Positions 1 through 64,000 of a DNA stretch of 64,000 bases are shown piece after piece. The notes under the pieces are model-generated. The model was given only the letters and a program-made list of their open reading frames with translations. It was not told the DNA's origin and did no database searches. Numbering within the stretch: the first letter of the stretch is position 1; each line of letters begins with the position of its first letter. A program made the translations under genes and the position numbers. This DNA is from Thiosocius teredinicola (GTDB taxonomy: Bacteria; Pseudomonadota; Gammaproteobacteria; Chromatiales; Chromatiaceae), in the NCBI RefSeq assembly GCF_002009425.1, contig NZ_CP019936.1, forward strand, positions 1,473,001-1,537,000, given 5' to 3'.

Positions 1-233
1 CGCACGGCCGGCAGTACCGTCTTGGCGAGTTCGAACAGTGCGGCACCGGCCGGCGTCAATCGCGGTGGACGCGTTTTGCGTTCGAACAACACTACGCCGA
101 AATGCGACTCCAGGCCTTTGATCTGGTGCGATAGCGCCGACTGGGTCAGATGCAGTTGCTCTGCCGCCCGCGCCAGCGAACCGGAGCTCATCAGGGTCTC
201 GAGGGTGAGCAGGTGCTTGGTTTCGAGAAACAT
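1..233 (-). CDS. metR: MetR, LysR-type regulator (N-terminal part, runs off the window)
   Basis: Only the first 77 codons are present; the gene continues beyond the left edge. The translation begins MFLETKHLLTLETL and holds a LysR winged helix-turn-helix (SLARAAEQLHLTQSALSHQI). The Leu-rich start and divergent placement next to metE fit MetR, the homocysteine-responsive activator of methionine genes. The ATG starts at 233 and its T forms the first base of a perfect MetR box (233-245). The effector domain cannot be seen, so the identity rests on the N-terminus and on the neighbour. Confidence 0.85.
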   Translation of the reverse strand, partial: MFLETKHLLTLETLMSSGSLARAAEQLHLTQSALSHQIKGLESHFGVVLFERKTRPPRLTPAGAALFELAKTVLPAV

Positions 234-245
234 GAAAAATATTCA
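233..245 (+). promoter_or_regulatory. MetR box in the metR-metE intergenic region
   Basis: The sequence TGAAAAATATTCA matches the known MetR consensus TGAA-N5-TTCA exactly. It lies 87 bases before metE and overlaps the metR start codon, as expected for an operator that serves activation of metE and autoregulation. A second half-site (TGAA, 254-257) and a 14-base perfect palindrome (AAAACGATCGTTTT, 257-270) follow closer to metE. Confidence 0.7.
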
Positions 246-331
246 ACTACAAATGAAAAACGATCGTTTTACGTCAAGTTAACGCTATCCCATCATGCGC
301 CGCTCGGCAACGATTCAGGGAACAGCAAACA

Positions 332-2617
332 ATGATTTCGGCACATAACCTGGGATTTCCGCGCATCGGTGGAGCACGCGAACTGAAATGGGCGCTGGAG
401 CGCTATTGGCGTGGCGAGATTCCGTCCGCCGTGTTGCAGACGACGGCATCTGAGTTGCGCTCGCGGCATTGGCGACTGCAGGCCGACGCCGGGCTGGACA
501 ATGTGCCGGTAGGCGACTTTTCCCTGTACGACCAGGTGCTCGACCATAGCCTGATGTTCGGCGTCGTTCCGTCACGCTTTGGCGCGGCAGGCGACATGCC
601 GACGCTCGATACCTACTTCGCGATGGCCCGCGGCATGGCGGCTAAGCCCGATGTGGGTTTCGCCAGCGAGATGACCAAGTGGTTCGACACAAACTACCAC
701 TACCTGGTGCCGGAATTCGAACCCGAGCTGCAATTCAACCTGCATGCAGATGCCTTGTTGCAGCAAGTCGGCGAGGCGCAGGCGATGGGCCTGAGCGCCA
801 AACCGGTGGTCATTGGTCCGTTGACCTATCTGTGGCTGGGCAAGGTCAAACGCCAGGCCTGCGCAAAGCTCGATCTGCTGCCCGACCTGGTCCGCGTCTA
901 TGCGCGTCTGTTCGCACAGCTCAAGCAGGCAGGCGTCGAGTGGGTGCAGGTCGATGAGCCCATACTCGCGCTGGACCTGTCCGCCGAGTGGCGCCAGGCA
1001 TTCGAGTCTGCCTATACGCAACTGGCGACACAACGGCCCAAGCTGTTGTTGACCACTTACTTCGGCGACCTGCGAGAACATCTGCGACTCGCCTGTCATC
1101 TGCCGGTCGACGGCCTGCACCTGGACTTGTGCCGGGCGCCGCAACAACTGCTGCCGGCGATGGACTGGTTGCCTTCGCACAAGGTCCTGTCGCTGGGCGT
1201 GGTCGACGGCCGCAACATCTGGCGCGGTGATCTGACCGGCCTGTTGGATACGCTCGATCCGGTTGCGCAGCAACTGGGCGACCGTTTGTGGCTGGCGCCA
1301 TCCTGTTCGTTGCTGCATGTGCCGATCGATTGCAGCGCGGAGCATACGATCGATTCGGCGATTCGCGGCGGCTTGGCGTTTGCAGTTCAAAAGCTCGAAG
1401 AGGTCGGCCTGCTGAAACGCGCGCTGGCCGAGGGGCATGCGGCCGTTGAGCATGAACTGCGTGCAGCCGAACACGCGATAGCGATGCGACTGGCACATCC
1501 CGCGCGGCTCCGTCCCGTGGTGCGCGAACGCGTGGCGGGTGTGAACGATGCGATGGCGCGGCGCAATACCGGTTACGCACAGCGGCGCCAGGTGCAACGC
1601 GCGCGCCTGCAATTGCCGCTGTTTCCGACGACGACGATCGGCTCGTTCCCGCAGACGGCGGAGATCCGGAGCGCTCGTCGCAACTACAAGCATGGCGAGT
1701 TGCCGCTGGCCGGCTATGAAGATGCGATGCGCCAACACATAGCCGACACCATACGTCGCCAGGAGGCGCTGCAACTCGATGTCCTCGTGCATGGCGAGGC
1801 TGAACGCACAGACATGGTCGAGTACTTCGGCGAGCAACTCGACGGTTTTGTTTTCACCCAGCAGGGATGGGTACAGTCGTATGGCTCACGTTGTGTGAAG
1901 CCGCCGATCATTCACGGCGACGTCGCGCGACCGCGGGCGATGACGGTCGAATGGGCGCGCTATGCGCAATCGCTGACCGACCGACCGGTGAAAGGCATGT
2001 TGACCGGTCCGGTCACGATCCTGCAGTGGTCGTTCGTCAGAGACGATCAACCACGCAGTGACACCTGCCAGCAGATTGCGTTGGCCTTACGCGATGAAGT
2101 ATCCGATCTCGAACGTGCCGGAATAGCGATCATCCAGATCGACGAGCCGGCACTGCGCGAGGGGTTGCCGCTGCGCACGAGCGACTGGCCGGCCTACCTG
2201 CGATGGGCGGTGCGATGCTTTCGTATCGCATCGGCCGGGGTGGACGATGCGACGCAGATCCACACCCATATGTGTTACGCGGAGTTCAACGACATCATCG
2301 ATGCGATCGCTCAACTCGACGCGGATGTCATCACCATCGAAACCGCGCGCTCCGATATGGAACTGCTCGAAGCGTTCTCCGGCTTTGCCTATCCCAATGA
2401 GATCGGCCCGGGTGTCTACGATATCCATTCACCCGCGATACCGGAGACCGGACGTATGGAAGGATTGATGCGCAAGGCAGCGCAAAGCATTCCGGCGGAA
2501 CGCTTATGGGTCAATCCAGACTGCGGGCTGAAGACGCGCGCTTGGGGTGAAGTTGAGCCGGCACTGCGCAACATGGTCGCTGCAGCGCGCCGTTTGAGGG
2601 AGACGGCGGTGAACTGA
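332..2617 (+). CDS. metE: Cobalamin-independent methionine synthase MetE
   Basis: A full-length 761-residue protein, the usual MetE size. It transfers the methyl group of 5-methyltetrahydropteroyltri-glutamate to homocysteine in the cytoplasm. The N-terminal half carries the family start ([19 protein letters not shown]). The C-terminal barrel has [22 protein letters not shown] (His and Cys zinc ligands), [11 protein letters not shown] and NPDCGLKTR (the last Cys zinc ligand). An AGGGA ribosome site precedes the ATG. The gene is divergent from metR and presumably MetR-activated through the box at 233-245. Confidence 0.97.
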
Positions 2618-2620
2618 CGA

Positions 2621-2637
2621 CGGATGCCAGGCATCCG
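2621..2637. terminator. Short hairpin between convergent metE and chemoreceptor genes
   Basis: CGGATGC-cag-GCATCCG forms a 7-bp stem right after the metE stop and before the end of the convergent chemoreceptor gene. There is no U-run, so its role as a terminator is only plausible. Confidence 0.35.
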
Positions 2638-2665
2638 CCGCCGTGACTGGATCGGTCAGCGCTGT

Positions 2666-4312
2666 TTAGACCTTGAAGTGCGAAACCTGCTGTTGCAGCG
2701 CGTTCGACAACTGCGCCATGCGCTCGGCTGCGGAACTAGTCTGGTGGCCGCTGTTGGTCGCATGATCGGCATGGTCGCGAATCGAGACCGTGTTGCGATT
2801 GATGCTTTCGGCCACCGCACTTTGCTCTTCGGCAGCACTCGCAATCTGCGCATTCATGTCGTTGATGCGGGCTACCGCGGTGGTGATGTGCTCCAGCGAC
2901 TCGCCGGCGCTGCTGGCGTGCTCGACGCTGGCGCCTGCCTTGTCGCGACCCAGCGCCATCACCTCGACCGCGCGTGCAGCGCGCGACTGCAGCGACTCGA
3001 TCATCGATTGAATCTCCTGCGTCGATTCCTGGGTGCGGGACGCCAGCGTACGGACCTCATCGGCGACTACCGCGAATCCGCGGCCCTGTTCGCCGGCGCG
3101 GGCGGCCTCGATGGCGGCGTTCAACGCCAGCAGGTTCGTTTGCTCGGCGATGCTCTGGATCACGTTGAGGACGCTGCCGATGTTCGAGCTTTCATCTTTC
3201 AGTTCGCCGACGACGACACTGACGTTTTCAACCTCGCCGGCGAGATCGTGAATGGCACTGACCGTCTTCATTACGACCTTCTTACCGTCTTCGGCGGCCT
3301 TGTCGGCCTCGGTCGCGCCTTCGAACGCCGTTGTGGCGTTGCGTGAGACGTCCTGCACGGTCACGGTCATTTCATGCATGGCGGTTGCCACCTGTTCGAT
3401 CTCGCGCAGTTGCTGGTCGACCGAGCTGCGGTTTTCGCTGGCAAGCTGCAGCACTTCGGAGGCAGCCCCGCTGATCTCGGACGTCGAGTTGACGATGCCG
3501 CGCACGGTCGCCTGCAGCTGACTGATGAAGCTGTTGATTTCTTCCGCCATCTGGCCGAGTTCGTCTTTGCCCTTGGATTCAATGCGAACCGTCAGGTCGC
3601 CTTCACCCTGTGCCAGTTCGTGGACATGGCCAATCATCTTCTTGATCGGACCGACAATCAGGCCCGGCAAGGCGATTGCCAGCACGAGGCACAGCGTCAG
3701 GCCGACCGCCGCGATGATGGTGGTTGTCGTGATACCGGTGTCGATCGTTGCGTTCGATGCTTCGCGTAGCTCGGCCACCTTGCCGAGCGTAGTCTCGGTG
3801 AGCTGGTCGAGGATGTCGCGCATCTTGCCGAATACGACATCGGCTTCACCGAAGCTCAGCGCGATTGCTTTGTTCTTCGAGGTTTCGTCGCCCTGGCTGT
3901 ACAGGCTGACGACCTGGTTGGAGAGATTCTCCCATCGGTCGCGCAATTGCTCGTATTCGGCATAGTGTTTCTTGATGGTTGCATCGTCGTGCAGTGCGGC
4001 AAACTTGCCCACGCGCTCGGATGCCTGGGCCATATTTTCACTGTGCTGTTCGCGCAGCGAGTTGAGCGTTGCGGCGTCGATGTTGGGCAGCGACATACTG
4101 CGCTCAGCGACCAGGCTTTGATAGAGGTCGCGGTCGGCCTGCAGCAGGAAATCGATGCTCGGCAGGTACTGGTCGCCGATCGTATGTGTCTTGTCGCCGA
4201 TCCCTTGCGTCGTGGTGACGGCGGTAATCGCCAATGCGACGAGTGTGGCAGAGACGATGGAAAGCGGTATCCACAGCTTCCATCGGAACGACAGGTTGTT
4301 CATCCAGTTCAT
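2666..4312 (-). CDS. Methyl-accepting chemotaxis protein
   Basis: A 548-residue chemoreceptor. The N-terminus has a membrane segment (residues about 11-31), then a roughly 160-residue periplasmic helical sensor of four-helix type, a second membrane segment ([20 protein letters not shown], about 197-216), a HAMP region and a long cytoplasmic methyl-accepting domain. The highly conserved hairpin tip is intact ([20 protein letters not shown], then [15 protein letters not shown]). It would signal to CheA/CheW, none of which are encoded here. The ligand cannot be told from sequence. It is transcribed alone. Confidence 0.93.
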
Positions 4313-4741
4313 CGACTGATCCCTTGTGCGTGGGTCGAGGTAGTTGCCAAGCCCGTATTTTGATGCTGGCGCGTCGCAGGCAGCTGTTTTGCCAAGTGAG
4401 GTAAACGCGACGCAAAAAGCCGGGGTTTCCCGGTACCCAGGGGTGTCGGCAAGCGGTGATGAATCTGAACCGCACAGGTGGTGCGTTTTGTGGAATGGCG
4501 TTCGGGTTTTGTCGCCCTGTTTTGATCGCCGAAGTGCTGCTCGGATCTACAGGGTCGCTCCAGGCAAGGTGCCATGCGACGGCACCGGGCATACGGCTCG
4601 CTACGACGGATATCGTATTCCGCCGCGCACGGCCAACTTGCCGGTCTGCCTCACTGCCGCCCGGCCGGCGGATGCGGCAGCTCGCCTCGAGGGAAAGGGG
4701 CGCTGCATCCGTGTGCGCCCGGCAGTTAGTTGGCGATGGTG
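4313..4741. other. Intergenic stretch with no recognisable gene
   Basis: About 430 bases between the chemoreceptor start and the end of the tautomerase gene. I see no coding pattern in either strand that resembles a known protein, and no clear promoter, repeat or RNA gene. Confidence 0.5.
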
Positions 4742-5143
4742 TCAGGCCGACTGGCGTCGCGCGAGACGCTGTTGTTGGGTTACGCCGCCATAGCCCCAGG
4801 CGGCACTGTCGACGTCGTGAACGACGACATAGCTGGCTGGGTCGACATCGCCGCGCAAGGCTTCGATCTCGTTGAAGACCGCGGCAATGTAGCGCGATTT
4901 TTCGTCGTCGCTGTTCGTTCCCTGGGTCACCTTGATCTCCAGAAAGAACGTTGTTCGATGGGTGGAGGCGACCGGCTCGGCGCCGACGAACCAGTGGTCG
5001 GTCGCGGCGCCGCCCAGGCGTATCGAGGTTACGTCGGGGCGTTTACCGAGGATATCGCGGGTATGTCGCAGCAGGCCGGCGGCGATGCTTTCGGCTTCGG
5101 CTGCCGTTGGTGGAGGTGAAATCACGAAGTGCAGGTAGGGCAT
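4742..5143 (-). CDS. Tautomerase-superfamily protein (4-oxalocrotonate tautomerase type)
   Basis: A 133-residue protein starting MPYLHFVISPPPTAAEAESI. Proline directly after the initiator Met is the catalytic base of the 4-oxalocrotonate tautomerase/MIF superfamily once Met is removed. The length suits a fused two-beta-alpha-beta member. I chose this start because GAGGAAA lies seven bases upstream and because it exposes Pro1; a longer reading frame extends to 5293 but lacks both. The substrate is unknown. It follows a small unknown gene and is divergent from a LysR regulator that may control both. Confidence 0.8.
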   Translation of the reverse strand: MPYLHFVISPPPTAAEAESIAAGLLRHTRDILGKRPDVTSIRLGGAATDHWFVGAEPVASTHRTTFFLEIKVTQGTNSDDEKSRYIAAVFNEIEALRGDVDPASYVVVHDVDSAAWGYGGVTQQQRLARRQSA

Positions 5144-5183
5144 TTGGGTTTCCTCGAGCTGGTTGAAAAAGGCAGTACCGTAA

Positions 5184-5426
5184 TCAGCACTCGCCGCGCG
5201 AACGTCTGCGATGCCCGAAGCCGGCCACAGCGCGACCGAGTTTGCGCCGCAGAACCTGCGCTGTGTCGACCGCGGCTTCGGCCACGTAGGCACCGCGCAA
5301 ACGGCGGCAGCGGCGCTCGACCTCGGTCCAGTCGATATCCCGATCGCGGCGTTCGAGCTCGCGGTCGATTTGCCTTTGTACTGCGTCTACCAGGGGACGG
5401 TGGCGGTAGCGATCCCAGTCGACCAT
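5184..5426 (-). CDS. Small charged protein of unknown function
   Basis: An 80-residue protein, MVDWDRYRHRPLVDAVQRQI..., very rich in Arg, Asp and Glu and probably helical. I do not recognise the family. The ATG at 5426 has a good AGGAG site in front; an upstream in-frame ATG (5450) lacks one. It ends 40 bases before the tautomerase gene, so the two likely form one transcript that diverges from the LysR gene. Confidence 0.55.
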   Translation of the reverse strand: MVDWDRYRHRPLVDAVQRQIDRELERRDRDIDWTEVERRCRRLRGAYVAEAAVDTAQVLRRKLGRAVAGFGHRRRSRGEC

Positions 5427-5499
5427 AGCGTTTCTCCTGTCGTTCGGCATGTTGCTTGGCTTGCCTGGGAGATTAGGGTGGTCTAACGTATTTGAATAA

Positions 5500-5511
5500 C
5501 GAAATGTTTCG
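5500..5511. promoter_or_regulatory. Inverted repeat, candidate LysR operator
   Basis: CGAAATGTTTCG is a perfect 5-bp inverted repeat in an AT-rich stretch between the two divergent genes (5427-5537), where a LysR-type regulator normally binds. Assignment is by position and symmetry only. Confidence 0.4.
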
Positions 5512-5537
5512 ATTAAATCAATCGCAAAACGTGAACT

Positions 5538-6398
5538 ATGGCCCTACCCAATCTTTCAACCGACTTGCTGCGCACCTTTACCGCGGTTGTCGAAACCGGC
5601 GGTTTCCTGCGCGCTGCAGAGCGCCTGCACAAGACGCAGTCGACCGTCAGTCAACAGATGCAGAAGCTCGAGGCCGAGACCGGGGCCACGCTGTTCCGGC
5701 CCGACGGCCGCAAGCGTAAGCTCACGGCGGCCGGCGAGACGTTTTATGGCTATGCCCGCCGGATGTTGGATCTGCAGGATTCTGCGCTGGCAGCGATCCG
5801 CCAGCCCGGTGTCGAGGGGCAGTTGCGACTGGGCGTTTCGAATAGCCTGTCGGATGGACCCTTTCCACAATTGATTGCGCGCTTCATACAGGCGTATCCA
5901 CGCGTCACCGTCAATGTGCATGTCGGCTACAGCGCCGATCTGCAGGCTGCCTATGAGCGTGGTGAATTCGACGCGGTACTGGTGTTGGAAGAACAGGGAA
6001 AGGCGCGTAGTGGTGTGGTCATCGAAACCCACCGCCTGTTGTGGATCAGCCCTCAGGATTTCGCCTGGGACAGGGAGCAACCATTGCCGATCGCGACGTT
6101 CGATCGTCCCTGTGGATTTCACCAAGCCGCCACCGAGGCCCTCGATCGGGCCCGTATACCGTGGCGCCTGGTATATACCACCTCCGGTCTCGCCGGCTTG
6201 ATGGCCGCAGTGAAAGCCGGACTGGCACTGACTGCGCGCACGCAGCACGCAGTTCAGCCCGGTACCCGCTTGGCGGACGAGCGATGGGGGCTGCCCGGAC
6301 TGCCGAGTTACGATGTGGTCATGCGACGTTCGACAACCATGCTGGTGGGTGATGTTTTCGAAGAGCTGCTGCGTGGGACCGAGTTGAAAGTGGGCTGA
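5538..6398 (+). CDS. LysR-family transcriptional regulator
   Basis: A 286-residue regulator with the LysR helix-turn-helix near the N-terminus (GGFLRAAERLHKTQSTVSQQ) and a periplasmic-binding-like effector domain from about residue 90. It is divergent from the small gene and tautomerase and probably regulates them; the effector is unknown. The wing sequence LEAETGATLFRPDGRKRKLT is typical. Its 3' end overlaps the antisense membrane-protein gene by 80 bases. Confidence 0.9.
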   Translation: MALPNLSTDLLRTFTAVVETGGFLRAAERLHKTQSTVSQQMQKLEAETGATLFRPDGRKRKLTAAGETFYGYARRMLDLQDSALAAIRQPGVEGQLRLGVSNSLSDGPFPQLIARFIQAYPRVTVNVHVGYSADLQAAYERGEFDAVLVLEEQGKARSGVVIETHRLLWISPQDFAWDREQPLPIATFDRPCGFHQAATEALDRARIPWRLVYTTSGLAGLMAAVKAGLALTARTQHAVQPGTRLADERWGLPGLPSYDVVMRRSTTMLVGDVFEELLRGTELKVG

Positions 6399-6663
6399 TG
6401 GTCTTGCTCGCCGGGTTGCCAACCGCGAGACGCATCAGGGGTCGCTGAATCCCCCAGACGATCGCGAAGATGATCAGCGCCCACATCGCGAGGCCGGTCA
6501 ACAATACGGCGAGTCCGTCCGGGTCGATGGATTTCGAGAACGGGCGCAACACGATGTAGCCCAGGCCCTTTACCAGGATCTCACCGAAGATCTCCATCAC
6601 CACGTGGACGACGAACCTGAAGATCAAGCCGACGGCCTCGCCGGCGATTTCACCCAACGGCAC
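6319..6663 (-). CDS. Small membrane protein of unknown function
   Basis: A 114-residue protein with a GTG start preceded by GGAGG. It has a hydrophobic N-terminal region (EAVGLIFRFVVHVVMEIFGE) and a clear membrane segment at about residues 52-70 (LAVLLTGLAMWALIIFAIVW). The soluble tail is basic. I do not recognise the family. The last 80 bases are antisense to the lysR 3' end, so the tail may not be under independent selection. Confidence 0.6.
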   Translation of the reverse strand: MPLGEIAGEAVGLIFRFVVHVVMEIFGEILVKGLGYIVLRPFSKSIDPDGLAVLLTGLAMWALIIFAIVWGIQRPLMRLAVGNPASKTISPLSTRSHAAALRKHHPPAWLSNVA

Positions 6664-6867
6664 GTTGCCTCCCTGCGATCGACTGACGCGAATCGATGGT
6701 TGTCCGCAAGATCAGCGAAAGCCGTGAAGGATTTACCGAGCGGATGCATGAACCCGATGTGTCGCTGTGCATGTCGCTGAAGCGGCACCCGATGTAAACC
6801 TTGGCGCCCGTTCGGTAGCTCTCGCCGGCAGCAAGCTTGCGCATAGTTGCACTTGGTCGAGTGCTAT
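6664..6867. other. Short intergenic region, nothing recognised
   Basis: About 200 bases between the small membrane-protein gene and the end of the DUF3999 gene. No gene, repeat or promoter stands out. Confidence 0.4.
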
Positions 6868-8271
6868 TCATTTCTTCGGCGGCAAGGAGCGAACCAGGCC
6901 CCAGGCCATCAAGCCCAGTATTGCGACGCCGGCAAAAAGTGTGGCCCAAAGGGCTGTGCGTTTCCACTCACCATATCCGCTGGCTTGGTCATCGGCCTGT
7001 GCGGCGATGCGATTCGCCTGCAATGGGGTGTTCAGTCGGGCGATACCGTACTCGACGTTGCTTGCCTTGCTGTCGGGAATCAGCGTCGCCAGAGGCAAGT
7101 CGGCCGGCGCGATGTCCTGCCTGCCGATGGCGAGGCGATAGGGGCCGGGACCGCGGGCGAGAAATATCAGCGATTTCGAACGCATCCCCGTCCGTATCAT
7201 CGGCGGCGACTTGCCCAGACCGGTGCCGCGCGAATCGGTCCGCAGCATCAGTTCATCGGTATAGCCGATCGACAGCGCAAACTCGTCGCGCACCACCGTG
7301 TCATCGCCCAATGGCACATCGTAAAAGATGTCTCTCGCGGCCAGTCGCCAGCCGCGATCCTTGTAGACCTTCGATTTTTGCGATGAATAGCGGCCGAGTA
7401 TCTCGATCGGCGCGACGATCGGTGCGGACGTGCTGTCCGCCATAACTTTCACCCGATCGATAGGGAGCGTCGCGTTCAGTTTCCAGACGAAGCCACCGTC
7501 CTTACTCGGGGAGCCGCGTTGCGGTTCGGACCACACCCTGGCGGGAGCAACAGCATCGTTGTGGTGACTTTGTATCCTGGCCGACGTGAGTTCGATGGCC
7601 TCTTGGTCGGAAGGCCATGAGAGTCGTAAAAACCGGGTTTTCGTTTTCGGCAAAGTGACTTCGTCGACGGTGATGCGCTCGCCGTTGAATGTGAGGTTGA
7701 CGATCTGCCCCCGGCCCACCTGCCGCCAGTGCTGCAGGTCGTCGCTTAACTCGATGTCGAAGTATCGAAAGCCTTCGACCGGCTGTGTCCAGCTCAAGCG
7801 CAGCGTGTCGGCCGGATGTTCGAAATGACGGGCGTCGAGCAGCCAGCCGCTGTGCCGCGAATGTTCGATTGTCGCTGCCTGGCTATGCGGGAACTCAATC
7901 GTTGTACTGTTGTTTTTGCGATACACCACCACGCCGTCAGGCGTTTCGGCTGAGTTCGAATAGAGTGGAGACAGGCCGACAGCGGCTTCGTGAACGACTT
8001 CGCGCTGCGCGGCTGCGGTGTCTACGATCGCGAAAGGCAACGTTTCATCGTTGGCGTTGAACAGCCTGATGTTGTTGAGATGTGCATTGCCTGCGTTGCG
8101 ATAGACCGCCATCGGTACCTGCATGCGATACCAGGGTGGCGAGCCGGTGACATCCAGGGTTGCCTGTAGCGGAAAGTCGGCGAGTGTATCGGCTGCGGTT
8201 GCCGGATACGGCGACAGACTCAATGCCGGGAACAGCATGACGACCAGGCTGACGGCGAACGGGTGTCTCAT
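6868..8271 (-). CDS. DUF3999-family exported, membrane-anchored protein
   Basis: A 467-residue protein with a signal peptide (MRHPFAVSLVVMLFPALSLS... cleaved near ATAADT), a long beta-rich periplasmic region and one C-terminal membrane segment (ALWATLFAGVAILGLMAWGL) ending KK. The pattern matches DUF3999 proteins, which usually sit beside DUF2339 proteins. The start at 8271 overlaps the stop of the upstream gene as ATGA, so translation is coupled. A longer in-frame extension to 8478 is a shadow of the neighbour. Function is unknown; a cell-envelope role is likely. Confidence 0.85.
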   Translation of the reverse strand: MRHPFAVSLVVMLFPALSLSPYPATAADTLADFPLQATLDVTGSPPWYRMQVPMAVYRNAGNAHLNNIRLFNANDETLPFAIVDTAAAQREVVHEAAVGLSPLYSNSAETPDGVVVYRKNNSTTIEFPHSQAATIEHSRHSGWLLDARHFEHPADTLRLSWTQPVEGFRYFDIELSDDLQHWRQVGRGQIVNLTFNGERITVDEVTLPKTKTRFLRLSWPSDQEAIELTSARIQSHHNDAVAPARVWSEPQRGSPSKDGGFVWKLNATLPIDRVKVMADSTSAPIVAPIEILGRYSSQKSKVYKDRGWRLAARDIFYDVPLGDDTVVRDEFALSIGYTDELMLRTDSRGTGLGKSPPMIRTGMRSKSLIFLARGPGPYRLAIGRQDIAPADLPLATLIPDSKASNVEYGIARLNTPLQANRIAAQADDQASGYGEWKRTALWATLFAGVAILGLMAWGLVRSLPPKK

Positions 8272-11200
8272 GCCTGAGTGTTCTCTGTGTTGCTCTGTTC
8301 TTGTGCGTCGTCGCTGTCGGCAAGTCGCGGTGGCAGCGGTGCAAAGTAGCCGATGATCAGCAAGAGCACGCCGACGCCGATGAAAGACACGATACGCTCC
8401 AGGCCACCGCTGTTGCCGAGTTCGACGAAGAACAGTTTGACGACGACGATGGCGATGAGTGTCGCACCGACAACCCATACATCGCGGCGCGTACGCAGAT
8501 GACCGGCAATCATCAGCCCAAGCGCAATCAGTGTCCAGACGATGGACAGTCCTGCTTGAACGCGCATCGACGCCAGCAGAGACTGGCTGTCGAACGCAAC
8601 GCCGCCCCAGTGGTGCGCAGAGCGCAAGACGGCCATTGTCGCCAACGCGAACAGTGAAGCGCCCACGGCGACCTCAAGCCAGCGACGCCTGATCGGCATC
8701 GAGCGTTCGTTGTGGCCGAAACCCGTCGGCACCCAACGCACGACGGCGGCGAGTACCAGCAGCATGCCCAACTCCAGCGGGTTGAGTACCGGAACGTAGG
8801 GCAAGGGTTCGGCGCTACCGTCACTGATCAGGTTGACCAGCCAGAACCAGCCGAGCAACAGGACCGCGACGGGTAGCGCGGCGATGGCGCGGTACTCGCG
8901 CGGCCACGCAGACACGGGCCAGGGCAGTGGCCGCTGGGTGGCCGCCGCGGCCAGATAGATGCTCGGTACCAGGGCCCAACCCAACCAGCGCCAGGCGTTG
9001 TATTGTTCGGCCAGCGCATAAAAGGCATAGCGCAGTTGCAAGGCGAGCACTGCGAGAATCAGCCACACGCCGATGACATGGCTCCACGCCAACAACCTGC
9101 GTGGCAGGATCGATTCGAGCCGGTGCAGCGACCAGAAATGCGCAAGCACCACAGCGGCCCAGCCGGCCCAGCCGAGGTCGGCGAATGGTTGATACAGCAG
9201 GTGCCAGTACACGGCGATCGAAGCGATGGCGATCGGTAATTGCACCAGGCTCGCTACCGCCAAGCCCGGCCAACGCAAGCGGGGGGCGAACCATGCCGCC
9301 AGAACGACGCTGGCGGCGGTAGCCATCAGTATCAATGCGTGATGTAACGTGGAGGGCGCAAAGCGAAGGATCTCGGTAACCGTGGCGAAACCCCACCAGG
9401 CGACTCCCCACAACAGCAGCAACCAGGATAGTTTTTCGAGATCCAGCGTGCCGAGCGTCGCGCCGCGGTCACGTACCGACGCGCGATAGAGGCGCAGTGA
9501 TCCCACCAATGCAGCCAGGGCCAGCACCACCGGTGTCCAGAAACCGGCGTGCGCCAGCGGGCTGAGTCCAATGGTGGAAAAGTTGAGGTCGTGGATGGCC
9601 GAGTCAGACAGAAATGCAACGCCTGCGACCGCTTCGAGGGCGAGTCCGAACAGAAAGCTCGGACGATGCTGAAGCGCCAGGCCGAGCCAGATGATCAGCA
9701 GGCCCGATCCACCCCATACCGCAGTTGCCGTGCGCCACGGCAATGCGAACAGCACCGCCAGGTTGACGATCAGCAGGCCGACCAGCAGTGCCGCACCCAG
9801 ACCGGACCGCAGATGGCGGTTGCCGAGCACGAGTTGCTGATTCACGGCGAGGACCATTCCCGCAATCATGCTGAATCCAACCAACAGTGCCGACAGCATG
9901 CCGCCGGAACCCGACGTCAGTACCGACGCCGTGCTGTCGGGATTGATCTGGATGCCTGCGGCAAACACGACGCCCGCCAACAACTGAATAGCGAAAGCGG
10001 CGTAGAGGAAGACGGTCGACCCGATCTTCAGGCCGGCCAGCAGGGTTGCCAGTCCCGCCAGGGCCCAACCGATCTGTGTACCTTGGGTGGCGAAACTCAG
10101 CGGTGGTATCAGGTATACAAAGGCCAGTCCACCGGTTGCCAGTGCGGGCAGCAGGGCATACTCCCAGGGCGGCGATTGATCAGCGCCGCGCCTGCGCAGC
10201 AGATCGTGGCTGAACAGCAGCGCTGCACCCACCATCAAGGCGCCAAGCGCCGAACCCTGCAATAACGTGTCCTGCCCGAACTGCAGCGTGCTCAGGTAAG
10301 CGAGCGCTGCACCGGCCTGCATCAACAGGGCGAACACCCTGGCGACGATACGTTGTTGTCTGACACCCAACCAGTAGAGTCCGGCTCCCTCGACGGCCCA
10401 GGCGGCAGACGTCCAGTCGGCATCGAATGCCAGTGGGATAGCCAGGGTGCCGAACACGACGCCGAGTGCGAGGCAGGTCTCGACCAACAACATCGCGCGG
10501 TCGGCCACGCGAGCGGATAACCAGCGGGCGAGCAACAGGTAGAACAGGCCCATTGCCAGGGCGCTGAACGCGGCGCCGAATTCGATATGCTGCACAACGC
10601 CGTACTGCAACCCAAAGCCGACGATGGGCGCACCCAAAAGCACGCTGCCATCGACGTAATCAGTCTGGCGAACCGACCAACGCAAAACCTCGTCACGCGA
10701 CACGTCCTCGTCGAAGCCACGCGCGTCGAGCAGTTTGCGCCGTGCAAACAGCAAACCGATGGCGACGTACATCAGGAAGAAGACGATCAGAAATGGCTGC
10801 GTGCTGGCGTACAGGCTGGGTTCGTACGAGCGCAGACCCCACGCAAGGCCGATCCCGAAGGTGCCGATAACGCCGATCAGGTTCAACAGCCGCCAGGCTT
10901 TGAACCACGCGATGGCAAAGATGCCGGTGTTGAGCAATACGAAATAGCTGAACAGGGCAACGTGGTTGCCGGAACCTGTGGATGCCAGGATGGGTGCAGA
11001 GAAACCGCCAAGCGCGGCCGCCGTGGCCATGCTCAAGGAGTTTTGCGCCACTGCCAGTACGGCAGAGAAAGCCGTGATGCCGACCAACAGCGAGAAGGCG
11101 ACCTGTGCCGACAGCAGGGGATGCAATCGCATGGCGGCGAATACCGTCAGGTAGAGTATGGCGACGCCGGTTCCCTGGACGATCAAAGCATAGTTGGGTT

Positions 11201-11981
11201 TGCGTTCGCGCAACCACCACCCAAGTCCCAGCAATGCCAGGGCAGACAGGGTTACGCCGATATAACGGTATTCGATGGCGACAACGACACGTTCCGACGC
11301 GTATCGCAGCAGAAATGCCAGGCCGAGAAACAGCAGCACCGCACCGACGCGCAGAACGGTGTTGCCCCCCAGCAGCCAATCACGCGCGCGCACGAAGGCA
11401 CGTTCGAGAAGCGGTACCGGCACCTCATTGTTGTACGTCGTCGTTTGGGCGCCGTCGTGGCGCCGCTCAAGGCTTGCCTTGGCCGCGCTCGACAGCGTGA
11501 CATTCTCGTAAGATGTTTCGCTGCCGGCCTGCATGGACTCGTCCGCCGTTTCGCCCGCCGTTTCGCCAACTACGGCGGTGTCTGTCGAGGGCGGCGCGCT
11601 GACGATATCCGGTCGGGGCTGCGGCGGTGCGTCGTTCGCGGCCTTCAATGGCTCGGAATGCGGTTCGAGTTTGGGTGCTTCAGTTTCTGACTGTTCCGCG
11701 AGGTCGGCCGCATCTGTCTGCACCTCGCGCTCGGGTTCGACATCCCCTTGAGCGTTTTGCGCTGTCTCCTCCAATACCCGGATGCGGTCACTGAGCTTTG
11801 CGAGGGCTTCGCGGTAATGACTGTGCGTTTCCTCCAGTATGTCGCGCAGCCGGCGAACTTCGGATTGCAGTGGTAGGAGAGAGGCCACCAGCGCAAGCAA
11901 CACGCCCAGCGCAGCGGCTTCGATCGATTCTCCGATCCAGGCGCCTAAGATGAGTCCGCCCAATATCAGGGTCACTTTCAC
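8268..11981 (-). CDS. DUF2339-family polytopic membrane protein
   Basis: A 1237-residue protein. After one N-terminal membrane segment comes a coiled coil (about residues 37-75), then a low-complexity acidic linker of about 110 residues and finally more than 20 hydrophobic segments to the C-terminus. This architecture is that of DUF2339 proteins, of unknown function. It is translationally coupled (ATGA, 8268-8271) to the DUF3999 gene downstream, so the two products probably work together in the envelope. Confidence 0.88.
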   Translation of the reverse strand: MKVTLILGGLILGAWIGESIEAAALGVLLALVASLLPLQSEVRRLRDILEETHSHYREALAKLSDRIRVLEETAQNAQGDVEPEREVQTDAADLAEQSETEAPKLEPHSEPLKAANDAPPQPRPDIVSAPPSTDTAVVGETAGETADESMQAGSETSYENVTLSSAAKASLERRHDGAQTTTYNNEVPVPLLERAFVRARDWLLGGNTVLRVGAVLLFLGLAFLLRYASERVVVAIEYRYIGVTLSALALLGLGWWLRERKPNYALIVQGTGVAILYLTVFAAMRLHPLLSAQVAFSLLVGITAFSAVLAVAQNSLSMATAAALGGFSAPILASTGSGNHVALFSYFVLLNTGIFAIAWFKAWRLLNLIGVIGTFGIGLAWGLRSYEPSLYASTQPFLIVFFLMYVAIGLLFARRKLLDARGFDEDVSRDEVLRWSVRQTDYVDGSVLLGAPIVGFGLQYGVVQHIEFGAAFSALAMGLFYLLLARWLSARVADRAMLLVETCLALGVVFGTLAIPLAFDADWTSAAWAVEGAGLYWLGVRQQRIVARVFALLMQAGAALAYLSTLQFGQDTLLQGSALGALMVGAALLFSHDLLRRRGADQSPPWEYALLPALATGGLAFVYLIPPLSFATQGTQIGWALAGLATLLAGLKIGSTVFLYAAFAIQLLAGVVFAAGIQINPDSTASVLTSGSGGMLSALLVGFSMIAGMVLAVNQQLVLGNRHLRSGLGAALLVGLLIVNLAVLFALPWRTATAVWGGSGLLIIWLGLALQHRPSFLFGLALEAVAGVAFLSDSAIHDLNFSTIGLSPLAHAGFWTPVVLALAALVGSLRLYRASVRDRGATLGTLDLEKLSWLLLLWGVAWWGFATVTEILRFAPSTLHHALILMATAASVVLAAWFAPRLRWPGLAVASLVQLPIAIASIAVYWHLLYQPFADLGWAGWAAVVLAHFWSLHRLESILPRRLLAWSHVIGVWLILAVLALQLRYAFYALAEQYNAWRWLGWALVPSIYLAAAATQRPLPWPVSAWPREYRAIAALPVAVLLLGWFWLVNLISDGSAEPLPYVPVLNPLELGMLLVLAAVVRWVPTGFGHNERSMPIRRRWLEVAVGASLFALATMAVLRSAHHWGGVAFDSQSLLASMRVQAGLSIVWTLIALGLMIAGHLRTRRDVWVVGATLIAIVVVKLFFVELGNSGGLERIVSFIGVGVLLLIIGYFAPLPPRLADSDDAQEQSNTENTQA

Positions 11982-12346
11982 GGTTGCATGTCCCCCTCTT
12001 GCCCTGCGCTGGTCGATGGGTAGATGCGCGGCGACCCGCTACACGACAGGCGAACCAGGCTTGTGTTTTCTGGCCAGGGGGATCGAAGAGTGAAACCGGG
12101 CGCCAGGGTCTGTGACGCAGTGATCAAGGGGTCTCGGGGCGACATAGATTATCCATTCAAGCCATTGCTTCCCTGTCATGCCTCGGCGACGGCATGCATA
12201 TTGCCAGCGAGTGCGTGGACAGTGTAACGCGATCTCCGCGACGCAGGGGGTAAGCTGTGAATCTGCTTCCGGCGTGCTCGACTTGAACGGCATGATTGGA
12301 AGAAGATGGTTGTACGTCGGATCAGCGGGATCTCTGGGGCTGCGCT
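11982..12346. other. Divergent intergenic region, nothing recognised
   Basis: About 365 bases between the divergent DUF2339 and transglutaminase genes. It must hold both promoters, but I see no convincing consensus, repeat or small gene. Confidence 0.4.
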
Positions 12347-13183
12347 ATGAATTTCCAGATCGACCATTCAACGCACTACAGCTATTCAGTCCCCGTACAG
12401 TTGGGTGAACATCTTTTGCGTTTCCTGCCGTCGGGCGACAACCGGCAATGGATTGGCGACTGCTACGTACTGATCGAGCCGCAACCGGCGCATGTCGAAG
12501 AATCCGTCGACATGTGGGGAAATCGCCAGCAGTGGGTATCTTTTCAGGGCGAAACGACGCAGCTCTACATACAGGCGCACCTGCAGGTTACGACGCAACT
12601 CCTCGATTTCAATGTCTACGATGTATGGCAGCCGTTGTCGCCGGACTACGGTGGCGAGCAGGTCGTGCTCGGTCCCTATCTGAAGCTGCTGGAAGAACCG
12701 GATCGTTTGACCGGGTTCATCAGGCCGTTGCTCAACAACGCAGGCAACAACCTGCTGTATTTTCTCGACGGTCTGAATCATACGATTCATCAGTTCTATC
12801 ATCGCGGTGTGCGTATCGACGGACCGCCGCAGCGCCCGGCGGATACGCTCGCGATGGGCGAGGGGGTGTGCCGCGATCTTACGCTGTTGTTTATGGCGGC
12901 CTGCCGACAGGTCGGTATCGCGACACGCTTTGCCAGTGGGTATCAGCAGGGTGACGGCACTCGCCAGATCAGGTACCTGCACGCCTGGCCCGAGGTCTAT
13001 CTGCCGGGCTTCGGCTGGTATGGCTTCGATCCAACGCATGGCACGCATGTCGGTGACGACCACGTGTTGGTGGCTGGCGCGCCGACGGCGGTCGCCGTAA
13101 CGCCGGTGGAAGGCGGCTACACGTTCAATGGCCCGCAGATCGACAGCACCTTGACGACCGAGATACGCATCAACACCTTCTAG
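12347..13183 (+). CDS. Transglutaminase-like family protein
   Basis: A 278-residue cytoplasmic protein with an N-terminal beta domain (residues 1-150; starts MNFQIDHSTHYSYSVPVQLG, typical of bacterial transglutaminase-like proteins) and a papain-fold core. Catalytic residues are visible: Cys in GEGVCRDLTLLFMAACRQVG, His in YLHAWPEVYLPG and Asp in WYGFDPTHG. Such proteins act as proteases or amidases more often than as cross-linkers. I chose the ATG at 12347 because the family begins there. It stands alone. Confidence 0.88.
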   Translation: MNFQIDHSTHYSYSVPVQLGEHLLRFLPSGDNRQWIGDCYVLIEPQPAHVEESVDMWGNRQQWVSFQGETTQLYIQAHLQVTTQLLDFNVYDVWQPLSPDYGGEQVVLGPYLKLLEEPDRLTGFIRPLLNNAGNNLLYFLDGLNHTIHQFYHRGVRIDGPPQRPADTLAMGEGVCRDLTLLFMAACRQVGIATRFASGYQQGDGTRQIRYLHAWPEVYLPGFGWYGFDPTHGTHVGDDHVLVAGAPTAVAVTPVEGGYTFNGPQIDSTLTTEIRINTF

Positions 13184-13190
13184 TTTTCGA

Positions 13191-14261
13191 TCACTGGATC
13201 AATGCGACGCTCTTGACCTGCGCATAGATCAGCATCCCTTTACGCACGCCCAAGGCGAGACCCGAGCGACGGGTGATGCGGGCCAGCAGTGTTTGCCCGT
13301 CTTCGAGACGCAGACGTACCAGCATCTGTGCCGCGCCGGCTTCGTGCGTATCATCGACGATCGCCGGCACCACGTTGAGGATGCTGGTGTCGTGATGCAC
13401 ATTCAATGCAAGGCTCACGTCGCGGGCGTGAATCCGCAGGCGTGCATGATTGCCGACGCCCAGGTCGGCCCGCGGCACGCTGATGCGGTTGCCGCTGACG
13501 ACGAGATTGGTCAGGTGAAAGGTCTCGTCGTGTGAAGACACCGTGCCTTCGAGCACGGCGGAGGCGTCGTCGAACGCGGCCATCGGCAGGTGCAGGCTGG
13601 TCATCATCTTGCCGATCGGTCCACTGGCGCTGACCTTGCCGTTCTGCAACAGCACCATGCGGTCGGCCAACCGCGCCACCTCGTCCGGGTCGTGCGACAC
13701 GTACAACACCGGCATGTCCAGTTCGTTGTGGATGCGCTCCAAGTACGGATAGATCGCCGCCTTGGCGGCGTGGTCGAGCGCCGACAGCGGCTCGTCCATC
13801 AGCAGCAGGCGCGGGCTGGTCAGCAACGCGCGTGCGATGGCCACCCGCTGCCGCTCACCACCCGACAGCAAACCGGGGTTGCGCCCGAACAAGGGTTCGA
13901 TGCCCAACAGTGCAACGGCGTCGTCTACCGCGATGCGCCGTTCTGTTCGCGGTATACGCCGATAACCGAACTCCATGTTCTGGCGCACCGTCAGGTGCGG
14001 AAACAGGCTGGCCTCCTGGAACACATAACCGATCGGCCTCCGGTGCGGCGGGATCCATTGCGCGTCGTTCTGCCAGACATCGCCGTTGATCTCGCATGAG
14101 CCTTCGGCGCGTTGCAGTCCGGCCACGCAACGCAGCACCGTGGTTTTGCCCGACCCGGATGTGCCGAATAAGGCAGTGACACCACGACCGGGTGCGGAGA
14201 AGCTGACGTCGAGTGAGAATCCGGTACGCCGTTTAAGGCGAAAGCGGACGTCAATGCTCAT
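13191..14261 (-). CDS. modC: Molybdate ABC transporter ATPase ModC
   Basis: A 356-residue ABC ATPase: Walker A (GTSGSGKTT), Q-loop, signature [16 protein letters not shown], Walker B ([11 protein letters not shown]) and H-loop (YVSHD). A C-terminal TOBE domain (about residues 290-350) is the ModC-type molybdate sensor. It powers molybdate import needed for FeMo-cofactor. The ATG at 14261 overlaps the end of modB by 11 bases. It is the last gene of a modB-modC pair; no modA is nearby. Confidence 0.94.
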
Positions 14262-14931
14262 GACCCACCTTGCGCATCCGACGTTCAAGGTGATACATCG
14301 CCACGACCACGATAAACGAGAACAGCAACATGCCGCCGGCAAGCCAGTGGGCCTGGTCCCACTCCAGCGATTCGACGTGATCGTAGATGGCCACAGACAG
14401 TACCTTGGTCTCGCCCGGTATGTTGCCGCCGATCATCAACACGACGCCGAACTCACCGACCGTGTGTGCAAAACCCAGCACGGCACCGGTCAGAAAGCCC
14501 GGGCGGGCCAGCGGCAGGGCGACGGTGAGGAATGCGCGCAAAGGACTGGCGCGCAAGGTGGCGGCGACTTCCATCGGCCGCGGTCCCATCGCCTCGAAGG
14601 CGTTGCGCACGGGTTGAACGACGAAGGGCAGCGAGTACAACACCGAGCCGAACACCAGTCCGGCAAACGTGAAAGGCAGTGTGCCGATGCCCAATGATTC
14701 GGTGAGGCGTCCGATCGCGCCCTCCGGGCCGAGCATCAACAGCAGATAGAAACCGAGAACCGTCGGTGGCAGAACCAGCGGCAAGGCGACCACGGCACCG
14801 ACCCATTCACGGCACATGCAACGCGTGTTCGCCAGCCACCAGGCCAAGGGGGTGCCGACGATCAGCAGGATGATGGTCGTCAGCGTTGCCAGTTCGAGTG
14901 TCAACCATACCGGTTGCCAGTCGATAGTCAT
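14251..14931 (-). CDS. modB: Molybdate ABC transporter permease ModB
   Basis: A 226-residue inner-membrane permease with about five membrane segments. The cytoplasmic coupling motif is clear ([25 protein letters not shown]). GGAGGA precedes the ATG. It overlaps modC. The usual upstream modA (periplasmic binding protein) is missing: the next gene on this strand is rnfH. Confidence 0.94.
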
Positions 14932-15099
14932 GTCGTGTCGTCCTCCCGGGCCTACATACTACTTTGCGGGATCCGGCGCGCCTACAGGGTGTGCAATCGG
15001 TCGTGGGCGGTCCAGCGTCAGTGGCAGGCAACGCCGGTGCCGTTGGTTCACCAGGATATCAGCGATCAGGCAATAGGCGGGGATGGCGAGACCCACAGA
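14932..15099. other. Gap between rnfH and modB
   Basis: About 170 bases with no gene. It must contain the modBC promoter or a read-through path from rnf; no clear ModE site or terminator was seen. Confidence 0.4.
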
Positions 15100-15360
15100 T
15101 CAGGTATCGCGACGCTCCACGGTTTCGGGATCGGCAGTGATCGGACGATAGATCTCGACTCGCTCACCGTCAGACAGTTTGGCGTCCAGCTTGGTGATCT
15201 TGCCGAAAACACCGATCGATTGATTGTCGAGATCGAGCTCCGGGAACTGTTTCAGCAAACCGGAGCGTTCGATCGCTTCGCGTACGGTGCAGCCGTCCGG
15301 TACATCCAGTTTGAGCCAGACCTGTTTGAACTTGTCTGCATAGGCGACACCGACGTGCAT
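15100..15360 (-). CDS. rnfH: RnfH family protein
   Basis: An 86-residue protein of the RnfH/ubiquitin-like fold family (MHVGVAYADKFKQVWLKLDV, then GVFGKITKLDAKLSDGERVEIYRP). RnfH closes many nitrogen-fixation rnf operons. Its biochemical role is not settled. It lies 34 bases downstream of rnfE in the same direction and is the last gene of the operon. Confidence 0.92.
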   Translation of the reverse strand: MHVGVAYADKFKQVWLKLDVPDGCTVREAIERSGLLKQFPELDLDNQSIGVFGKITKLDAKLSDGERVEIYRPITADPETVERRDT

Positions 15361-15394
15361 AGCGCTCTACTCCAACCTCTACTATCCGTTCGTT

Positions 15395-16102
15395 TCAGCC
15401 TGCATCGGCCGACACGGCATCGTCCGGTGGCGGGCGGTTCGCCTCGCGACGCGACGCGGCGTCTGCCAGACGTTGGTCCAGCACGCGTTTGCCGGCCAAC
15501 AGAAAACCGAGCACGAGAAAGCCGCCCGGCGGCAACGCGATCAACAGAAAGCCGCCGTAGTTGGGTACCAACTCGAGCTCGAGAAACGCGAAGGTCTGGC
15601 CCAGCAGCAAGGATGCATTGTCGAACAAGGTGCCGGCTCCGAGTACTTCGCGCGATGCACCCAGCGCGACCAGGGCAAAGGTGAATCCGACGCCCATCAT
15701 CAGGCCGTCGAACACTGCCGGTGCAACCGACTGCTTCGATGCGAAGGCCTCGGCACGACCGAGAATCGCGCAGTTGGTCACGATCAGGGGTATGAACAGG
15801 CCCAGTACCTTGTGCAAGTCATGCATCCAGGCATTCATGAACATGTCGACCAGCGTGACCAGGGTCGCGATGATCAGCACGAAAACCGGAATGCGCACCT
15901 CGGGTGTGATGATGTGACGCAACACAGCGACCGACAGTCCGGACATCACCATGACGGCCGTCGAAGCCAGTCCCATGCCGAGTCCATTGGTCGCGGTGCT
16001 GGTTACCGCCAACAAGGGGCACAGGGCCAAGAGCTGGGCGAACACGACGTTGTTGTCCCAAAACCCGTCTTTGGCAATGCGTCTGTAGGAGATGTCGCTC
16101 AT
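15395..16102 (-). CDS. rnfE: Rnf complex integral membrane subunit RnfE
   Basis: A 235-residue membrane protein with six hydrophobic segments of the RnfA/RnfE/NqrD/NqrE family; TNCAILGRAEAFA is the conserved Cys-containing half-membrane loop. With RnfA it carries the intramembrane Fe-S centre. The start overlaps rnfG by four bases (16099-16102). The tail after about residue 205 is charged and rich in Asp, Ala and Arg. Confidence 0.95.
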   Translation of the reverse strand: MSDISYRRIAKDGFWDNNVVFAQLLALCPLLAVTSTATNGLGMGLASTAVMVMSGLSVAVLRHIITPEVRIPVFVLIIATLVTLVDMFMNAWMHDLHKVLGLFIPLIVTNCAILGRAEAFASKQSVAPAVFDGLMMGVGFTFALVALGASREVLGAGTLFDNASLLLGQTFAFLELELVPNYGGFLLIALPPGGFLVLGFLLAGKRVLDQRLADAASRREANRPPPDDAVSADAG

Positions 16103-16761
16103 GAGCCTTGTTTCACCTCGGTTGGGGTTGCCACGACGGGGGCGCGTGCCAACAGTTCACCTTTGTGCTTGCGGAAGAACATGAGGCCATCGCGCACCGC
16201 CGAGACTACGGCACGCGGTGTGATGGTCGCGCCGCTGAACTGGTCGAAGATGCCGCCGTCTTTCTTCACCGCCCACTGGTCTTCGGTCGGGTCGCCCAGT
16301 GACTTGCCGTTGAAATCGAAAACCCAGTCGTCTTTCTCCGGTTCGATCTTGTCGCCGAGGCCCGGGGTTTCTGCGTGAGCGACCACGCGTACACCGAGCA
16401 AGGCACCCTTGGCGTCCACGCCCATCAGGATGTCGATGTCGCCGGCATAACCGTTGCCGGTTACCTGGTAGGCGACCGCGGTGACCGATTCGTTGCGTAC
16501 CGCGCGATACACGGTCAGGGTCTCGCCTTTGCCGGCCTCGAAGGGCAGCGTGTTGTCCAGTAGCCCTTCGTCGTAGAGCTCGTGCGGAATCACCTGGTTG
16601 AGCGTTGCCAGCAGGTCTTCCTTCTGTCGCTCAGCGATGCTGTCGCGCGTGGCAATGTTGCCCATGATCAGAAAGGCAGCCGCCATCGCGGCGAAGCCGC
16701 CCAACAGTCCGGCGTGGTAACCGGTACGTTTGCGAAAGCTCGGTTCGCGTACCGCACCCAT
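16099..16761 (-). CDS. rnfG: Rnf complex flavoprotein subunit RnfG
   Basis: A 220-residue protein with one N-terminal membrane anchor (YHAGLLGGFAAMAAAFLIMG) and a periplasmic FMN-binding domain. The covalent-FMN motif is intact (FDQFSGATITPRAVVSAV; Thr of SGAT). An apbE gene for flavinylation is at 48281. The ATG shares its A with the rnfD stop (TAATG). A longer reading frame up to 17226 is a shadow of rnfD. Confidence 0.95.
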   Translation of the reverse strand: MGAVREPSFRKRTGYHAGLLGGFAAMAAAFLIMGNIATRDSIAERQKEDLLATLNQVIPHELYDEGLLDNTLPFEAGKGETLTVYRAVRNESVTAVAYQVTGNGYAGDIDILMGVDAKGALLGVRVVAHAETPGLGDKIEPEKDDWVFDFNGKSLGDPTEDQWAVKKDGGIFDQFSGATITPRAVVSAVRDGLMFFRKHKGELLARAPVVATPTEVKQGS

Positions 16762-17846
16762 TATTCCTTCTCCGCCTGATCTGGATAGGTCAGGGGTTCG
16801 CCCCGGCGATCGCGGCCATAGATGCGCGGCTTGAGGTAGTGATCGATCAGCGGCGTACAGGCGTTCATCAGCATCACGGCGAACGCCACGCCTTCCGGGT
16901 AACTGGTCCAGGTGCGGATCACGTAAACCAGCAGGCCGCAGCCCGCGCCGAACAGCAGCTGGCCGCGCGGTGTGACGGGCGACGTCACCAGGTCGGTCGC
17001 GATGAAGAAGGCGCCCAACAGCGCGGCACCCGACAACACATGATAAAGACCGTCGGCGTAGTGTTCGCCGTCGACCAGATGCATGACAGTGGCGATCACA
17101 AACAAAGAGGCGAGCATCGAGACCGGGATGTGCCAGGTGATGATGCGCTTGTAGAGCAACCAGGCGCCGCCGAGCAGTATCAGCAGGGCCGATGTCTCGC
17201 CGAGGCTGCCGGGGGCGTTGCCCCACAGCATGGCGAGCGGATTATAAAAGCCGTCGAGCGCCTGGCTAACGCTTTCCCCGCCGGTCAACGCGGTGCGCAG
17301 ATGGCCCAGTACCGAGGCGCTGCTGACCGCGTCGATCGTCGGCGCCTCACCGAAGGTGATCGCCAAGGCTTCGAGAAAGTTGGGTGCATCGGCGCTGAAC
17401 AACGGTGTCGGACTCAAGAATGCGGTCATCGGCACGGGGAACGACACCAGCAGTGCGACGCGCGCCACCATGGCCGGATTGAACAGGTTCTGACCGATGC
17501 CGCCGAACACCTGTTTGGCGACGACGATCGCCAGCAGCGAACCGACCACGCCGATCCACCACGGCGCCCACGGCGGCAGGGTCATTGCCAGCAACCAGCC
17601 GGTGAGCAGTGCCGAGCCGTCCATCAGGGTGAGTCTTACGGGCTTGCCGGCAATCTTCAGGCAGATGGCTTCGGCGATCACCGCGGTCAGCGTGGTGACC
17701 AGAAACAGCAGCAGCGCCGGCCAGCCGAACAGGTACAGTCCGAACAAGGTCGCCGGCATGAGCGCCAGCATGACGTGGCCCATGATGCGGCCGACATGGT
17801 TTGCCTCGTGCGCATAAGGCCCGGCGACAGCGGCGACCTGCGTCAT
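16761..17846 (-). CDS. rnfD: Rnf complex membrane flavoprotein subunit RnfD
   Basis: A 361-residue polytopic protein of the RnfD/NqrB family (YAHEANHVGRIMGHVMLALM near the start; GVAFAVMLMNACTPLIDHYL near the end). The expected flavinylation site reads DAVSSASVLG, with Ser where the family normally has Thr; known sites tolerate Ser or Thr, so it may still be modified. Start and stop overlap rnfC and rnfG by four bases and one base. Confidence 0.94.
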   Translation of the reverse strand: MTQVAAVAGPYAHEANHVGRIMGHVMLALMPATLFGLYLFGWPALLLFLVTTLTAVIAEAICLKIAGKPVRLTLMDGSALLTGWLLAMTLPPWAPWWIGVVGSLLAIVVAKQVFGGIGQNLFNPAMVARVALLVSFPVPMTAFLSPTPLFSADAPNFLEALAITFGEAPTIDAVSSASVLGHLRTALTGGESVSQALDGFYNPLAMLWGNAPGSLGETSALLILLGGAWLLYKRIITWHIPVSMLASLFVIATVMHLVDGEHYADGLYHVLSGAALLGAFFIATDLVTSPVTPRGQLLFGAGCGLLVYVIRTWTSYPEGVAFAVMLMNACTPLIDHYLKPRIYGRDRRGEPLTYPDQAEKE

Positions 17847-19330
17847 GCATTCGCCTCCGTCTGTGCTGCGGCCGCTGCCTTCTTGCGTTTTGCCTCAGCC
17901 GCTTCGCGTTTGCGTTTTTCCATCTGCTCGCGCTTCTTGCGTTTCTGCTCTTCCATGCGTGCGGTTCGCTGTTCGGCCAGGCGCTTGGTTTCCAGCTGTT
18001 TGTGTTTGGAACGCTGACGCGCAGCGAGTTCGCCCTTGGCGTAGTTGAAGTACTGCACCAACGGGATATTCGACGGGCAGACATATGAGCACGAGCCACA
18101 CGCCACGCAGTCCATCAGGCCGATCTTGACCGTGCCGTCCAGATCGCCGACCTTGGCGCGCGCCGCCATCTCGAGCGGCAGCAGACCGCACGGACAGGCG
18201 TTGACGCACGATGCGCAGCGGATGCATGCACCTTCCGGACGCGACGCGGTTTCTTTGCCGGTCAGCGCGAGTACACCGTTGCTGCCTTTGACGATCGGCA
18301 CACGGGTGCTGGGCAGCGGCTGACCCATCATCGGGCCGCCGCTGATCATGCGGGCAGGCTCTTCGACGGTGCCGCCACAATAGTCCAGCAGACTTGAAAC
18401 CGGCGTGCCGATCAGCACACGCAGATTGGCCGGGTTTTTCACGGCGCCGCCACTGACGGTCACGGTACGTTCGACCAAGGGATACCCGAGACGCAGTGCC
18501 TCATGTACCGCGTAAGCGGTGGCGACGTTGTGCACCACGATGCCGATATCAGCGGTCAAGGCGCGTGCCGGGGTCTCACGACCGGTCAGCGTCTGCACCA
18601 GGTGTTTCTCTGATCCCATCGGGTAACGGGTCGGCAGGCCGACGACTTCGACGCCATCGAATGCCTGCGCGGCTTCGCGCATCAATCGCTGCGCATCGGG
18701 TTTGTTGTTCTCGATGCCGATCAGCGTGCGGGACACACCGAGCGCATGCGCCATGATCCGGATGCCGTCGATAACCTCGGCAGCGTTCTCCTGCATCAGG
18801 CGATCGTCGCAGGTCAGATAGGGCTCGCACTCTGCGCCGTTGATCACCAGGGTATGCAGACGGTAACGGTCGCGTAGGTTGAGCTTGACGGCCGATGGAA
18901 AGGTCGCGCCGCCCATGCCGACGATACCGGCGTCGGCCACGCGCTGTGCGACCTCTGCGGGTTCGAGGGCGAACGGGTCATCGCACGGCGTCAGCTTGTC
19001 CGTCCAACGGTCTTCGCCGTCCGGCTTGAGCGTGATCGTGCGCACCGACAGGCCGGATGGATGGTTCGCAGGAAAATTGCCGATGCCCATGATGCGTCCG
19101 GACGTCGGCGCATGTACCGGTGCCGAGATCGCGCCCTGGTTGCGCGCCAGCAGGTCGCCCTTGCGTACTATCTGTCCGCGACGAACGGCCGGCTGGGCGG
19201 CGGCGCCGATATGTTGTTGCACCGGAATGTGCAGCAGCTCCGGCATTGGCAGCGTCACGATCGGCTGGCTGGCGGACAGTGTCTTGCGGTCGTCTGGATG
19301 AACGCCGCCACGAATGCGGAACAGTTTCAT
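17843..19330 (-). CDS. rnfC: Rnf complex Fe-S/flavin subunit RnfC
   Basis: A 495-residue cytoplasmic-side subunit. A Gly-rich flavin/NADH-binding core (GMGGATFPSAVKL; ISGGPMMGQPLPS) is followed by two 4Fe-4S motifs, CIRCASCVNACPCGLLP and CVACGSCSYVCPSNIPL. The last 60 residues are a Lys/Glu/Ala-rich coiled coil, as in many proteobacterial RnfC. ATGA overlaps link it to rnfB (19327-19330) and rnfD. Confidence 0.95.
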   Translation of the reverse strand: MKLFRIRGGVHPDDRKTLSASQPIVTLPMPELLHIPVQQHIGAAAQPAVRRGQIVRKGDLLARNQGAISAPVHAPTSGRIMGIGNFPANHPSGLSVRTITLKPDGEDRWTDKLTPCDDPFALEPAEVAQRVADAGIVGMGGATFPSAVKLNLRDRYRLHTLVINGAECEPYLTCDDRLMQENAAEVIDGIRIMAHALGVSRTLIGIENNKPDAQRLMREAAQAFDGVEVVGLPTRYPMGSEKHLVQTLTGRETPARALTADIGIVVHNVATAYAVHEALRLGYPLVERTVTVSGGAVKNPANLRVLIGTPVSSLLDYCGGTVEEPARMISGGPMMGQPLPSTRVPIVKGSNGVLALTGKETASRPEGACIRCASCVNACPCGLLPLEMAARAKVGDLDGTVKIGLMDCVACGSCSYVCPSNIPLVQYFNYAKGELAARQRSKHKQLETKRLAEQRTARMEEQKRKKREQMEKRKREAAEAKRKKAAAAAQTEANA

Positions 19331-19899
19331 GCTGCGACGTCTCCGACCGGGTTGAGTTCCTGGTTCGCCGGTTTCGGCCAATACCAGGTCTGCGTCGTCG
19401 GTTCGACCAGGCGCATGTCGATGCATTCGGTCGGGCAGACGTCGTAACACAGTTCGCAGCCTGTGCACGCATCAGCAAACACGGCGTGGATCATCTTCGG
19501 ACCGCCGATGATGGCGTCGGTCGGGCAACGCTTGAAGCACTTGGTGCAACCGATGCACAACGACTCATGCACGTAGGCGATCATCGGCGGCTTCTCTTGC
19601 ATACCCGAAAGGTCGACGCTGACACCGAGCTTGTCGGCGAGTTCTTCGGCCAGGGCCTTGCCGCCCGGAGGACACAGCGTGACCGGGGCCTGGCCGCTGG
19701 CCAGCGCGGTCGCGGCCGGAGCGCATCCAGGATAGCCACACTGGCCGCATTGCGAGCCGGGCAGCATCTCTTCGATCTCCGCTTCGAGTGCATTGCCTTC
19801 GACCTTGAAGTAACGTGCCGCAACGCCGAGCAACCAACCCAGTCCGAGGCCCAGGGCGGTCAGACTGGTAAGCGCGGTGAACAGTTCGGTATCCAACAT
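19327..19899 (-). CDS. rnfB: Rnf complex ferredoxin-like subunit RnfB
   Basis: A 190-residue subunit: N-terminal membrane anchor, a Fe-S domain (MLPGSQCGQCGYPGCAPAA) and two 4Fe-4S ferredoxin motifs (CIGCTKCFKRCPTDAI; CTGCELCYDVCPTECI). It is the probable docking site for ferredoxin or flavodoxin that feeds nitrogenase. It follows rnfA by 20 bases and overlaps rnfC. Confidence 0.95.
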   Translation of the reverse strand: MLDTELFTALTSLTALGLGLGWLLGVAARYFKVEGNALEAEIEEMLPGSQCGQCGYPGCAPAATALASGQAPVTLCPPGGKALAEELADKLGVSVDLSGMQEKPPMIAYVHESLCIGCTKCFKRCPTDAIIGGPKMIHAVFADACTGCELCYDVCPTECIDMRLVEPTTQTWYWPKPANQELNPVGDVAA

Positions 19900-19919
19900 T
19901 GCTTAATCTCCGGCCGGCC

Positions 19920-20495
19920 TCAGGCCAGGCCTGAAAAACCCATGAAAGCCAATGACAACAAACCGGCTGCGACGAACGCGATCGGCGTACCGGCAAATGC
20001 CTTGGGAACATTGGTCAACGCCAGGCGCTCGCGCATGCCGGCGAACAACACCATGACCAGGGTGAAACCCAGTGCGGATCCCAGGCCATACAACAGGCTT
20101 TCGAGAAACCCGTGATCTTCCTGGACGTTGAGCAGGGCAACACCGAGTACCGCACAGTTGGTGGTGATCAGCGGCAGAAAGATGCCCAACACCTGGTACA
20201 ACGCAGGCGCGGTCTTGCGCACCACCATCTCGGTGAACTGCACGACGGCAGCGATCACCAGGATAAAGGTCAGGATGCGCAGGTAGCCGATCTCGAGCGG
20301 GCCTAAGAGAAAGTGTTCAAGCAGCCAGCTCGCGACCGCGGCGAGCGTGAGTACGAAGGTGGTGGCAAAGCCCATACCGACAGCCGAGTCGATCTTGCTC
20401 GACACGCCCATGAAGGGACACAGTCCGAGAAACTTGACCAAGACGACGTTGTTGACCAGCACCGTCGCAAGGATGAGAAGCAGGTATTCTCCCAT
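19920..20495 (-). CDS. rnfA: Rnf complex integral membrane subunit RnfA
   Basis: A 191-residue membrane protein with six segments ([33 protein letters not shown] with the conserved Cys). I use the ATG at 20495 because the family starts MxEY; a GTG 12 bases upstream (20507) is possible. It is the first gene of a seven-gene operon with overlapping cistrons and has an RpoN-type promoter upstream. Rnf uses ion motive force to reduce ferredoxin/flavodoxin for nitrogenase in related diazotrophs (established). Confidence 0.94.
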
Positions 20496-20536
20496 CGTGG
20501 TTGCCACCTGATACAGCCTTCGAATGGTGTGGCTGA

Positions 20537-20552
20537 AGCATCATGTATGCCA
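20537..20552 (-). promoter_or_regulatory. RpoN (-24/-12) promoter of the rnf operon
   Basis: Read on the minus strand the site is TGGCATACATGATGCT: GG and GC are twelve bases apart, -24 element TGGCAT, -12 element ATGCT (consensus TTGCW). It lies about 40 bases before the rnfA ATG. The nearest TGT-N10-ACA site (20730-20745) is about 180 bases upstream. Confidence 0.65.
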
Positions 20553-20729
20553 TTCGGTTTCTGCGCTTGCCGGTGACGGCCCGCGGCGTTCGCCTGCCTC
20601 GCGCCGGGGCATCTCAAATCGCTGGAATAGTGTGGTAATTGAGTAACTAGCCCTTTATCCGTGCGTTTTGTGGGTGTTTGGCGCAAACCTGGTGCAGGGC
20701 ACGCCGCCAGCCTTTGACCCAGCGTCGTT

Positions 20730-20745
20730 TGTCGGGTTTGCGACA
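20730..20745. promoter_or_regulatory. NifA upstream activator sequence between rnfA and nifL
   Basis: TGT-cgggtttgcg-ACA matches TGT-N10-ACA exactly. It is symmetric, so it may act on rnf (178 bases from that -24 element) or on the degenerate nifL promoter (76 bases, the more usual spacing). Confidence 0.6.
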
Positions 20746-20820
20746 AAACATCGATGACCTCTCTCGGGCTGGTCGCAAACGCGACAGCGGTGCGGTATAG
20801 CCGACAATCGCCAACGCCGT

Positions 20821-20836
20821 TGGCACAAAGCTTACA
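20821..20836 (+). promoter_or_regulatory. Degenerate RpoN-type promoter before nifL
   Basis: TGGCACAAAGCTTACA has a perfect -24 element, but the invariant -12 GC is AC (TTACA). It may be weak, mutated or not used. The predicted start site would fall near 20847, upstream of the chosen nifL start. Confidence 0.4.
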
Positions 20837-20913
20837 GCTGCATGACTGCCGATTTCTCGGATGGGCCCGCTTATTGCAGCCACCTGCAAAAGTCCTCGTG
20901 TCAGGAGCGCGTC

Positions 20914-22536
20914 GTGAGTAAACGATCGCCAGAAAAACCGGTTGAATTGGTCCCTCGCACCTTGGGTGCCTTTCTCGACGGCAATCCGAACGATACGCCG
21001 GCGGAGATTGTCGAGGCGTTCAACAGGTTCTGCGCCGGTGGAGACAATCCGTTGTCTCCACATCTGTTCTTTCAATTGGTCGAGCTGGCGCCGATTGCGT
21101 TGTCCATCGCCGATGACAAGGCCAACATCCTGTATGCCAATCGACGTTTCGAGCAGCTGACCGGATACAAGCGCGAAGACGTGATCGGTCAGAACGAATC
21201 GATCCTGTCGAACAAGGCGACGCCGCGCGAGGTCTATCAAGACCTGTGGACCACGGTGACCGGTGGCGATACCTGGACGGGCAAGCTGGTCAATCGCACG
21301 AACGAAGGCAAGGCCTATCTTGCCGAGCTCACGATCTCGCCCGGACGCGACAACAAAGGCAACATCACCCACTACCTCGGCATGCATCGCGACATCACCC
21401 AGGTGTACGAGTTGCAGTGCCAGGTGGCCAACCAGAAGGGCCTGTTCGAAACGATCCTGGATACCGCGCCGGTCGTGGTCGCGTTGCTCGACGTCAATCA
21501 CAAGGTGATTCTCGACAACCAGGAATACAAGAAGCTGCTGGGCGATCTGCGCGGTACCGAGCCGGCACAGATCTTGATGCAGGCGGTTGCGGAGCAGGGC
21601 GGCAGGGAAATTCCCGAACCCGGCATGAAGGGCAGCGACTTCCGCAACCAAGAGGTACGTCTTGAATTCGCGAGCAGTGGGTCGCGTTGGTTTGTGTGTT
21701 CGGCGACCTGGCTGGCAGACATCGACCAATCCGCATCGAGTTACTTCAAGACCAGCAAGCCGCAGTCGGTCTGCCTGTTCGTTGCCAGTGAGACGACGCG
21801 TCAGCGACGTGAGCATGAACGCGCACGCATGGAACATCTGCGCGCAAGCCTGTCGGAGCAACAACGCATTCGTGGCATGCGCGAGGCGCTTGCCGCGGCC
21901 ACCTATCAGATCCAGCAGCCGTTGAACCTGATCAATGCCGCTACGGCGATGCTCGGCAGACAGGGCGATGGCGCGGAGAACCTGTTGCAGGCCTTGCGCC
22001 AGATCGGCGACTCGGCTCAGCAGGCCTACGAGACCTTGCGCAATGCGTTGCCGCAAGAAGACGAAGAGCCGCAGCAGTTGCTCAACCTCAACGAGGTTGC
22101 GCAAGAAGTGTTGCAGATGGTCACCGATCGCTTGTTGAAGAACGGCATCGTGGTCACTTGGCGCCCGAGTGTTGTGTTGTCGGCCGTGAACGGCAGGGCG
22201 AAGCAGGTGCGTGGTCTGCTGATGAACATCGTCGACAACGCGATCATCGCCTTGTCTGAATCGTCGCAAAGCCATCGTGAATTGACGATAGGCACATCGG
22301 AGGCCAACGGCGTGCTGGTGGTCACGATCGAAGACAACGGCCCGGGTGTGCCGAGCGATGAACGCATGGCCGTATTCAATCCGCTGCACTGCGGTTGGAC
22401 GAACAAAGTCGGCCATGCCGGCATGGGGTTGGCTGTCGCGCAAGAGATCGCGATCCAACATGGTGGTGGCGTCGTCATCGACGATACCGAGACTCAAGGT
22501 TGTCGCGTCCGGATCGAGTTTCCGGTAGCGAAGTAG
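20914..22536 (+). CDS. nifL: NifL, redox- and nitrogen-sensing anti-activator of NifA
   Basis: A 540-residue protein with two PAS domains (about 40-145, FAD-type, motif GYKREDVIGQNESIL; about 155-260), a coiled linker and a C-terminal GHKL domain (IVDNAIIALSE; DNGPGV; GHAGMGLAVAQEI). The region equivalent to the H-box reads YQIQQPLNLINAA without a phospho-acceptor His, as expected for a NifL that sequesters NifA by contact. I chose GTG at 20914 because CAGGAG lies six bases upstream; an ATG at 20842 lies at the promoter and lacks a site. nifA follows after seven bases. Confidence 0.93.
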   Translation: MSKRSPEKPVELVPRTLGAFLDGNPNDTPAEIVEAFNRFCAGGDNPLSPHLFFQLVELAPIALSIADDKANILYANRRFEQLTGYKREDVIGQNESILSNKATPREVYQDLWTTVTGGDTWTGKLVNRTNEGKAYLAELTISPGRDNKGNITHYLGMHRDITQVYELQCQVANQKGLFETILDTAPVVVALLDVNHKVILDNQEYKKLLGDLRGTEPAQILMQAVAEQGGREIPEPGMKGSDFRNQEVRLEFASSGSRWFVCSATWLADIDQSASSYFKTSKPQSVCLFVASETTRQRREHERARMEHLRASLSEQQRIRGMREALAAATYQIQQPLNLINAATAMLGRQGDGAENLLQALRQIGDSAQQAYETLRNALPQEDEEPQQLLNLNEVAQEVLQMVTDRLLKNGIVVTWRPSVVLSAVNGRAKQVRGLLMNIVDNAIIALSESSQSHRELTIGTSEANGVLVVTIEDNGPGVPSDERMAVFNPLHCGWTNKVGHAGMGLAVAQEIAIQHGGGVVIDDTETQGCRVRIEFPVAK

Positions 22537-22543
22537 GTTGCCC

Positions 22544-24142
22544 GTGGATACCGGTACGCAAACCAATCCCCAACTCCCCGACATCGACGAACTGGTCGTG
22601 ATGTGCGACCTGTTGGAGAGTCATCTGAACGCGCTGTACGCTGTCAGCCGCGTGCTGAGTCGGTCGTTGGAATCGAAAGAAACACTGCGTGAAGTGTTGA
22701 ACGTTCTGCACAAGACCGGCGGTATCTGCCACGGCATGTTCTGCCTGGTGGACGAAGAAACGGGCGATCTGCAGGTAACGGCAATCCATGGCGGCGATGC
22801 CGATCCGTTCGAGTCGGTGCGCTATCGCCCCGGTGAAGGCGTTGTCGGGACCATACTCAAGCATGACGAACCGTGGATCGTGCCGCGCCTCGGCGACGAG
22901 CCGAAGTTTCTCGATCGTCTGCATGTCTTCCAACCTGAGCTGCCGTTTATCGGTGTGCCGATCCACATCGGCGACAACGACCCGGTCGGTGTGTTCGCGG
23001 CACAGCCGCCTGCCGGTGAGTTCGTGCTGGTCCGGCATGCGCGCTTCCTCGAGATGGTGTCGAACCTGATCGGCCAGGCGGTTCGCCTTTCGCGCATGGT
23101 GGCGGCCGAGAAACGCGAGCTGCGCGATGAGCGCGATAGTCTGCGGCGCCAGGTCAAGGGCGAGCATGGCTTCAGCAACATGATCGGTCGCTCGCATTCG
23201 ATGACCACGATCTTCGAGCAGATCCGCCAGGTCGCCAAGTGGGGTACGACCGTGCTGATCCGCGGCGAGTCCGGTACCGGCAAGGAACTGGTTGCCAACT
23301 CGATTCACTACAACTCGCCGCGTGCCAGCAGGCCGTTCGTCAAGCTGAACTGCGCGGCTCTGCCCGACAACCTGCTCGAATCCGAATTGTTCGGCCATGA
23401 GAAGGGTGCGTTCACCGGCGCGGTCTCGCAACGCAAGGGACGCTTCGAGCAGGCCGACGGCGGTACGCTGTTTCTCGATGAGATCGGTGAGATCTCGCCG
23501 GCGTTTCAGGCCAAGCTGCTGCGCGTGTTGCAGGAAGGTGAATTTGAGCGGGTCGGTGGAACGCGAACGCAGAAGGTCGATGTGCGCGTGATCGCCGCGA
23601 CCAACCGCGACCTCGAAACCGAGGTGCAGGAAGGGCTGTTCCGCGAAGACCTGTATTACCGGCTCAATGTGATGCCGATCATGATGCCGGCGCTGCGCGA
23701 TCGCATCGAAGACCTGCCGGACCTGGCGCGCTTCATGGTTTCCAAGGTCGCCAAGCAGCAGAGTCGCGAACTCGACATTACCGAGAGTGCGGTGCGTCTG
23801 CTGATGCGACACGACTGGCCAGGCAACGTGCGCGAGCTCGAAAACTGTCTTGAGCGAGCCGCGGTCATGAGCGGCGATGGCCTGATCGATCGCGAGGCGA
23901 TCGAACGCACCGGCCTGGCCGGCCTGCTGCAGCCGGGCCTGCAGGCGCCGAGTGGCGGTGGCGAACGCCGGCGGGCTGCCATCGACTTCAACGACCCCAA
24001 CCTCGATGAGCGCGAGCGTGTGATCGCGGCCCTGGAAGAGGCCGGCTGGGTGCAGGCCAAGGCGGCCCGGTTGCTGGGTATGACGCCGCGGCAGATCGCC
24101 TATCGCATCCAGACGCTCAACATCAAGCTGCGTCAGCTCTGA
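22544..24142 (+). CDS. nifA: NifA, RpoN-dependent activator of nif genes
   Basis: A 532-residue enhancer-binding protein: GAF domain (about 35-175), AAA+ domain (Walker A GESGTGKE; RpoN-contact loop GAFTGA; Walker [13 protein letters not shown]) and a C-terminal Fis-type helix-turn-helix ([17 protein letters not shown]). No Cys cluster lies between the AAA+ and DNA-binding domains, so oxygen control should pass through NifL. The start is GTG at 22544 (GTAGG six bases upstream); an in-frame TTG lies at 22538. It is cotranscribed with nifL. Confidence 0.95.
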
Positions 24143-24170
24143 AGCGTTCGTCCTGAATATCGTCTGGCTG

Positions 24171-24195
24171 GCTGCCGGTCGTGCTGACCGGCAGC
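24171..24195 (+). terminator. Hairpin after nifA
   Basis: GCTGCCGGTC-gtgct-GACCGGCAGC is a perfect 10-bp stem 28 bases after the nifA stop. No U-run follows, so termination may be partial or factor-dependent. Confidence 0.5.
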
Positions 24196-24232
24196 GACAC
24201 CGTTCAGCGCGTTGAAGGTCTCCCATCCTTTT

Positions 24233-24248
24233 TGTGTGGTGTTCGACA
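24233..24248. promoter_or_regulatory. NifA upstream activator sequence 1 of nifB
   Basis: TGT-gtggtgttcg-ACA matches the NifA site exactly, about 100 bases before the nifB -24 element. Confidence 0.65.
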
Positions 24249-24266
24249 GGGGCGTAGCGAAAGCCC

Positions 24267-24282
24267 TGTTGTATTCACGACA
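24267..24282. promoter_or_regulatory. NifA upstream activator sequence 2 of nifB
   Basis: TGT-tgtattcacg-ACA is a second exact match, 34 bases downstream of the first, about three helical turns. An AT-rich stretch between it and the promoter (24299-24320) could take IHF, though I see no exact IHF consensus. Confidence 0.65.
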
Positions 24283-24344
24283 AGAGCCACCTGCTGCCTA
24301 TGAATATTCGTTTTAAAACAGGGTGTTGCGAGGTGTTTCAAGAT

Positions 24345-24360
24345 AGGCATGCTCTCTGCA
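24345..24360 (+). promoter_or_regulatory. RpoN (-24/-12) promoter of the nifB operon
   Basis: AGGCATGCTCTCTGCA has GG and GC twelve bases apart with -24 GGCATG and -12 CTGCA. Transcription should start near 24371, which rules out the in-frame ATG at 24349 as the nifB start. Confidence 0.7.
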
Positions 24361-24408
24361 TTACCCAATCCGTCACTTATCTTTTCACCGGTTGCCGGAG
24401 GAAGTTTG

Positions 24409-25917
24409 ATGGAACTGACCGTACTGAATAACGACGCAGGCGCAGAGGCTGGTGGTTGTAGCTCGAGCGGCTGTGGGAGCAGTGGCGACCAACTGTCGCA
24501 CCTGCCGGATGACATTCGCGAAAAGGTACACAACCATCCGTGCTATTCCGAAGAGGCGCATCATCACTATGCGCGTATGCACGTCGCCGTAGCGCCGGCA
24601 TGCAACATCCAATGTCATTACTGCAACCGCAAGTACGACTGTGCCAACGAATCGCGCCCCGGCGTCGTATCCGAGCTGCTGTCGCCCGATCAGGCCGTCC
24701 GCAAAGTGTTGGCGGTAGCCGCCAACATTCCGCAGATGACCGTGTTGGGAATCGCCGGCCCCGGCGATCCGCTGGCCAACCCGGAGCGCACCTTCGAAAC
24801 CTTCCGTCAACTGACCGAGAAGGCACCTGACATCAAGCTGTGCGTGTCGACCAACGGTCTGGCACTGCCGGCGCAGGTCGAAGAGCTGTGCAAGCACAAC
24901 ATCGACCACGTGACGATCACCATCAACACCGTCGATCCTGAGATCGGCGCCAAGATCTACCCCTGGGTGTTCTGGAACAACCGCCGTATCAAGGGCGTTA
25001 AAGGCGCCAAGATCCTGATCGAGCAGCAGCAGAAGGGTCTGGAGATGCTGACCGAGCGCGGCATCCTGGTCAAAGTCAACTCGGTGATGATCCCCGGCGT
25101 CAACGACAAGCACCTCGAAGAGGTCAGCAAGGTCGTCAAGGAGAAGGGCGCCTTCCTGCACAACGTGATGCCGCTGATCGCCGAAGCCGAGCATGGCACC
25201 TTCTACGGCGTAATGGGTCAGCGCGGTCCGACGCATGATGAACTGCAGGATCTGCAGGACAAGTGCTCCGGCGACATGAACATGATGCGTCACTGCCGCC
25301 AGTGCCGTGCCGATGCGGTTGGTCTGCTCGGTGAAGACCGTGGTGACGAGTTCACCATGGACAAGATTGAAGAGATGGAAATCGATTACGAAGCGGCCAT
25401 GGTCAAGCGTAAGGAGATCCACCTGGAGATCGAAGCCAACCGCAAGGCGCAGGCCGCGAAAAGCGGCGAGGCCTTCGTTGCCCTGGCTTCCCTGGGCACC
25501 AAGAAGAAGGAACTGCGCCCGGTGCTGATGGCCGTGGCCACCACCGGCGGTGGGCTGATCAACCAGCACTTCGGCCATGCCAGCGAATTCCTGATCTACG
25601 AGGCGTCGCCTACAGACGTGCGTTTCATCAGCCATCGCAAGGTCGACCTGTATTGCTCGGGTGGCGACACCTGCGGCGACGCCGAGACCGCGTTGCAGAA
25701 GAACATCCGCACGCTCGAAGGCTGTGAGGTCGTGCTGTGCTCCAAGATCGGTTACGAGCCCTGGGACATGCTCGAAGAGGCAGGCATTCAGCCGAACGGC
25801 GAACATGCCATGGAGCCGATCGAAGACGCGATTGCTGCCGTCTACAAAGAGATGGCGGACGCAGGTCAGCTCGACAAGCCGCGTCAAACCGCCGAAGCCG
25901 CCCAGGCCACTGCGTAA
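24409..25917 (+). CDS. nifB: NifB, radical SAM FeMo-cofactor core (NifB-co) synthase
   Basis: A 502-residue protein. It has an N-terminal Cys-rich segment ([11 protein letters not shown]), the radical SAM motif [17 protein letters not shown] at about residue 64 and a C-terminal NifX-like domain (about 365-480; [18 protein letters not shown]). It fuses 4Fe-4S clusters with an extra sulfur and a SAM-derived carbide. I chose ATG 24409, preceded by GGAGGAAG. First gene of a nine-gene operon. Confidence 0.97.
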
Positions 25918-25929
25918 AGGAGACCCAGC

Positions 25930-26208
25930 ATGGCATTGTCAATTGTTGAAGGATGTGTGAACTGTTGGGCCTGCGCACCGGTTTGTCCGAGCGATGCGAT
26001 CTTCGAGGCCACGCCGCATTTCATGATCGATGCAAAGAAGTGCACCGAGTGCGAAGGCGACTACGCGAACCCGCAATGCGCGAGCATCTGCCCGATTGAG
26101 ACGGTGATTCTCGATGCGGCAGGCGATCCGCTCAATCCACCGGGTTCGCTGACCGGCATCCCGCCGGAGACGATGGCCGCGGCGATGGCTGAGATCCAGG
26201 CACGGTGA
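25930..26208 (+). CDS. fdxN: NifB-associated 2x[4Fe-4S] ferredoxin
   Basis: A 92-residue ferredoxin with CVNCWACAPVCP and a second set with the longer loop typical of nif FdxN (CTECEGDYANPQCASICP). FdxN donates electrons or clusters to NifB in related organisms. It lies 12 bases after nifB with an AAGGAG site. It resembles the shorter ferredoxin at 38417. Confidence 0.93.
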   Translation: MALSIVEGCVNCWACAPVCPSDAIFEATPHFMIDAKKCTECEGDYANPQCASICPIETVILDAAGDPLNPPGSLTGIPPETMAAAMAEIQAR

Positions 26209-26212
26209 CGAC

Positions 26213-26440
26213 ATGATCATGGCTACCCTGGAACCCAAGCTCGACACTGTGCGATCGCGTGCACTGCGTCATCATCCGCGTCTCGCGTGGGCCCGGTTCG
26301 GATTTGACCTGTTGTGCCGCCTGCGGCGCCCGGTCGATGTTCCGCAACCGGAGTGGGCGAGGGTTTCCAGGCGTGCCTGGCGTCGACACTCGGCGTTGCT
26401 GACCTGTCTGTACGAAGAGCGCAACGGGGGTATGCGGTGA
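26213..26440 (+). CDS. Small Arg-rich protein of unknown function in the nifB operon
   Basis: A 75-residue protein (MIMATLEPKLDTVRSRALRH...). It is very basic, Trp- and Arg-rich, with no Cys pattern other than two single Cys. I do not recognise it. Its stop codon overlaps the nifO GTG start (GTGA), and it begins four bases after fdxN, so it is placed like a real, coupled cistron. A second ATG at 26219 is possible. Confidence 0.6.
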   Translation: MIMATLEPKLDTVRSRALRHHPRLAWARFGFDLLCRLRRPVDVPQPEWARVSRRAWRRHSALLTCLYEERNGGMR

Positions 26441-26868
26441 CCCGCGTGGTGTTCTACGAGAAACCCGGCTGTATCAACAACACGCGGCAAAAGAAGTTGT
26501 TGCGTGGGCTGGGGCACGAACTCATCGAGCGCGACTTGCTGACCGAGATGTGGACGGTGGGCCGTCTGGCCGAGTTTTTCGATGGCATGCCGCTGGCCGA
26601 ATGGTTCAATCCGAGCGCACCGAGCATCAAGTCGGGCTCGATCGATCCGGGCGCGCTGAGCGAGAAGGCCGCGTTGGCGCTGATGGTGAAAGAGCCCTTG
26701 CTGATCCGTCGTCCGTTGATGGACACGCCCTTCGGTCTGTCCGTCGGGTTTGATGACGGCCCGGTGCTGCGTGCGCTGGGCGTGCAACTCGAGCCCGATG
26801 TCGATCTGCAGACCTGTGTGCGAACGGATATCGACCAAGGCTGCATCCCGGATGGTGGTGTCACGTGA
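26437..26868 (+). CDS. nifO: NifO, ArsC/Spx-family nitrogenase-associated protein
   Basis: A 143-residue thioredoxin-fold protein of the ArsC family (VVFYEKPGCINNTRQKKLL with one Cys; IRRPLMDT near the end as in ArsC/Spx). nifO in A. vinelandii lies in the same place between nifB and nifQ and affects molybdenum allocation. The GTG start overlaps the upstream stop and the stop overlaps the next GTG. Redox catalysis is not evident from a single Cys. Confidence 0.87.
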   Translation: MTRVVFYEKPGCINNTRQKKLLRGLGHELIERDLLTEMWTVGRLAEFFDGMPLAEWFNPSAPSIKSGSIDPGALSEKAALALMVKEPLLIRRPLMDTPFGLSVGFDDGPVLRALGVQLEPDVDLQTCVRTDIDQGCIPDGGVT

Positions 26869-28148
26869 GCGATCTTCAGGATGCACTCGATCACAGGCGC
26901 GCCGTGGAGTTCGCGCCTGACGTGTTCTGGGTGGGCGCACTCGATCCGACCTTGCGCACGTTCGATATCATCCTGAAGACCTCCAACGGCACAACATACA
27001 ACTCGTACCTGGTTCGCGGCAGCGAAGGCGTTGCGATCGTCGATACCGTAAAGCAAGAGTTTTCCGACGAGTTCTTTGCGCGCCTCGAATCGGTCGCAAG
27101 CTACGACGAGATCAAGGTTATCGTTCTCAATCACCTTGAGCCCGACCACAGCGGCGCCCTGCCGGAGCTGATGCGGCGTGCACCGAATGCGCGCCTGTAT
27201 ATCTCGACCCGCGCGACCTCGATGCTCAAGGCGCTGCTCAAGCCGAAAGATGAACCGCTCGACTACACGACGGTGACGACGGATGACGTCGTCAGTCTGG
27301 GGGATCGCACGCTGCGATTCCTGCACACCCCGTTTCTGCATTGGCCCGATACGCAATGCACCTATCTCGAAGGCGAGGCAGTACTGTTCTCGGGCGATGT
27401 ATTCGGCTGCCACTACTGTGACTCGCGCCTGTTCAATGACACCGTCGGCGACTTCCGGTTTTCGTTCGATTACTACTATGCGCACATCATGCGTCCCTTC
27501 AAGGATTGGGTGCTCGATGCGCTGGCGTTGATCGAACCGCTCAAGCTCAAGATCATCGCCCCGACACACGGGCCGATATTGCGCGACCGGCCGCGTCGCT
27601 ATGTGGCTCATTACCGCGAATTGTCGCAGTCCAGCCTGGCCGGCCAGATCGGCAACAACGACAAGTCGTTGGCAGTCTTCTACATGAGTTCGTACGGCAA
27701 TACCGCGCGTATGGCCGAGGCGGTTTTCGAGGGTGCCGACGAAATCCCCGGTGTGCGTGTTTCTCTCTACGATCTCGAGGGTGGTGAAACCGAACCCTTT
27801 GTCGACCTGATCGAAGAAGCCGACGCCTTGGCCTTCGGTTCGCCCACGATCAATGGCGATGCGGTCAAACCGGTATGGGACCTGTTGTCGTCGCTCGCCG
27901 TCGTCAGCCTCAAAGGCAAGATGGGTGCGGCCTTCGGCAGCTACGGCTGGAGCGGCGAGGCGGTGCCGATGATCGAAGACCGCATGCGCGGTCTGAAGAT
28001 GCGCGTCCCGCTCAAGGGGCTGCGGGTAAAACTGATCCCAACCGACGAAGAATTGCTCGAGTGTCGTGACTTCGGCCGCTGGCTGGCTTCCGAGCTGGTC
28101 GGCAAGCGTACGCAAAAGGCCGTTATCGATCTGGCGGATCTCGGTTGA
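26865..28148 (+). CDS. Flavodiiron protein (FprA family, A-type flavoprotein)
   Basis: A 427-residue protein: N-terminal metallo-beta-lactamase domain with the diiron ligands (NHLEPDHSGALPEL, HTPFLHWPDT, LFSGDVFGCHYCD, APTHGPI) and a C-terminal flavodoxin domain (about 262-400; FYMSSYGNTARMAEAV). Such proteins reduce O2 or NO to water or N2O with electrons from small redox proteins. GTG start, overlapping nifO by four bases. Its placement in the nifB operon beside two ferredoxins and FeSII points to oxygen removal around nitrogenase (inference). Confidence 0.93.
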   Translation: MSDLQDALDHRRAVEFAPDVFWVGALDPTLRTFDIILKTSNGTTYNSYLVRGSEGVAIVDTVKQEFSDEFFARLESVASYDEIKVIVLNHLEPDHSGALPELMRRAPNARLYISTRATSMLKALLKPKDEPLDYTTVTTDDVVSLGDRTLRFLHTPFLHWPDTQCTYLEGEAVLFSGDVFGCHYCDSRLFNDTVGDFRFSFDYYYAHIMRPFKDWVLDALALIEPLKLKIIAPTHGPILRDRPRRYVAHYRELSQSSLAGQIGNNDKSLAVFYMSSYGNTARMAEAVFEGADEIPGVRVSLYDLEGGETEPFVDLIEEADALAFGSPTINGDAVKPVWDLLSSLAVVSLKGKMGAAFGSYGWSGEAVPMIEDRMRGLKMRVPLKGLRVKLIPTDEELLECRDFGRWLASELVGKRTQKAVIDLADLG

Positions 28149-28192
28149 CAGCAGCGGCGAAGGGACGCGCCGATGCGATGTTGAAGAATTGA

Positions 28193-28504
<312 letters not shown>

Positions 28505-28553
28505 TAGACGTTTTTTACGTTTACACGCACTGTAGTTTTTGGAGTAACAAACC

Positions 28554-28904
28554 ATGGCACTTATTACATTCAGCAGCGACGAGTACAAAGACAAGACCGT
28601 GTACGCAGTTGCAGGCAGTCACACCGAAACCGTTCTGAAAATCGCCAAGATGAACAAGATCCCGATCTCGTTCGATTGCGAAGACGGCGAATGCGGCAGC
28701 TGTCTGGTTCACGTTTCCAGTGTTGATGACAAGAACCAGCGGATGGGTGGTCCTTTGACCGCCAAAGAGATCGGCGTTCTGCGCCAGCTCGGCAAGATCA
28801 CCAAGGACGACGTCGACAACATGGCAGTCAACGATCTGCCGACCGAATGGCGTCTGGCCTGCCAGATGATTCCGCGCGACGAAGACATCCTGGTCGAGTA
28901 CTGA
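28554..28904 (+). CDS. Shethna protein II (FeSII)-like [2Fe-2S] protein
   Basis: A 116-residue 2Fe-2S protein. Ligands lie in FDCEDGECGSCLVHV and WRLACQ, with an inserted helical region of about 60 residues between them (LTAKEIGVLRQLGKITKDDV, then NDLPTEWRLACQ-IPRDEDILVEY). That insert and the tail are the features of A. vinelandii FeSII, which binds oxidised nitrogenase and shields it from O2. GGAGTAA precedes the ATG. nifQ begins two bases after its stop. Confidence 0.9.
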   Translation: MALITFSSDEYKDKTVYAVAGSHTETVLKIAKMNKIPISFDCEDGECGSCLVHVSSVDDKNQRMGGPLTAKEIGVLRQLGKITKDDVDNMAVNDLPTEWRLACQMIPRDEDILVEY

Positions 28905-28906
28905 GC

Positions 28907-29479
28907 ATGTCTGCCTGTAGCGACATCAGCTATGACGCGCGCGCCGTGCACGCCGAACTGATGGGGTGTGCCACGGGCCATGGCAATGACCAGGCCCTGG
29001 CATGCATGATCGCAACATGGGCATTTGGCGGAGGGGCCCTGCCGTCTTGGTTGGGCCTTTCTGCGCAGGCATTCGATGAGCTGCTCGCGCTGCATTTTCC
29101 CGGTGCGAGCATCTCACCACCGTCTACGGCGGCCGAGGCCGACGGTGAGCGTAGCCTCGAGTTTGCCGACCTGCAGAAACTGATGGTGGAGAATCGCGCC
29201 AACGAATCCCTGTCGGAAATCTGGATGGCGGATATCGTCGCCAGTGCCTGCATGGGCAGCGATCATCTGTGGCAGGACCTGGGACTGTGGTCGCGGGGTG
29301 ACCTGACGGCGCTGATGCAGCGCAATTTCCCCGCGCTGGCGGCGCGCAACGATCGCGATATGAAGTGGAAGAAGTTCCTCTACAAGCAGTTGTGTGAAAC
29401 CGAAGGGATCTATGTTTGCCGCTCGCCGTCGTGCGAGGTGTGTGCGGACTATGCCAATTGTTTCGGTCCCGAAGAATGA
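28907..29479 (+). CDS. nifQ: NifQ, molybdenum donor for FeMo-cofactor
   Basis: A 190-residue protein ending in the NifQ metal motif C-X4-C-X2-C-X5-C (CRSPSCEVCADYANC). NifQ carries a Mo-Fe-S cluster and passes Mo to NifEN/NifH. The ATG comes two bases after the FeSII stop. Its last 29 bases overlap the start of draG. Confidence 0.94.
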   Translation: MSACSDISYDARAVHAELMGCATGHGNDQALACMIATWAFGGGALPSWLGLSAQAFDELLALHFPGASISPPSTAAEADGERSLEFADLQKLMVENRANESLSEIWMADIVASACMGSDHLWQDLGLWSRGDLTALMQRNFPALAARNDRDMKWKKFLYKQLCETEGIYVCRSPSCEVCADYANCFGPEE

Positions 29480-30404
29480 GGCACAGGGGCTGACGCCTGA
29501 AGCCGACCACATTCGTGACAAGGCTGTCGGCGCCTACCTCGGTCTTGCTATCGGGGATGCGCTGGGCGCAACGGTCGAGTTCATGACACCGCGCGAGATC
29601 GGCGTGCAGTACGGCGTTCACAACGCGATCGTCGGTGGTGGCTGGCTGAGCTTGAGGGCCGGCCAGGTGACCGACGACACCGAGATGAGCCTGGCACTCG
29701 GCGACAGCATCTTGCAGCGCGGCGAGATACTCGCCGAATCGGTCGCGCAGGCCTTCAGCGACTGGATGCGCAGCAAGCCCGTTGACATCGGTCATACCGT
29801 GCGACGGGGAATATCCCGTTTTCGCCGCACCGGTGAATCTGCGGTGCCCTATGATGAGCACGGCGCCGGCAATGGTGCCTGTATGCGCTGCCTGCCGATC
29901 GCGCTGGCGACCTTCGGTGCGCCGGCGTCCGTGGTTGAACAGGCAGTGAAGCGTCAGGCGCATGTTACGCACTGCAACCGCCTGTCCGATGCAGGCACAC
30001 TCGTGGTCGTGCAACTGGTGCAGGATGGCTTGCAGGGCAGGGGGATCGACCAGCTGCAACAACGCATTGACCAGTTCGTTGCCGTCTACCCCGAGTTCGC
30101 GTTTCGCGATCGCAGGAGAACCGAAAACCCCTCCGGCTTTATCGTCGACACCCTGCAGGCGGTGTTTCAGGCGTTGCTGGACACCGAAGATTTCGAATCG
30201 GCGCTGATCGATGTGGTCAATCGAGGTGGTGACGCCGATACGACGGGCGCGATACTTGGGATGATCGCAGGTGCGCTATGGGGTGCGGATCATATTCCGG
30301 GCGCCTGGTTGAAGAAGTTGGCGCCGGCTGTGCGGTTGCGTTGCGCGCAACAGGCGGGGGCGCTGATAGACCTGAGCCGGCCGCAGCCGGTGTGCAACGC
30401 CTAA
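29451..30404 (+). CDS. draG: DraG, ADP-ribosyl-[dinitrogenase reductase] glycohydrolase
   Basis: A 317-residue ADP-ribosylglycohydrolase with dimetal motifs (VTDDTEMSLALGD; RGGDADTTGAILG). It removes ADP-ribose from the NifH Arg put there by DraT, restoring activity. The ATG at 29451 lies inside nifQ; a later start would cut the helix before KAVGAYLGLAIGDALGATVEF. It ends the nifB operon; draT is at 32880-33734 on the other strand. Confidence 0.93.
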   Translation: MPIVSVPKNEAQGLTPEADHIRDKAVGAYLGLAIGDALGATVEFMTPREIGVQYGVHNAIVGGGWLSLRAGQVTDDTEMSLALGDSILQRGEILAESVAQAFSDWMRSKPVDIGHTVRRGISRFRRTGESAVPYDEHGAGNGACMRCLPIALATFGAPASVVEQAVKRQAHVTHCNRLSDAGTLVVVQLVQDGLQGRGIDQLQQRIDQFVAVYPEFAFRDRRRTENPSGFIVDTLQAVFQALLDTEDFESALIDVVNRGGDADTTGAILGMIAGALWGADHIPGAWLKKLAPAVRLRCAQQAGALIDLSRPQPVCNA

Positions 30405-30419
30405 GAACAATTCTGTCGA

Positions 30420-30452
30420 GAGACGATTGCCCCGACGAAAGGCAATCGTCTC
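30420..30452. terminator. Bidirectional terminator hairpin between draG and bfr
   Basis: GAGACGATTGCC-ccgacgaaa-GGCAATCGTCTC is a perfect 12-bp stem between convergent genes. Neither side has a strong U-run. Confidence 0.6.
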
Positions 30453-30477
30453 GAGTATCGGTCTCGCTACGGAGCGT

Positions 30478-30957
30478 TTATTCCTCGATGCCGCCCATTC
30501 CGGATTGCAGGTAGTTCTGCAGGCCGACCTTGTCGATCAGTTCGATCTGGGTTTCGAGGTAGTCGATGTGGTCTTCGGTATCCGACAGGATATCGGTCAG
30601 GATGTCGCGCGACACGTAGTCGCGTTTCTGTTCGCAGTGTTCGATGGCGTTGACATAGTGCTCGCGACCGCGGCGCTCCAGCTCGAGGTCGCCGCTCAGA
30701 CATTCCGGCACATTCTCGCCGATCAGCAGTTTGCCCAGATCCTGCAGGTTGGGCAGGCCTTCGAGGAGCAGGATACGCTCGATGAGCTTATCCGCATGTT
30801 TCATTTCCTCGATGGACTCTTCGTACTCGTGCTTTCCCAGGGCCTTCAGGCCCCAGTTGTCGTACATCCGCGCGTGCAGGAAATATTGGTTGATGGCCGT
30901 CAGCTCAATCGTCAACGCCTGATTGAGAAGGTCCAATACGCTTTTTTCGCCTTGCAT
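30478..30957 (-). CDS. bfr: Bacterioferritin
   Basis: A 159-residue ferritin-like four-helix protein. Ferroxidase ligands fit Glu in [23 protein letters not shown] (Glu, His and the haem-ligand Met), the Glu of NAIEHCEQ and [13 protein letters not shown]. It stores iron as mineral and may detoxify peroxide. It is the last gene of the RpoN-type operon that starts at 32730 and follows bfd by 49 bases. Confidence 0.95.
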
Positions 30958-31006
30958 GTGGCCGCTCCAGAGAGATTATGGTTTGCGAACTTGTCGAACG
31001 GTCAGT

Positions 31007-31183
31007 TTAGCAAGTCTTGCCGTCGCGGTGCTGACAAACCATGTCACGCATATGGGATGTACAGCGCCCGCAGCAGGTGCGGAATCCCAGGTGCTGGCGC
31101 ACCTCCCGCAAGGTGGTTTTTCCTTCACACAAGGCCTGTTTGACCTGACGGTCGTTCACGGCGTTACACACGCAAACGTACAT
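31007..31183 (-). CDS. bfd: Bacterioferritin-associated ferredoxin Bfd
   Basis: A 58-residue protein starting MYVCVCNAVNDRQVKQALCE and containing FRTCCGRCTSHM: four Cys in the Bfd pattern (C-X-C ... C-X2-C) for one 2Fe-2S cluster. It reduces bacterioferritin to release iron. A GAGGAT site lies upstream of the ATG. Its start lies within the last 20 bases of the hemerythrin gene, so the two are coupled. Confidence 0.93.
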   Translation of the reverse strand: MYVCVCNAVNDRQVKQALCEGKTTLREVRQHLGFRTCCGRCTSHMRDMVCQHRDGKTC

Positions 31184-31592
31184 ACTGCGGATCCTCAGAC
31201 TTCTTCAGATGTGCGGCCAAGGCGCTGTCCATACTGAGCAAATGGCTGCGAAACCATTCGGGAACCTGTTGCTGCAGCCAGGCGCGCGCCATAATTTGTG
31301 ACCCGGCTTGGGCACGCTCGAGAAAGCGTGCGAGTTCCCCCAACACACGCTGGTGCTCGGATGTGTGTTCTGACGTTGCCGGAAAACCGGATTCGTTCAT
31401 CAGTTTTTCTTCGAACGCGAAATGGTCTCGCGTATGGTCGTGCAGCGCTTTCAGACACGTGGCAAACGAGGCCTTGTCGGCATCGCGCGCCTGCGCGTAC
31501 AGCACCAGAAACTCGTCGTGTGTCGAGTCCATTTCGGCGATACCGACACACTGGTCGTCGGTCAATACGGCAAACCCCTGCGGATCAGCCAT
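31164..31592 (-). CDS. Bacteriohemerythrin
   Basis: A 142-residue O2-binding diiron protein. All ligands are visible: His in MDSTHDEFL, HTRDHFAFEE (His-X3-His-X3-Glu), HTSEHQRV (His-X3-His) and WFRSHLLSMD (His-X4-Asp). It has no other domain, so it is likely an O2 carrier or buffer and not a sensor. The ATG at 31592 overlaps the end of the upstream small gene by eight bases. Its place in an RpoN-type operon next to draT suggests O2 handling for nitrogenase (inference). Confidence 0.92.
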   Translation of the reverse strand: MADPQGFAVLTDDQCVGIAEMDSTHDEFLVLYAQARDADKASFATCLKALHDHTRDHFAFEEKLMNESGFPATSEHTSEHQRVLGELARFLERAQAGSQIMARAWLQQQVPEWFRSHLLSMDSALAAHLKKSEDPQYVRLRV

Positions 31593-31854
31593 GTGCCTGT
31601 TCCCGCGCTGCGGGGCCTGTCGCCTGTCCGTTGGCCTGGTCGACCGCGTAGCGGATTTTGGCATTGGCCTTGCGCGCGACATACGCCACGAACTCGTCGT
31701 AGTTCACATAGTCGTGAGCAATGGCGAAGTGGGCTAGTTTTTCGATCAGTTCGCGCGTTGCGTAGACTTCGTCGAGCTGCCTGCCGCAGGTGCGGCAATG
31801 GTCGTCGTCTTCAACGCACGCGGTTTTGCCGAGACATGCGCGAAACAGGGCCAC
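31585..31854 (-). CDS. Small Cys-rich protein (four-Cys N-terminus), function unknown
   Basis: An 89-residue protein with a GTG start four bases after the SIR2-like stop. The N-terminus CLGKTACVEDDDHCRTCGRQ holds four Cys, a possible metal site resembling the DUF1289 pattern; the rest is helical. The C-terminus overlaps the hemerythrin start by eight bases. I cannot name the family with certainty. Confidence 0.7.
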   Translation of the reverse strand: MALFRACLGKTACVEDDDHCRTCGRQLDEVYATRELIEKLAHFAIAHDYVNYDEFVAYVARKANAKIRYAVDQANGQATGPAAREQAHG

Positions 31855-31857
31855 CGT

Positions 31858-32730
31858 TCAGCACCCGACATCCGCAGTGGCGGCAACCGCGACCGGAGAT
31901 GCCTCCGCCAGCAGATCGGTCCAGTCGGCTTCGATCACCTCGATGCCCTTGGTTGCGCAGAAACGGCGCTCCTTGTCGGTCGGCTCGGGGATCAGCGCCC
32001 AGCCAGGCGGGGTGTCGGCCGCGTACACCATGTCCGACAGGACCATGCGCTCGGTGTCGCGCAGCATGCGCATGCCGAGGAACAGGTACTGTTTGCCTTT
32101 GCGGTATTGCTTGAGGAAATCCGGAATGGCGAAGCCGCCCATCAATTCGGTGATGTAGTCGACGAAGTCCGCATCCGAGGCGATATAGGTCGCGTCGGGT
32201 TTGGGGCTGCCGGTCGGCTTGAACAGCACCGGCAACGAGGTGTCGACCTCGGTCTGCTCGATTTCGCTGTACTTCTCGCCATCGTACTGGTCGATGCGGA
32301 AGCGGTAGTCGGTGCCGGCGATACGTGCGATACCGCGAATCAGGATGTGCGGCGTATTGGCATAGCTGTCCTGCAACTGGATATCACGGTTGATGTCGAT
32401 CACGTACGGCGGCAACAGCGTCGCCAGCCAGTCATGGATCGGTGCGCGGGTCCATTCCGTTTCGCCATACGTGGTATCGAGAAAACGTGTGACCGCTTTG
32501 CGACCGCGTTTGAGTTCGACATCCATCGCGGCACGCGGAAACTCGAACATCAGGCGCGGGGCCATCGGCTTACCGCCGTTCATGGCGAGAATCAGGCTGT
32601 CGCTGTCGGCCGGAATGGCGCTGCCGTCAGCTTTGCTGACCACGCCGGTCAACACGCCCGGTCCGAGGTAGGGGACGATCTTGCCGCTCTTGATGCCCTC
32701 GATGAGGTCGGATAGCTGAGTTGAAGCCAC
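31858..32730 (-). CDS. SIR2-like (NAD-binding fold) protein, probably lacking the catalytic His
   Basis: A 290-residue protein with the SIR2-like order of motifs: KIVPYLGPGVL (glycine loop, residues about 17-27), VIDINRD (the Asn position, 114), LFKPTGSPKPD (about 169-179, where SIR2 proteins normally have K-hydrophobic-H-G-S) and YLFLGMRMLRD (about 215-225). The expected catalytic His reads Thr, so NAD hydrolysis or deacylation is doubtful. GTG start at 32730 with GAGAGAAA upstream; longer readings to 32805 cross the promoter. First gene of the operon, next to draT, another NAD-using protein. Confidence 0.72.
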   Translation of the reverse strand: MASTQLSDLIEGIKSGKIVPYLGPGVLTGVVSKADGSAIPADSDSLILAMNGGKPMAPRLMFEFPRAAMDVELKRGRKAVTRFLDTTYGETEWTRAPIHDWLATLLPPYVIDINRDIQLQDSYANTPHILIRGIARIAGTDYRFRIDQYDGEKYSEIEQTEVDTSLPVLFKPTGSPKPDATYIASDADFVDYITELMGGFAIPDFLKQYRKGKQYLFLGMRMLRDTERMVLSDMVYAADTPPGWALIPEPTDKERRFCATKGIEVIEADWTDLLAEASPVAVAATADVGC

Positions 32731-32776
32731 GTTTGTTTCTCTCAGTTGATTGCAGTAATGCTTTGCGTTGTGCTTC

Positions 32777-32792
32777 TGCAAAACATGGGCCA
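32777..32792 (-). promoter_or_regulatory. RpoN (-24/-12) promoter of the SIR2-hemerythrin-bfr operon
   Basis: Read on the minus strand: TGGCCCATGTTTTGCA, with GG and GC twelve bases apart, -24 TGGCCC (consensus TGGCAC) and a perfect -12 TTGCA. It lies 46 bases before the GTG start. Confidence 0.7.
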
Positions 32793-32843
32793 TCACAAAA
32801 AACAAAGTAGCCGTAGGGGTTTAGTGACGGTGCGCAAAAGAAT

Positions 32844-32859
32844 TGTAGGTAATCCGACA
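32844..32859. promoter_or_regulatory. NifA upstream activator sequence of the SIR2-hemerythrin-bfr operon
   Basis: TGT-aggtaatccg-ACA is an exact TGT-N10-ACA site, about 52 bases upstream of the -24 element and just past the draT stop codon. Confidence 0.65.
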
Positions 32860-32879
32860 GGGCGGCGCCGGACCGAATG

Positions 32880-33734
32880 CTACAAACGCTGCAAGCTCAC
32901 CTGGTAAACGCCGCCGATAACGAGGTGCTCGTCTTCGCCCTGCAATTGACCGGACAACAGGCTGGGGAAGAACATCAGTTTGGCGCACGGAACATCGGCT
33001 GCGACGATGCAGTCGCCAAACTCGCCGGCGCGCTCGGCGCTGCTGGCGAAGGAGTTGAGATTGTTCAGCAGCAAAACCTGCCGGTGTGCGCCGGGTGCAC
33101 TCAACAACTCGTACTCGCTGATCTGATTGGTGCCGCGGTACAGGCGCAACAAAGCCGTGCGCGGATGCGTTCTGCGCAGTTCGTACTGGCAGTAGGTATA
33201 TAAAAGGTCGAGTTGTGCCTCCAGGGCATTGGTGTTGTGCAGGCCGATTGCGCGTTCGATGCAGTACTGGTGGTATCGATTGTCGGAGAAGCTACGCAGC
33301 GGACCTCGGTGGGCGCGCGGCGACAAACCGAAACGTGATTCCACCCAACCTTTCATCACCGCACCTTCACGGCTGTTGCTATCGAACAACCAGCCGCGCA
33401 ACAACCGCAGATAATCCGCTTTCGGCCGGCCGGGATGCCGGCTCGCTGCGTCGTATCCGGCTTCATCCGGATGGTTGAGCTGAAAGATCGCCGCCATATG
33501 CGTGCGGAACAAGGCCTGACGTTGGGCGACATCGTCAATCGCGTCGAGCTGTGAGAACAATCCGGCATGCAATGCGGAGACGCCGTCGAGTTGGATGTCG
33601 CGCGGGTGCGCTTGAAACGCCAGGCTGCCGAGTATTCGCGTCGGCACGTTGCATCTATTGAAGCTGAGACCGGCATTGCGCGGCAATGCGACGTCGGCGC
33701 TGCTGTCGATTGTGTGTGTTTTGTTGTTATCCAT
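32880..33734 (-). CDS. draT: DraT, NAD-dinitrogenase reductase ADP-ribosyltransferase
   Basis: A 284-residue protein with the DraT family core (FNRCNVPTRILGSLAFQ; LRLLRGWLFDSNSREG; RHPGRPKADY; CQYELRR; LYRGTNQISEYELL). It inactivates NifH by ADP-ribosylating a specific Arg after darkness, ammonium or energy loss. The target Arg is intact in NifH ([10 protein letters not shown]). It is divergent from nifH; its start codon lies inside the NifA site at 33722-33737. I see no RpoN promoter for it. Confidence 0.93.
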   Translation of the reverse strand: MDNNKTHTIDSSADVALPRNAGLSFNRCNVPTRILGSLAFQAHPRDIQLDGVSALHAGLFSQLDAIDDVAQRQALFRTHMAAIFQLNHPDEAGYDAASRHPGRPKADYLRLLRGWLFDSNSREGAVMKGWVESRFGLSPRAHRGPLRSFSDNRYHQYCIERAIGLHNTNALEAQLDLLYTYCQYELRRTHPRTALLRLYRGTNQISEYELLSAPGAHRQVLLLNNLNSFASSAERAGEFGDCIVAADVPCAKLMFFPSLLSGQLQGEDEHLVIGGVYQVSLQRL

Positions 33735-33737
33735 ACA
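33722..33737. promoter_or_regulatory. NifA upstream activator sequence of nifH, overlapping the draT start
   Basis: TGT-tgttatccat-ACA is an exact NifA site, about 100 bases before the nifH -24 element. Bases 33732-33734 are also the draT ATG. Confidence 0.65.
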
Positions 33738-33835
33738 TGCCAGAAGGTTTTGTACGAATTGCCCCCTGATTCGTATTTCCGTGGCACCGGTTAAAAATGA
33801 ATTAAAAACAGAGGCTTAAACACCTAAAGTCGCTT

Positions 33836-33851
33836 TGGCACATGGATTGCT
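33836..33851 (+). promoter_or_regulatory. RpoN (-24/-12) promoter of nifHDK
   Basis: TGGCACATGGATTGCT matches the consensus at both elements (TGGCAC, TTGCT) with the right spacing. An AT-rich tract (33791-33810) lies between it and the NifA site, where an IHF bend is usual. Confidence 0.88.
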
Positions 33852-33914
33852 CAAGGTGTGTTGTCGGACGTTATGCGTCCCGGATTTACCAGACACACGT
33901 TAATAGGAGATTGA

Positions 33915-34799
<885 letters not shown>

Positions 34800-34821
34800 G
34801 GCACTAGCGCTTTCTAAACGG

Positions 34822-34882
34822 TTGTGGGGGTGTGCTCGCACGCTCAAGCAGTATCGAGCCACGTGGGCTCGCCCCTACACAA
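34822..34882 (+). other. Hairpin region between nifH and nifD
   Basis: A nested structure: CGAGCC (34855-34860) pairs with GGCTCG (34866-34871), and an outer TTGTGGGG pairs with CCCCTACACAA with a small bulge. It follows nifH by about 20 bases and has no U-run. It may set nifH mRNA stability against nifDK. Confidence 0.5.
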
Positions 34883-34930
34883 TTTTGGCGGCCGTGGGCG
34901 GATTAGTCCCGGCGTCACAGGAGAAAGAAA

Positions 34931-36412
34931 ATGTCTGCAATGACTCGTGAAGAGACTGAAGCCCTCATCGCCGAGGTGCTCGAAGTCTACCCGGAAAAGG
35001 CCAAGAAAGATCGCGCCAAGCACTTGGCGGTCAACGATCATGAGGTTGAACAGTCGAAGAAATGCATCACGTCCAACCGTAAGTCGCTGCCGGGTGTCAT
35101 GACCATCCGTGGTTGTGCCTACGCAGGTTCGAAAGGTGTGGTTTGGGGTCCGATCAAGGACATGATCCACATCTCGCACGGCCCGGTTGGCTGTGGCCAG
35201 TACTCGCGTGCCGGTCGTCGTAACTACTACGTTGGTGTTACCGGCGTTAATACGTTCGGCACCATGAACTTCACCTCGGACTTCCAAGAGAAGGACATCG
35301 TGTTCGGCGGCGACAAGAAGCTGGACAAGATGATCACCGAGATCGAGCAGCTGTTCCCGCTGCACAAAGGTGTTTCGATTCAGTCGGAATGTCCGATCGG
35401 TTTGATCGGTGACGACATCGAGGCCGTCGCCAAGAAGCAGGCCAAGGAACTCGAAAAGCCGGTCGTGCCGGTGCGTTGTGAGGGCTTCCGCGGTGTTTCG
35501 CAGTCGCTGGGTCACCACATCGCCAACGACGCGATCCGTGACTGGGTCATCGGCAACCGCGACGGCGACGACAGCTTCGAAACCACCCCGTACGACGTTG
35601 CCGTCATCGGCGACTACAACATCGGCGGTGATGCCTGGGCTTCGCGTACCCTGCTCGAAGAGATGGGTCTGCGTGTTGTTGCACAGTGGTCGGGTGACGG
35701 CACCCTGTCGGAGATCGAGCTGACCCCGAAGGTCAAGCTGAACCTGATCCACTGCTACCGCTCGATGAACTACATCTCGCGTCACATGGAAGAGAAGTAC
35801 GGTATTCCGTGGATTGAATACAACTTCTTCGGTCCGACCAAGATCGCCGAGTCGTTGCGTAAAATTGCCAGCCACTTCGATGACAAGATCAAAGAAGGTG
35901 CTGAGCGTGTTATCGAACGCTACAAAGCTGAGTATGAGGCGGTTATCGCCAAGTACCGTCCGCGTCTCGAAGGCAAGAGAGTCATGCTTTACATCGGTGG
36001 CCTGCGTCCGCGTCACGTCATCGGTGCCTATGAAGACCTGGGTATGGAAGTTGTCGGTACCGGTTATGAGTTCGCTCATAACGACGACTACGACCGCACC
36101 ATCAAGGAAATGGGCAATGCGACCCTGCTGTACGACGACGTAACCGGTTACGAATTCGAAGAGTTCGTGAAGAAAGTCAAGCCCGACCTGATCGGTTCCG
36201 GCATCAAGGAGAAGTACATCTTCCAGAAGATGGGCATCCCCTTCCGTCAGATGCACTCCTGGGACTACTCAGGCCCGTATCACGGCTATGACGGCTTCGC
36301 CATCTTCGCCCGTGACATGGACATGACGCTGAACAACCCGTGCTGGAAAAACATCCAGGCACCGTGGAAGCAGGCGTCGGACGAGTCCGAGGCTGTAGCT
36401 GCAGGCGCCTAA
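34931..36412 (+). CDS. nifD: Nitrogenase molybdenum-iron protein alpha chain NifD
   Basis: A 493-residue subunit. P-cluster Cys in [29 protein letters not shown] and [12 protein letters not shown]; FeMo-cofactor ligands Cys in IHCYRSMNY and His in [16 protein letters not shown]. This is the molybdenum form; no vnf or anf gene is present. GGAGAAAG precedes the ATG. Confidence 0.99.
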
Positions 36413-36424
36413 GGCACTGCGCTA

Positions 36425-36487
36425 TTGGTGAGGCCGGATCGGCAAGGTCAGGAAGCTCTAAGTACCTGGCGGTCCGGTCTTCACCAA
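36425..36487 (+). other. Long inverted repeat between nifD and nifK
   Basis: TTGGTGAGGCCGGA pairs with TCCGGTCTTCACCAA (one bulge, one G-U pair), enclosing about 34 bases. It fills much of the spacer and could form in the mRNA. No U-run. Confidence 0.5.
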
Positions 36488-36548
36488 ACCTTTAATGACT
36501 TCATCTAGGCTGGCGTCCGCAGATTAGCGGCGCAGCGGGAGAAAACTC

Positions 36549-38120
36549 ATGTCTCAGAATGTCGATAACATCCAGCCCAGCTATCCGTTGTTCCGTACCG
36601 ACGAGTACAAGGAAAACCTGGCCAACAAGCAAAACACCGTTGAAGAACGTCATCCGATGGAGAAGATCCAAGAGGTCTTTAACTGGACGACGACGGAAGA
36701 ATACAAGGAACTGAACTTCAAGCGTGAAGCGCTGACCGTCAACCCGGCCAAAGCCTGTCAGCCGCTGGGTGCCGTGCTGTGTGCACTGGGTTTTGAAAAG
36801 ACCCTGCCGTACGTACACGGTTCGCAAGGTTGTGTTGCCTACTTCCGTACCTACTTCAACCGTCACTTCAAAGAGCCGATCTCTTGCGTGTCGGACTCGA
36901 TGACCGAAGATGCCGCGGTATTCGGTGGCCAGAAGAACATGTTCGATGGTCTCGAAAACGCCAAGGCCATGTACAAGCCTGAAATGATCGCCGTCTCGAC
37001 CACCTGTATGGCCGAGGTTATCGGTGACGACCTGAACGCCTTCATCGGCAACGCCAAGAAGGAAGGCCATGTCGAGCAGGAATTCCCGACCCCGTTTGCG
37101 CACACGCCGAGCTTCGTCGGTTCGCACACCACCGGTTGGGACAACATGTTCGAAGGTATTCAGCGCTACTTCACGCTGAACCACATGGAAGACAAAGAGG
37201 TTGGCTCGAACGGCAAGATCAACATCGTGCCGGGCTTCGAAACCTATCTCGGTAACTTCCGTGTCATGCACCGTATGATGCAGGAAATGGGTGTCGACTA
37301 CACGATGCTGTCCGATCCGACCGAAGTGCTGGATACGCCGGCTGACGGCAAGTTCCGTATGTATGAAGGCGGCACCACGATCGACGAGATCAAAGACGCA
37401 CCGAACGCCATCGATACGCTGTTCCTGCAGTCTTGGCAGTCGGTCAAGTCGAAGAAGTTCACCAAGAACACCTGGAAGCAGCCTGCTGCCGACATCAATA
37501 TCCCGATGGGCCTGGAATGGACCGACGAGTTCCTGATGAAGGTTGCGGAAATCACCGGCAAGCCGATCGCCAAGTCGTTGGAGACCGAGCGCGGTCGCCT
37601 GGTGGACATGATGACCGACAGCCACGCCTGGCTGCACGGTAAGAAGTTCGCCCTGTGGGGTGATGCTGACTTCGTCATGGGCATGACCAAGTTCCTGCTG
37701 GAGCTGGGTGCAGAGCCGACTCACATCCTGTGCCACCATGCCAACAAGCGTTGGAGAAAGGCAATGGAGAAGATCTGTGCTGACTCGCCTTACGGCGTCA
37801 ACAGCAAGGTCTACATCGGCGCTGATCTGTGGCACATGCGTTCGCTGGTGTTCACCGACAAGCCGGACTTCATGATCGGTAACAGCTACGGCAAGTTCAT
37901 CCAGCGCGACACCTTCCACAAGGGCAAGGAGTTCGAGGTACCGCTGATCCGTATCGGCTTCCCGATCTTCGACCGTCATCACCTGCATCGTCAGACGACG
38001 ATGGGCTATGAAGGCGCCATGCAGATGCTCACCACGTTGACCAATGCGGTCCTCGAGCGTCTGGACGAAGAAACGCGTGGTATGGGTACGACCGACTACA
38101 ACTACGACCTGATCCGCTGA
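36549..38120 (+). CDS. nifK: Nitrogenase molybdenum-iron protein beta chain NifK
   Basis: A 523-residue subunit. P-cluster Cys in AKACQPLGAVLCALGF, HGSQGCVAYF and TTCMAEVIGDDL, and the Ser of TPSFVGSH. It forms the heterotetramer with NifD. GGGAGAAA precedes the ATG. Confidence 0.99.
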   Translation: MSQNVDNIQPSYPLFRTDEYKENLANKQNTVEERHPMEKIQEVFNWTTTEEYKELNFKREALTVNPAKACQPLGAVLCALGFEKTLPYVHGSQGCVAYFRTYFNRHFKEPISCVSDSMTEDAAVFGGQKNMFDGLENAKAMYKPEMIAVSTTCMAEVIGDDLNAFIGNAKKEGHVEQEFPTPFAHTPSFVGSHTTGWDNMFEGIQRYFTLNHMEDKEVGSNGKINIVPGFETYLGNFRVMHRMMQEMGVDYTMLSDPTEVLDTPADGKFRMYEGGTTIDEIKDAPNAIDTLFLQSWQSVKSKKFTKNTWKQPAADINIPMGLEWTDEFLMKVAEITGKPIAKSLETERGRLVDMMTDSHAWLHGKKFALWGDADFVMGMTKFLLELGAEPTHILCHHANKRWRKAMEKICADSPYGVNSKVYIGADLWHMRSLVFTDKPDFMIGNSYGKFIQRDTFHKGKEFEVPLIRIGFPIFDRHHLHRQTTMGYEGAMQMLTTLTNAVLERLDEETRGMGTTDYNYDLIR

Positions 38121-38128
38121 TGCGGTGT

Positions 38129-38159
38129 GGTTGGCGGGTCACGCTGTGACCCGCTAACC
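38129..38159 (+). other. Hairpin between nifK and nifT
   Basis: GGTTGGCGGGTCAC-gct-GTGACCCGCTAACC forms a 14-bp stem with one G-U pair, nine bases after nifK. There is no U-run, so it may stabilise the upstream message or attenuate the downstream genes. Confidence 0.55.
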
Positions 38160-38179
38160 GGTTGATTGGAGGTTTATTC

Positions 38180-38392
38180 ATGCCCAGCGTGATGATTCGT
38201 AGGAAGGAAAGCGGCGAACTGCTGTTCTATGTCGCCAAGAAAGACATGGAAGAGACCATCGCTACCGTCGAGAGAGATTCCGACAGCGAGTGGGGTGGCG
38301 AAGTGGAGCTGACCGATGGCACCAAGTGGTACATCGACCCCATCAGTCCTCCGCCGAACTTTCCGACAACTTTGCGTTTCAAGAAGGCGTAA
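38180..38392 (+). CDS. nifT: NifT/FixU family protein
   Basis: A 70-residue protein (MPSVMIRRKESGELLFYVAK; LTDGTKWYIDP). NifT is conserved in nif clusters next to nifK and has no established function. ATG at 38180 preceded by GGAGG. Confidence 0.95.
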   Translation: MPSVMIRRKESGELLFYVAKKDMEETIATVERDSDSEWGGEVELTDGTKWYIDPISPPPNFPTTLRFKKA

Positions 38393-38416
38393 CCCGCGCC
38401 TCGGAGGAATCGAAAA

Positions 38417-38611
38417 ATGGCTCTTCAAATCGTACGTGATGTCTGTACCGCCTGTGGTGATTGCGAGCCGGTCTGCCCGACCAACTCCATCGTGCCGTTC
38501 AAAGGCGTTTACAAAATCGATCCGGAAACCTGCACCGAGTGCGAGGGCGACTTCGATGTGCCCCAGTGTCTCGATGTCTGTATGGAAGATGACTGTATCA
38601 TTCCGGTTTAA
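38417..38611 (+). CDS. 2x[4Fe-4S] ferredoxin (FdxN type)
   Basis: A 64-residue ferredoxin: CTACGDCEPVCP and a second set with inserted loop (CTECEGDFDVPQCLDVC). It resembles the ferredoxin after nifB. Its place inside the nifHDKTY operon suggests a high-abundance donor to NifH or maturation. CGGAGGAA precedes the ATG. Confidence 0.93.
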   Translation: MALQIVRDVCTACGDCEPVCPTNSIVPFKGVYKIDPETCTECEGDFDVPQCLDVCMEDDCIIPV

Positions 38612-38682
38612 CGCCGGATGACATGAGAGCGCGGCTACATGCCGCGCTTCTCTGGTTTCTTTCTGTGCAGAGGGTCCCGACG

Positions 38683-39384
38683 ATGGACGCACCTATTTCC
38701 CGTGAAATGGCGCTGCGCCTGGGCTTGGCCGCTCGCGCATTGCCTGATACCGACGTGCCGCGTCTGTTGCGCACGTTGAATGATACGGTCGGCCTGCCGC
38801 CGACCAAAAAGAAACTCGAAAAGCTTACCGTCAAGGCCTTCCGCGCCGCTGCCGACGGCGAGTTCAACGATGTCGATACCGAGGTTCTGAAAGAAGCTGT
38901 TGCCATTCTCAAAGGCGAGAGCGATATGAATCAGGACCCGCTCCCCGATGTAAGCCCTTACGCCGACGGCGATATGCCCGGCTCGATCCGTGTTGCCTGC
39001 GCTTCCAACAAGGGCGAGCAACTGGATGGCCACTTCGGCTCATGCCGCAACTTCCTGATCTACCAGGTTTCGGCCGAAGAAGTGCGGTTGATCGATATTC
39101 GCCAGGCCAAGGACAGCGAGGCCGAAGACGACAAGAACGCCTACCGTGCCGACCTGGTCGGAGACTGCCAGGTGTTGTACGTGGTGTCGGTCGGCGGTCC
39201 CGCCGCGGCCAAGGTGGTCAAGGCCGGTATTCATCCGATCAAGTTCCCGCAGGGCGGCAGCGCGCGTGAGCAGGTCGAAAAACTGGCGACGATTCTCGCC
39301 GGCTCACCGCCACCCTGGTTGTCCAAGGTGATGGGCCAGGAGCCGGAAGAGCGGGTTCGTTTCGAACGGGCGGTGGAATCATGA
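38683..39384 (+). CDS. nifY: NifY, NifX/NafY-type cofactor carrier
   Basis: A 233-residue protein with an N-terminal helical domain (residues 1-95; MALRLGLAARALPDTDVPRL) and a C-terminal NifX-like domain (GEQLDGHFGSCRNFLIYQVS). This two-part plan is that of NifY/NafY, which bind FeMo-cofactor or apo-NifDK. I use ATG 38683; an in-frame ATG at 38623 would add residues unlike the family. Confidence 0.9.
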   Translation: MDAPISREMALRLGLAARALPDTDVPRLLRTLNDTVGLPPTKKKLEKLTVKAFRAAADGEFNDVDTEVLKEAVAILKGESDMNQDPLPDVSPYADGDMPGSIRVACASNKGEQLDGHFGSCRNFLIYQVSAEEVRLIDIRQAKDSEAEDDKNAYRADLVGDCQVLYVVSVGGPAAAKVVKAGIHPIKFPQGGSAREQVEKLATILAGSPPPWLSKVMGQEPEERVRFERAVES

Positions 39385-39647
39385 TCGAAGAAGTCCAACT
39401 GGACGAGGTCGTCGGCATCGTCAACCAGGAAGGCATCGGCACCGGGGCGGTCGAAAAGCTGCGCACCGACATGCCGTCTTTGCATTTCACCTATTGCATG
39501 GACGACGACGTGCCCAATGCCAAGCCGGTGCGTGAGATGGAAACGTTCAACGTCTATCTGGTTGACGGCCGGGATCACTGCCTGTGCTTCACCCAGAACC
39601 TGGAGCACGCGACCGGGCTGGTACTGGCCGAGATCGAGCCGGAGTAG
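39381..39647 (+). CDS. Small conserved nif-cluster protein (DUF6129-like)
   Basis: An 88-residue acidic protein (MIEEVQLDEVVGIVNQEGIG; MDDDVPNAKPVREMETFNVYLV). Proteins like this recur after nifY in Azotobacter-type clusters; no function is known to me. ATGA overlap with nifY indicates coupling. Confidence 0.75.
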   Translation: MIEEVQLDEVVGIVNQEGIGTGAVEKLRTDMPSLHFTYCMDDDVPNAKPVREMETFNVYLVDGRDHCLCFTQNLEHATGLVLAEIEPE

Positions 39648-39665
39648 CGCCGGGAGCGATCTTTC

Positions 39666-40430
39666 ATGCATGCCTTGGAGAGTAAGCAAGTGGCTGAATA
39701 CGCCGTAGACTGCAGCACTTGCCGGCACTGCGCTGATGTGTTGCAACAAGGCCAATGTAAACCGGGCGATGCCTGTGTGAAGGCAACCAGCGGGCGGCAG
39801 ATCGATCGCTTCTTTCGCGCCAACCCGTGGCTGGCCGACCAATATGCCAAGGATGCATTCTGGGAGCGACGCGCGATCGCCGCCCGTTATATTGCACAAG
39901 ATCGTCTCCTCACTTTGATCGACGATCCGGACGAGGTGGTGCGACGCGTGCTTGCCTACCGTTTGCCGGTGGACCAACTCGGCGCGCTGACCGAAGACCC
40001 CGACCGCGAGGTGCGTATCACCGTGGCCGACCGGTTGCCGGTCGGAAAGCTCGAGGTGCTCGTCGATGACGACGATTACCTGGTGCGCAAGTACGTCGCG
40101 CGGCGGCTCGCCAGCGGTCGCCTGTTCCGCATGATCGCCGACGGTGATCGTGAGGTGCGCAAGACTGTGGCGGCGCGTCTGCCGCTGGCCAGCCTGGGCC
40201 TGATGACCAGCGATCCTGAGCCGGAGGTGCGACTGACCGTCGCCGAACGGATCGATCCGCTGTCGCTGTCGACGATGTGCAAGGACCCCGACTGGCGGGT
40301 CCGCCACATGGTCGCGAAACGCTTGCCGGCCGAGCAGCTCGATCTCATGAAAGACGATGTCGACGAAGACGTCCGTTTCGTCGTCAGCGAACGAATGCAC
40401 GAGCGGCCGGGTGCCGCGGAGAACCCATGA
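39666..40430 (+). CDS. 4Fe-4S leucine-rich-variant (LRV) protein
   Basis: A 254-residue protein. The N-terminal Cys cluster (CSTCRHCADVLQQGQC, then GDAC) should bind a 4Fe-4S centre. It is followed by about eight LRV repeats of about 24 residues (units such as DREVRITVADRLPVGKLEVLV). This is the A. vinelandii nif-linked LRV protein type; its role is unknown. It ends in an ATGA overlap with the next gene. Confidence 0.92.
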   Translation: MHALESKQVAEYAVDCSTCRHCADVLQQGQCKPGDACVKATSGRQIDRFFRANPWLADQYAKDAFWERRAIAARYIAQDRLLTLIDDPDEVVRRVLAYRLPVDQLGALTEDPDREVRITVADRLPVGKLEVLVDDDDYLVRKYVARRLASGRLFRMIADGDREVRKTVAARLPLASLGLMTSDPEPEVRLTVAERIDPLSLSTMCKDPDWRVRHMVAKRLPAEQLDLMKDDVDEDVRFVVSERMHERPGAAENP

Positions 40431-41377
40431 TGAGCGGATTCGACCTGTCAGCCGTGGATGTCGGCGATCTGACCCAGGTGTGCATGGTTATGCCGGGTGA
40501 AGACGACCTGAGCGGACTGCTCAGACGCCTCTCGGAGGTATTGCCCGGGCTGCCGTTTTCACATGTGCTCAGCCGCGGTGGTTGGCACCGCATCGGCGGT
40601 GTGGTCGACGGTGATTACCAGCGGGTCGCCGATCATATCGATCGTTGGGTCGAACACGAAGCCGAAGGCGATGTCACCAACCTGCTCGATAAATATGAGG
40701 GGGCGGGTTTCTTCGCCACGCGTATCCAGGGTACGACCCACTACCTGACCGCACCGTGCGGCGACGGCGCCGCGGAGTTCGTGCAGCTCGAGATCGAGGA
40801 GCTGCAAGAGGTTCTCGATCGCTACCTGATCGACCCCGACTGGTTTCCGGACGACTTGGAAGAATTCATCGACCCGATGGACTACCCGCGCCTCGAACCC
40901 GAAGCGGTCGGCGAAAAGCGGTATGTGTTTCGCCGTCTGGTGCAGATCCCGGAATGGCTGCAGGAGCGCGAAGAGGTGTACGGGGCGGGCACCGGCCTGG
41001 CGCGGTGGTTTGCCGACTGGGATGCGAGCTCGGCCAGTCTCGATGGCCCGATGTGCCGCTACTGGGTCATGGGCATGCGCGAATCGATGGACAGCACCGG
41101 CTGCGCTAAATTGTCAGGGCGCCCGGTAGCCGTGGTGCGCGACGAGTTGCCGGCCATCTCGCTCGAACACGGTGCGCCGCTGGCCAATCAGCTTCACGCC
41201 TTCGACAAGGCGGCCGGCTATCCGTTCGCCTGGTACTTCCACATGCTCGCCACCACCGGTGTTGCGTTCGATATCGGTGAAGCGGTGGTATCGGACCTCG
41301 ACAACGGCTTTACCTATCTGCCAGAACGCGACGCCGCGGTATTGCGTGGCTGGGCCGCCGCGCACTACGCACCCTGA
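40427..41377 (+). CDS. Conserved nif-cluster protein of unknown function
   Basis: A 316-residue soluble protein (MMSGFDLSAVDVGDLTQVCM...). Acidic, no clear membrane segment and no Cys cluster. I do not recognise a catalytic motif. It is translationally coupled to the LRV gene and closes the nifH operon, as an orf does in A. vinelandii. Two adjacent ATGs (40427 and 40430) can serve as start. Confidence 0.75.
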   Translation: MMSGFDLSAVDVGDLTQVCMVMPGEDDLSGLLRRLSEVLPGLPFSHVLSRGGWHRIGGVVDGDYQRVADHIDRWVEHEAEGDVTNLLDKYEGAGFFATRIQGTTHYLTAPCGDGAAEFVQLEIEELQEVLDRYLIDPDWFPDDLEEFIDPMDYPRLEPEAVGEKRYVFRRLVQIPEWLQEREEVYGAGTGLARWFADWDASSASLDGPMCRYWVMGMRESMDSTGCAKLSGRPVAVVRDELPAISLEHGAPLANQLHAFDKAAGYPFAWYFHMLATTGVAFDIGEAVVSDLDNGFTYLPERDAAVLRGWAAAHYAP

Positions 41378-41440
41378 TCCGACAAAGCCGCTGCGCGCGC
41401 CGGCATCCTTGTCGGCATTGTTCCTACCTGCTTCGCCCAT

Positions 41441-41456
41441 TGTCGCAAACCCTACA
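41441..41456. promoter_or_regulatory. NifA upstream activator sequence of nifE
   Basis: TGT-cgcaaaccct-ACA is an exact match, 57 bases upstream of the -24 element. Confidence 0.68.
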
Positions 41457-41512
41457 CGGGGGAACGCCCGACTAGCATCACCATTTCAACGACTTAGGCT
41501 CGCCCCGGTCGC

Positions 41513-41528
41513 TGGCATATCCGTTGCA
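41513..41528 (+). promoter_or_regulatory. RpoN (-24/-12) promoter of the nifENX operon
   Basis: TGGCATATCCGTTGCA has perfect -12 TTGCA and -24 TGGCAT with GG-N10-GC spacing. The predicted start site is near 41539. Confidence 0.85.
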
Positions 41529-41565
41529 GTGGACACAACAAAACGATGCAGGGGTCCGCATTCTT

Positions 41566-43032
41566 ATGAAGCAGAAAGATATCGCCGCTTTGCTCGATGA
41601 ACCGGCTTGTTCGCATAACAAGAAATCCAAGTCGGGCTGCTCGAAACCCAAGCCGGGTGCTTCTGCCGGCGGCTGCGCCTTCGATGGTGCACAGATCGCT
41701 CTGCTACCGATTGCCGATGTCGCACACATCGTGCACGGCCCGATCGCCTGCGCAGGCAGCTCGTGGGATAACCGTGGAACCCGCTCTTCCGGGCCGACCC
41801 TGTACCGCATCGGCATGACCACCGACCTGACGGAGCAGGACGTGATCATGGGGCGCGGTGAAAAACGCCTGTTCCTGTCGATCAAGCAAGCTGTGGAAGA
41901 CCACCAGCCTGCAGCGGTATTCGTTTACAACACCTGCGTTCCCGCCTTGGTCGGCGACGACATCGAAGCGGTGTGCAAGGCCGCCAGCGAACGCTGGAAG
42001 GTACCTGTGGTGCCGGTCGACGCAGCCGGCTTTTACGGCACCAAGAACCTGGGCAACCGCATCGCCGGTGAAGCCATGGTCAAGTATGTTTGCGGTACCC
42101 GCGAACCCGATCCGGTACCCGAAGATGCGGTGCCGAAGGGCCGCAAGGTGCACGACATCACGTTGGTCGGTGAATACAACATCGCCGGTGAGTTGTGGCA
42201 CGTGCTGCCGCTGCTCGACGAACTCGGTCTGCGTGTGCTGTGCACCTTGTCGGGCGATGCCCGTTTCCGCGAGGTGCAGACCATCCATCGTTCGGAAGTG
42301 AACATGATGGTGTGCTCGAAGGCCATGATCAACGTGGCGCGCAAGCTCGAGGATTCGTACAAGACCCCGTGGTTCGAAGGCAGCTTCTACGGTGTGCAGG
42401 ATGTCTCCAAGGCCTTGCGCGATATCGCCCGCCTGATCGACGACCCGGACCTTACCCAGCGCACCGAACAGGTGATCGCGCGCGAAGAGGCGCGAATCGA
42501 TGCCGCGCTGGCACCCTGGCGTGAGCGCCTGCAGGGCAAGAAGGTTTTGCTGTACACCGGCGGCGTCAAGTCCTGGTCGATCATCTCGGCCCTGCAGGAC
42601 CTCGGTATGAAGGTGGTCGCAACCGGCACCAAGAAGTCGACCGAAGAAGACAAGGCGCGTATCCGTGAGCTGATGGGTGAGGACACGCGCATGATCGAAG
42701 ACGGCAATCCGCGTGCGCTGCTCGATATCGTGCGCGATTACGGTGTCGATATCCTGATCGCCGGTGGGCGCAATATGTATACCGCCTTGAAGGCGCGTGT
42801 GCCGTTCCTCGACATCAACCAGGAGCGTGACTTCGGCTACGCCGGCTACGAGGGCATGATCGAGCTGGCGCGCCAGTTGACGCTGACGGTCGAAAGCCCC
42901 GTGTGGCAGGCGGTACGCCAGCGCGGTCCGTGGCACAAGTCGGCTGCGGCACCAACTTCATCGCCACCCGATCTCGCACCGGCCGAGCCAGCCACAACAG
43001 ACGACGTGCTTGCGGAGGTGAGCCATGGCTGA
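41566..43032 (+). CDS. nifE: FeMo-cofactor assembly scaffold subunit NifE
   Basis: A 488-residue homologue of NifD that, with NifN, receives NifB-co and matures it. Conserved Cys lie in [30 protein letters not shown] and [15 protein letters not shown] at 41566 is the first after the RpoN start site; the longer frame from 41524 starts inside the promoter. A Pro/Ala-rich tail extends past the family core. The stop overlaps nifN by eight bases. Confidence 0.97.
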
Positions 43033-44449
43033 GGTCGTCAAACGCAACAAGGCGATGTCGGTCAGTCCGCTCAAGGCCAGCCAAACCATCGGTGCGGCGC
43101 TCGCTTTCCTCGGTTTTCACCGTTCGATCCCGATGCTGCATGGCTCGCAGGGCTGCACGGCGTTCGGCAAGGTGTTCTTCGTACGTCACTTCCGTGAACC
43201 GATCCCGCTGCAGACGACGGCGATGGATCAGGTCAGCTCGGTCATGGGTTCTGAAGACAATGTCGTCGAGGGCCTGAATGCGTTGTGCAAGAAGAACCGC
43301 CCATCGCTGATCGGCGTGCCGACCACGGCGCTTGCAGAAACCCAGGGCTCGGACGTCGGCATGGCGGTCAAGCAGTTCCGCCAGAAGTATCCGGAGTTCA
43401 GTGATGTGCCTGTGGTCGCGTTGTCGGCGCCGGATTTCAGCGGCTCGATGGAGATCGGTTTCGCCAATGCCACCAAGGCCATCATTCAGGAGCTGGTGCC
43501 GACGGCCGAGGAGGCCGGCAGCAAGCCCGGCATGCGTCGCCGCCAGGTCAATGTGTTGGTGAGTTCGGCGTTGACGCCGGGCGATCTCGAAGAGCTCAAA
43601 GAGACGATCGAGCTGTTCGGTCTGCGCCCGGTGGTGGTGCCCGATCTGTCCGACTCGCTCGATGGTCGTCTTACCGAATCGGATTTCAACCCGCTGACAA
43701 TCGGCGGCACCACGATCGAAGAACTCGCGCACCTGGGTGAGGCGATGGCCACCATCGCGATTGGCAGCTCGATGAAAGGCCCCGCCGACGTGCTGCAACA
43801 GCGTACCGGCGTACCGGACTACCGTTTGCCGCACCTGATGGGCATGCAGGCGATGGACGATTTCATCAGCCTGCTGCACGAGCTGTCGGGCGAACCGGTG
43901 CCGGAAAAGATCGAACGCCAGCGCGCTCAGTTGCAGGATGCGATGTTGGACACGCATTTCATGCTCGGTATGGCGCGTTTCGCGATCGCCGGCGAGGCCG
44001 ACCTGATTGAATCCTTCACCGATCTGCTCAACGGTATGGGCGCTGAAACCGTGGCTGCCGTTGCCCCGGCGAACTCGCCGACCTTGAAGAAGATTGCCTG
44101 TGAGCAGGTGAAGATCGGCGACCTCGAAGATCTCGAACAGCTCGCTGTTGAACACGCTGCCGAGGTGCTGATCGGTAACTCGCACGCCGTTGAATCGGCA
44201 CAACGCCTGAATATGCCGCTGGTGCGCGCCGGTTTCCCGCAATACGACCATCTCGGCGGCTACCAGCGCACCTGGATCGGTTATCGCGGCACCCGTCAGA
44301 CCCTGTTCGAGCTGGCCAACATCATGCTCGAACTGGAGAAGGGCGAGATCGAACCCTATCACTCGGTACTTGCGCAAAAGCCGGAATATCGGCAGGAGGG
44401 CACCCATGCAGCCGCGGCGGCATCTTCGGGTAGTGGGTCCAAACACTGA
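43025..44449 (+). CDS. nifN: FeMo-cofactor assembly scaffold subunit NifN
   Basis: A 474-residue homologue of NifK ([58 protein letters not shown]). It forms the NifE2N2 scaffold. It overlaps nifE upstream and nifX downstream by 44 bases, so the three are tightly coupled. Confidence 0.97.
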
Positions 44450-44891
44450 GGACGGTTCTCTAGACACGTCGATCAAGGTGGCGTTTGCGACGACGGATAT
44501 GCAAGAGGTCAATCAGCATTTCGGTGCCGCCGAGTCGTTTGCGATGTATGCGGTAACGCCCGACAAGGCGACGCTGATCGAGGTCACCGAGTTCGGTCGA
44601 CTCGATATGGACGGCAACGAAGACAAGCTCGGCGGCAAGATCGAAGCGCTGCACGGCTGCGCTGCGGTCTACAGCAATGCCGTCGGAGCATCGGCGATCG
44701 GCCAGCTCAAGAGCGCCGGTATTCAGCCGGTCAAGGTCTCGGCAGGTGCCGTGATCGCCGACCTGCTGGAGTCGTTGCGCGAGGAGTTGATTGCCGGGCC
44801 GTCGACCTGGGTCGCACGCGCACTGGAGCGGCAAAAGCCCAAGGATCCCGAGCGCTTCGCCGAGATGGAAGCGGAAGGTTGGGAGGAGTAG
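44406..44891 (+). CDS. nifX: NifX, cofactor-precursor carrier
   Basis: A 161-residue NifX-fold protein ([26 protein letters not shown]) that shuttles NifB-co or the VK-cluster to NifEN. ATG at 44406 is preceded by AGGAGGG inside nifN. The family domain begins about 25 residues in. Confidence 0.95.
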
Positions 44892-44895
44892 TCGC

Positions 44896-45363
44896 ATGCT
44901 CGAAGCAATCGTCACGGTAACGCGCGTGGAAGGTTCCGTAGCCTGGGTTGAAGGTCAGGCGCAGTCAGCGTGTTCGCATTGCGGCAGTTCGGCCCATTGC
45001 GGCACCAGCACGGTATCCAAGCTGTTCGGCCCACGCCGTCAGGTAATGCAGGTCGAGAACGTTCTCGATGCCCAGGTCGGAGACCGCGTTGTTATCGGTA
45101 TTTCGGACGCCCTGGTGTCGCGTGCCTCGCTCGGCGCCTACATGCTGCCGATGCTGTCGATGGCCATCCCCGCCGCGGTGGGAGACAAGCTCGGCTTCGG
45201 CGACGGGATGGTCGCGACCCTCGCATTGATCGGTTTCTTTGCAGGCCTGGTGGTGGTCGGCCATCTGTCGTCGAGATCGGGAGCGCGATACCGCCCGACG
45301 ATGCTGCGCGTCGAGCGACCAGGCTTTTCAGTTTCACAGTTTAATCAAGGAGCAATCTCATGA
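44896..45363 (+). CDS. RseC/MucC-family membrane protein (SoxR-reducing type)
   Basis: A 155-residue protein with an N-terminal Cys-rich soluble part (SACSHCGSSAHCGTS) and two membrane segments (about 80-96 and 105-125). This is the RseC plan; in E. coli RseC acts with the Rsx (Rnf homologue) complex to keep SoxR reduced. Here it sits between nifX and the DUF269 gene, with a four-base ATGA overlap to the latter. Confidence 0.87.
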   Translation: MLEAIVTVTRVEGSVAWVEGQAQSACSHCGSSAHCGTSTVSKLFGPRRQVMQVENVLDAQVGDRVVIGISDALVSRASLGAYMLPMLSMAIPAAVGDKLGFGDGMVATLALIGFFAGLVVVGHLSSRSGARYRPTMLRVERPGFSVSQFNQGAIS

Positions 45364-45836
45364 GCGAAGCCGCTGTAGTCACCATCGAGGCCGAAGATCC
45401 GGTACTCGAGACTGTGTTTGCACAGGAGATGGTGCGCCAGATGCGCGCTATCGACACCTACGGTACCTACGACAACTGGCCGGTCGAGAAAATCCTCGCG
45501 CCGTTCGTGCTGACCAAGGAGCAGAAGCGTGAGATTCCGGTGGTCGGCGACCCTGACGAGATTGTGATGTCGCGCGTCAAGGCCTTCTACAACGCGATCT
45601 CGGCGATGATCGAAAAAGAATGCGGTTTGATGGCCGTGCCAATGCTCAACCTGACCCATGAAGGCTTCGGTCGCGCCTTGATCACTGTCGGCAAACTCGT
45701 CGTTATGGACAAGACGCTGCGCGACGTGCACCGCTTCAGCTTCCCGACGCTGTCGAAGATGAAAGATGAAGCCGACAAACTGCTGTCGGTGGCGCTCGAG
45801 TTGGTCGGCAAGCATTCGGAAGTAGCCGGTCTTTGA
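45360..45836 (+). CDS. NifX-associated protein (DUF269)
   Basis: A 158-residue protein of the NifX-associated DUF269 family (VRQMRAIDTYGTYDNWPVEK; GRALITVGKLVVMDKTLRD). It follows nifX in most Mo-nitrogenase clusters; function is not established. Coupled to the RseC gene by ATGA. Confidence 0.92.
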   Translation: MSEAAVVTIEAEDPVLETVFAQEMVRQMRAIDTYGTYDNWPVEKILAPFVLTKEQKREIPVVGDPDEIVMSRVKAFYNAISAMIEKECGLMAVPMLNLTHEGFGRALITVGKLVVMDKTLRDVHRFSFPTLSKMKDEADKLLSVALELVGKHSEVAGL

Positions 45837-45853
45837 ACAACGAGGAGCAGACC

Positions 45854-46072
45854 ATGACTGAAGAAGAAATGAAGGCACTGCAAAAGGAAGTGAAAAAGGC
45901 GAAACGGATCGCCACCGAGAAGGCCGGCGAGCTGCACGACCTGGTCGAAGACCGACTGCCTGCTGCCTACGAAGAAATTCCGGGTATCTCGCAGGCCTGT
46001 TATGACGCGTGTGTGAAATGGGCGGAAGCATCCGCGCGTTTGGCCGCCGCGGAATCCGAAGCAACGGCATGA
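45854..46072 (+). CDS. CCE_0567/DUF683-family nif protein
   Basis: A 72-residue helical protein (MTEEEMKALQKEVKKAKRIA... PAAYEEIPGISQACYDAC). It belongs to the small DUF683 family found beside DUF269 and FdxB; a structural, metal-linked role has been suggested for homologues. I chose ATG 45854 with GAGGAG upstream over a TTG at 45833. Confidence 0.9.
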   Translation: MTEEEMKALQKEVKKAKRIATEKAGELHDLVEDRLPAAYEEIPGISQACYDACVKWAEASARLAAAESEATA

Positions 46073-46082
46073 GGACAAGATC

Positions 46083-46409
46083 GTGGCTGACGTAGTAACT
46101 GGTGTAACACGCGGTGGCGAGACCTGGACCCCCGCATTCGTGAATGCCCTCGACCAGGGCAAATGCATCGGCTGTGGCCGTTGTTACAAGGTGTGCCCGC
46201 GCGAGGTCTTCGAGCTGGTCGACCGGGAAGACCTCGATCTAGATGATGACGACGATTGGGATGACGATGACGACGATGACGGATTCTCGGACGACACCAG
46301 CATGGTGATGAATCTGATGAATGCCTTGGACTGTATCGGTTGCCAGGCATGCAGCAAGGTGTGTCCCAAGAAGTGTCTCAGTCACGAGCCGGCGGATGTG
46401 GCCGCCTGA
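46083..46409 (+). CDS. fdxB: Nif-specific ferredoxin III (FdxB)
   Basis: A 108-residue ferredoxin: CIGCGRCYKVCPREVF, then an acidic insert that is mostly Asp (about residues 51-70), then CIGCQACSKVCPKKCL. FdxB is typical between nifX-linked genes and nifU. GTG start preceded by AGGAC. The Asp-rich spacer is longer and more acidic than I would expect. Confidence 0.93.
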   Translation: MADVVTGVTRGGETWTPAFVNALDQGKCIGCGRCYKVCPREVFELVDREDLDLDDDDDWDDDDDDDGFSDDTSMVMNLMNALDCIGCQACSKVCPKKCLSHEPADVAA

Positions 46410-46483
46410 TTCGAGCGTGATCTGGCCTGGCGGTAGGCGCCGTTTGCGTACCGTCTCGGCCGTTGTTGTATGGAGTAGTTGTA

Positions 46484-46810
46484 ATGCCGAAACCCGAAAA
46501 ACATGTGTTTGTCTGCACGCAGTCGCGTCCGATGGGGCACCCGCGTAGTTCGTGCAGCCAACATGGCTGCGCCGAGGTCTTCGATGAATTCTTGTGGCAG
46601 CTGCAGCAGCGCAACCTGTTCAATCGTGTGCAGGTGACGGCGACGGGCTGTCTCGGCCCGTGCAGCGAAGGGCCGTCCGTATTGGTCTATCCGGAAGGTG
46701 TGATGTACGGCGGGGTCAAGAAAGAAGACGTCGCTGCGCTGTTTGATGAGCATCTCGAGAAAGGTGAAACGGTCGAACGCCTGCTTATGCCGGCGGAGCA
46801 CTGGGGCTGA
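46484..46810 (+). CDS. Thioredoxin-like [2Fe-2S] ferredoxin (Shethna protein I type)
   Basis: A 108-residue protein with ligand pattern Cys-X12-Cys in VFVCTQSRPMGHPRSSCSQ and ATGCLGPCSEGP (Cys-X3-Cys), the thioredoxin-like 2Fe-2S fold of A. vinelandii FeSI and Aquifex Fd4. Electron role in nitrogen fixation is likely but undefined. ATG 46484 follows TGGAG. Confidence 0.9.
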   Translation: MPKPEKHVFVCTQSRPMGHPRSSCSQHGCAEVFDEFLWQLQQRNLFNRVQVTATGCLGPCSEGPSVLVYPEGVMYGGVKKEDVAALFDEHLEKGETVERLLMPAEHWG

Positions 46811-46815
46811 AGACA

Positions 46816-47316
46816 ATGGAAACGAACGTGGCTGCTATCCAACCAATCGAAGAACGGGTGCGTTTCGCACGTCGTATCGACCCGACCAGCAATGCCTGCC
46901 TGCAGGAAGCCGCCGCATCGCCGCAGGCGGATCGTGCCGAGGCCTTGTTGAACAAGGCGGCGCGCTTTGCGCCTGAAGCGCTGGCGGTCGATGTGGCGCG
47001 CTACAAGTTCTATTTCTACCGCGGCGAGCTCGACGATGCAGAGCGTGTTGTACGGGACACGCTGGAGAAGGCTGCGGTGCAGGGTGGTTTCAATGTCGAC
47101 TGGCGGGCACACGATGCGCCGCTGGCCAATCGCGACGAGTCGGAGAGCGCTGCCCGCTATTACCTGTATGGCTTGAAAGCACTGGCCTTCATCAGCCTGC
47201 GGCGCGACGCGCGTGAACAGGCGATCCTGCTGCTGAACGCATTGCGTATGCTCGATCCCACCGACCTCGTCGGCGCATCCGTGATCGAAGACCTGGCGGC
47301 CGGTACGGAGGAATAG
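46816..47316 (+). CDS. TPR-like helical nif protein A (paralogue of 54515)
   Basis: A 166-residue helical protein. Its core (DVARYKFYFYRGELDDAERV; YYLYGLKALAFISLRR; MLDPTDLVGASVIEDLA) aligns end to end with the protein at 54515-55036. The pattern resembles tetratricopeptide helices, suggesting protein-protein contact. Function unknown. It begins six bases after the FeSI stop. Confidence 0.75.
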   Translation: METNVAAIQPIEERVRFARRIDPTSNACLQEAAASPQADRAEALLNKAARFAPEALAVDVARYKFYFYRGELDDAERVVRDTLEKAAVQGGFNVDWRAHDAPLANRDESESAARYYLYGLKALAFISLRRDAREQAILLLNALRMLDPTDLVGASVIEDLAAGTEE

Positions 47317-47697
47317 ATGGCAATGATGACCGAACTTGAGTTCCGGGCGAAACAACTCGAGCCGCAGGCGATGGCGGTACACCGCGCGTTGCAAAAAGAG
47401 ATCGAAAAGCTGTGTTTCACTGAACCGGTGCCGTCTATCGACGGGCTCGACGAAGCCGAGTGCTCGTTGGAGGCGGATCCCGCGTCGGGTGACAAGAGTC
47501 TTTCCTACGAATGGCGCGACAAGCATGGCCATAAAGTGGGCGGATTGGTGTTCCATGCAGATGGCAGCTTCTTCGCCGAGTATGACGTGATCCGCGCTCA
47601 CCCGGCCAAGCCATCGCTGTTCGTCGAGGCGGTTTCGGCGTGGGGACGTGACGATGTCATCAAGGCAGAGGCGCGTTGCCTACCGATGGCGAGTTGA
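47317..47697 (+). CDS. Conserved nif-cluster protein of unknown function
   Basis: A 126-residue protein (MAMMTELEFRAKQLEPQAMA; DKHGHKVGGLVFHADGSFFAEYDV). The TAG of the upstream gene is directly followed by this ATG. Two Cys, no motif I recognise. Same transcript as nifENX by position. Confidence 0.7.
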   Translation: MAMMTELEFRAKQLEPQAMAVHRALQKEIEKLCFTEPVPSIDGLDEAECSLEADPASGDKSLSYEWRDKHGHKVGGLVFHADGSFFAEYDVIRAHPAKPSLFVEAVSAWGRDDVIKAEARCLPMAS

Positions 47698-47770
47698 CCA
47701 GACCGCGCCGGGTGTCTGCTTGGCGCTGTTGTCGCCGTCTGGCCGGGAAATCGCGGAACGGAGCTAGCTC

Positions 47771-48190
47771 ATGGATACACGCGTCATTCTGTTCCACAAA
47801 CAGTCGACCAGCGCGCGTACACGTTTCCTGAGATTCGACGGGAGCAGCAGCATCTGCGCCTTCGAACCCTTGCCGGCGAACGCCATCCTGCGCGACCGAG
47901 GTGCAGTCGACGATGCGCCACTGCATCCCGGTGCAGCCGTATCTGCGGCGGAACGCGAGCTGGGGCTCGATCGCGGTGGTCTGGAGGCCGAAGCGGAGTT
48001 CTCTGCAGTCGCCGAGGCCGACGGCGAGCCGATTCCGGTGTTCCTGGTGCGCTTTACCGCGACTGATCCGCCATTCGATCTGGCCGAGAGGCATCGCGGC
48101 ACCTTTATCGATCTCACCCAGGCACGTGGCCTGCCGGAGATCGAGTTAGCCCTGCTGCGCCGTGCCTACGAGGCGGTGTTGGGCGGCTGA
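47771..48190 (+). CDS. Conserved nif-cluster protein of unknown function
   Basis: A 139-residue protein (MDTRVILFHKQSTSARTRFL...; FDLAERHRGTFIDLTQARGL). Acidic, without Cys clusters or membrane segments. GGAGCTAG lies upstream. I do not recognise the family; its place suggests a nif accessory role. Confidence 0.65.
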   Translation: MDTRVILFHKQSTSARTRFLRFDGSSSICAFEPLPANAILRDRGAVDDAPLHPGAAVSAAERELGLDRGGLEAEAEFSAVAEADGEPIPVFLVRFTATDPPFDLAERHRGTFIDLTQARGLPEIELALLRRAYEAVLGG

Positions 48191-48220
48191 TCCGCCCGGG
48201 TGCAACGCTTGCAAAAGCCA

Positions 48221-48241
48221 ACGGCGCGGTGCGAGCGCCGT
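48221..48241 (+). terminator. Hairpin before apbE
   Basis: ACGGCGC-ggtgcga-GCGCCGT forms a 7-bp stem 30 bases after the preceding stop. Without a U-run it is only a possible end of the nifENX transcript. Confidence 0.4.
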
Positions 48242-48280
48242 CGCTCGGCAGCAAATTGAGAATTCATGAGGTAAACGACC

Positions 48281-49333
48281 ATGCCACTCAACCGTCGCGC
48301 CTTCTTGGGCGGAACCCTGACCGCCGGTGCCTTGTTGTTCTTGGGGCGCCAGGCTTCGGCTGCAGACATTCACCGCGCGCGCTGGTACCTGTTCGGCACC
48401 CTTGTCGACGTGGAGATCGTCGAAAACGATCGTGCCAAAGCCCAACGTGTTTTGGCGGATCTGGTAACGCTGTTGCGTGGTGCGCACACCCAGTGGCATG
48501 CGTGGAAGCCCGGCGAGTTGAACGACCTGAACCAGGCGTTGGCGCAGGGCGAATCCTTTGTCGTCGACGATCCACATCTGCTCAAGCTGATCCACGGCGT
48601 TCGTGAACTGCACGCAAGTAGTGGCGGCCTGTTTAACCCGGCGATTGGCCGCGTCGTGCGCCTGTGGGGTTTTCATGACGATGAACTGCCCAAAGGACAA
48701 CCGCCGGCGATCCGACAGATCGAGCAGTTGATGGCCGATGCGCCCAGTCCCGCGGCGCTGCGCGTCGAGGGCCGGCGCGTCAGTAGTGACAATCGGTCGG
48801 TGCAACTGGATCTCGGCGGCTATGCGAAAGGTTATGCACTTGGCTTGGCGACCGACTTCCTCAAGCAGCAAGGCATCGAGGGCGCCATCGTTAACGCCGG
48901 TGGCGATCTGAGCGCGATCGGTCGCCATCCCTCGCGTGCGTGGCGGATCGGTGTGCGCCACCCGCAGCGGCGGGGTAGTGCGGCCAGCATCGAAACGCAC
49001 GGGCACGAGGCGATTATGACGTCCGGCAACTATGAGCGTTATCGCTCGCACCAGGGCAAACGCTATCCACACATCATCGACCCGCGCACGGGTCTTCCTG
49101 CCGATCAGCTTGCCTCGGTCACGGTGGTACATCCGGATGCCGGGTTGGCGGATGCCGCTGCAACCGCGATCAGCGTGGCCGGCGAACATCACTGGCCAGA
49201 GGTCGCGGCGGCGTTCGGAGTCGATCAGGTCATGGTGATCGACAACGGCGGTCGCGTGCAGCTCACGCGGCCGATGGCGGAACGCCTATCCCTTTCCAAT
49301 GCGGATCAGCGACACGCGGCGATTATCGCCTGA
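48281..49333 (+). CDS. apbE: ApbE, FAD:protein FMN transferase
   Basis: A 350-residue exported protein. N-terminal twin-Arg-like signal (NRRAFLGGTLTAGALLFLG), then the ApbE core (YLFGTLVDVEIV; LDLGGYAKGYALG; IVNAGGDLSAIG; RYPHIIDPRTGLPA; DAAATAISVAG). It links FMN to a Thr/Ser of RnfG, RnfD and NqrBC. No other flavinylation substrate is seen here, so Rnf is the natural target. AGGTAAACG precedes the ATG. Confidence 0.94.
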   Translation: MPLNRRAFLGGTLTAGALLFLGRQASAADIHRARWYLFGTLVDVEIVENDRAKAQRVLADLVTLLRGAHTQWHAWKPGELNDLNQALAQGESFVVDDPHLLKLIHGVRELHASSGGLFNPAIGRVVRLWGFHDDELPKGQPPAIRQIEQLMADAPSPAALRVEGRRVSSDNRSVQLDLGGYAKGYALGLATDFLKQQGIEGAIVNAGGDLSAIGRHPSRAWRIGVRHPQRRGSAASIETHGHEAIMTSGNYERYRSHQGKRYPHIIDPRTGLPADQLASVTVVHPDAGLADAAATAISVAGEHHWPEVAAAFGVDQVMVIDNGGRVQLTRPMAERLSLSNADQRHAAIIA

Positions 49334-49413
49334 TGTGTCTTTGATTGGCCGTCCCCGTCTCTCGTGGCGAGCGGGGAAGGCACCGATGATCTCGTCCGGT
49401 GATTGCAGTCGGT

Positions 49414-49689
49414 TCAATTCACCCCGGCTTCATCGCCTTCGTCGGGCCCGGCGGTCAGTTCTTCGGGCCAGCAGGCGGTGGCCGGCCCCAGCCCGGATTC
49501 GGTTTCGAAACGCACCAGGTAGAGCACCTGTGAAGGTTGCTCTTCGAGGTGCCCGGTATTGACCAGCACACCGCGTGTGCCGGTTTCAGCGACAACGGCA
49601 CCTTCCTCCAAACCGGGTAGCGAGCCGTCGTTGACGATGGTGGTGGCCGCGAAAAGCATGTCTCCCGGTTGTAGATCGTTGAGCGTCAT
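49414..49689 (-). CDS. NifZ-like protein on the reverse strand
   Basis: A 91-residue protein (MTLNDLQPGDMLFAATTIVNDGSLPGLEEGAVVAE; then GTRGVLVNTGHLEEQ). The NDGSLPG ... GxRGVxVxxG pattern repeats that of NifZ (RNDGTFPG; RRGAVGFVRDVGTFLQDQ) at 55390, so I call it a short second NifZ. It is convergent with apbE and divergent from iscA; the NifA site at 49740 may act on both sides. Confidence 0.72.
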   Translation of the reverse strand: MTLNDLQPGDMLFAATTIVNDGSLPGLEEGAVVAETGTRGVLVNTGHLEEQPSQVLYLVRFETESGLGPATACWPEELTAGPDEGDEAGVN

Positions 49690-49739
49690 GTTGTCTCCAA
49701 AAGCATTGTGATGTTTCCCACGCGCAGTGAGTTTAGGGA

Positions 49740-49755
49740 TGTAGAAAAGCCTACA
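49740..49755. promoter_or_regulatory. NifA upstream activator sequence of iscA-nifUS
   Basis: TGT-agaaaagcct-ACA is an exact match, about 64 bases before the -24 element of iscA and 51 bases from the reverse NifZ-like start. Confidence 0.67.
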
Positions 49756-49818
49756 CAGCTTGCCTCGACTCACCGTCTCTTTTCCAAAAATCAGCGTGTT
49801 AGCGCGATGTTTACCGTG

Positions 49819-49834
49819 TGGCACATCGCTTGCA
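49819..49834 (+). promoter_or_regulatory. RpoN (-24/-12) promoter of iscA-nifU-nifS
   Basis: TGGCACATCGCTTGCA matches both consensus elements perfectly with the right spacing. Start site near 49845. Confidence 0.87.
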
Positions 49835-49885
49835 GTGCTGATGCCAGGAAATGTGCAAGACACTTGCCAGCAGGAGATGAACACC

Positions 49886-50209
49886 ATGTTGACTTTGACC
49901 GAAAGCGCGCAGACCGCGATCAGCCGATTCATCAAAGGGGCGGAAACGCCAGTGTTGGGGCTTCGCATTGCCGTGACCGGCGGCGGTTGCTCAGGTATGC
50001 AGTACGCGATGGACCTCGTTGAAGAACGCAATCCCGAAGATGTCGAAGTGGAATGCGGCGAGGTCAAAGTCTTTATCGAGTCGCTCAGCGCGCCTCTTCT
50101 TCGCGATGTCACCGTTGATTTCGTCGACGGCATCAATGGCAGCGGATTCAAGTTCGAGAACCCGAACGCCACCAACAGCTGCGGTTGCGGCAATTCATTC
50201 TCAGCCTGA
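49886..50209 (+). CDS. iscA: Nif-specific IscA-type Fe-S carrier
   Basis: A 107-residue A-type carrier with the three Cys (GGGCSGMQY; SCGCGNSF). It carries Fe-S clusters for nitrogenase assembly. I use ATG 49886, nine bases after CAGGAG; an ATG at 49877 touches that site and is less likely. nifU follows after 22 bases. Confidence 0.94.
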   Translation: MLTLTESAQTAISRFIKGAETPVLGLRIAVTGGGCSGMQYAMDLVEERNPEDVEVECGEVKVFIESLSAPLLRDVTVDFVDGINGSGFKFENPNATNSCGCGNSFSA

Positions 50210-50231
50210 TTTACTGATTTAGGGGGCCGAT

Positions 50232-51110
50232 ATGTGGGATTACTCGGAAAAGGTTAAAGAGCACTTCTTCACGCCGCGCAATGCCGGGGCCGTAGAAGAT
50301 GCCAACGGTATCGGCGACGTCGGTTCGCTGAGCTGCGGCGATGCACTGCGCTTGACGCTGCGCGTCGATCCGGAGACGGAGATCATCCAGGAAGCGGGCT
50401 TTCAGACGTTCGGTTGCGGATCGGCCATCGCGTCGTCTTCGGCACTGACCGAGATCATCAAGGGTATGACCCTGGATGACGCGCTCAAGGTCTCCAACCA
50501 GGATATCGCCGACTACCTCGATGGTCTGCCGCCGGAGAAGATGCACTGCTCGGTCATGGGCCGTGAAGCCCTGCAGGCCGCTGTCGCCAACTACCGCGGC
50601 GAAGAGTGGGTCGACGATCACGAAGAAGGAGCGTTGATCTGCAAGTGCTTCGCCATCGATGCGGTCATGATCGAAGACACGATTCGCGCCAACGATCTGC
50701 GCACGGTTGAAGACGTCACCAACTACACCAAGGCCGGTGGCGGTTGTGCGGCATGTCACGAAGGCATTGAAGAGATCCTGGTCAAGGTGCTGAGCGAGAA
50801 GGGCGAGGCCTTTGATCCGACCGCGGTGTCGATCGAAGAGAAACCGAAGAAGCTCAACACCCTGCAGCGCATCAAGAAGATCGAAGAGATCATCGAGACG
50901 ATTCGCCCGAACCTGCAGCGCGACAACGGTGACATCGAACTGGTCGACGTCGACGGCAAGCTCATCTACGTCAACATGAAAGGCGCATGCTCGGGTTGCC
51001 AGATGGCTGCAACCACGCTGGGCGGCGTACAGCAGGCGCTGGTCGAAGGCTTGGGCGAGTTCGTTCAAGTGCTGCCGGCAGACCAGAGACAGGCTGTAGC
51101 GGAGGGTTGA
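50232..51110 (+). CDS. nifU: NifU, Fe-S cluster scaffold
   Basis: A 292-residue three-domain scaffold: IscU-like N-terminus ([39 protein letters not shown]), central permanent 2Fe-2S domain ([20 protein letters not shown]) and C-terminal Nfu domain ([15 protein letters not shown]). It builds clusters from NifS sulfur for NifH and NifB. Confidence 0.98.
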
Positions 51111-51113
51111 TCC

Positions 51114-52325
51114 ATGATTGAAGGTATCTATCTCGACAACAACGCCACGACCATGGTCGCCCCCGAGGTCGTGGAGGAAATGCTGCCGTACTTCACCGAG
51201 CAGTTCGGTAACCCTTCGTCGCTGCACCAGTTCGGCGACAAGGTCGGCAGGGCCCTGAAAACCGCGCGCAAGCAGATTCAGACGCTGCTGGGTGCCGAGC
51301 ACGATTCGGAGATCATCTTCACCTCGTGTGGCACCGAGTCGGACTCAACCGCGATCCTGTCGGCGTTGCGCGCCCAGCCGGATCGCAAAGAGATCATCAC
51401 CACGGTGGTCGAGCACCCGGCGGTGCTGACACTGTGCGAGAACCTTGAGAAAGACGGCTACAAGGTGCATTACCTGAAGGTCGACAAGCGTGGTCGCCTC
51501 GACATGCAGGAATACAAAAGCCTGCTGTCGGACAAGGTCGCGGTCGTTTCGGTTATGTGGGCCAACAACGAGACGGGTACCCTGTTCCCGGTCGAGGAGA
51601 TGGCCGTGTGGGCACATGAGGCCGGTGTGATGTTCCATACCGATGCCGTGCAGGCCGTCGGCAAGGTGCCGCTCAACCTGAAAGAGTCGAGCATCGACAT
51701 GCTGTCGCTATCGGGTCACAAGCTGCACGCACCGAAAGGCGTCGGTGTGCTGTACCTGCGTCGCGGCGTACGTTTCCGTCCTTTGCTACGTGGCGGTCAC
51801 CAGGAGCGCGGCCGGCGCGCCGGTACCGAGAACGTGACCTCGATCATCGGCCTCGGTAAGGCCGCCGAGATGGCGATGGAGTCGATGGAGTACGAGCACA
51901 CCTTTGTGCAGGCGATGCGTGATCGCCTCGAGCAAGGCATTCTCGAAAGCGTTCCGCATGCCTTCGTCACCGGTGATCCGCGCAACCGTCTGCCGAACAC
52001 CTGCAACATCGCGTTCGAGTACATCGAAGGCGAGGCCATCCTGTTGCTGTTGAACAAGATGGGCATTGCCGCATCGAGCGGTTCGGCCTGTACCTCGGGT
52101 TCACTCGAACCGTCACACGTCATGCGTGCGATGGACATTCCCTACACCGCAGCACATGGCAGCATCCGTTTCTCGTTGTCGCGTTACAACAAGATGGAAG
52201 ACGTCGAAAAGGTGATAGAGGCGGTTCCACCGATCGTTGCCCAGCTGCGCAAGCTTTCGCCGTACTGGGGCGAAGACGGTCCGGTGGAAGAGCCCGAAAA
52301 GGCATTCGCACCGACCTACGCCTGA
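51114..52325 (+). CDS. nifS: NifS, cysteine desulfurase
   Basis: A 403-residue PLP enzyme: YLDNNATTMVAPEVVEEML start, PLP Lys in SLSGHKLHAPKGVG, active-site Cys in ASSGSACTSGSLEPSH. It supplies sulfur to NifU. It starts three bases after nifU. Confidence 0.98.
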   Translation: MIEGIYLDNNATTMVAPEVVEEMLPYFTEQFGNPSSLHQFGDKVGRALKTARKQIQTLLGAEHDSEIIFTSCGTESDSTAILSALRAQPDRKEIITTVVEHPAVLTLCENLEKDGYKVHYLKVDKRGRLDMQEYKSLLSDKVAVVSVMWANNETGTLFPVEEMAVWAHEAGVMFHTDAVQAVGKVPLNLKESSIDMLSLSGHKLHAPKGVGVLYLRRGVRFRPLLRGGHQERGRRAGTENVTSIIGLGKAAEMAMESMEYEHTFVQAMRDRLEQGILESVPHAFVTGDPRNRLPNTCNIAFEYIEGEAILLLLNKMGIAASSGSACTSGSLEPSHVMRAMDIPYTAAHGSIRFSLSRYNKMEDVEKVIEAVPPIVAQLRKLSPYWGEDGPVEEPEKAFAPTYA

Positions 52326-52352
52326 TCTGCGAACGCCTGGCTGTGCAAGCCG

Positions 52353-52382
52353 CAAAAGCCGCCGTTTCCATGGCGGCTTTTG
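52353..52382 (+). terminator. Rho-independent terminator after nifS
   Basis: CAAAAGCCGCC-gtttccat-GGCGGCTTTTG is a perfect 11-bp stem whose right arm contains the U-run. It ends the iscA-nifU-nifS transcript before a separate nifV promoter. Confidence 0.85.
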
Positions 52383-52420
52383 TCGTTCTGCGAGGATGAT
52401 TCGATCGCCGCGGATACGAT

Positions 52421-52436
52421 TGTCGAACCTCCTACA
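52421..52436. promoter_or_regulatory. NifA upstream activator sequence of nifV
   Basis: TGT-cgaacctcct-ACA is an exact match, about 87 bases before the nifV -24 element. Confidence 0.67.
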
Positions 52437-52522
52437 AAGCCGCCCTCGTTGTCTGTCGCAGTTGCTGCATGATTTGCGACATTCAATCCGACAAGTGATT
52501 GAAATAAAAACGAATTGCGACT

Positions 52523-52538
52523 TGGCATGCAGGTTGCT
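52523..52538 (+). promoter_or_regulatory. RpoN (-24/-12) promoter of the nifV operon
   Basis: TGGCATGCAGGTTGCT: -24 TGGCAT, -12 TTGCT, correct spacing. An AT-rich stretch (52498-52515) lies upstream. Confidence 0.85.
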
Positions 52539-52579
52539 CAATACCATCCATGAACAAGCGGACGGTGTGAGGGAAAGCT

Positions 52580-53722
52580 ATGCGGCCCCCGGTGATCAAC
52601 GATACAACGCTTCGTGACGGTGAACAGTCTGCTGGCGTGGTCTTCACCTGTGAAGAGAAGATCGCCATCGCTGAAGCGCTTGCCGATGTCGGCGTAACGG
52701 AACTGGAAGTCGGCATCCCCGCAATGGGCGAGATGGAGCGCGACGCAATTCGAGCAGTCGCCGCAAGGGACCTATCGGCTGACCTGATGGTGTGGTGCCG
52801 CATGCACCCGACCGACATCGCTGCCTGTCGTGACCTCGGCGTGCAGTGGGTCGATCTTTCGATTCCCGCATCCGACCAACAGATCACGCGCAAACTCGGT
52901 CGCGATCGCGATTGGGTACTCGACACCATCCGCAACCGTGTTCCCGAGGCGCTCGAGCTCGGTCTCAACGTCTGCGTTGGCATGGAGGACGCGTCGCGCG
53001 CCGATGTGCACTTCATGATGCAGATCGCCGATGCAGCACAAGAAGCGGGCGCATCGCGCATCCGCTTCGCCGATACCCTGGGAGTGCTCGACCCGTTCTC
53101 GGTGCGTGATCGCATCGCGGCGTTGCGCGCGATCACCGATCTGCAGATCGAGATGCATGCGCACGACGATCTCGGCCTGGCGACGGCCAATACGCTGGCC
53201 GCCGTGCTCGGTGGCGCCACCCATGTGAACACGACGGTGCACGGCCTCGGCGAACGTGCCGGCAATGCCGCGCTCGAAGAAGTCGTTATGGGATTGCGTC
53301 ATCTTCACCAACTCGACTGCGGCGTGGCGATGAACCGCTACGATCGCGTTTCCGAACTGGTATCGAATGCCTCGGGGCGTGTTGTCGACTGGCAGAAGAG
53401 CCTGGTCGGGCCTGGTGTGTTCACGCACGAGTCGGGCATTCACGTCGACGGCCTGCTGAAAGATCGCATGAACTACCAGGGCGTCGATCCGGCGGAACTC
53501 GGTCGTGAGCACAGCCTGGTACTCGGCAAACACTCGGGTCGAAGTGCGATCAGCAAGGCCTACGCGGCCATGCAGATCGACGTCGATCAATACCAGTCGG
53601 AACATATTCTGCAGCGTGTGCGTGCCTACGTGAACGACAACAAGCGCGCGCCGGGCGAACAGGAACTCAGAGGCTTTCTCAACGAACTGCTGCAACCCCA
53701 GGAGGTCGCGTCATGGTCGTAG
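52580..53722 (+). CDS. nifV: Homocitrate synthase NifV
   Basis: A 380-residue enzyme that condenses acetyl-CoA and 2-oxoglutarate to homocitrate, the organic part of FeMo-cofactor. Family motifs: [17 protein letters not shown] at the N-terminus, [12 protein letters not shown] metal/substrate site, [24 protein letters not shown] precedes the ATG. It overlaps cysE by ten bases. Confidence 0.97.
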
Positions 53723-54504
53723 CTGCGTCGGGCGAAATGGCACCCAAAGGCAAGCAAAACAAGCTCTCTGTCTGGCAGTCATGGAAATCAGACATCAAGT
53801 GCGTCTTCGACCGTGACCCGGCCGCGCGTTCGAGTTGGGAGGTCGTCACGACCTATCCCGGTGTGCATGCCGTGCTGTGCTATCGCGTGGCCAACCGGCT
53901 GTGGCGTCGCAACTGGCGCTATCTCGGCCGCCTGGTGTCTTACATCGCACGCGTATGGACGACCGTCGATATCCATCCCGGCGCGACCATAGGGCAACGT
54001 TTCTTCATCGACCACGGCGCCGGTGTCGTGATCGGTGAAACCGCCGAGATCGGCGACGACGTGACCCTGTATCACGGCGTGACCCTGGGCGGTACCTCGT
54101 GGAAGAAGGGTAAGCGCCATCCGACGATCGGCAGCGGTTGCGTGATTGGCGCGGGCGCCAAGATCCTCGGTCCGCTGACTTTGGGTGAGAAGGTCAAAGT
54201 CGGCGCGAACTCGGTTGTCATACGCGACGTGGCTGAAGGGCAGACTGCCGTCGGCATACCGGCCAAGGTGGTGCAGGGCGGTGACTCCGTGGTCGGCCTG
54301 AATCCCAACGGCATCGATCTGAACCACCACCTGATCCCAGACCCGGTGGCTACCGCGATTGGCTGCTTGCTCGATCGCATACAGGTGCTCGAAGAGCGGG
54401 TCGCCGTGGCGTCCGGTACCGAGCAGGAGTGCGCTACCTGCGATGCGCATGACGTGTGCGAGACGGATGCCAAGCCATACCAACCGGCCGCACAACGCGC
54501 CTGA
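53713..54504 (+). CDS. cysE: Nif-linked serine O-acetyltransferase
   Basis: A 263-residue left-handed beta-helix acetyltransferase ([38 protein letters not shown]). It makes O-acetylserine to raise cysteine supply for NifS; this position corresponds to cysE1 (nifP) of Azotobacter. The last 35 residues hold a Cys-His-rich tail ([11 protein letters not shown]), which is unusual for a housekeeping CysE. Confidence 0.93.
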
Positions 54505-54514
54505 GAGACGAGCA

Positions 54515-55036
54515 ATGGACCTACTGGATTTTACCGCCGAAGACCTGTATTTCGACGAGGCTGCCAACCCCGAGGTCGAGCAATTGTTGAACACCGCAGC
54601 CGAGGCCTACGGCACGCCGGCGGCAGAACAGGCCTTGCTGCGCGCGTTTTCGAAGGCTCCCGAAGGCCTGACGGTGCTGGTGGCCCTGTACCGCTACTAC
54701 TACTACCAACTGCGCTACGAAGATGCGCTGAGCGTGGCAGACCGGGCGATGAACGTGGTGGCAAACCGTCTCGGCATCGAGCCCGACTGGCGCACGATCG
54801 ATGAAAACGATCTTGCGAACGCCGTGCAACAGTCGATGACGCAGTTCCGTTTCTACCTGTACGCCCTGAAAGGGTCGGCCTACCTGAAGTTGCGCATGGG
54901 CGATCCGCAGGGCGCTCTCGAACGCCTGCAGGCAATTGCCCGTCTCGACGAGGCCGACCGGATCGGCGTGAAAGCCCTGATCGATCTTGCCAATGACGCA
55001 TTGGCCGAACAAGCCGGCACCACTGCGGTCGGCTGA
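54515..55036 (+). CDS. TPR-like helical nif protein B (paralogue of 46816)
   Basis: A 173-residue helical protein (LVALYRYYYYQLRYEDALSV; FRFYLYALKGSAYLKLRMGD; RIGVKALIDLA). It aligns with the protein at 46816-47316 over most of the length, including an internal DWR motif. Function unknown. It sits between cysE and nifW with ATG preceded by GAGACGAG. Confidence 0.78.
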   Translation: MDLLDFTAEDLYFDEAANPEVEQLLNTAAEAYGTPAAEQALLRAFSKAPEGLTVLVALYRYYYYQLRYEDALSVADRAMNVVANRLGIEPDWRTIDENDLANAVQQSMTQFRFYLYALKGSAYLKLRMGDPQGALERLQAIARLDEADRIGVKALIDLANDALAEQAGTTAVG

Positions 55037-55064
55037 AACTCATTACGTTGATGTGGAGAACGTT

Positions 55065-55406
55065 ATGTCCGAAAGCGAATTGGACCTGGATCTCGATGAA
55101 CTGAGCAGCGCCGAAGATTTTCTCGACTACTTCGAGATTCCGTACGAAGCCAAAGTGGTACACGTCAACCGCCTGCATATCCTGCAGCGCTACCATGACT
55201 ACCTCGCTGCCATCGATCTGCCCGAAGACGAAGATGCGCAGCGCGCCGTCTACCGTGAGCAACTGGTACGTGCCTACGAAGACTTTGTTGTCTCCGATGC
55301 GCAGACCGAGAAAGTGTTCCGCGTGTTTCATCTAAACGAACCGCAGCAGGCCTTCGTGCCGCTCGGTGACTTGACCACGCAGGTGAAAGGTGCGCCCTCA
55401 GTTTGA
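55065..55406 (+). CDS. nifW: NifW, nitrogenase-stabilising/protective protein
   Basis: A 113-residue protein (SAEDFLDYFEIPYEAKVVHV; NRLHILQRYHDYL; FRVFHLNEPQQAFVPL). NifW binds MoFe protein and is linked to oxygen protection or P-cluster maturation. ATG 55065 follows GTGGAGAA. Overlaps nifZ by 17 bases. Confidence 0.95.
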   Translation: MSESELDLDLDELSSAEDFLDYFEIPYEAKVVHVNRLHILQRYHDYLAAIDLPEDEDAQRAVYREQLVRAYEDFVVSDAQTEKVFRVFHLNEPQQAFVPLGDLTTQVKGAPSV

Positions 55407-55866
55407 GTACGGTGACGAGGTCCGCGTCATGCGCACCGTGCGCAATGACGGGACCTTCCCCGGTACGCCGACCGGTGGTGTGTTGATCCGGCGGGGGGCT
55501 GTCGGTTTCGTGCGCGACGTCGGCACGTTTCTGCAGGACCAGCTGATCTATTCCATCCATTTCCTGGACGAAAACATCCTTGTCGGCTGCCGCGAACAGG
55601 AGTTGCAGGGGGCAGACGAGCCCTGGGTGCCGAGCCTGTTCGAGTTCCGCGACAAGGTTACCCCGCGGATACAACTCGCCGTGAACGGCGAAGTGATCGC
55701 CAAACCCGGTGACGAGGGAGAGGTGTTGAAGGCGTTCCGCGAAGCGGAAGACAACGTGACCTACCACGTGCGTTTTCCCGGGCGCACGCTTCAGGTACCC
55801 GAAAAGATTCTCGAAGGCCTGGATCAGGTTTCTGAAGGCCTCGATCAGGAGACTGATGAATGCTGA
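55390..55866 (+). CDS. nifZ: NifZ, MoFe protein maturation factor
   Basis: A 158-residue protein (QFEYGDEVRVMRTVRNDGTF; RGAVGFVRDVGTFLQDQLIY). NifZ helps form the second P-cluster of NifDK. GTG start inside nifW, preceded by CAGGTGAAA. After about residue 85 a second beta domain (RIQLAVNGEVIAKPGDEGEV) is present. The stop overlaps nifM by seven bases. Confidence 0.95.
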   Translation: MRPQFEYGDEVRVMRTVRNDGTFPGTPTGGVLIRRGAVGFVRDVGTFLQDQLIYSIHFLDENILVGCREQELQGADEPWVPSLFEFRDKVTPRIQLAVNGEVIAKPGDEGEVLKAFREAEDNVTYHVRFPGRTLQVPEKILEGLDQVSEGLDQETDEC

Positions 55867-56744
55867 GTGCAGTACGACAAGATAGCAGCGACAACGCCAG
55901 TCATACCTACCACATGTTGCGCGCCGCGCTGCAGACTTTCCAGCGCAACCTGTCCGACCTGAAACCCTCGGAAATGGCCAAGGTTCGAGCAGTGGCCAAC
56001 AAATCGTTCGAGATCGAATCGCTGGTGCTCGCATCCGACGAAGCGACCGATGTCATCGTGCCCGAAGGCGACGTCGAACGGGCGGTCGAAGAAGTCGCGG
56101 CACGCTACGCCGATGCAGAAGAGTTGAGCGACGATCTGCATCGCAACGGATTGGATGAAACCACTCTGCGCGAATCGCTGCGCCGCGAGCTGATGTTCGA
56201 CAGCGTGATGCAGCGCGTCGGTGCGCGCCACGCCAGGGTCAATGATATCGACGTGCGTCTTTTCTACGAGATGCACCGCGAGCGTTTCCGCCAGCCGGAG
56301 AAGCGCACGGCCAGGCATATCCTGGTCACGATCAATTCGGACTACATCGAGAACACACCCGAAGCGGCGAGGTCACGCATGGCGGAACTCGCGGCCAAGT
56401 TGAAGAAACGCCCCAATCGGTTCGTCAGTCTCGCGCGTCGGCATTCGGAATGTCCGACCGCGCTCGAAGGCGGCAAGCTCGGTGTGATGGCGAGAGGACA
56501 ACTGTACCCCGAACTCGATGCCGCCTTGTTCAGCCTGCCCGAGGGCGGGGTCAGCGACGTGGTAGAGACCGAGGTCGGTCTGCACATCATCATGTGCGAA
56601 AAGATCCAGCCTCAGCGGGACATTCCTTTATCGAAAGCATGGGACGGCATTGTCGATGTCTTGGCCAACCGCAAGCGTCGCAACTGCCAGAAGGCATGGC
56701 TGGGCGAGCTTCGTCGGGCCGCAGACTCTCGAGAGGTATCATGA
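55860..56744 (+). CDS. nifM: NifM, peptidyl-prolyl isomerase for NifH maturation
   Basis: A 294-residue parvulin-type (PpiC) protein. The isomerase domain spans about residues 140-260 (KRTARHILVTIN; FVSLARRHSECPTALEGGKLG; EVGLHIIMCEKIQPQ). NifM is required for active NifH in related bacteria. Its stop overlaps the clpX ATG (ATGA). Confidence 0.95.
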   Translation: MLSAVRQDSSDNASHTYHMLRAALQTFQRNLSDLKPSEMAKVRAVANKSFEIESLVLASDEATDVIVPEGDVERAVEEVAARYADAEELSDDLHRNGLDETTLRESLRRELMFDSVMQRVGARHARVNDIDVRLFYEMHRERFRQPEKRTARHILVTINSDYIENTPEAARSRMAELAAKLKKRPNRFVSLARRHSECPTALEGGKLGVMARGQLYPELDAALFSLPEGGVSDVVETEVGLHIIMCEKIQPQRDIPLSKAWDGIVDVLANRKRRNCQKAWLGELRRAADSREVS

Positions 56745-58027
56745 TGGGAAGCGACGCATCCACCTGTTCTTTCTGCGGGGTGCCCCAGGCGCCGGACGTT
56801 CCGTTGATCGCCGGTATCGACGGCCATATCTGCGAGAGCTGTGTGCAGCTCGCGTCCAAGGTGGTCGGCAACTGGGGGCGCAAACGCAACCTGCAGAAGC
56901 CGTTGGAGAAGCCGCCCATCCCGGAAGAGATCAAGCAGCACCTCGATCGCTACGTGATCGGTCAGGAGGCTGCCAAGGAAACCTTGGCCGTTGCGGTCTA
57001 CAACCACTACAAACGCCTCAAGGCCGAAAGCGGCGAGCTGACGCAGGCGCTCGGCGACAACGACACGGTCGAGGTCGAGAAGTCGAACGTGTTGTTGCTC
57101 GGTGGCTCGGGCACCGGCAAGACCCTGCTGGTGAGCACACTGGCACGTATCGTCGGTGTGCCCTGCGTGGTCGCCGATGCGACGACGCTGACCCAGGCCG
57201 GCTACGTGGGTGACGACGTCGATACTGTGCTGGCACGCCTGTTGGATATGGCCGACGGTGACCGCGATCTGGCCGAGTGGGGCATCGTCTATATCGATGA
57301 GATCGATAAACTGGCTCGCCGTGGCGAGGGTTCGCACGGCACGCGCGATGTGTCGGGCGAGGGTGTTCAGCAGGCCTTGCTGAAGCTGGTCGAAGGTACC
57401 CGGGTCGATGTCTCGGTCAAGGGGCGGCGTAACCAGTCCGAACACCAGGTGATCGATACCCGCAATATCCTGTTCATTGCCGGCGGTGCCTTTGCCGGGA
57501 TTGAACAGGTACTCGAAAAACGCCTGGGTCATTCGGCGGTGAGCATCGGCTTCCACGCCGAACCGCCGAAAGAGCCGGATCCCCAGGTCAAGGCCAGGCT
57601 CTACGAGCACACCCATCCGGACGATCTTCGCCAGTTCGGATTGATCCCCGAGTTCATCGGTCGTTTCCCGATCCTGACCGCGCTGCACGATCTCGACGAA
57701 GAAGCGCTGGTGCGTATCCTGACCGAGCCACGCAACGCCTTGGTTCGCCAATACCGCCAACTGTTCGCCTACGAAGGCGTCGAGTTGGAGTTCTTGCCCG
57801 AGGCGTTGTCGGCCATCGCACGCGAGGCGATTGCCCGTGGCACCGGTGCACGCGGTCTGCGCAGCGTGGTTGAAGGCATACTGCAGCGCACGATGTTCCA
57901 TCTGCCTTCGATGCCGGACGTCGTGCGCTGTGTCGTCACCGAGGCCTGCATCGACGGCAGCGGCGAGATCGAGATGGAGCGCAAGACACCGTCGGATGAG
58001 TTCGCTGCTGCGCAACAGCACGGTTGA
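56741..58027 (+). CDS. clpX: Nif-linked ClpX AAA+ unfoldase
   Basis: A 428-residue ClpX: zinc-binding domain (CSFCGVPQAP...CESC), Walker A GGSGTGKTLL, pore loop AGYVGDD, Walker B IVYIDEIDK and the ClpP-contact IGF loop (AVSIGFHAE). The RKH pore loop of housekeeping ClpX is replaced by KGRRNQSEH, suggesting other substrates. A. vinelandii ClpX2, from the same place, tunes NifB and NifEN levels. Start ATG 56741 (or 56744). Confidence 0.94.
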   Translation: MMGSDASTCSFCGVPQAPDVPLIAGIDGHICESCVQLASKVVGNWGRKRNLQKPLEKPPIPEEIKQHLDRYVIGQEAAKETLAVAVYNHYKRLKAESGELTQALGDNDTVEVEKSNVLLLGGSGTGKTLLVSTLARIVGVPCVVADATTLTQAGYVGDDVDTVLARLLDMADGDRDLAEWGIVYIDEIDKLARRGEGSHGTRDVSGEGVQQALLKLVEGTRVDVSVKGRRNQSEHQVIDTRNILFIAGGAFAGIEQVLEKRLGHSAVSIGFHAEPPKEPDPQVKARLYEHTHPDDLRQFGLIPEFIGRFPILTALHDLDEEALVRILTEPRNALVRQYRQLFAYEGVELEFLPEALSAIAREAIARGTGARGLRSVVEGILQRTMFHLPSMPDVVRCVVTEACIDGSGEIEMERKTPSDEFAAAQQHG

Positions 58028-58096
58028 GTCTGCCGTAGAGTTCAGCGGCTGGAGCGTCAGTCTGCGGTAGCCGAGCCGGTCCACTCAGGCAAACAC

Positions 58097-58128
58097 GCGG
58101 TCGGCGTCCCGGATAAGGCGCCGGCCGC
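58097..58128 (+). terminator. Hairpin ending the nifV-clpX operon
   Basis: GCGGTCGGCG-(12-base loop)-CGCCGGCCGC forms a 10-bp stem with one T-G pair, 69 bases after clpX; a weak pyrimidine-rich tail follows. Confidence 0.5.
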
Positions 58129-58195
58129 TCTCGTCTATCCTTTATCTACCCGTTCATTCAGAAGATGCCATGCCCGGCGCCGGGAGATAAAGACC

Positions 58196-58858
58196 ATGAC
58201 GCCAACTGTCAGTTCGTGGGTCCGCCGCGTTCTATTGATCATCGCGCTGGGTGCCGCCGGTGCCGGTACTGCGGCGCCGCCGCCTGTTCTGCAGGACGAG
58301 GCGTTGCTTCAAGCGCTGCGCAGTGGCGGCTATTCGATCTACTTTCGCCACGCGGCCACTGACTGGAGTCTGCAGGATCAGGTGACCCAGGTCGGCGATT
58401 GGGAGAGCTGTGACCCGATGCGTATGCGCCAGCTGTCCGACGAGGGCCGTCGGGCCGCCGAGGCGATCGGTGAGGCCATGCGTGCGCAGAACATCCCGGT
58501 CGGCCAGGTGTTGGCCAGCCCCTATTGCCGCACCATCGAGACGGCCCGGTTGTTGGGCCTGGGCGATGTCGAGCCCACGACCGACGTCGTCAACCTGCGG
58601 GTTGCCGCCTTCTTCGGCGGACGCGATGCGATCATCGCGACGGCTCGGCGTTTGTTGTCAACCCCGCCCAAGGTGGGCACCAATACCGTGATCGTCGCTC
58701 ACGGCAATGTGGCGCGCGAAGCGACGCCGGTCTACCCGGGCGAAGGTGAAGGCGTGGTGTTCAAGGGTGATGGAAACGGTGGTTTCGACTATGTCGGGCG
58801 AATTGCAGCCGATCGATGGGGCGCGTCGCCACCTCAGCAGGACGATGCGCGTCGCTGA
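58196..58858 (+). CDS. Exported histidine-phosphatase-superfamily protein
   Basis: A 220-residue protein with a signal peptide (residues 1-26, VRRVLLIIALGAAGAGTAA). The phosphatase motif is FRHAATDWS (His of RH-A in place of RHG) with VLASPYCRTIETA and a second His in VIVAHGNVARE. Catalytic residues appear present. Substrate unknown. Not evidently part of nif. Its end overlaps the convergent response-regulator gene by 25 bases. Confidence 0.85.
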   Translation: MTPTVSSWVRRVLLIIALGAAGAGTAAPPPVLQDEALLQALRSGGYSIYFRHAATDWSLQDQVTQVGDWESCDPMRMRQLSDEGRRAAEAIGEAMRAQNIPVGQVLASPYCRTIETARLLGLGDVEPTTDVVNLRVAAFFGGRDAIIATARRLLSTPPKVGTNTVIVAHGNVAREATPVYPGEGEGVVFKGDGNGGFDYVGRIAADRWGASPPQQDDARR

Positions 58859-60036
58859 ACCACCTCGATCTCGCCGTTGGGTGAGTCGGCGTGCCGGTCG
58901 CGGCCGATGCGCAGCAGTGTCAAATCGTCCAGTGCGTTGGGTTGCTTCGCGCTGGCGATCACATCGGCGATGACCGAGTCCAAAGACTGTTCGCAGCGAT
59001 CTATGGTGTCGACGAGCCGGTCAACCCCGTAGTAGCTGCCATCCCGGCATACCACCTCGATCGGCCCGTCGGTGAACACGTACAGGTTGCCGTCTTCTTC
59101 GAAGTCCAGGTGCACTGAATCGAACGGCGCATCGTGCGTTGCGATACCCATCGGCATCTCCATCGACGCGTATCTGACCCATTGCTGGTTCGGACCGCGG
59201 TACAGGATCTCCGGATTGCCGAAGCTCCACAGCTCGGCGCGGCGGTTGTCTTCGCTCAGGCAGACGGCCGCTGCCGCCATGAAGATGTGAGACGGCAGTC
59301 GTCTGGCCAGCACGTTGTTGATTTCTCCGACGATAGTCGCCAGTGGGACATCAGCCGCGGTCATGGCATAGAACAGGTGCGACACCAACGGCGTACCGAT
59401 CGCGGCCGTCAGGCCATGCCCGGTGAAGTCTCCCACCAGGAAGTGATGGTGACCAGAGGGTCGCTTGGCGGAGAGCAACAGATCGCCGCCGGCGGTGTCG
59501 CGCGAATGACAGGCGAACGACAGGTTGTCGTTGCAGAAGTCTTTGTCGTTGCGCATGGCAAGCAGGATCTCCGCCATGATCTCTCGTTCGTCTTCCATGA
59601 AATCATTGGCTTGCGCCAACGCCTGGCGCGCGTTCGCCAATTCGATCTGCGTGCGGACGCGCACCTTCAGGATGACCGGTTCCATCGGTTTGGTCACGAA
59701 GTCGATACCGCCGGCAGAGAATCCTCGAATCTCGTCCTTCTCGCTGTCGAGCCCCGAAAGAAAGATCACGGGTATGTCGCGGGTGAGTGCATCGGCTTTC
59801 AGTTGCCGGCAGACCTCGTAGCCGTCCATCTCCGGCATCAGCACGTCGAGCAGGATCAGTTCCGGAAGCTGCTTGCGGGCGATCTCCAGGCCGACCTTGC
59901 CGTTGGTGGCGGCGAGTAGCTGAAATCCTGTCCCCAGTGCGGCGCGGATCGCATCGATCGTTTCCGGCGAGTCGTCAATCGCCAGGACCCGGTTGATCGC
60001 CGGCTTCGATGTCGTGTTGCCGTTGTCGAGTGTCAT
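58834..60036 (-). CDS. Response regulator with SpoIIE-type PP2C phosphatase
   Basis: A 400-residue protein: receiver domain (about 14-130; [15 protein letters not shown] with the phospho-acceptor Asp, FVTKPMEP) and a C-terminal PP2C/SpoIIE domain ([33 protein letters not shown]). It likely dephosphorylates a protein when its receiver is phosphorylated. Coupled by ATGA to the hybrid kinase upstream. Confidence 0.92.
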
Positions 60037-63000
60037 GCCGATGACTCCTTGGCTGCAAAGGCCTGCGCGGCTGCTTCGAAATCGTAGCTCTGCAGTGCCT
60101 GTCGCGTGGCTTTCAGTGTGTCGAGTAACAGGGGGTTTGCGGTGTTCGCGATCAACAGTTCGATCGTATCGACGGCCGCGGTATCGTAGTTGTTCAACTG
60201 CATCAGCAGGTTTTCGATCGTTGCATCGATATCCACCTGCGGTTTGTTTTCCGCGGAATGCCTGCCGCTTGCCGGGGCAGGCAGTTGTTCAACGGCATCG
60301 ATGACCGTCCGGACTTCCGCTTCGATCGATTGCAGCAGTTGTGGGGGAATGAACTCGCGATGCTGCTTGATGTGGCGTTCGGCCTCTGCCGCCAAACGCT
60401 GCAGGCGTGTGGCGCCGATGCTGCCTGCGCTGCTTTTTAAGGTATGAAAACTGCGTGTCGCGCTGTCGAGGTCGTCGCGTTCGGCCAAGCCGTCGTCCAG
60501 TGCTTCGCGTTGGTTGCTCGCGAACTTGTGGGCCATCTTGAGGTAAAAGCCGACATCGTTGTCGAAGCGCCGCAAGCCGGTCGCCACGTCGAGTCCCTCC
60601 AGCTTGACCGGCAGCTGTATCCCGGTTGCGACGCCTGCGTTCGACACCGGCTGCTGCGGTGCGGGTTGAGAAGCGTGTATCCATTTCGCCATCGTGTGCA
60701 GCATGTCTCGGACATTGATCGGTTTGGCGATGTGATCGTTCATGCCGGCGGCGAGGGCGGCGTCGATATCGTCGCGCGACACGTTCGCCGTCAGTGCAAT
60801 GATCGGCAGTGCGTCGAATTCGGTCTGCTGTCGCAACTTGCGGGTTGCGGTATAGCCGTCCATTACCGGCATCTGGCAATCCATGAGAACGCCGTCGTAG
60901 CGCTTGCGATCTAGCATGCTCAAAGCGCGCTCGCCGTTGTTGGCGACGTCCACCAGCATCCCGTTCGCGGCGAGCAGGGTAACGGCGAGTTCCTGGTTGT
61001 ATTCATTGTCTTCGACCAACAGGATGCTGGCGCCTCGCAGTCTATTGGTGTCGTCTTCGGGGCCGGGCTTGATGTCTGACGGGTGCACGTTTTGGCGGCG
61101 ACCGACCTGGGATACAGCGCTTTCGATGGCATGCAGCAGGTCACCGGGGGTGACCGGCTTGGTCAGAATGCCGTCAACCGCGACCTGGCTCTCGGCCAGG
61201 GCTTCTTCCAGGTCTTCTTTGCTGTGCGCGGTGGTCATGATGACCGGCGGGAGCGCGTCGCCGAAAACAGCGTGTTGACCGGCGAGAAACTCGATACCGT
61301 TCATGCCCGGCATGTGCCAATCGACGAGCAGAAAATCGTACGGAGGCCTGTCGCGACTGTCCGGACCGACCAGGTAGTCGGTGGCGACGAATGCATCTTT
61401 TACGACATCGACGTGAATGCCGTGGCTTTCGAGCATGGTTGAGAAGATCACCCGGGCGCTGGAGCTGTCGTCAACCAACAGGCAGTGCAGGCCGCTCAGG
61501 TCGGCCGCCTGCAGGTTTCCGCCGATGTCGTCGGCCCTGTCGTCGATGTCGGTGAACGGCAAAGAGACAAAGAAGGTGCTGCCTTTGCCGGCTTCGCTGC
61601 GCATCCAAATGCGACCGCCCATGAGTTCGGCGAGTTGCTTGCAGATTGCCAGGCCCAAGCCGGTACCGCCGTAGCGACGGGTTGTCGAGGCGTCCGACTG
61701 GGTGAAGGCACTGAACAAGCGTGCCTGTTGCGACTCGGGTATGCCAATGCCGGTGTCGCGCACGGCAAACAGCAGCTCGACCTGGTCGTCGTCGCGTTGG
61801 GTGGTACTGACCGACACCACGACCTCGCCACGGTCGGTGAACTTGATGGCGTTGTTGCACAGGTTCAGCAGAATCTGGTGCAGGCGGAGCTGGTCGCCGA
61901 ACAGGTGGCGCGGCACCTCGCTGTCGACGTCGAACAATAGTTCAAGACTTTTCTCCGATGCGTTGAACCCGACCACGTTGGAGAGGTCGTCGAACACATC
62001 GGACAGACGGAAGTTGACCTCATCGATGTCGAGCTTGCCGGCCTCGATCTTCGAGAAATCGAGAATATCGTTGATCAATGCCAGCAGCGATTCGGCAGAC
62101 CGGTGCACCTTGTCGATGTAGTTGCGTTGCTTGATATCGAGATTCGTCTGCAGCGCGAGATGCGACATGCCGATGATGGTGTTCATCGGCGTGCGAATCT
62201 CATGGCTCATATTGGCGAGGAATATGCTCTTCGCCTCATTCGCACCTTCTGCGCTCTCTTTGGCGATCTCCAGATCCCGTTCGATACGCTTGTTTTCGCT
62301 GATATCGAATACGGTGGCGATAACGAACTCGTCATCGCCAATCTTGAGCGGGCTCAGGTTGACCTTGATCGGAACGACTTGGCCGTCTTTGCGAACACAG
62401 GCCAGGTCGCGTGAACGGGCCATGTCCTTCTGCTGCGGGTTGAGTTGGTATTGGCTGCGTAACGCGCTGTGGCCGTGCCGTTGTGCGTCGGGTACCAGGT
62501 TTTCCACCGGCAGGCCGTTGAGTTCATAACCCTGGTAGCCGAATAGCTGCGCGGCATAGCTGCTGCTGCGCCGGATGATGCCGTCGCGGTCGATAATCAG
62601 CAGGGCAGCGGGCATGGCGTTGACGGCGGCATCGAAGATGATGTCTGACTCGCGGCGTTTCAGTCCCTGGCGCATCTTGTCCAAGGCCTTGGCGAAGTTG
62701 TTGAGCTTGGCATCGTCGAAGCGCGGTGCATCCGTCGAATAATCTCCATCGCCGATGGCGTCGACGAACCTGACCAGGCGGCGTAGTGGGATCAGGTTTC
62801 TTGACAGGTTCCTTTGCAACGCGACGACGATGATCACCGCGGCAACGAACGTTATGCCGAGCAGGGGTGCGGCATCTGCCCATACCTTTGCGCTGATTGT
62901 GCTTTGCGGTACGGCGATCACTGCGACGAAGGCCAACGACTCATCGCGGTCTGCAATCCCTATGTGTCTGGTCAGTACACGGTAGTGCTCGCCGTTGTAC

Positions 63001-63866
63001 TTCGTCGTCTCGAAGAGCGAGGCCGCTGTCGCAGGCTGACGCATTGGCGTGCGGTGTGCGCTTTTTTCAACTTGCGAGGTGGCAGTCGTTCCTTGCCAGT
63101 GCAAGCCCGGGAATACCTCTTCGATTCTACGGCGCGCCCCAGCGTCTTCGCTCGTAGGGGCATTGCTGTCGAGCAGTACCTCGCCCTGATTGTCGACCAG
63201 CAACATCTCTACCTCGGTGGGCAGGCTGTCTGGCGTTCCGGGTAGCCACGACTGCATGGCGAGCGTGACGACGACAACGCCGCGAGTCTGGCCGGCAGCA
63301 TCGTTGACCGGCGCTGCAACACGCACGGTGGCCGGTGACGCCTCGTGCTCGCGATGAGCAAGGTATGCGCGAGATTCGCCGGGGGAGAGTGATCGCCATG
63401 CTGCATGTTCAGAAGCATTGCCGTACGACGCAGCAGGCCAAGCCGGATCGATCGGTTGCGCTTGCACGCTTCGCGACGAACGCAGCACCTGCTCGTGTGG
63501 CTCGTCCATGCTGACCAGGCCGATTTCCAGGTAGGCCTGCTTGAATCCGATGATGCCGGAGAACACGCGCTGAAGCCGTTCGCCGGCATCGCGGTTTGTT
63601 GTCGTCAAGGCGGCGAACGCATCGGGATTGGCGGCGAGTGCGATGGCCTCGCTGCGTGCGTCGTTGATGGTGTGCGCAATTCGATTGGTGTTGAGCGTTT
63701 GCCAATGACTGAGTCGTTGTTCAGTCCAGGCGAGCACCTCGGCGGCAGAGTGTTCGTATTGGATCAAGCCGACCAGCAACGCGAACAGCGTCGCGCCGAG
63801 CCAGGCTGAATAGCGCAGCTGTCGTTGGACCTTGAAGTCGCGGGCTTTGGTTTTGGGTTTCGTCAC
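60033..63866 (-). CDS. Hybrid sensor histidine kinase with two receivers and HPt
   Basis: A 1277-residue kinase. Membrane segment (about 20-40), periplasmic sensor region of Cache type, second segment (about 330-350), HAMP-like, PAS (about 405-520), HisKA ([17 protein letters not shown]), HATPase ([28 protein letters not shown]), receiver 1 ([10 protein letters not shown]), receiver 2 ([14 protein letters not shown]) and HPt ([15 protein letters not shown]). It probably feeds the SpoIIE regulator downstream. The stimulus is unknown. Confidence 0.93.
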
Positions 63867-64000
63867 ACGGCTACCGCTATGGAGGCTATTGCCTGTCGAT
63901 GCATCCGACTGTGTTCAGCGCCCGGTTGGGCGCCGGGTTCGACATGACCGGCGCCGGCTGGATGTCGGTTGCGCAAAACCTATTGCGAACAATTGGGCGT
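63867..64000. other. Right edge, nothing recognised
   Basis: About 134 bases upstream of the kinase gene. It should contain its promoter; I see no clear consensus. A short open frame at the edge cannot be judged. Confidence 0.3.

Follow-up and report, generated by a model that had tools for sequence, protein, structure and literature searches.

A five-gene operon in the nif cluster of Thiosocius teredinicola is probably an auxiliary operon under NifA/RpoN with pnfA as its core, one that would help sustain nitrogenase in respiring cells and to which O2-binding and iron genes have been added. It lies in a 64,000-nucleotide stretch of the chromosome (NZ_CP019936.1, positions 1,473,001 to 1,537,000 of the forward strand), referred to here as the window. 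All five open reading frames (ORFs) of the original prediction were recovered on the minus strand at their predicted positions and with their predicted identities. The features of the locus, in window coordinates, are as follows.

31858–32730, minus strand: probable pnfA orthologue, "SIR2-like", 290 aa, GTG start (ORF; PF13289)
31585–31854, minus strand: four-cysteine small protein, 89 aa, C-x5-C-x6-C-x2-C (ORF; no family over cut-off)
31164–31592, minus strand: hemerythrin, 142 aa (PF01814 and TIGR02481 over cut-off)
31007–31183, minus strand: bacterioferritin-associated ferredoxin (Bfd), 58 aa (PF04324; PDB 4e6k chain G)
30478–30957, minus strand: bacterioferritin (Bfr), 159 aa, extra copy (TIGR00754)
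32777–32792, minus strand: -24/-12 (sigma-54) promoter, TGGCCCATGTTTTGCA (sequence match; element present here in 73 of 80 regions)
32844–32859, minus strand: NifA-type upstream activator, TGT-N10-ACA (70 of 80 regions have one in this stretch)
30419–30452, no strand: hairpin between the convergent bfr and draG, stem of ~12 bases, no T tail (read from the sequence)
32880–33734, minus strand: draT, upstream neighbour, outside the operon (PF07357, E 1.2e-97)
about 29448–30404 (start approximate), plus strand: draG, convergent downstream neighbour (TIGR02662, E 3.6e-117)

Gene spacing is operon-like. Three bases separate the first and second genes, the second and third overlap by 8 bases and the third and fourth by 20, and 49 bases lie ahead of bfr. 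draT adjoins the operon upstream, as had been predicted; draG had not been reported, and its position on the other side means that the operon sits between draT and draG. The hairpin at 30419–30452 is a possible operon end and was not among the reports of a scan for terminators with a T tail. The window also contains rnfC and rnfD.

Both regulatory sites are present where they had been predicted, and control of the operon by NifA and sigma-54 is well supported by the conservation of these sites and by the published NifA/RpoN dependence of the probable orthologue. Taken alone, neither site is enriched in the window: TGT-N10-ACA was found 10 times with 11.3 expected, and the -24/-12 element (up to two mismatches) 18 times with 14.7 expected, a number reached in 20 of 100 shuffles. 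Pairs of the two at nif-like spacing are enriched, with six in the window, including the operon's own, and a mean of 1.03 and a maximum of 5 in 100 shuffles. Upstream of relatives of the first gene, the pair occurs in 67 of 80 regions (79 of the 80 relative loci plus the window; locus L010, whose ORF is cut by the contig end, was left out). The corresponding mean over 200 shuffles was 0.06 and the maximum 1, although these shuffles overstate independence since the loci are related to one another.

The core of the operon is the SIR2-like gene, which is conserved; the remaining genes are optional. Its family was found in 28 of 369 sampled gammaproteobacterial genomes, all of them nif+ and all within the 33 that carry nifH (31 with a full and two with a partial gene). 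In the phylum sample, the family is absent from 24 of 38 nifH+ genomes, and of the 17 genomes that have it, two give no above-cut-off match for either NifH or NifD. The window protein shares 57–72% identity over its whole length with 49 aligned relatives and 24–27% with a second clade, clade B (seven aligned). Where nifH was found, it lies upstream and divergent in 41 of 43 loci. draT was found in 30 of 80 loci, in each case upstream and on the same strand, with nifH beyond it in all 26 loci where both were found and counted.

The accessory genes are much more scattered: hemerythrin occurs in 18 of 69 regions, the four-cysteine gene in nine, and Bfd together with Bfr in three. All five genes co-occur in two, namely the window and one relative (L002), and a conserved five-gene module is thereby ruled out. 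The original prediction of a nitrogenase-protection and iron-buffering module consequently does not hold as a conserved set. Absence of the set from every other diazotroph, which it named as a refutation, is narrowly avoided, since L002 has all five genes. As hemerythrin and Bfd-Bfr are missing from most relatives, any joint role would not be general. Ten neighbouring proteins of relatives were also scanned, and four had more in Pfam than a single weak hit (AlaDH, AAA, MFS, and a sub-threshold CbiA).

The first protein matches SIR2_2 (PF13289) at E 9.6e-8 over residues 152–266 only, and does not hit PF02146, the classical sirtuin family, even at E values up to 1. Its AF2 model (pLDDT 91.3, pTM 0.89) has DSR2 as best Foldseek match, with a TM score of about 0.6 over about 300 columns and about 16% identity. 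The protein is therefore predicted to have a SIR2 fold nearest to the defence-sirtuin NADases. A family profile searched against the sequences of solved structures gave chance-level matches only.

The NAD-fold assignment of the original prediction is thus upheld for the predicted fold, but not for the active site. We take the catalytic residues of sirtuins to be the His of the HG motif and the Asn of the T-N-x-D motif. The window protein keeps the Asn (N114; in an alignment, three SIR2_2 proteins have their Asn there) and has T173 where the His is expected. That alignment is unreliable at 173, with the His of two of these proteins (L145 and L147) placed against K171 and the motif of the third (L146) lost; the His position was assigned from the [KR]-x-H-G motif of L146 and from five distinct family members with P-H-G exactly at 173–174. 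Among 149 distinct aligned sequences, none has both residues. Five retain the His, all with Trp in place of the Asn, and those that retain N114 have Met, Leu or Thr at position 173; the count was made without the score-based clade split, which placed seven Trp sequences in group A. With the pair broken in 149 of 149, classical deacetylase or NADase chemistry appears unlikely on sequence grounds, and an active deacetylase or NADase identity is disfavoured. H99 is present in every one of 18 sequences spanning both clades, which leaves room for an alternative catalytic residue.

The four-cysteine protein matched no family over cut-off (best Pfam match DUF1289, 15.3 bits with a cut-off of 27). Its cysteines C7, C13, C20 and C23 are invariant in nine sequences, and its AF2 model (pLDDT 83) consists of two helices with no confident match in the PDB. 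The hemerythrin exceeds the cut-off of the general domain model TIGR02481 (73.3 vs 51.75), falls below that of the NCBIfam bacteriohemerythrin model NF033749 (67.8 vs 84 bits), and matches DcrH-Hr and bacteriohemerythrin chains. Residues H25, H57, E61, H76, H80, H117 and D122, which we take to be the di-iron ligands, are invariant in 16 of 16 aligned sequences. Bfd was identified by PF04324 (39.4 bits, cut-off 26) and by PDB 4e6k chain G (E 4.8e-10), and Bfr by TIGR00754 (240.6 bits, cut-off 125.55, E 7e-72). The Bfr-Bfd pair of 4e6k belongs to the same sequence families; here the pair is an extra copy in a nif-type operon. Two further bfr genes occur on the chromosome (710090–710557 and 710563–711033), and counting the operon's bfr-bfd the genome has two sets. 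If the ferroxidase ligands of bacterioferritin are, as we assume, E18, E51, H54, E94, E127 and H130, five of the six are present, and a simple count puts Thr at position 127, as in the aligned solved chain 5zur.

In Pseudomonas stutzeri A1501 the first gene most likely has its orthologue in pnfA (PST1325), an identification made from context, size, SIR2 annotation and a Dechloromonas aromatica homologue. Like the window gene, pnfA is linked to and divergent from nifHDK, has both a -24/-12 element and TGT-N10-ACA, and encodes a product of roughly the same size (31.7 kDa); it is NifA/RpoN-dependent (PMC2820453) and its product is annotated as SIR2 family (PMC11332353). The pnfA paper names a D. 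aromatica homologue, and a MAG labelled D. aromatica is in our relative set (L048). At the window locus, by contrast, draT lies in between and the operon continues with four more genes. In a non-polar pnfA mutant, nitrogenase activity at 0.5% O2 is down to 23%, nifH transcription is unchanged, and activity without O2 is like that of the wild type; the mutant shows none of the boost that wild-type cells gain from O2 or nitrate, and still grows without fixed nitrogen. According to its authors, pnfA occurs in diazotrophs only; they likened PnfA to UspA and ETF-alpha, not to sirtuins, and proposed a role in electron transfer.

Sirtuin-like genes of nif regulons or clusters have also been described as msi351 of Mesorhizobium loti, Rcc03262 of Rhodobacter capsulatus and a SIR2 family protein of Rhizobium etli p42d, the last of which matches our family profile. 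Unlike the window gene, the genes of this second clade stand last, behind nifB-nifZ-nifT; msi351 and Rcc03262 are inferred members from annotation and position. Interruption of msi351 gives no symbiotic phenotype and the mutant is fully effective (PMC3538637), which is counter-evidence to a need for the family, though seemingly from the other clade.

Several other explanations were weighed. One possible reading, to which we give a minority share of belief, is that PnfA helps to supply nitrogenase with reductant or energy in the presence of an electron acceptor, with hemerythrin and Bfr as incidental neighbours. The P. stutzeri mutant loses the activity that O2 or nitrate adds while keeping wild-type basal activity under anaerobic conditions, the pnfA authors also proposed electron transfer, and the window includes rnfC and rnfD. 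However, family searches found no electron-carrying motif in PnfA, and the presence of ccoN (matches to E 1e-60) is no guide to which nif+ genomes carry the family (24/28 with, 4/5 without); nitrate respiration could also yield NO, which would fit protection. Somewhat less probable is a factor for nitrogenase maturation or assembly, comparable to NifZ or NifT, for which demand would rise with cluster damage. The place of the second clade behind nifB-nifZ-nifT in R. etli, shared by the sirtuin-like genes of M. loti and R. capsulatus, the adjacency of the first clade to nifHDK, and the unchanged nifH transcription all fit such a factor; the wild-type activity of the mutant without O2 and the dispensability of the M. 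loti gene do not.

Readings that rely on NAD chemistry fare worse. A nitrogenase deacetylase was suggested for Zymomonas ZMO1821 by its authors, from annotation and induction (PMC8600466), and the invariant H99 could be a replacement residue. We consider this improbable given Met, Leu or Thr at position 173 where N114 is kept, Trp at the Asn place in the few that bear His, and the missing PF02146 match. It is also very unlikely that the protein works with DraT/DraG, handling NAD in the ADP-ribosylation of NifH, even with draT consistently upstream and nifH beyond. The gene is present in 15 of 16 draT-less and 13 of 17 draT+ nif+ genomes (Fisher p 0.34), and P. stutzeri A1501, reported to lack DraT and DraG, needs pnfA for full activity. 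The draT co-occurrence counts disfavour this link, and the tie to ADP-ribosylation that a NAD-fold protein beside draT might suggest was not borne out. That this is a defence NADase gene which happens to sit among nif genes is scarcely credible. DSR2, a defence sirtuin, is the closest solved fold and its SIR2 domain shares the predicted fold, but the window protein lacks the catalytic His and the defence domains of DSR2, has no PADLOC hit up to E 1, and stands behind a NifA-type promoter; in the gammaproteobacterial sample the family is seen in nif+ genomes only. The absent PADLOC hit and the broken pair disfavour a defence gene.

We therefore return to the auxiliary operon built on pnfA. PnfA would be a SIR2-fold, DSR2-like protein lacking the two catalytic residues of sirtuins and SIR2 NADases; given that loss, it most likely binds a nucleotide or a partner rather than acting as a classical deacetylase. 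PnfA may act after transcription, keeping nitrogenase active in cells that respire O2 or nitrate. The hemerythrin of this lineage would bind O2 and possibly NO, and the dedicated Bfr-Bfd pair could keep iron in store and supply it to nitrogenase clusters. Nitrogenase protection by the operon is plausible, and the nitrogenase-supporting role originally proposed fits the pnfA mutant, whose activity falls at 0.5% O2 and is kept when O2 is absent; an iron role of Bfr-Bfd and a shared function of all five genes are what we infer. More tentatively, PnfA, msi351, Rcc03262 and ZMO1821 might form one nif-linked pseudo-sirtuin family, with two branches disabled differently (His lost or Asn lost), that binds NAD(H) or a related nucleotide and gates nitrogenase by respiratory state, in some lineages from one operon with hemerythrin and a Bfr-Bfd iron bank.

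The gene is carried by 28 of 33 sampled nif+ Gammaproteobacteria and has a strong published effect on nitrogenase in one. Separate papers have named the family a hypothetical protein, a likely deacetylase, or an electron-transfer relative. Grouped as a single SIR2-fold family whose active site is broken, these proteins are predicted not to deacetylate and possibly to bind nucleotides, and a unified view of the family may aid in moving nitrogen fixation into respiring hosts.

The five minus-strand open reading frames of the original prediction are present and closely packed at 30478-32730, as read from the window sequence. They comprise the SIR2-like gene (31858-32730, 290 aa; the core gene), a small gene with four cysteines (4-Cys gene) and genes for hemerythrin, Bfd and bacterioferritin (Bfr), in that order. 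Nearby features are as follows.

26865-28148, plus strand: FprA-like flavodiiron protein, from reading of the open reading frame
28193-28904: two ferredoxin-like genes, next after the FprA-like gene, from reading of the open reading frames
about 29448-30404, plus strand: draG, flanking the five-gene set on one side
32880-33734, minus strand: draT, flanking the set on the other side

The window is a nif cluster: family cut-offs are exceeded by rnfC, rnfD, nifL, nifA, nifB, nifK, nifX, nifE, nifN, nifU, nifS and nifV, and also by nifH. The labels nifD and nifQ, like those of the two ferredoxins and of the FprA-type flavodiiron protein at 26865-28148, are putative and come from reading of the open reading frames; the flavodiiron protein scored 279 bits against NF008887, under the cut-off. 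In 20 of 80 relatives an FprA-like match is close to the core gene. The genome consists of one contig of 4.79 Mb.

Taken singly, TGT-N10-ACA (NifA-type activator site) and -24/-12 (RpoN promoter) matches occur in the window at chance frequency (10 observed vs 11.3 expected and 18 vs 14.7, respectively). Pairs spaced as in nif promoters, by contrast, exceed chance (6 vs a shuffle mean of 1.03 and maximum of 5, n = 100). Besides the operon's pair there are five, all on the plus strand (20863, 33836, 41513, 49819, and 52523), at or 5' of nifL, nifH, nifE, nifU, and nifV, the nifL pair having a weak element. Upstream regions were compared for the window and 79 of 80 core-gene loci (n = 80). GG-N8-TTGC was found 40-130 bases 5' of the start in 73 regions (shuffle mean 3.0, n = 200), TGT-N10-ACA 70-260 bases 5' in 70 (mean 3.0, n = 200), and both, 40-160 bases apart, in 67 (mean 0.06, n = 200), although these are not 80 independent trials because the loci share kinship.

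From its context, promoter and SIR2 annotation, rather than from the PST1325 sequence, we infer that the core gene is orthologous to pnfA (PST1325) of P. stutzeri A1501. As described in PMC2820453, pnfA is divergent from nifHDK, has an upstream -24/-12 element and TGT-N10-ACA site, and requires NifA and RpoN for expression. There, a non-polar pnfA mutant retained 23% nitrogenase activity at 0.5% O2 with nifH transcription unaltered, had wild-type activity without O2, lost nitrate-supported fixation, and still grew without fixed nitrogen. PST_1325 is named a SIR2 family protein in PMC11332353. Other sirtuin-like nif genes have been described: Rcc03262, undetected in a nifA mutant (PMC6925177); ZMO1821, which increases during N2 fixation and for which deacetylase activity was proposed (PMC8600466, PMC8594446); msi351, at the end of a NifA-controlled operon, whose mutant was fully effective (PMC3538637); and one in Rhodovulum (PMC9412634). 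Searches of open-access literature showed these genes linked neither to one another nor to active-site state.

Scanning a single genome for each species gave 97 core-gene relatives, and the top 80 were retained. Contig ends interrupt many of these loci; nifH was located in 43 and draT in 30. The nifH gene is upstream and divergent in 41 of 43, the exceptions being L073 (same strand) and L010 (uncounted, with no whole open reading frame), and draT is upstream on the core gene's strand in 30 of 30. Among 369 sampled Gammaproteobacteria, nifH was above cut-off in 31 and partial in two (G079, G268). All 28 genomes with the core-gene family fall among these 33 (Fisher p 2.7e-37, uncorrected for kinship), and nine of the 28 matches are weak (66-90 bits) and come from a second, more distant clade. 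Across a phylum-wide sample of 398 genomes, the family occurs in 17, 14 with nifH above cut-off. Another (G514) has nifD instead above cut-off, and in two (G537, G715) the sole nif signal is a nifD-model match of about 310 bits, a score that the window's own nifE also reaches. The family is common in Gammaproteobacteria and not general, because 24 of 38 nifH genomes in the phylum-wide sample are without it. Within the window's genus, one locus (L112) has draT, the core gene, the 4-Cys gene and hemerythrin without Bfd-Bfr, and two genomes (G407, G475) have no core gene.

Downstream genes were scored in the window and the 68 of 79 loci having at least 2.5 kb downstream (n = 69; shorter ones excluded). 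Hemerythrin occurs in 18 regions, the 4-Cys gene in nine, an unnamed 185-aa family in seven, and Bfd and Bfr in three, including L019, which pairs the core gene with Bfd-Bfr; 46 regions have none of these. Conservation of the five-gene set in other diazotrophs was borne out at one locus (L002), and the set is absent from the other 67 of 69 regions. The Pfam-negative 185-aa family (L080:8847-9404 and six other loci) separates the core gene from hemerythrin. Within the window's own taxonomic family, 33 neighborhoods of 35 positives besides the window (two fragmented ones left out) contained hemerythrin in 10, the 4-Cys gene in five, and Bfd-Bfr in none, by a less sensitive single-query tblastn and with some genomes shared with the first set. 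Hemerythrin ligand residues are intact in 16 of 16 aligned cluster sequences, and a diatom symbiont nif cluster is drawn with a hemerythrin gene in PMC11208148. A second bfr pair lies elsewhere in the genome beside a Bfd-like gene; the nif-operon Bfr is 58% and 50% identical to these two. In this Bfr (30478-30957), a simple count places Thr at residue 127, usually a ferroxidase position.

The AlphaFold2 model of the core protein, built with 50 family sequences, has a pLDDT of 91.3 and a pTM of 0.89, and its closest solved structures are DSR2 SIR2 domains (TM about 0.6, identity about 16%). N114 aligns with the T-N-x-D Asn of three SIR2_2 proteins. Position 173 is taken as the probable place of the HG-motif His on two grounds: P-H-G falls precisely at this point in five distinct members of the family, and [KR]-x-H-G of a SIR2_2 protein corresponds to K-P-x-G here. 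The alignment used for N114, however, pairs the His of two outside proteins with K171, not 173. In 149 distinct sequences (of 161), residues 114 and 173 are N+M (107), N+L (20), N+T (3), W+L (9), W+H (5), W+Y (2), W+W (2), or W+T (1), and Asn114 with His173 in none. Six second-clade loci (L160, L161, L163, L164, L165, L166) keep the sirtuin-type His, with Trp replacing Asn. As judged from the alignments, this pattern speaks against catalysis of the classical sirtuin or NADase kind and not against nucleotide binding. Since H99 is invariant in both clades (18 of 18 sequences), another active residue may be present.

A role as DraT partner was rejected. Of the 33 nif-positive gammaproteobacterial genomes, 17 have draT, and the family is equally present without it (15 of 16 vs 13 of 17; Fisher p 0.34). 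PMC2820453 also describes DraT and DraG as not found in P. stutzeri A1501. In that source, the pnfA-mutant defect shows when cells can respire O2 or nitrate and is otherwise absent, which is compatible with protection from O2 and NO and also with coupling of respiration to nitrogenase. The presence of ccoN gave no guidance, as it did not separate nif-positive genomes with the family from those without (24 of 28 vs 4 of 5). In the window's lineage the balance tips towards protection and iron supply, given hemerythrin, Bfr-Bfd, and an FprA-like gene close by; all are optional among relatives. Because these genes are optional and the defect fits both readings, we propose in general terms that the operon would support nitrogenase in respiring cells.
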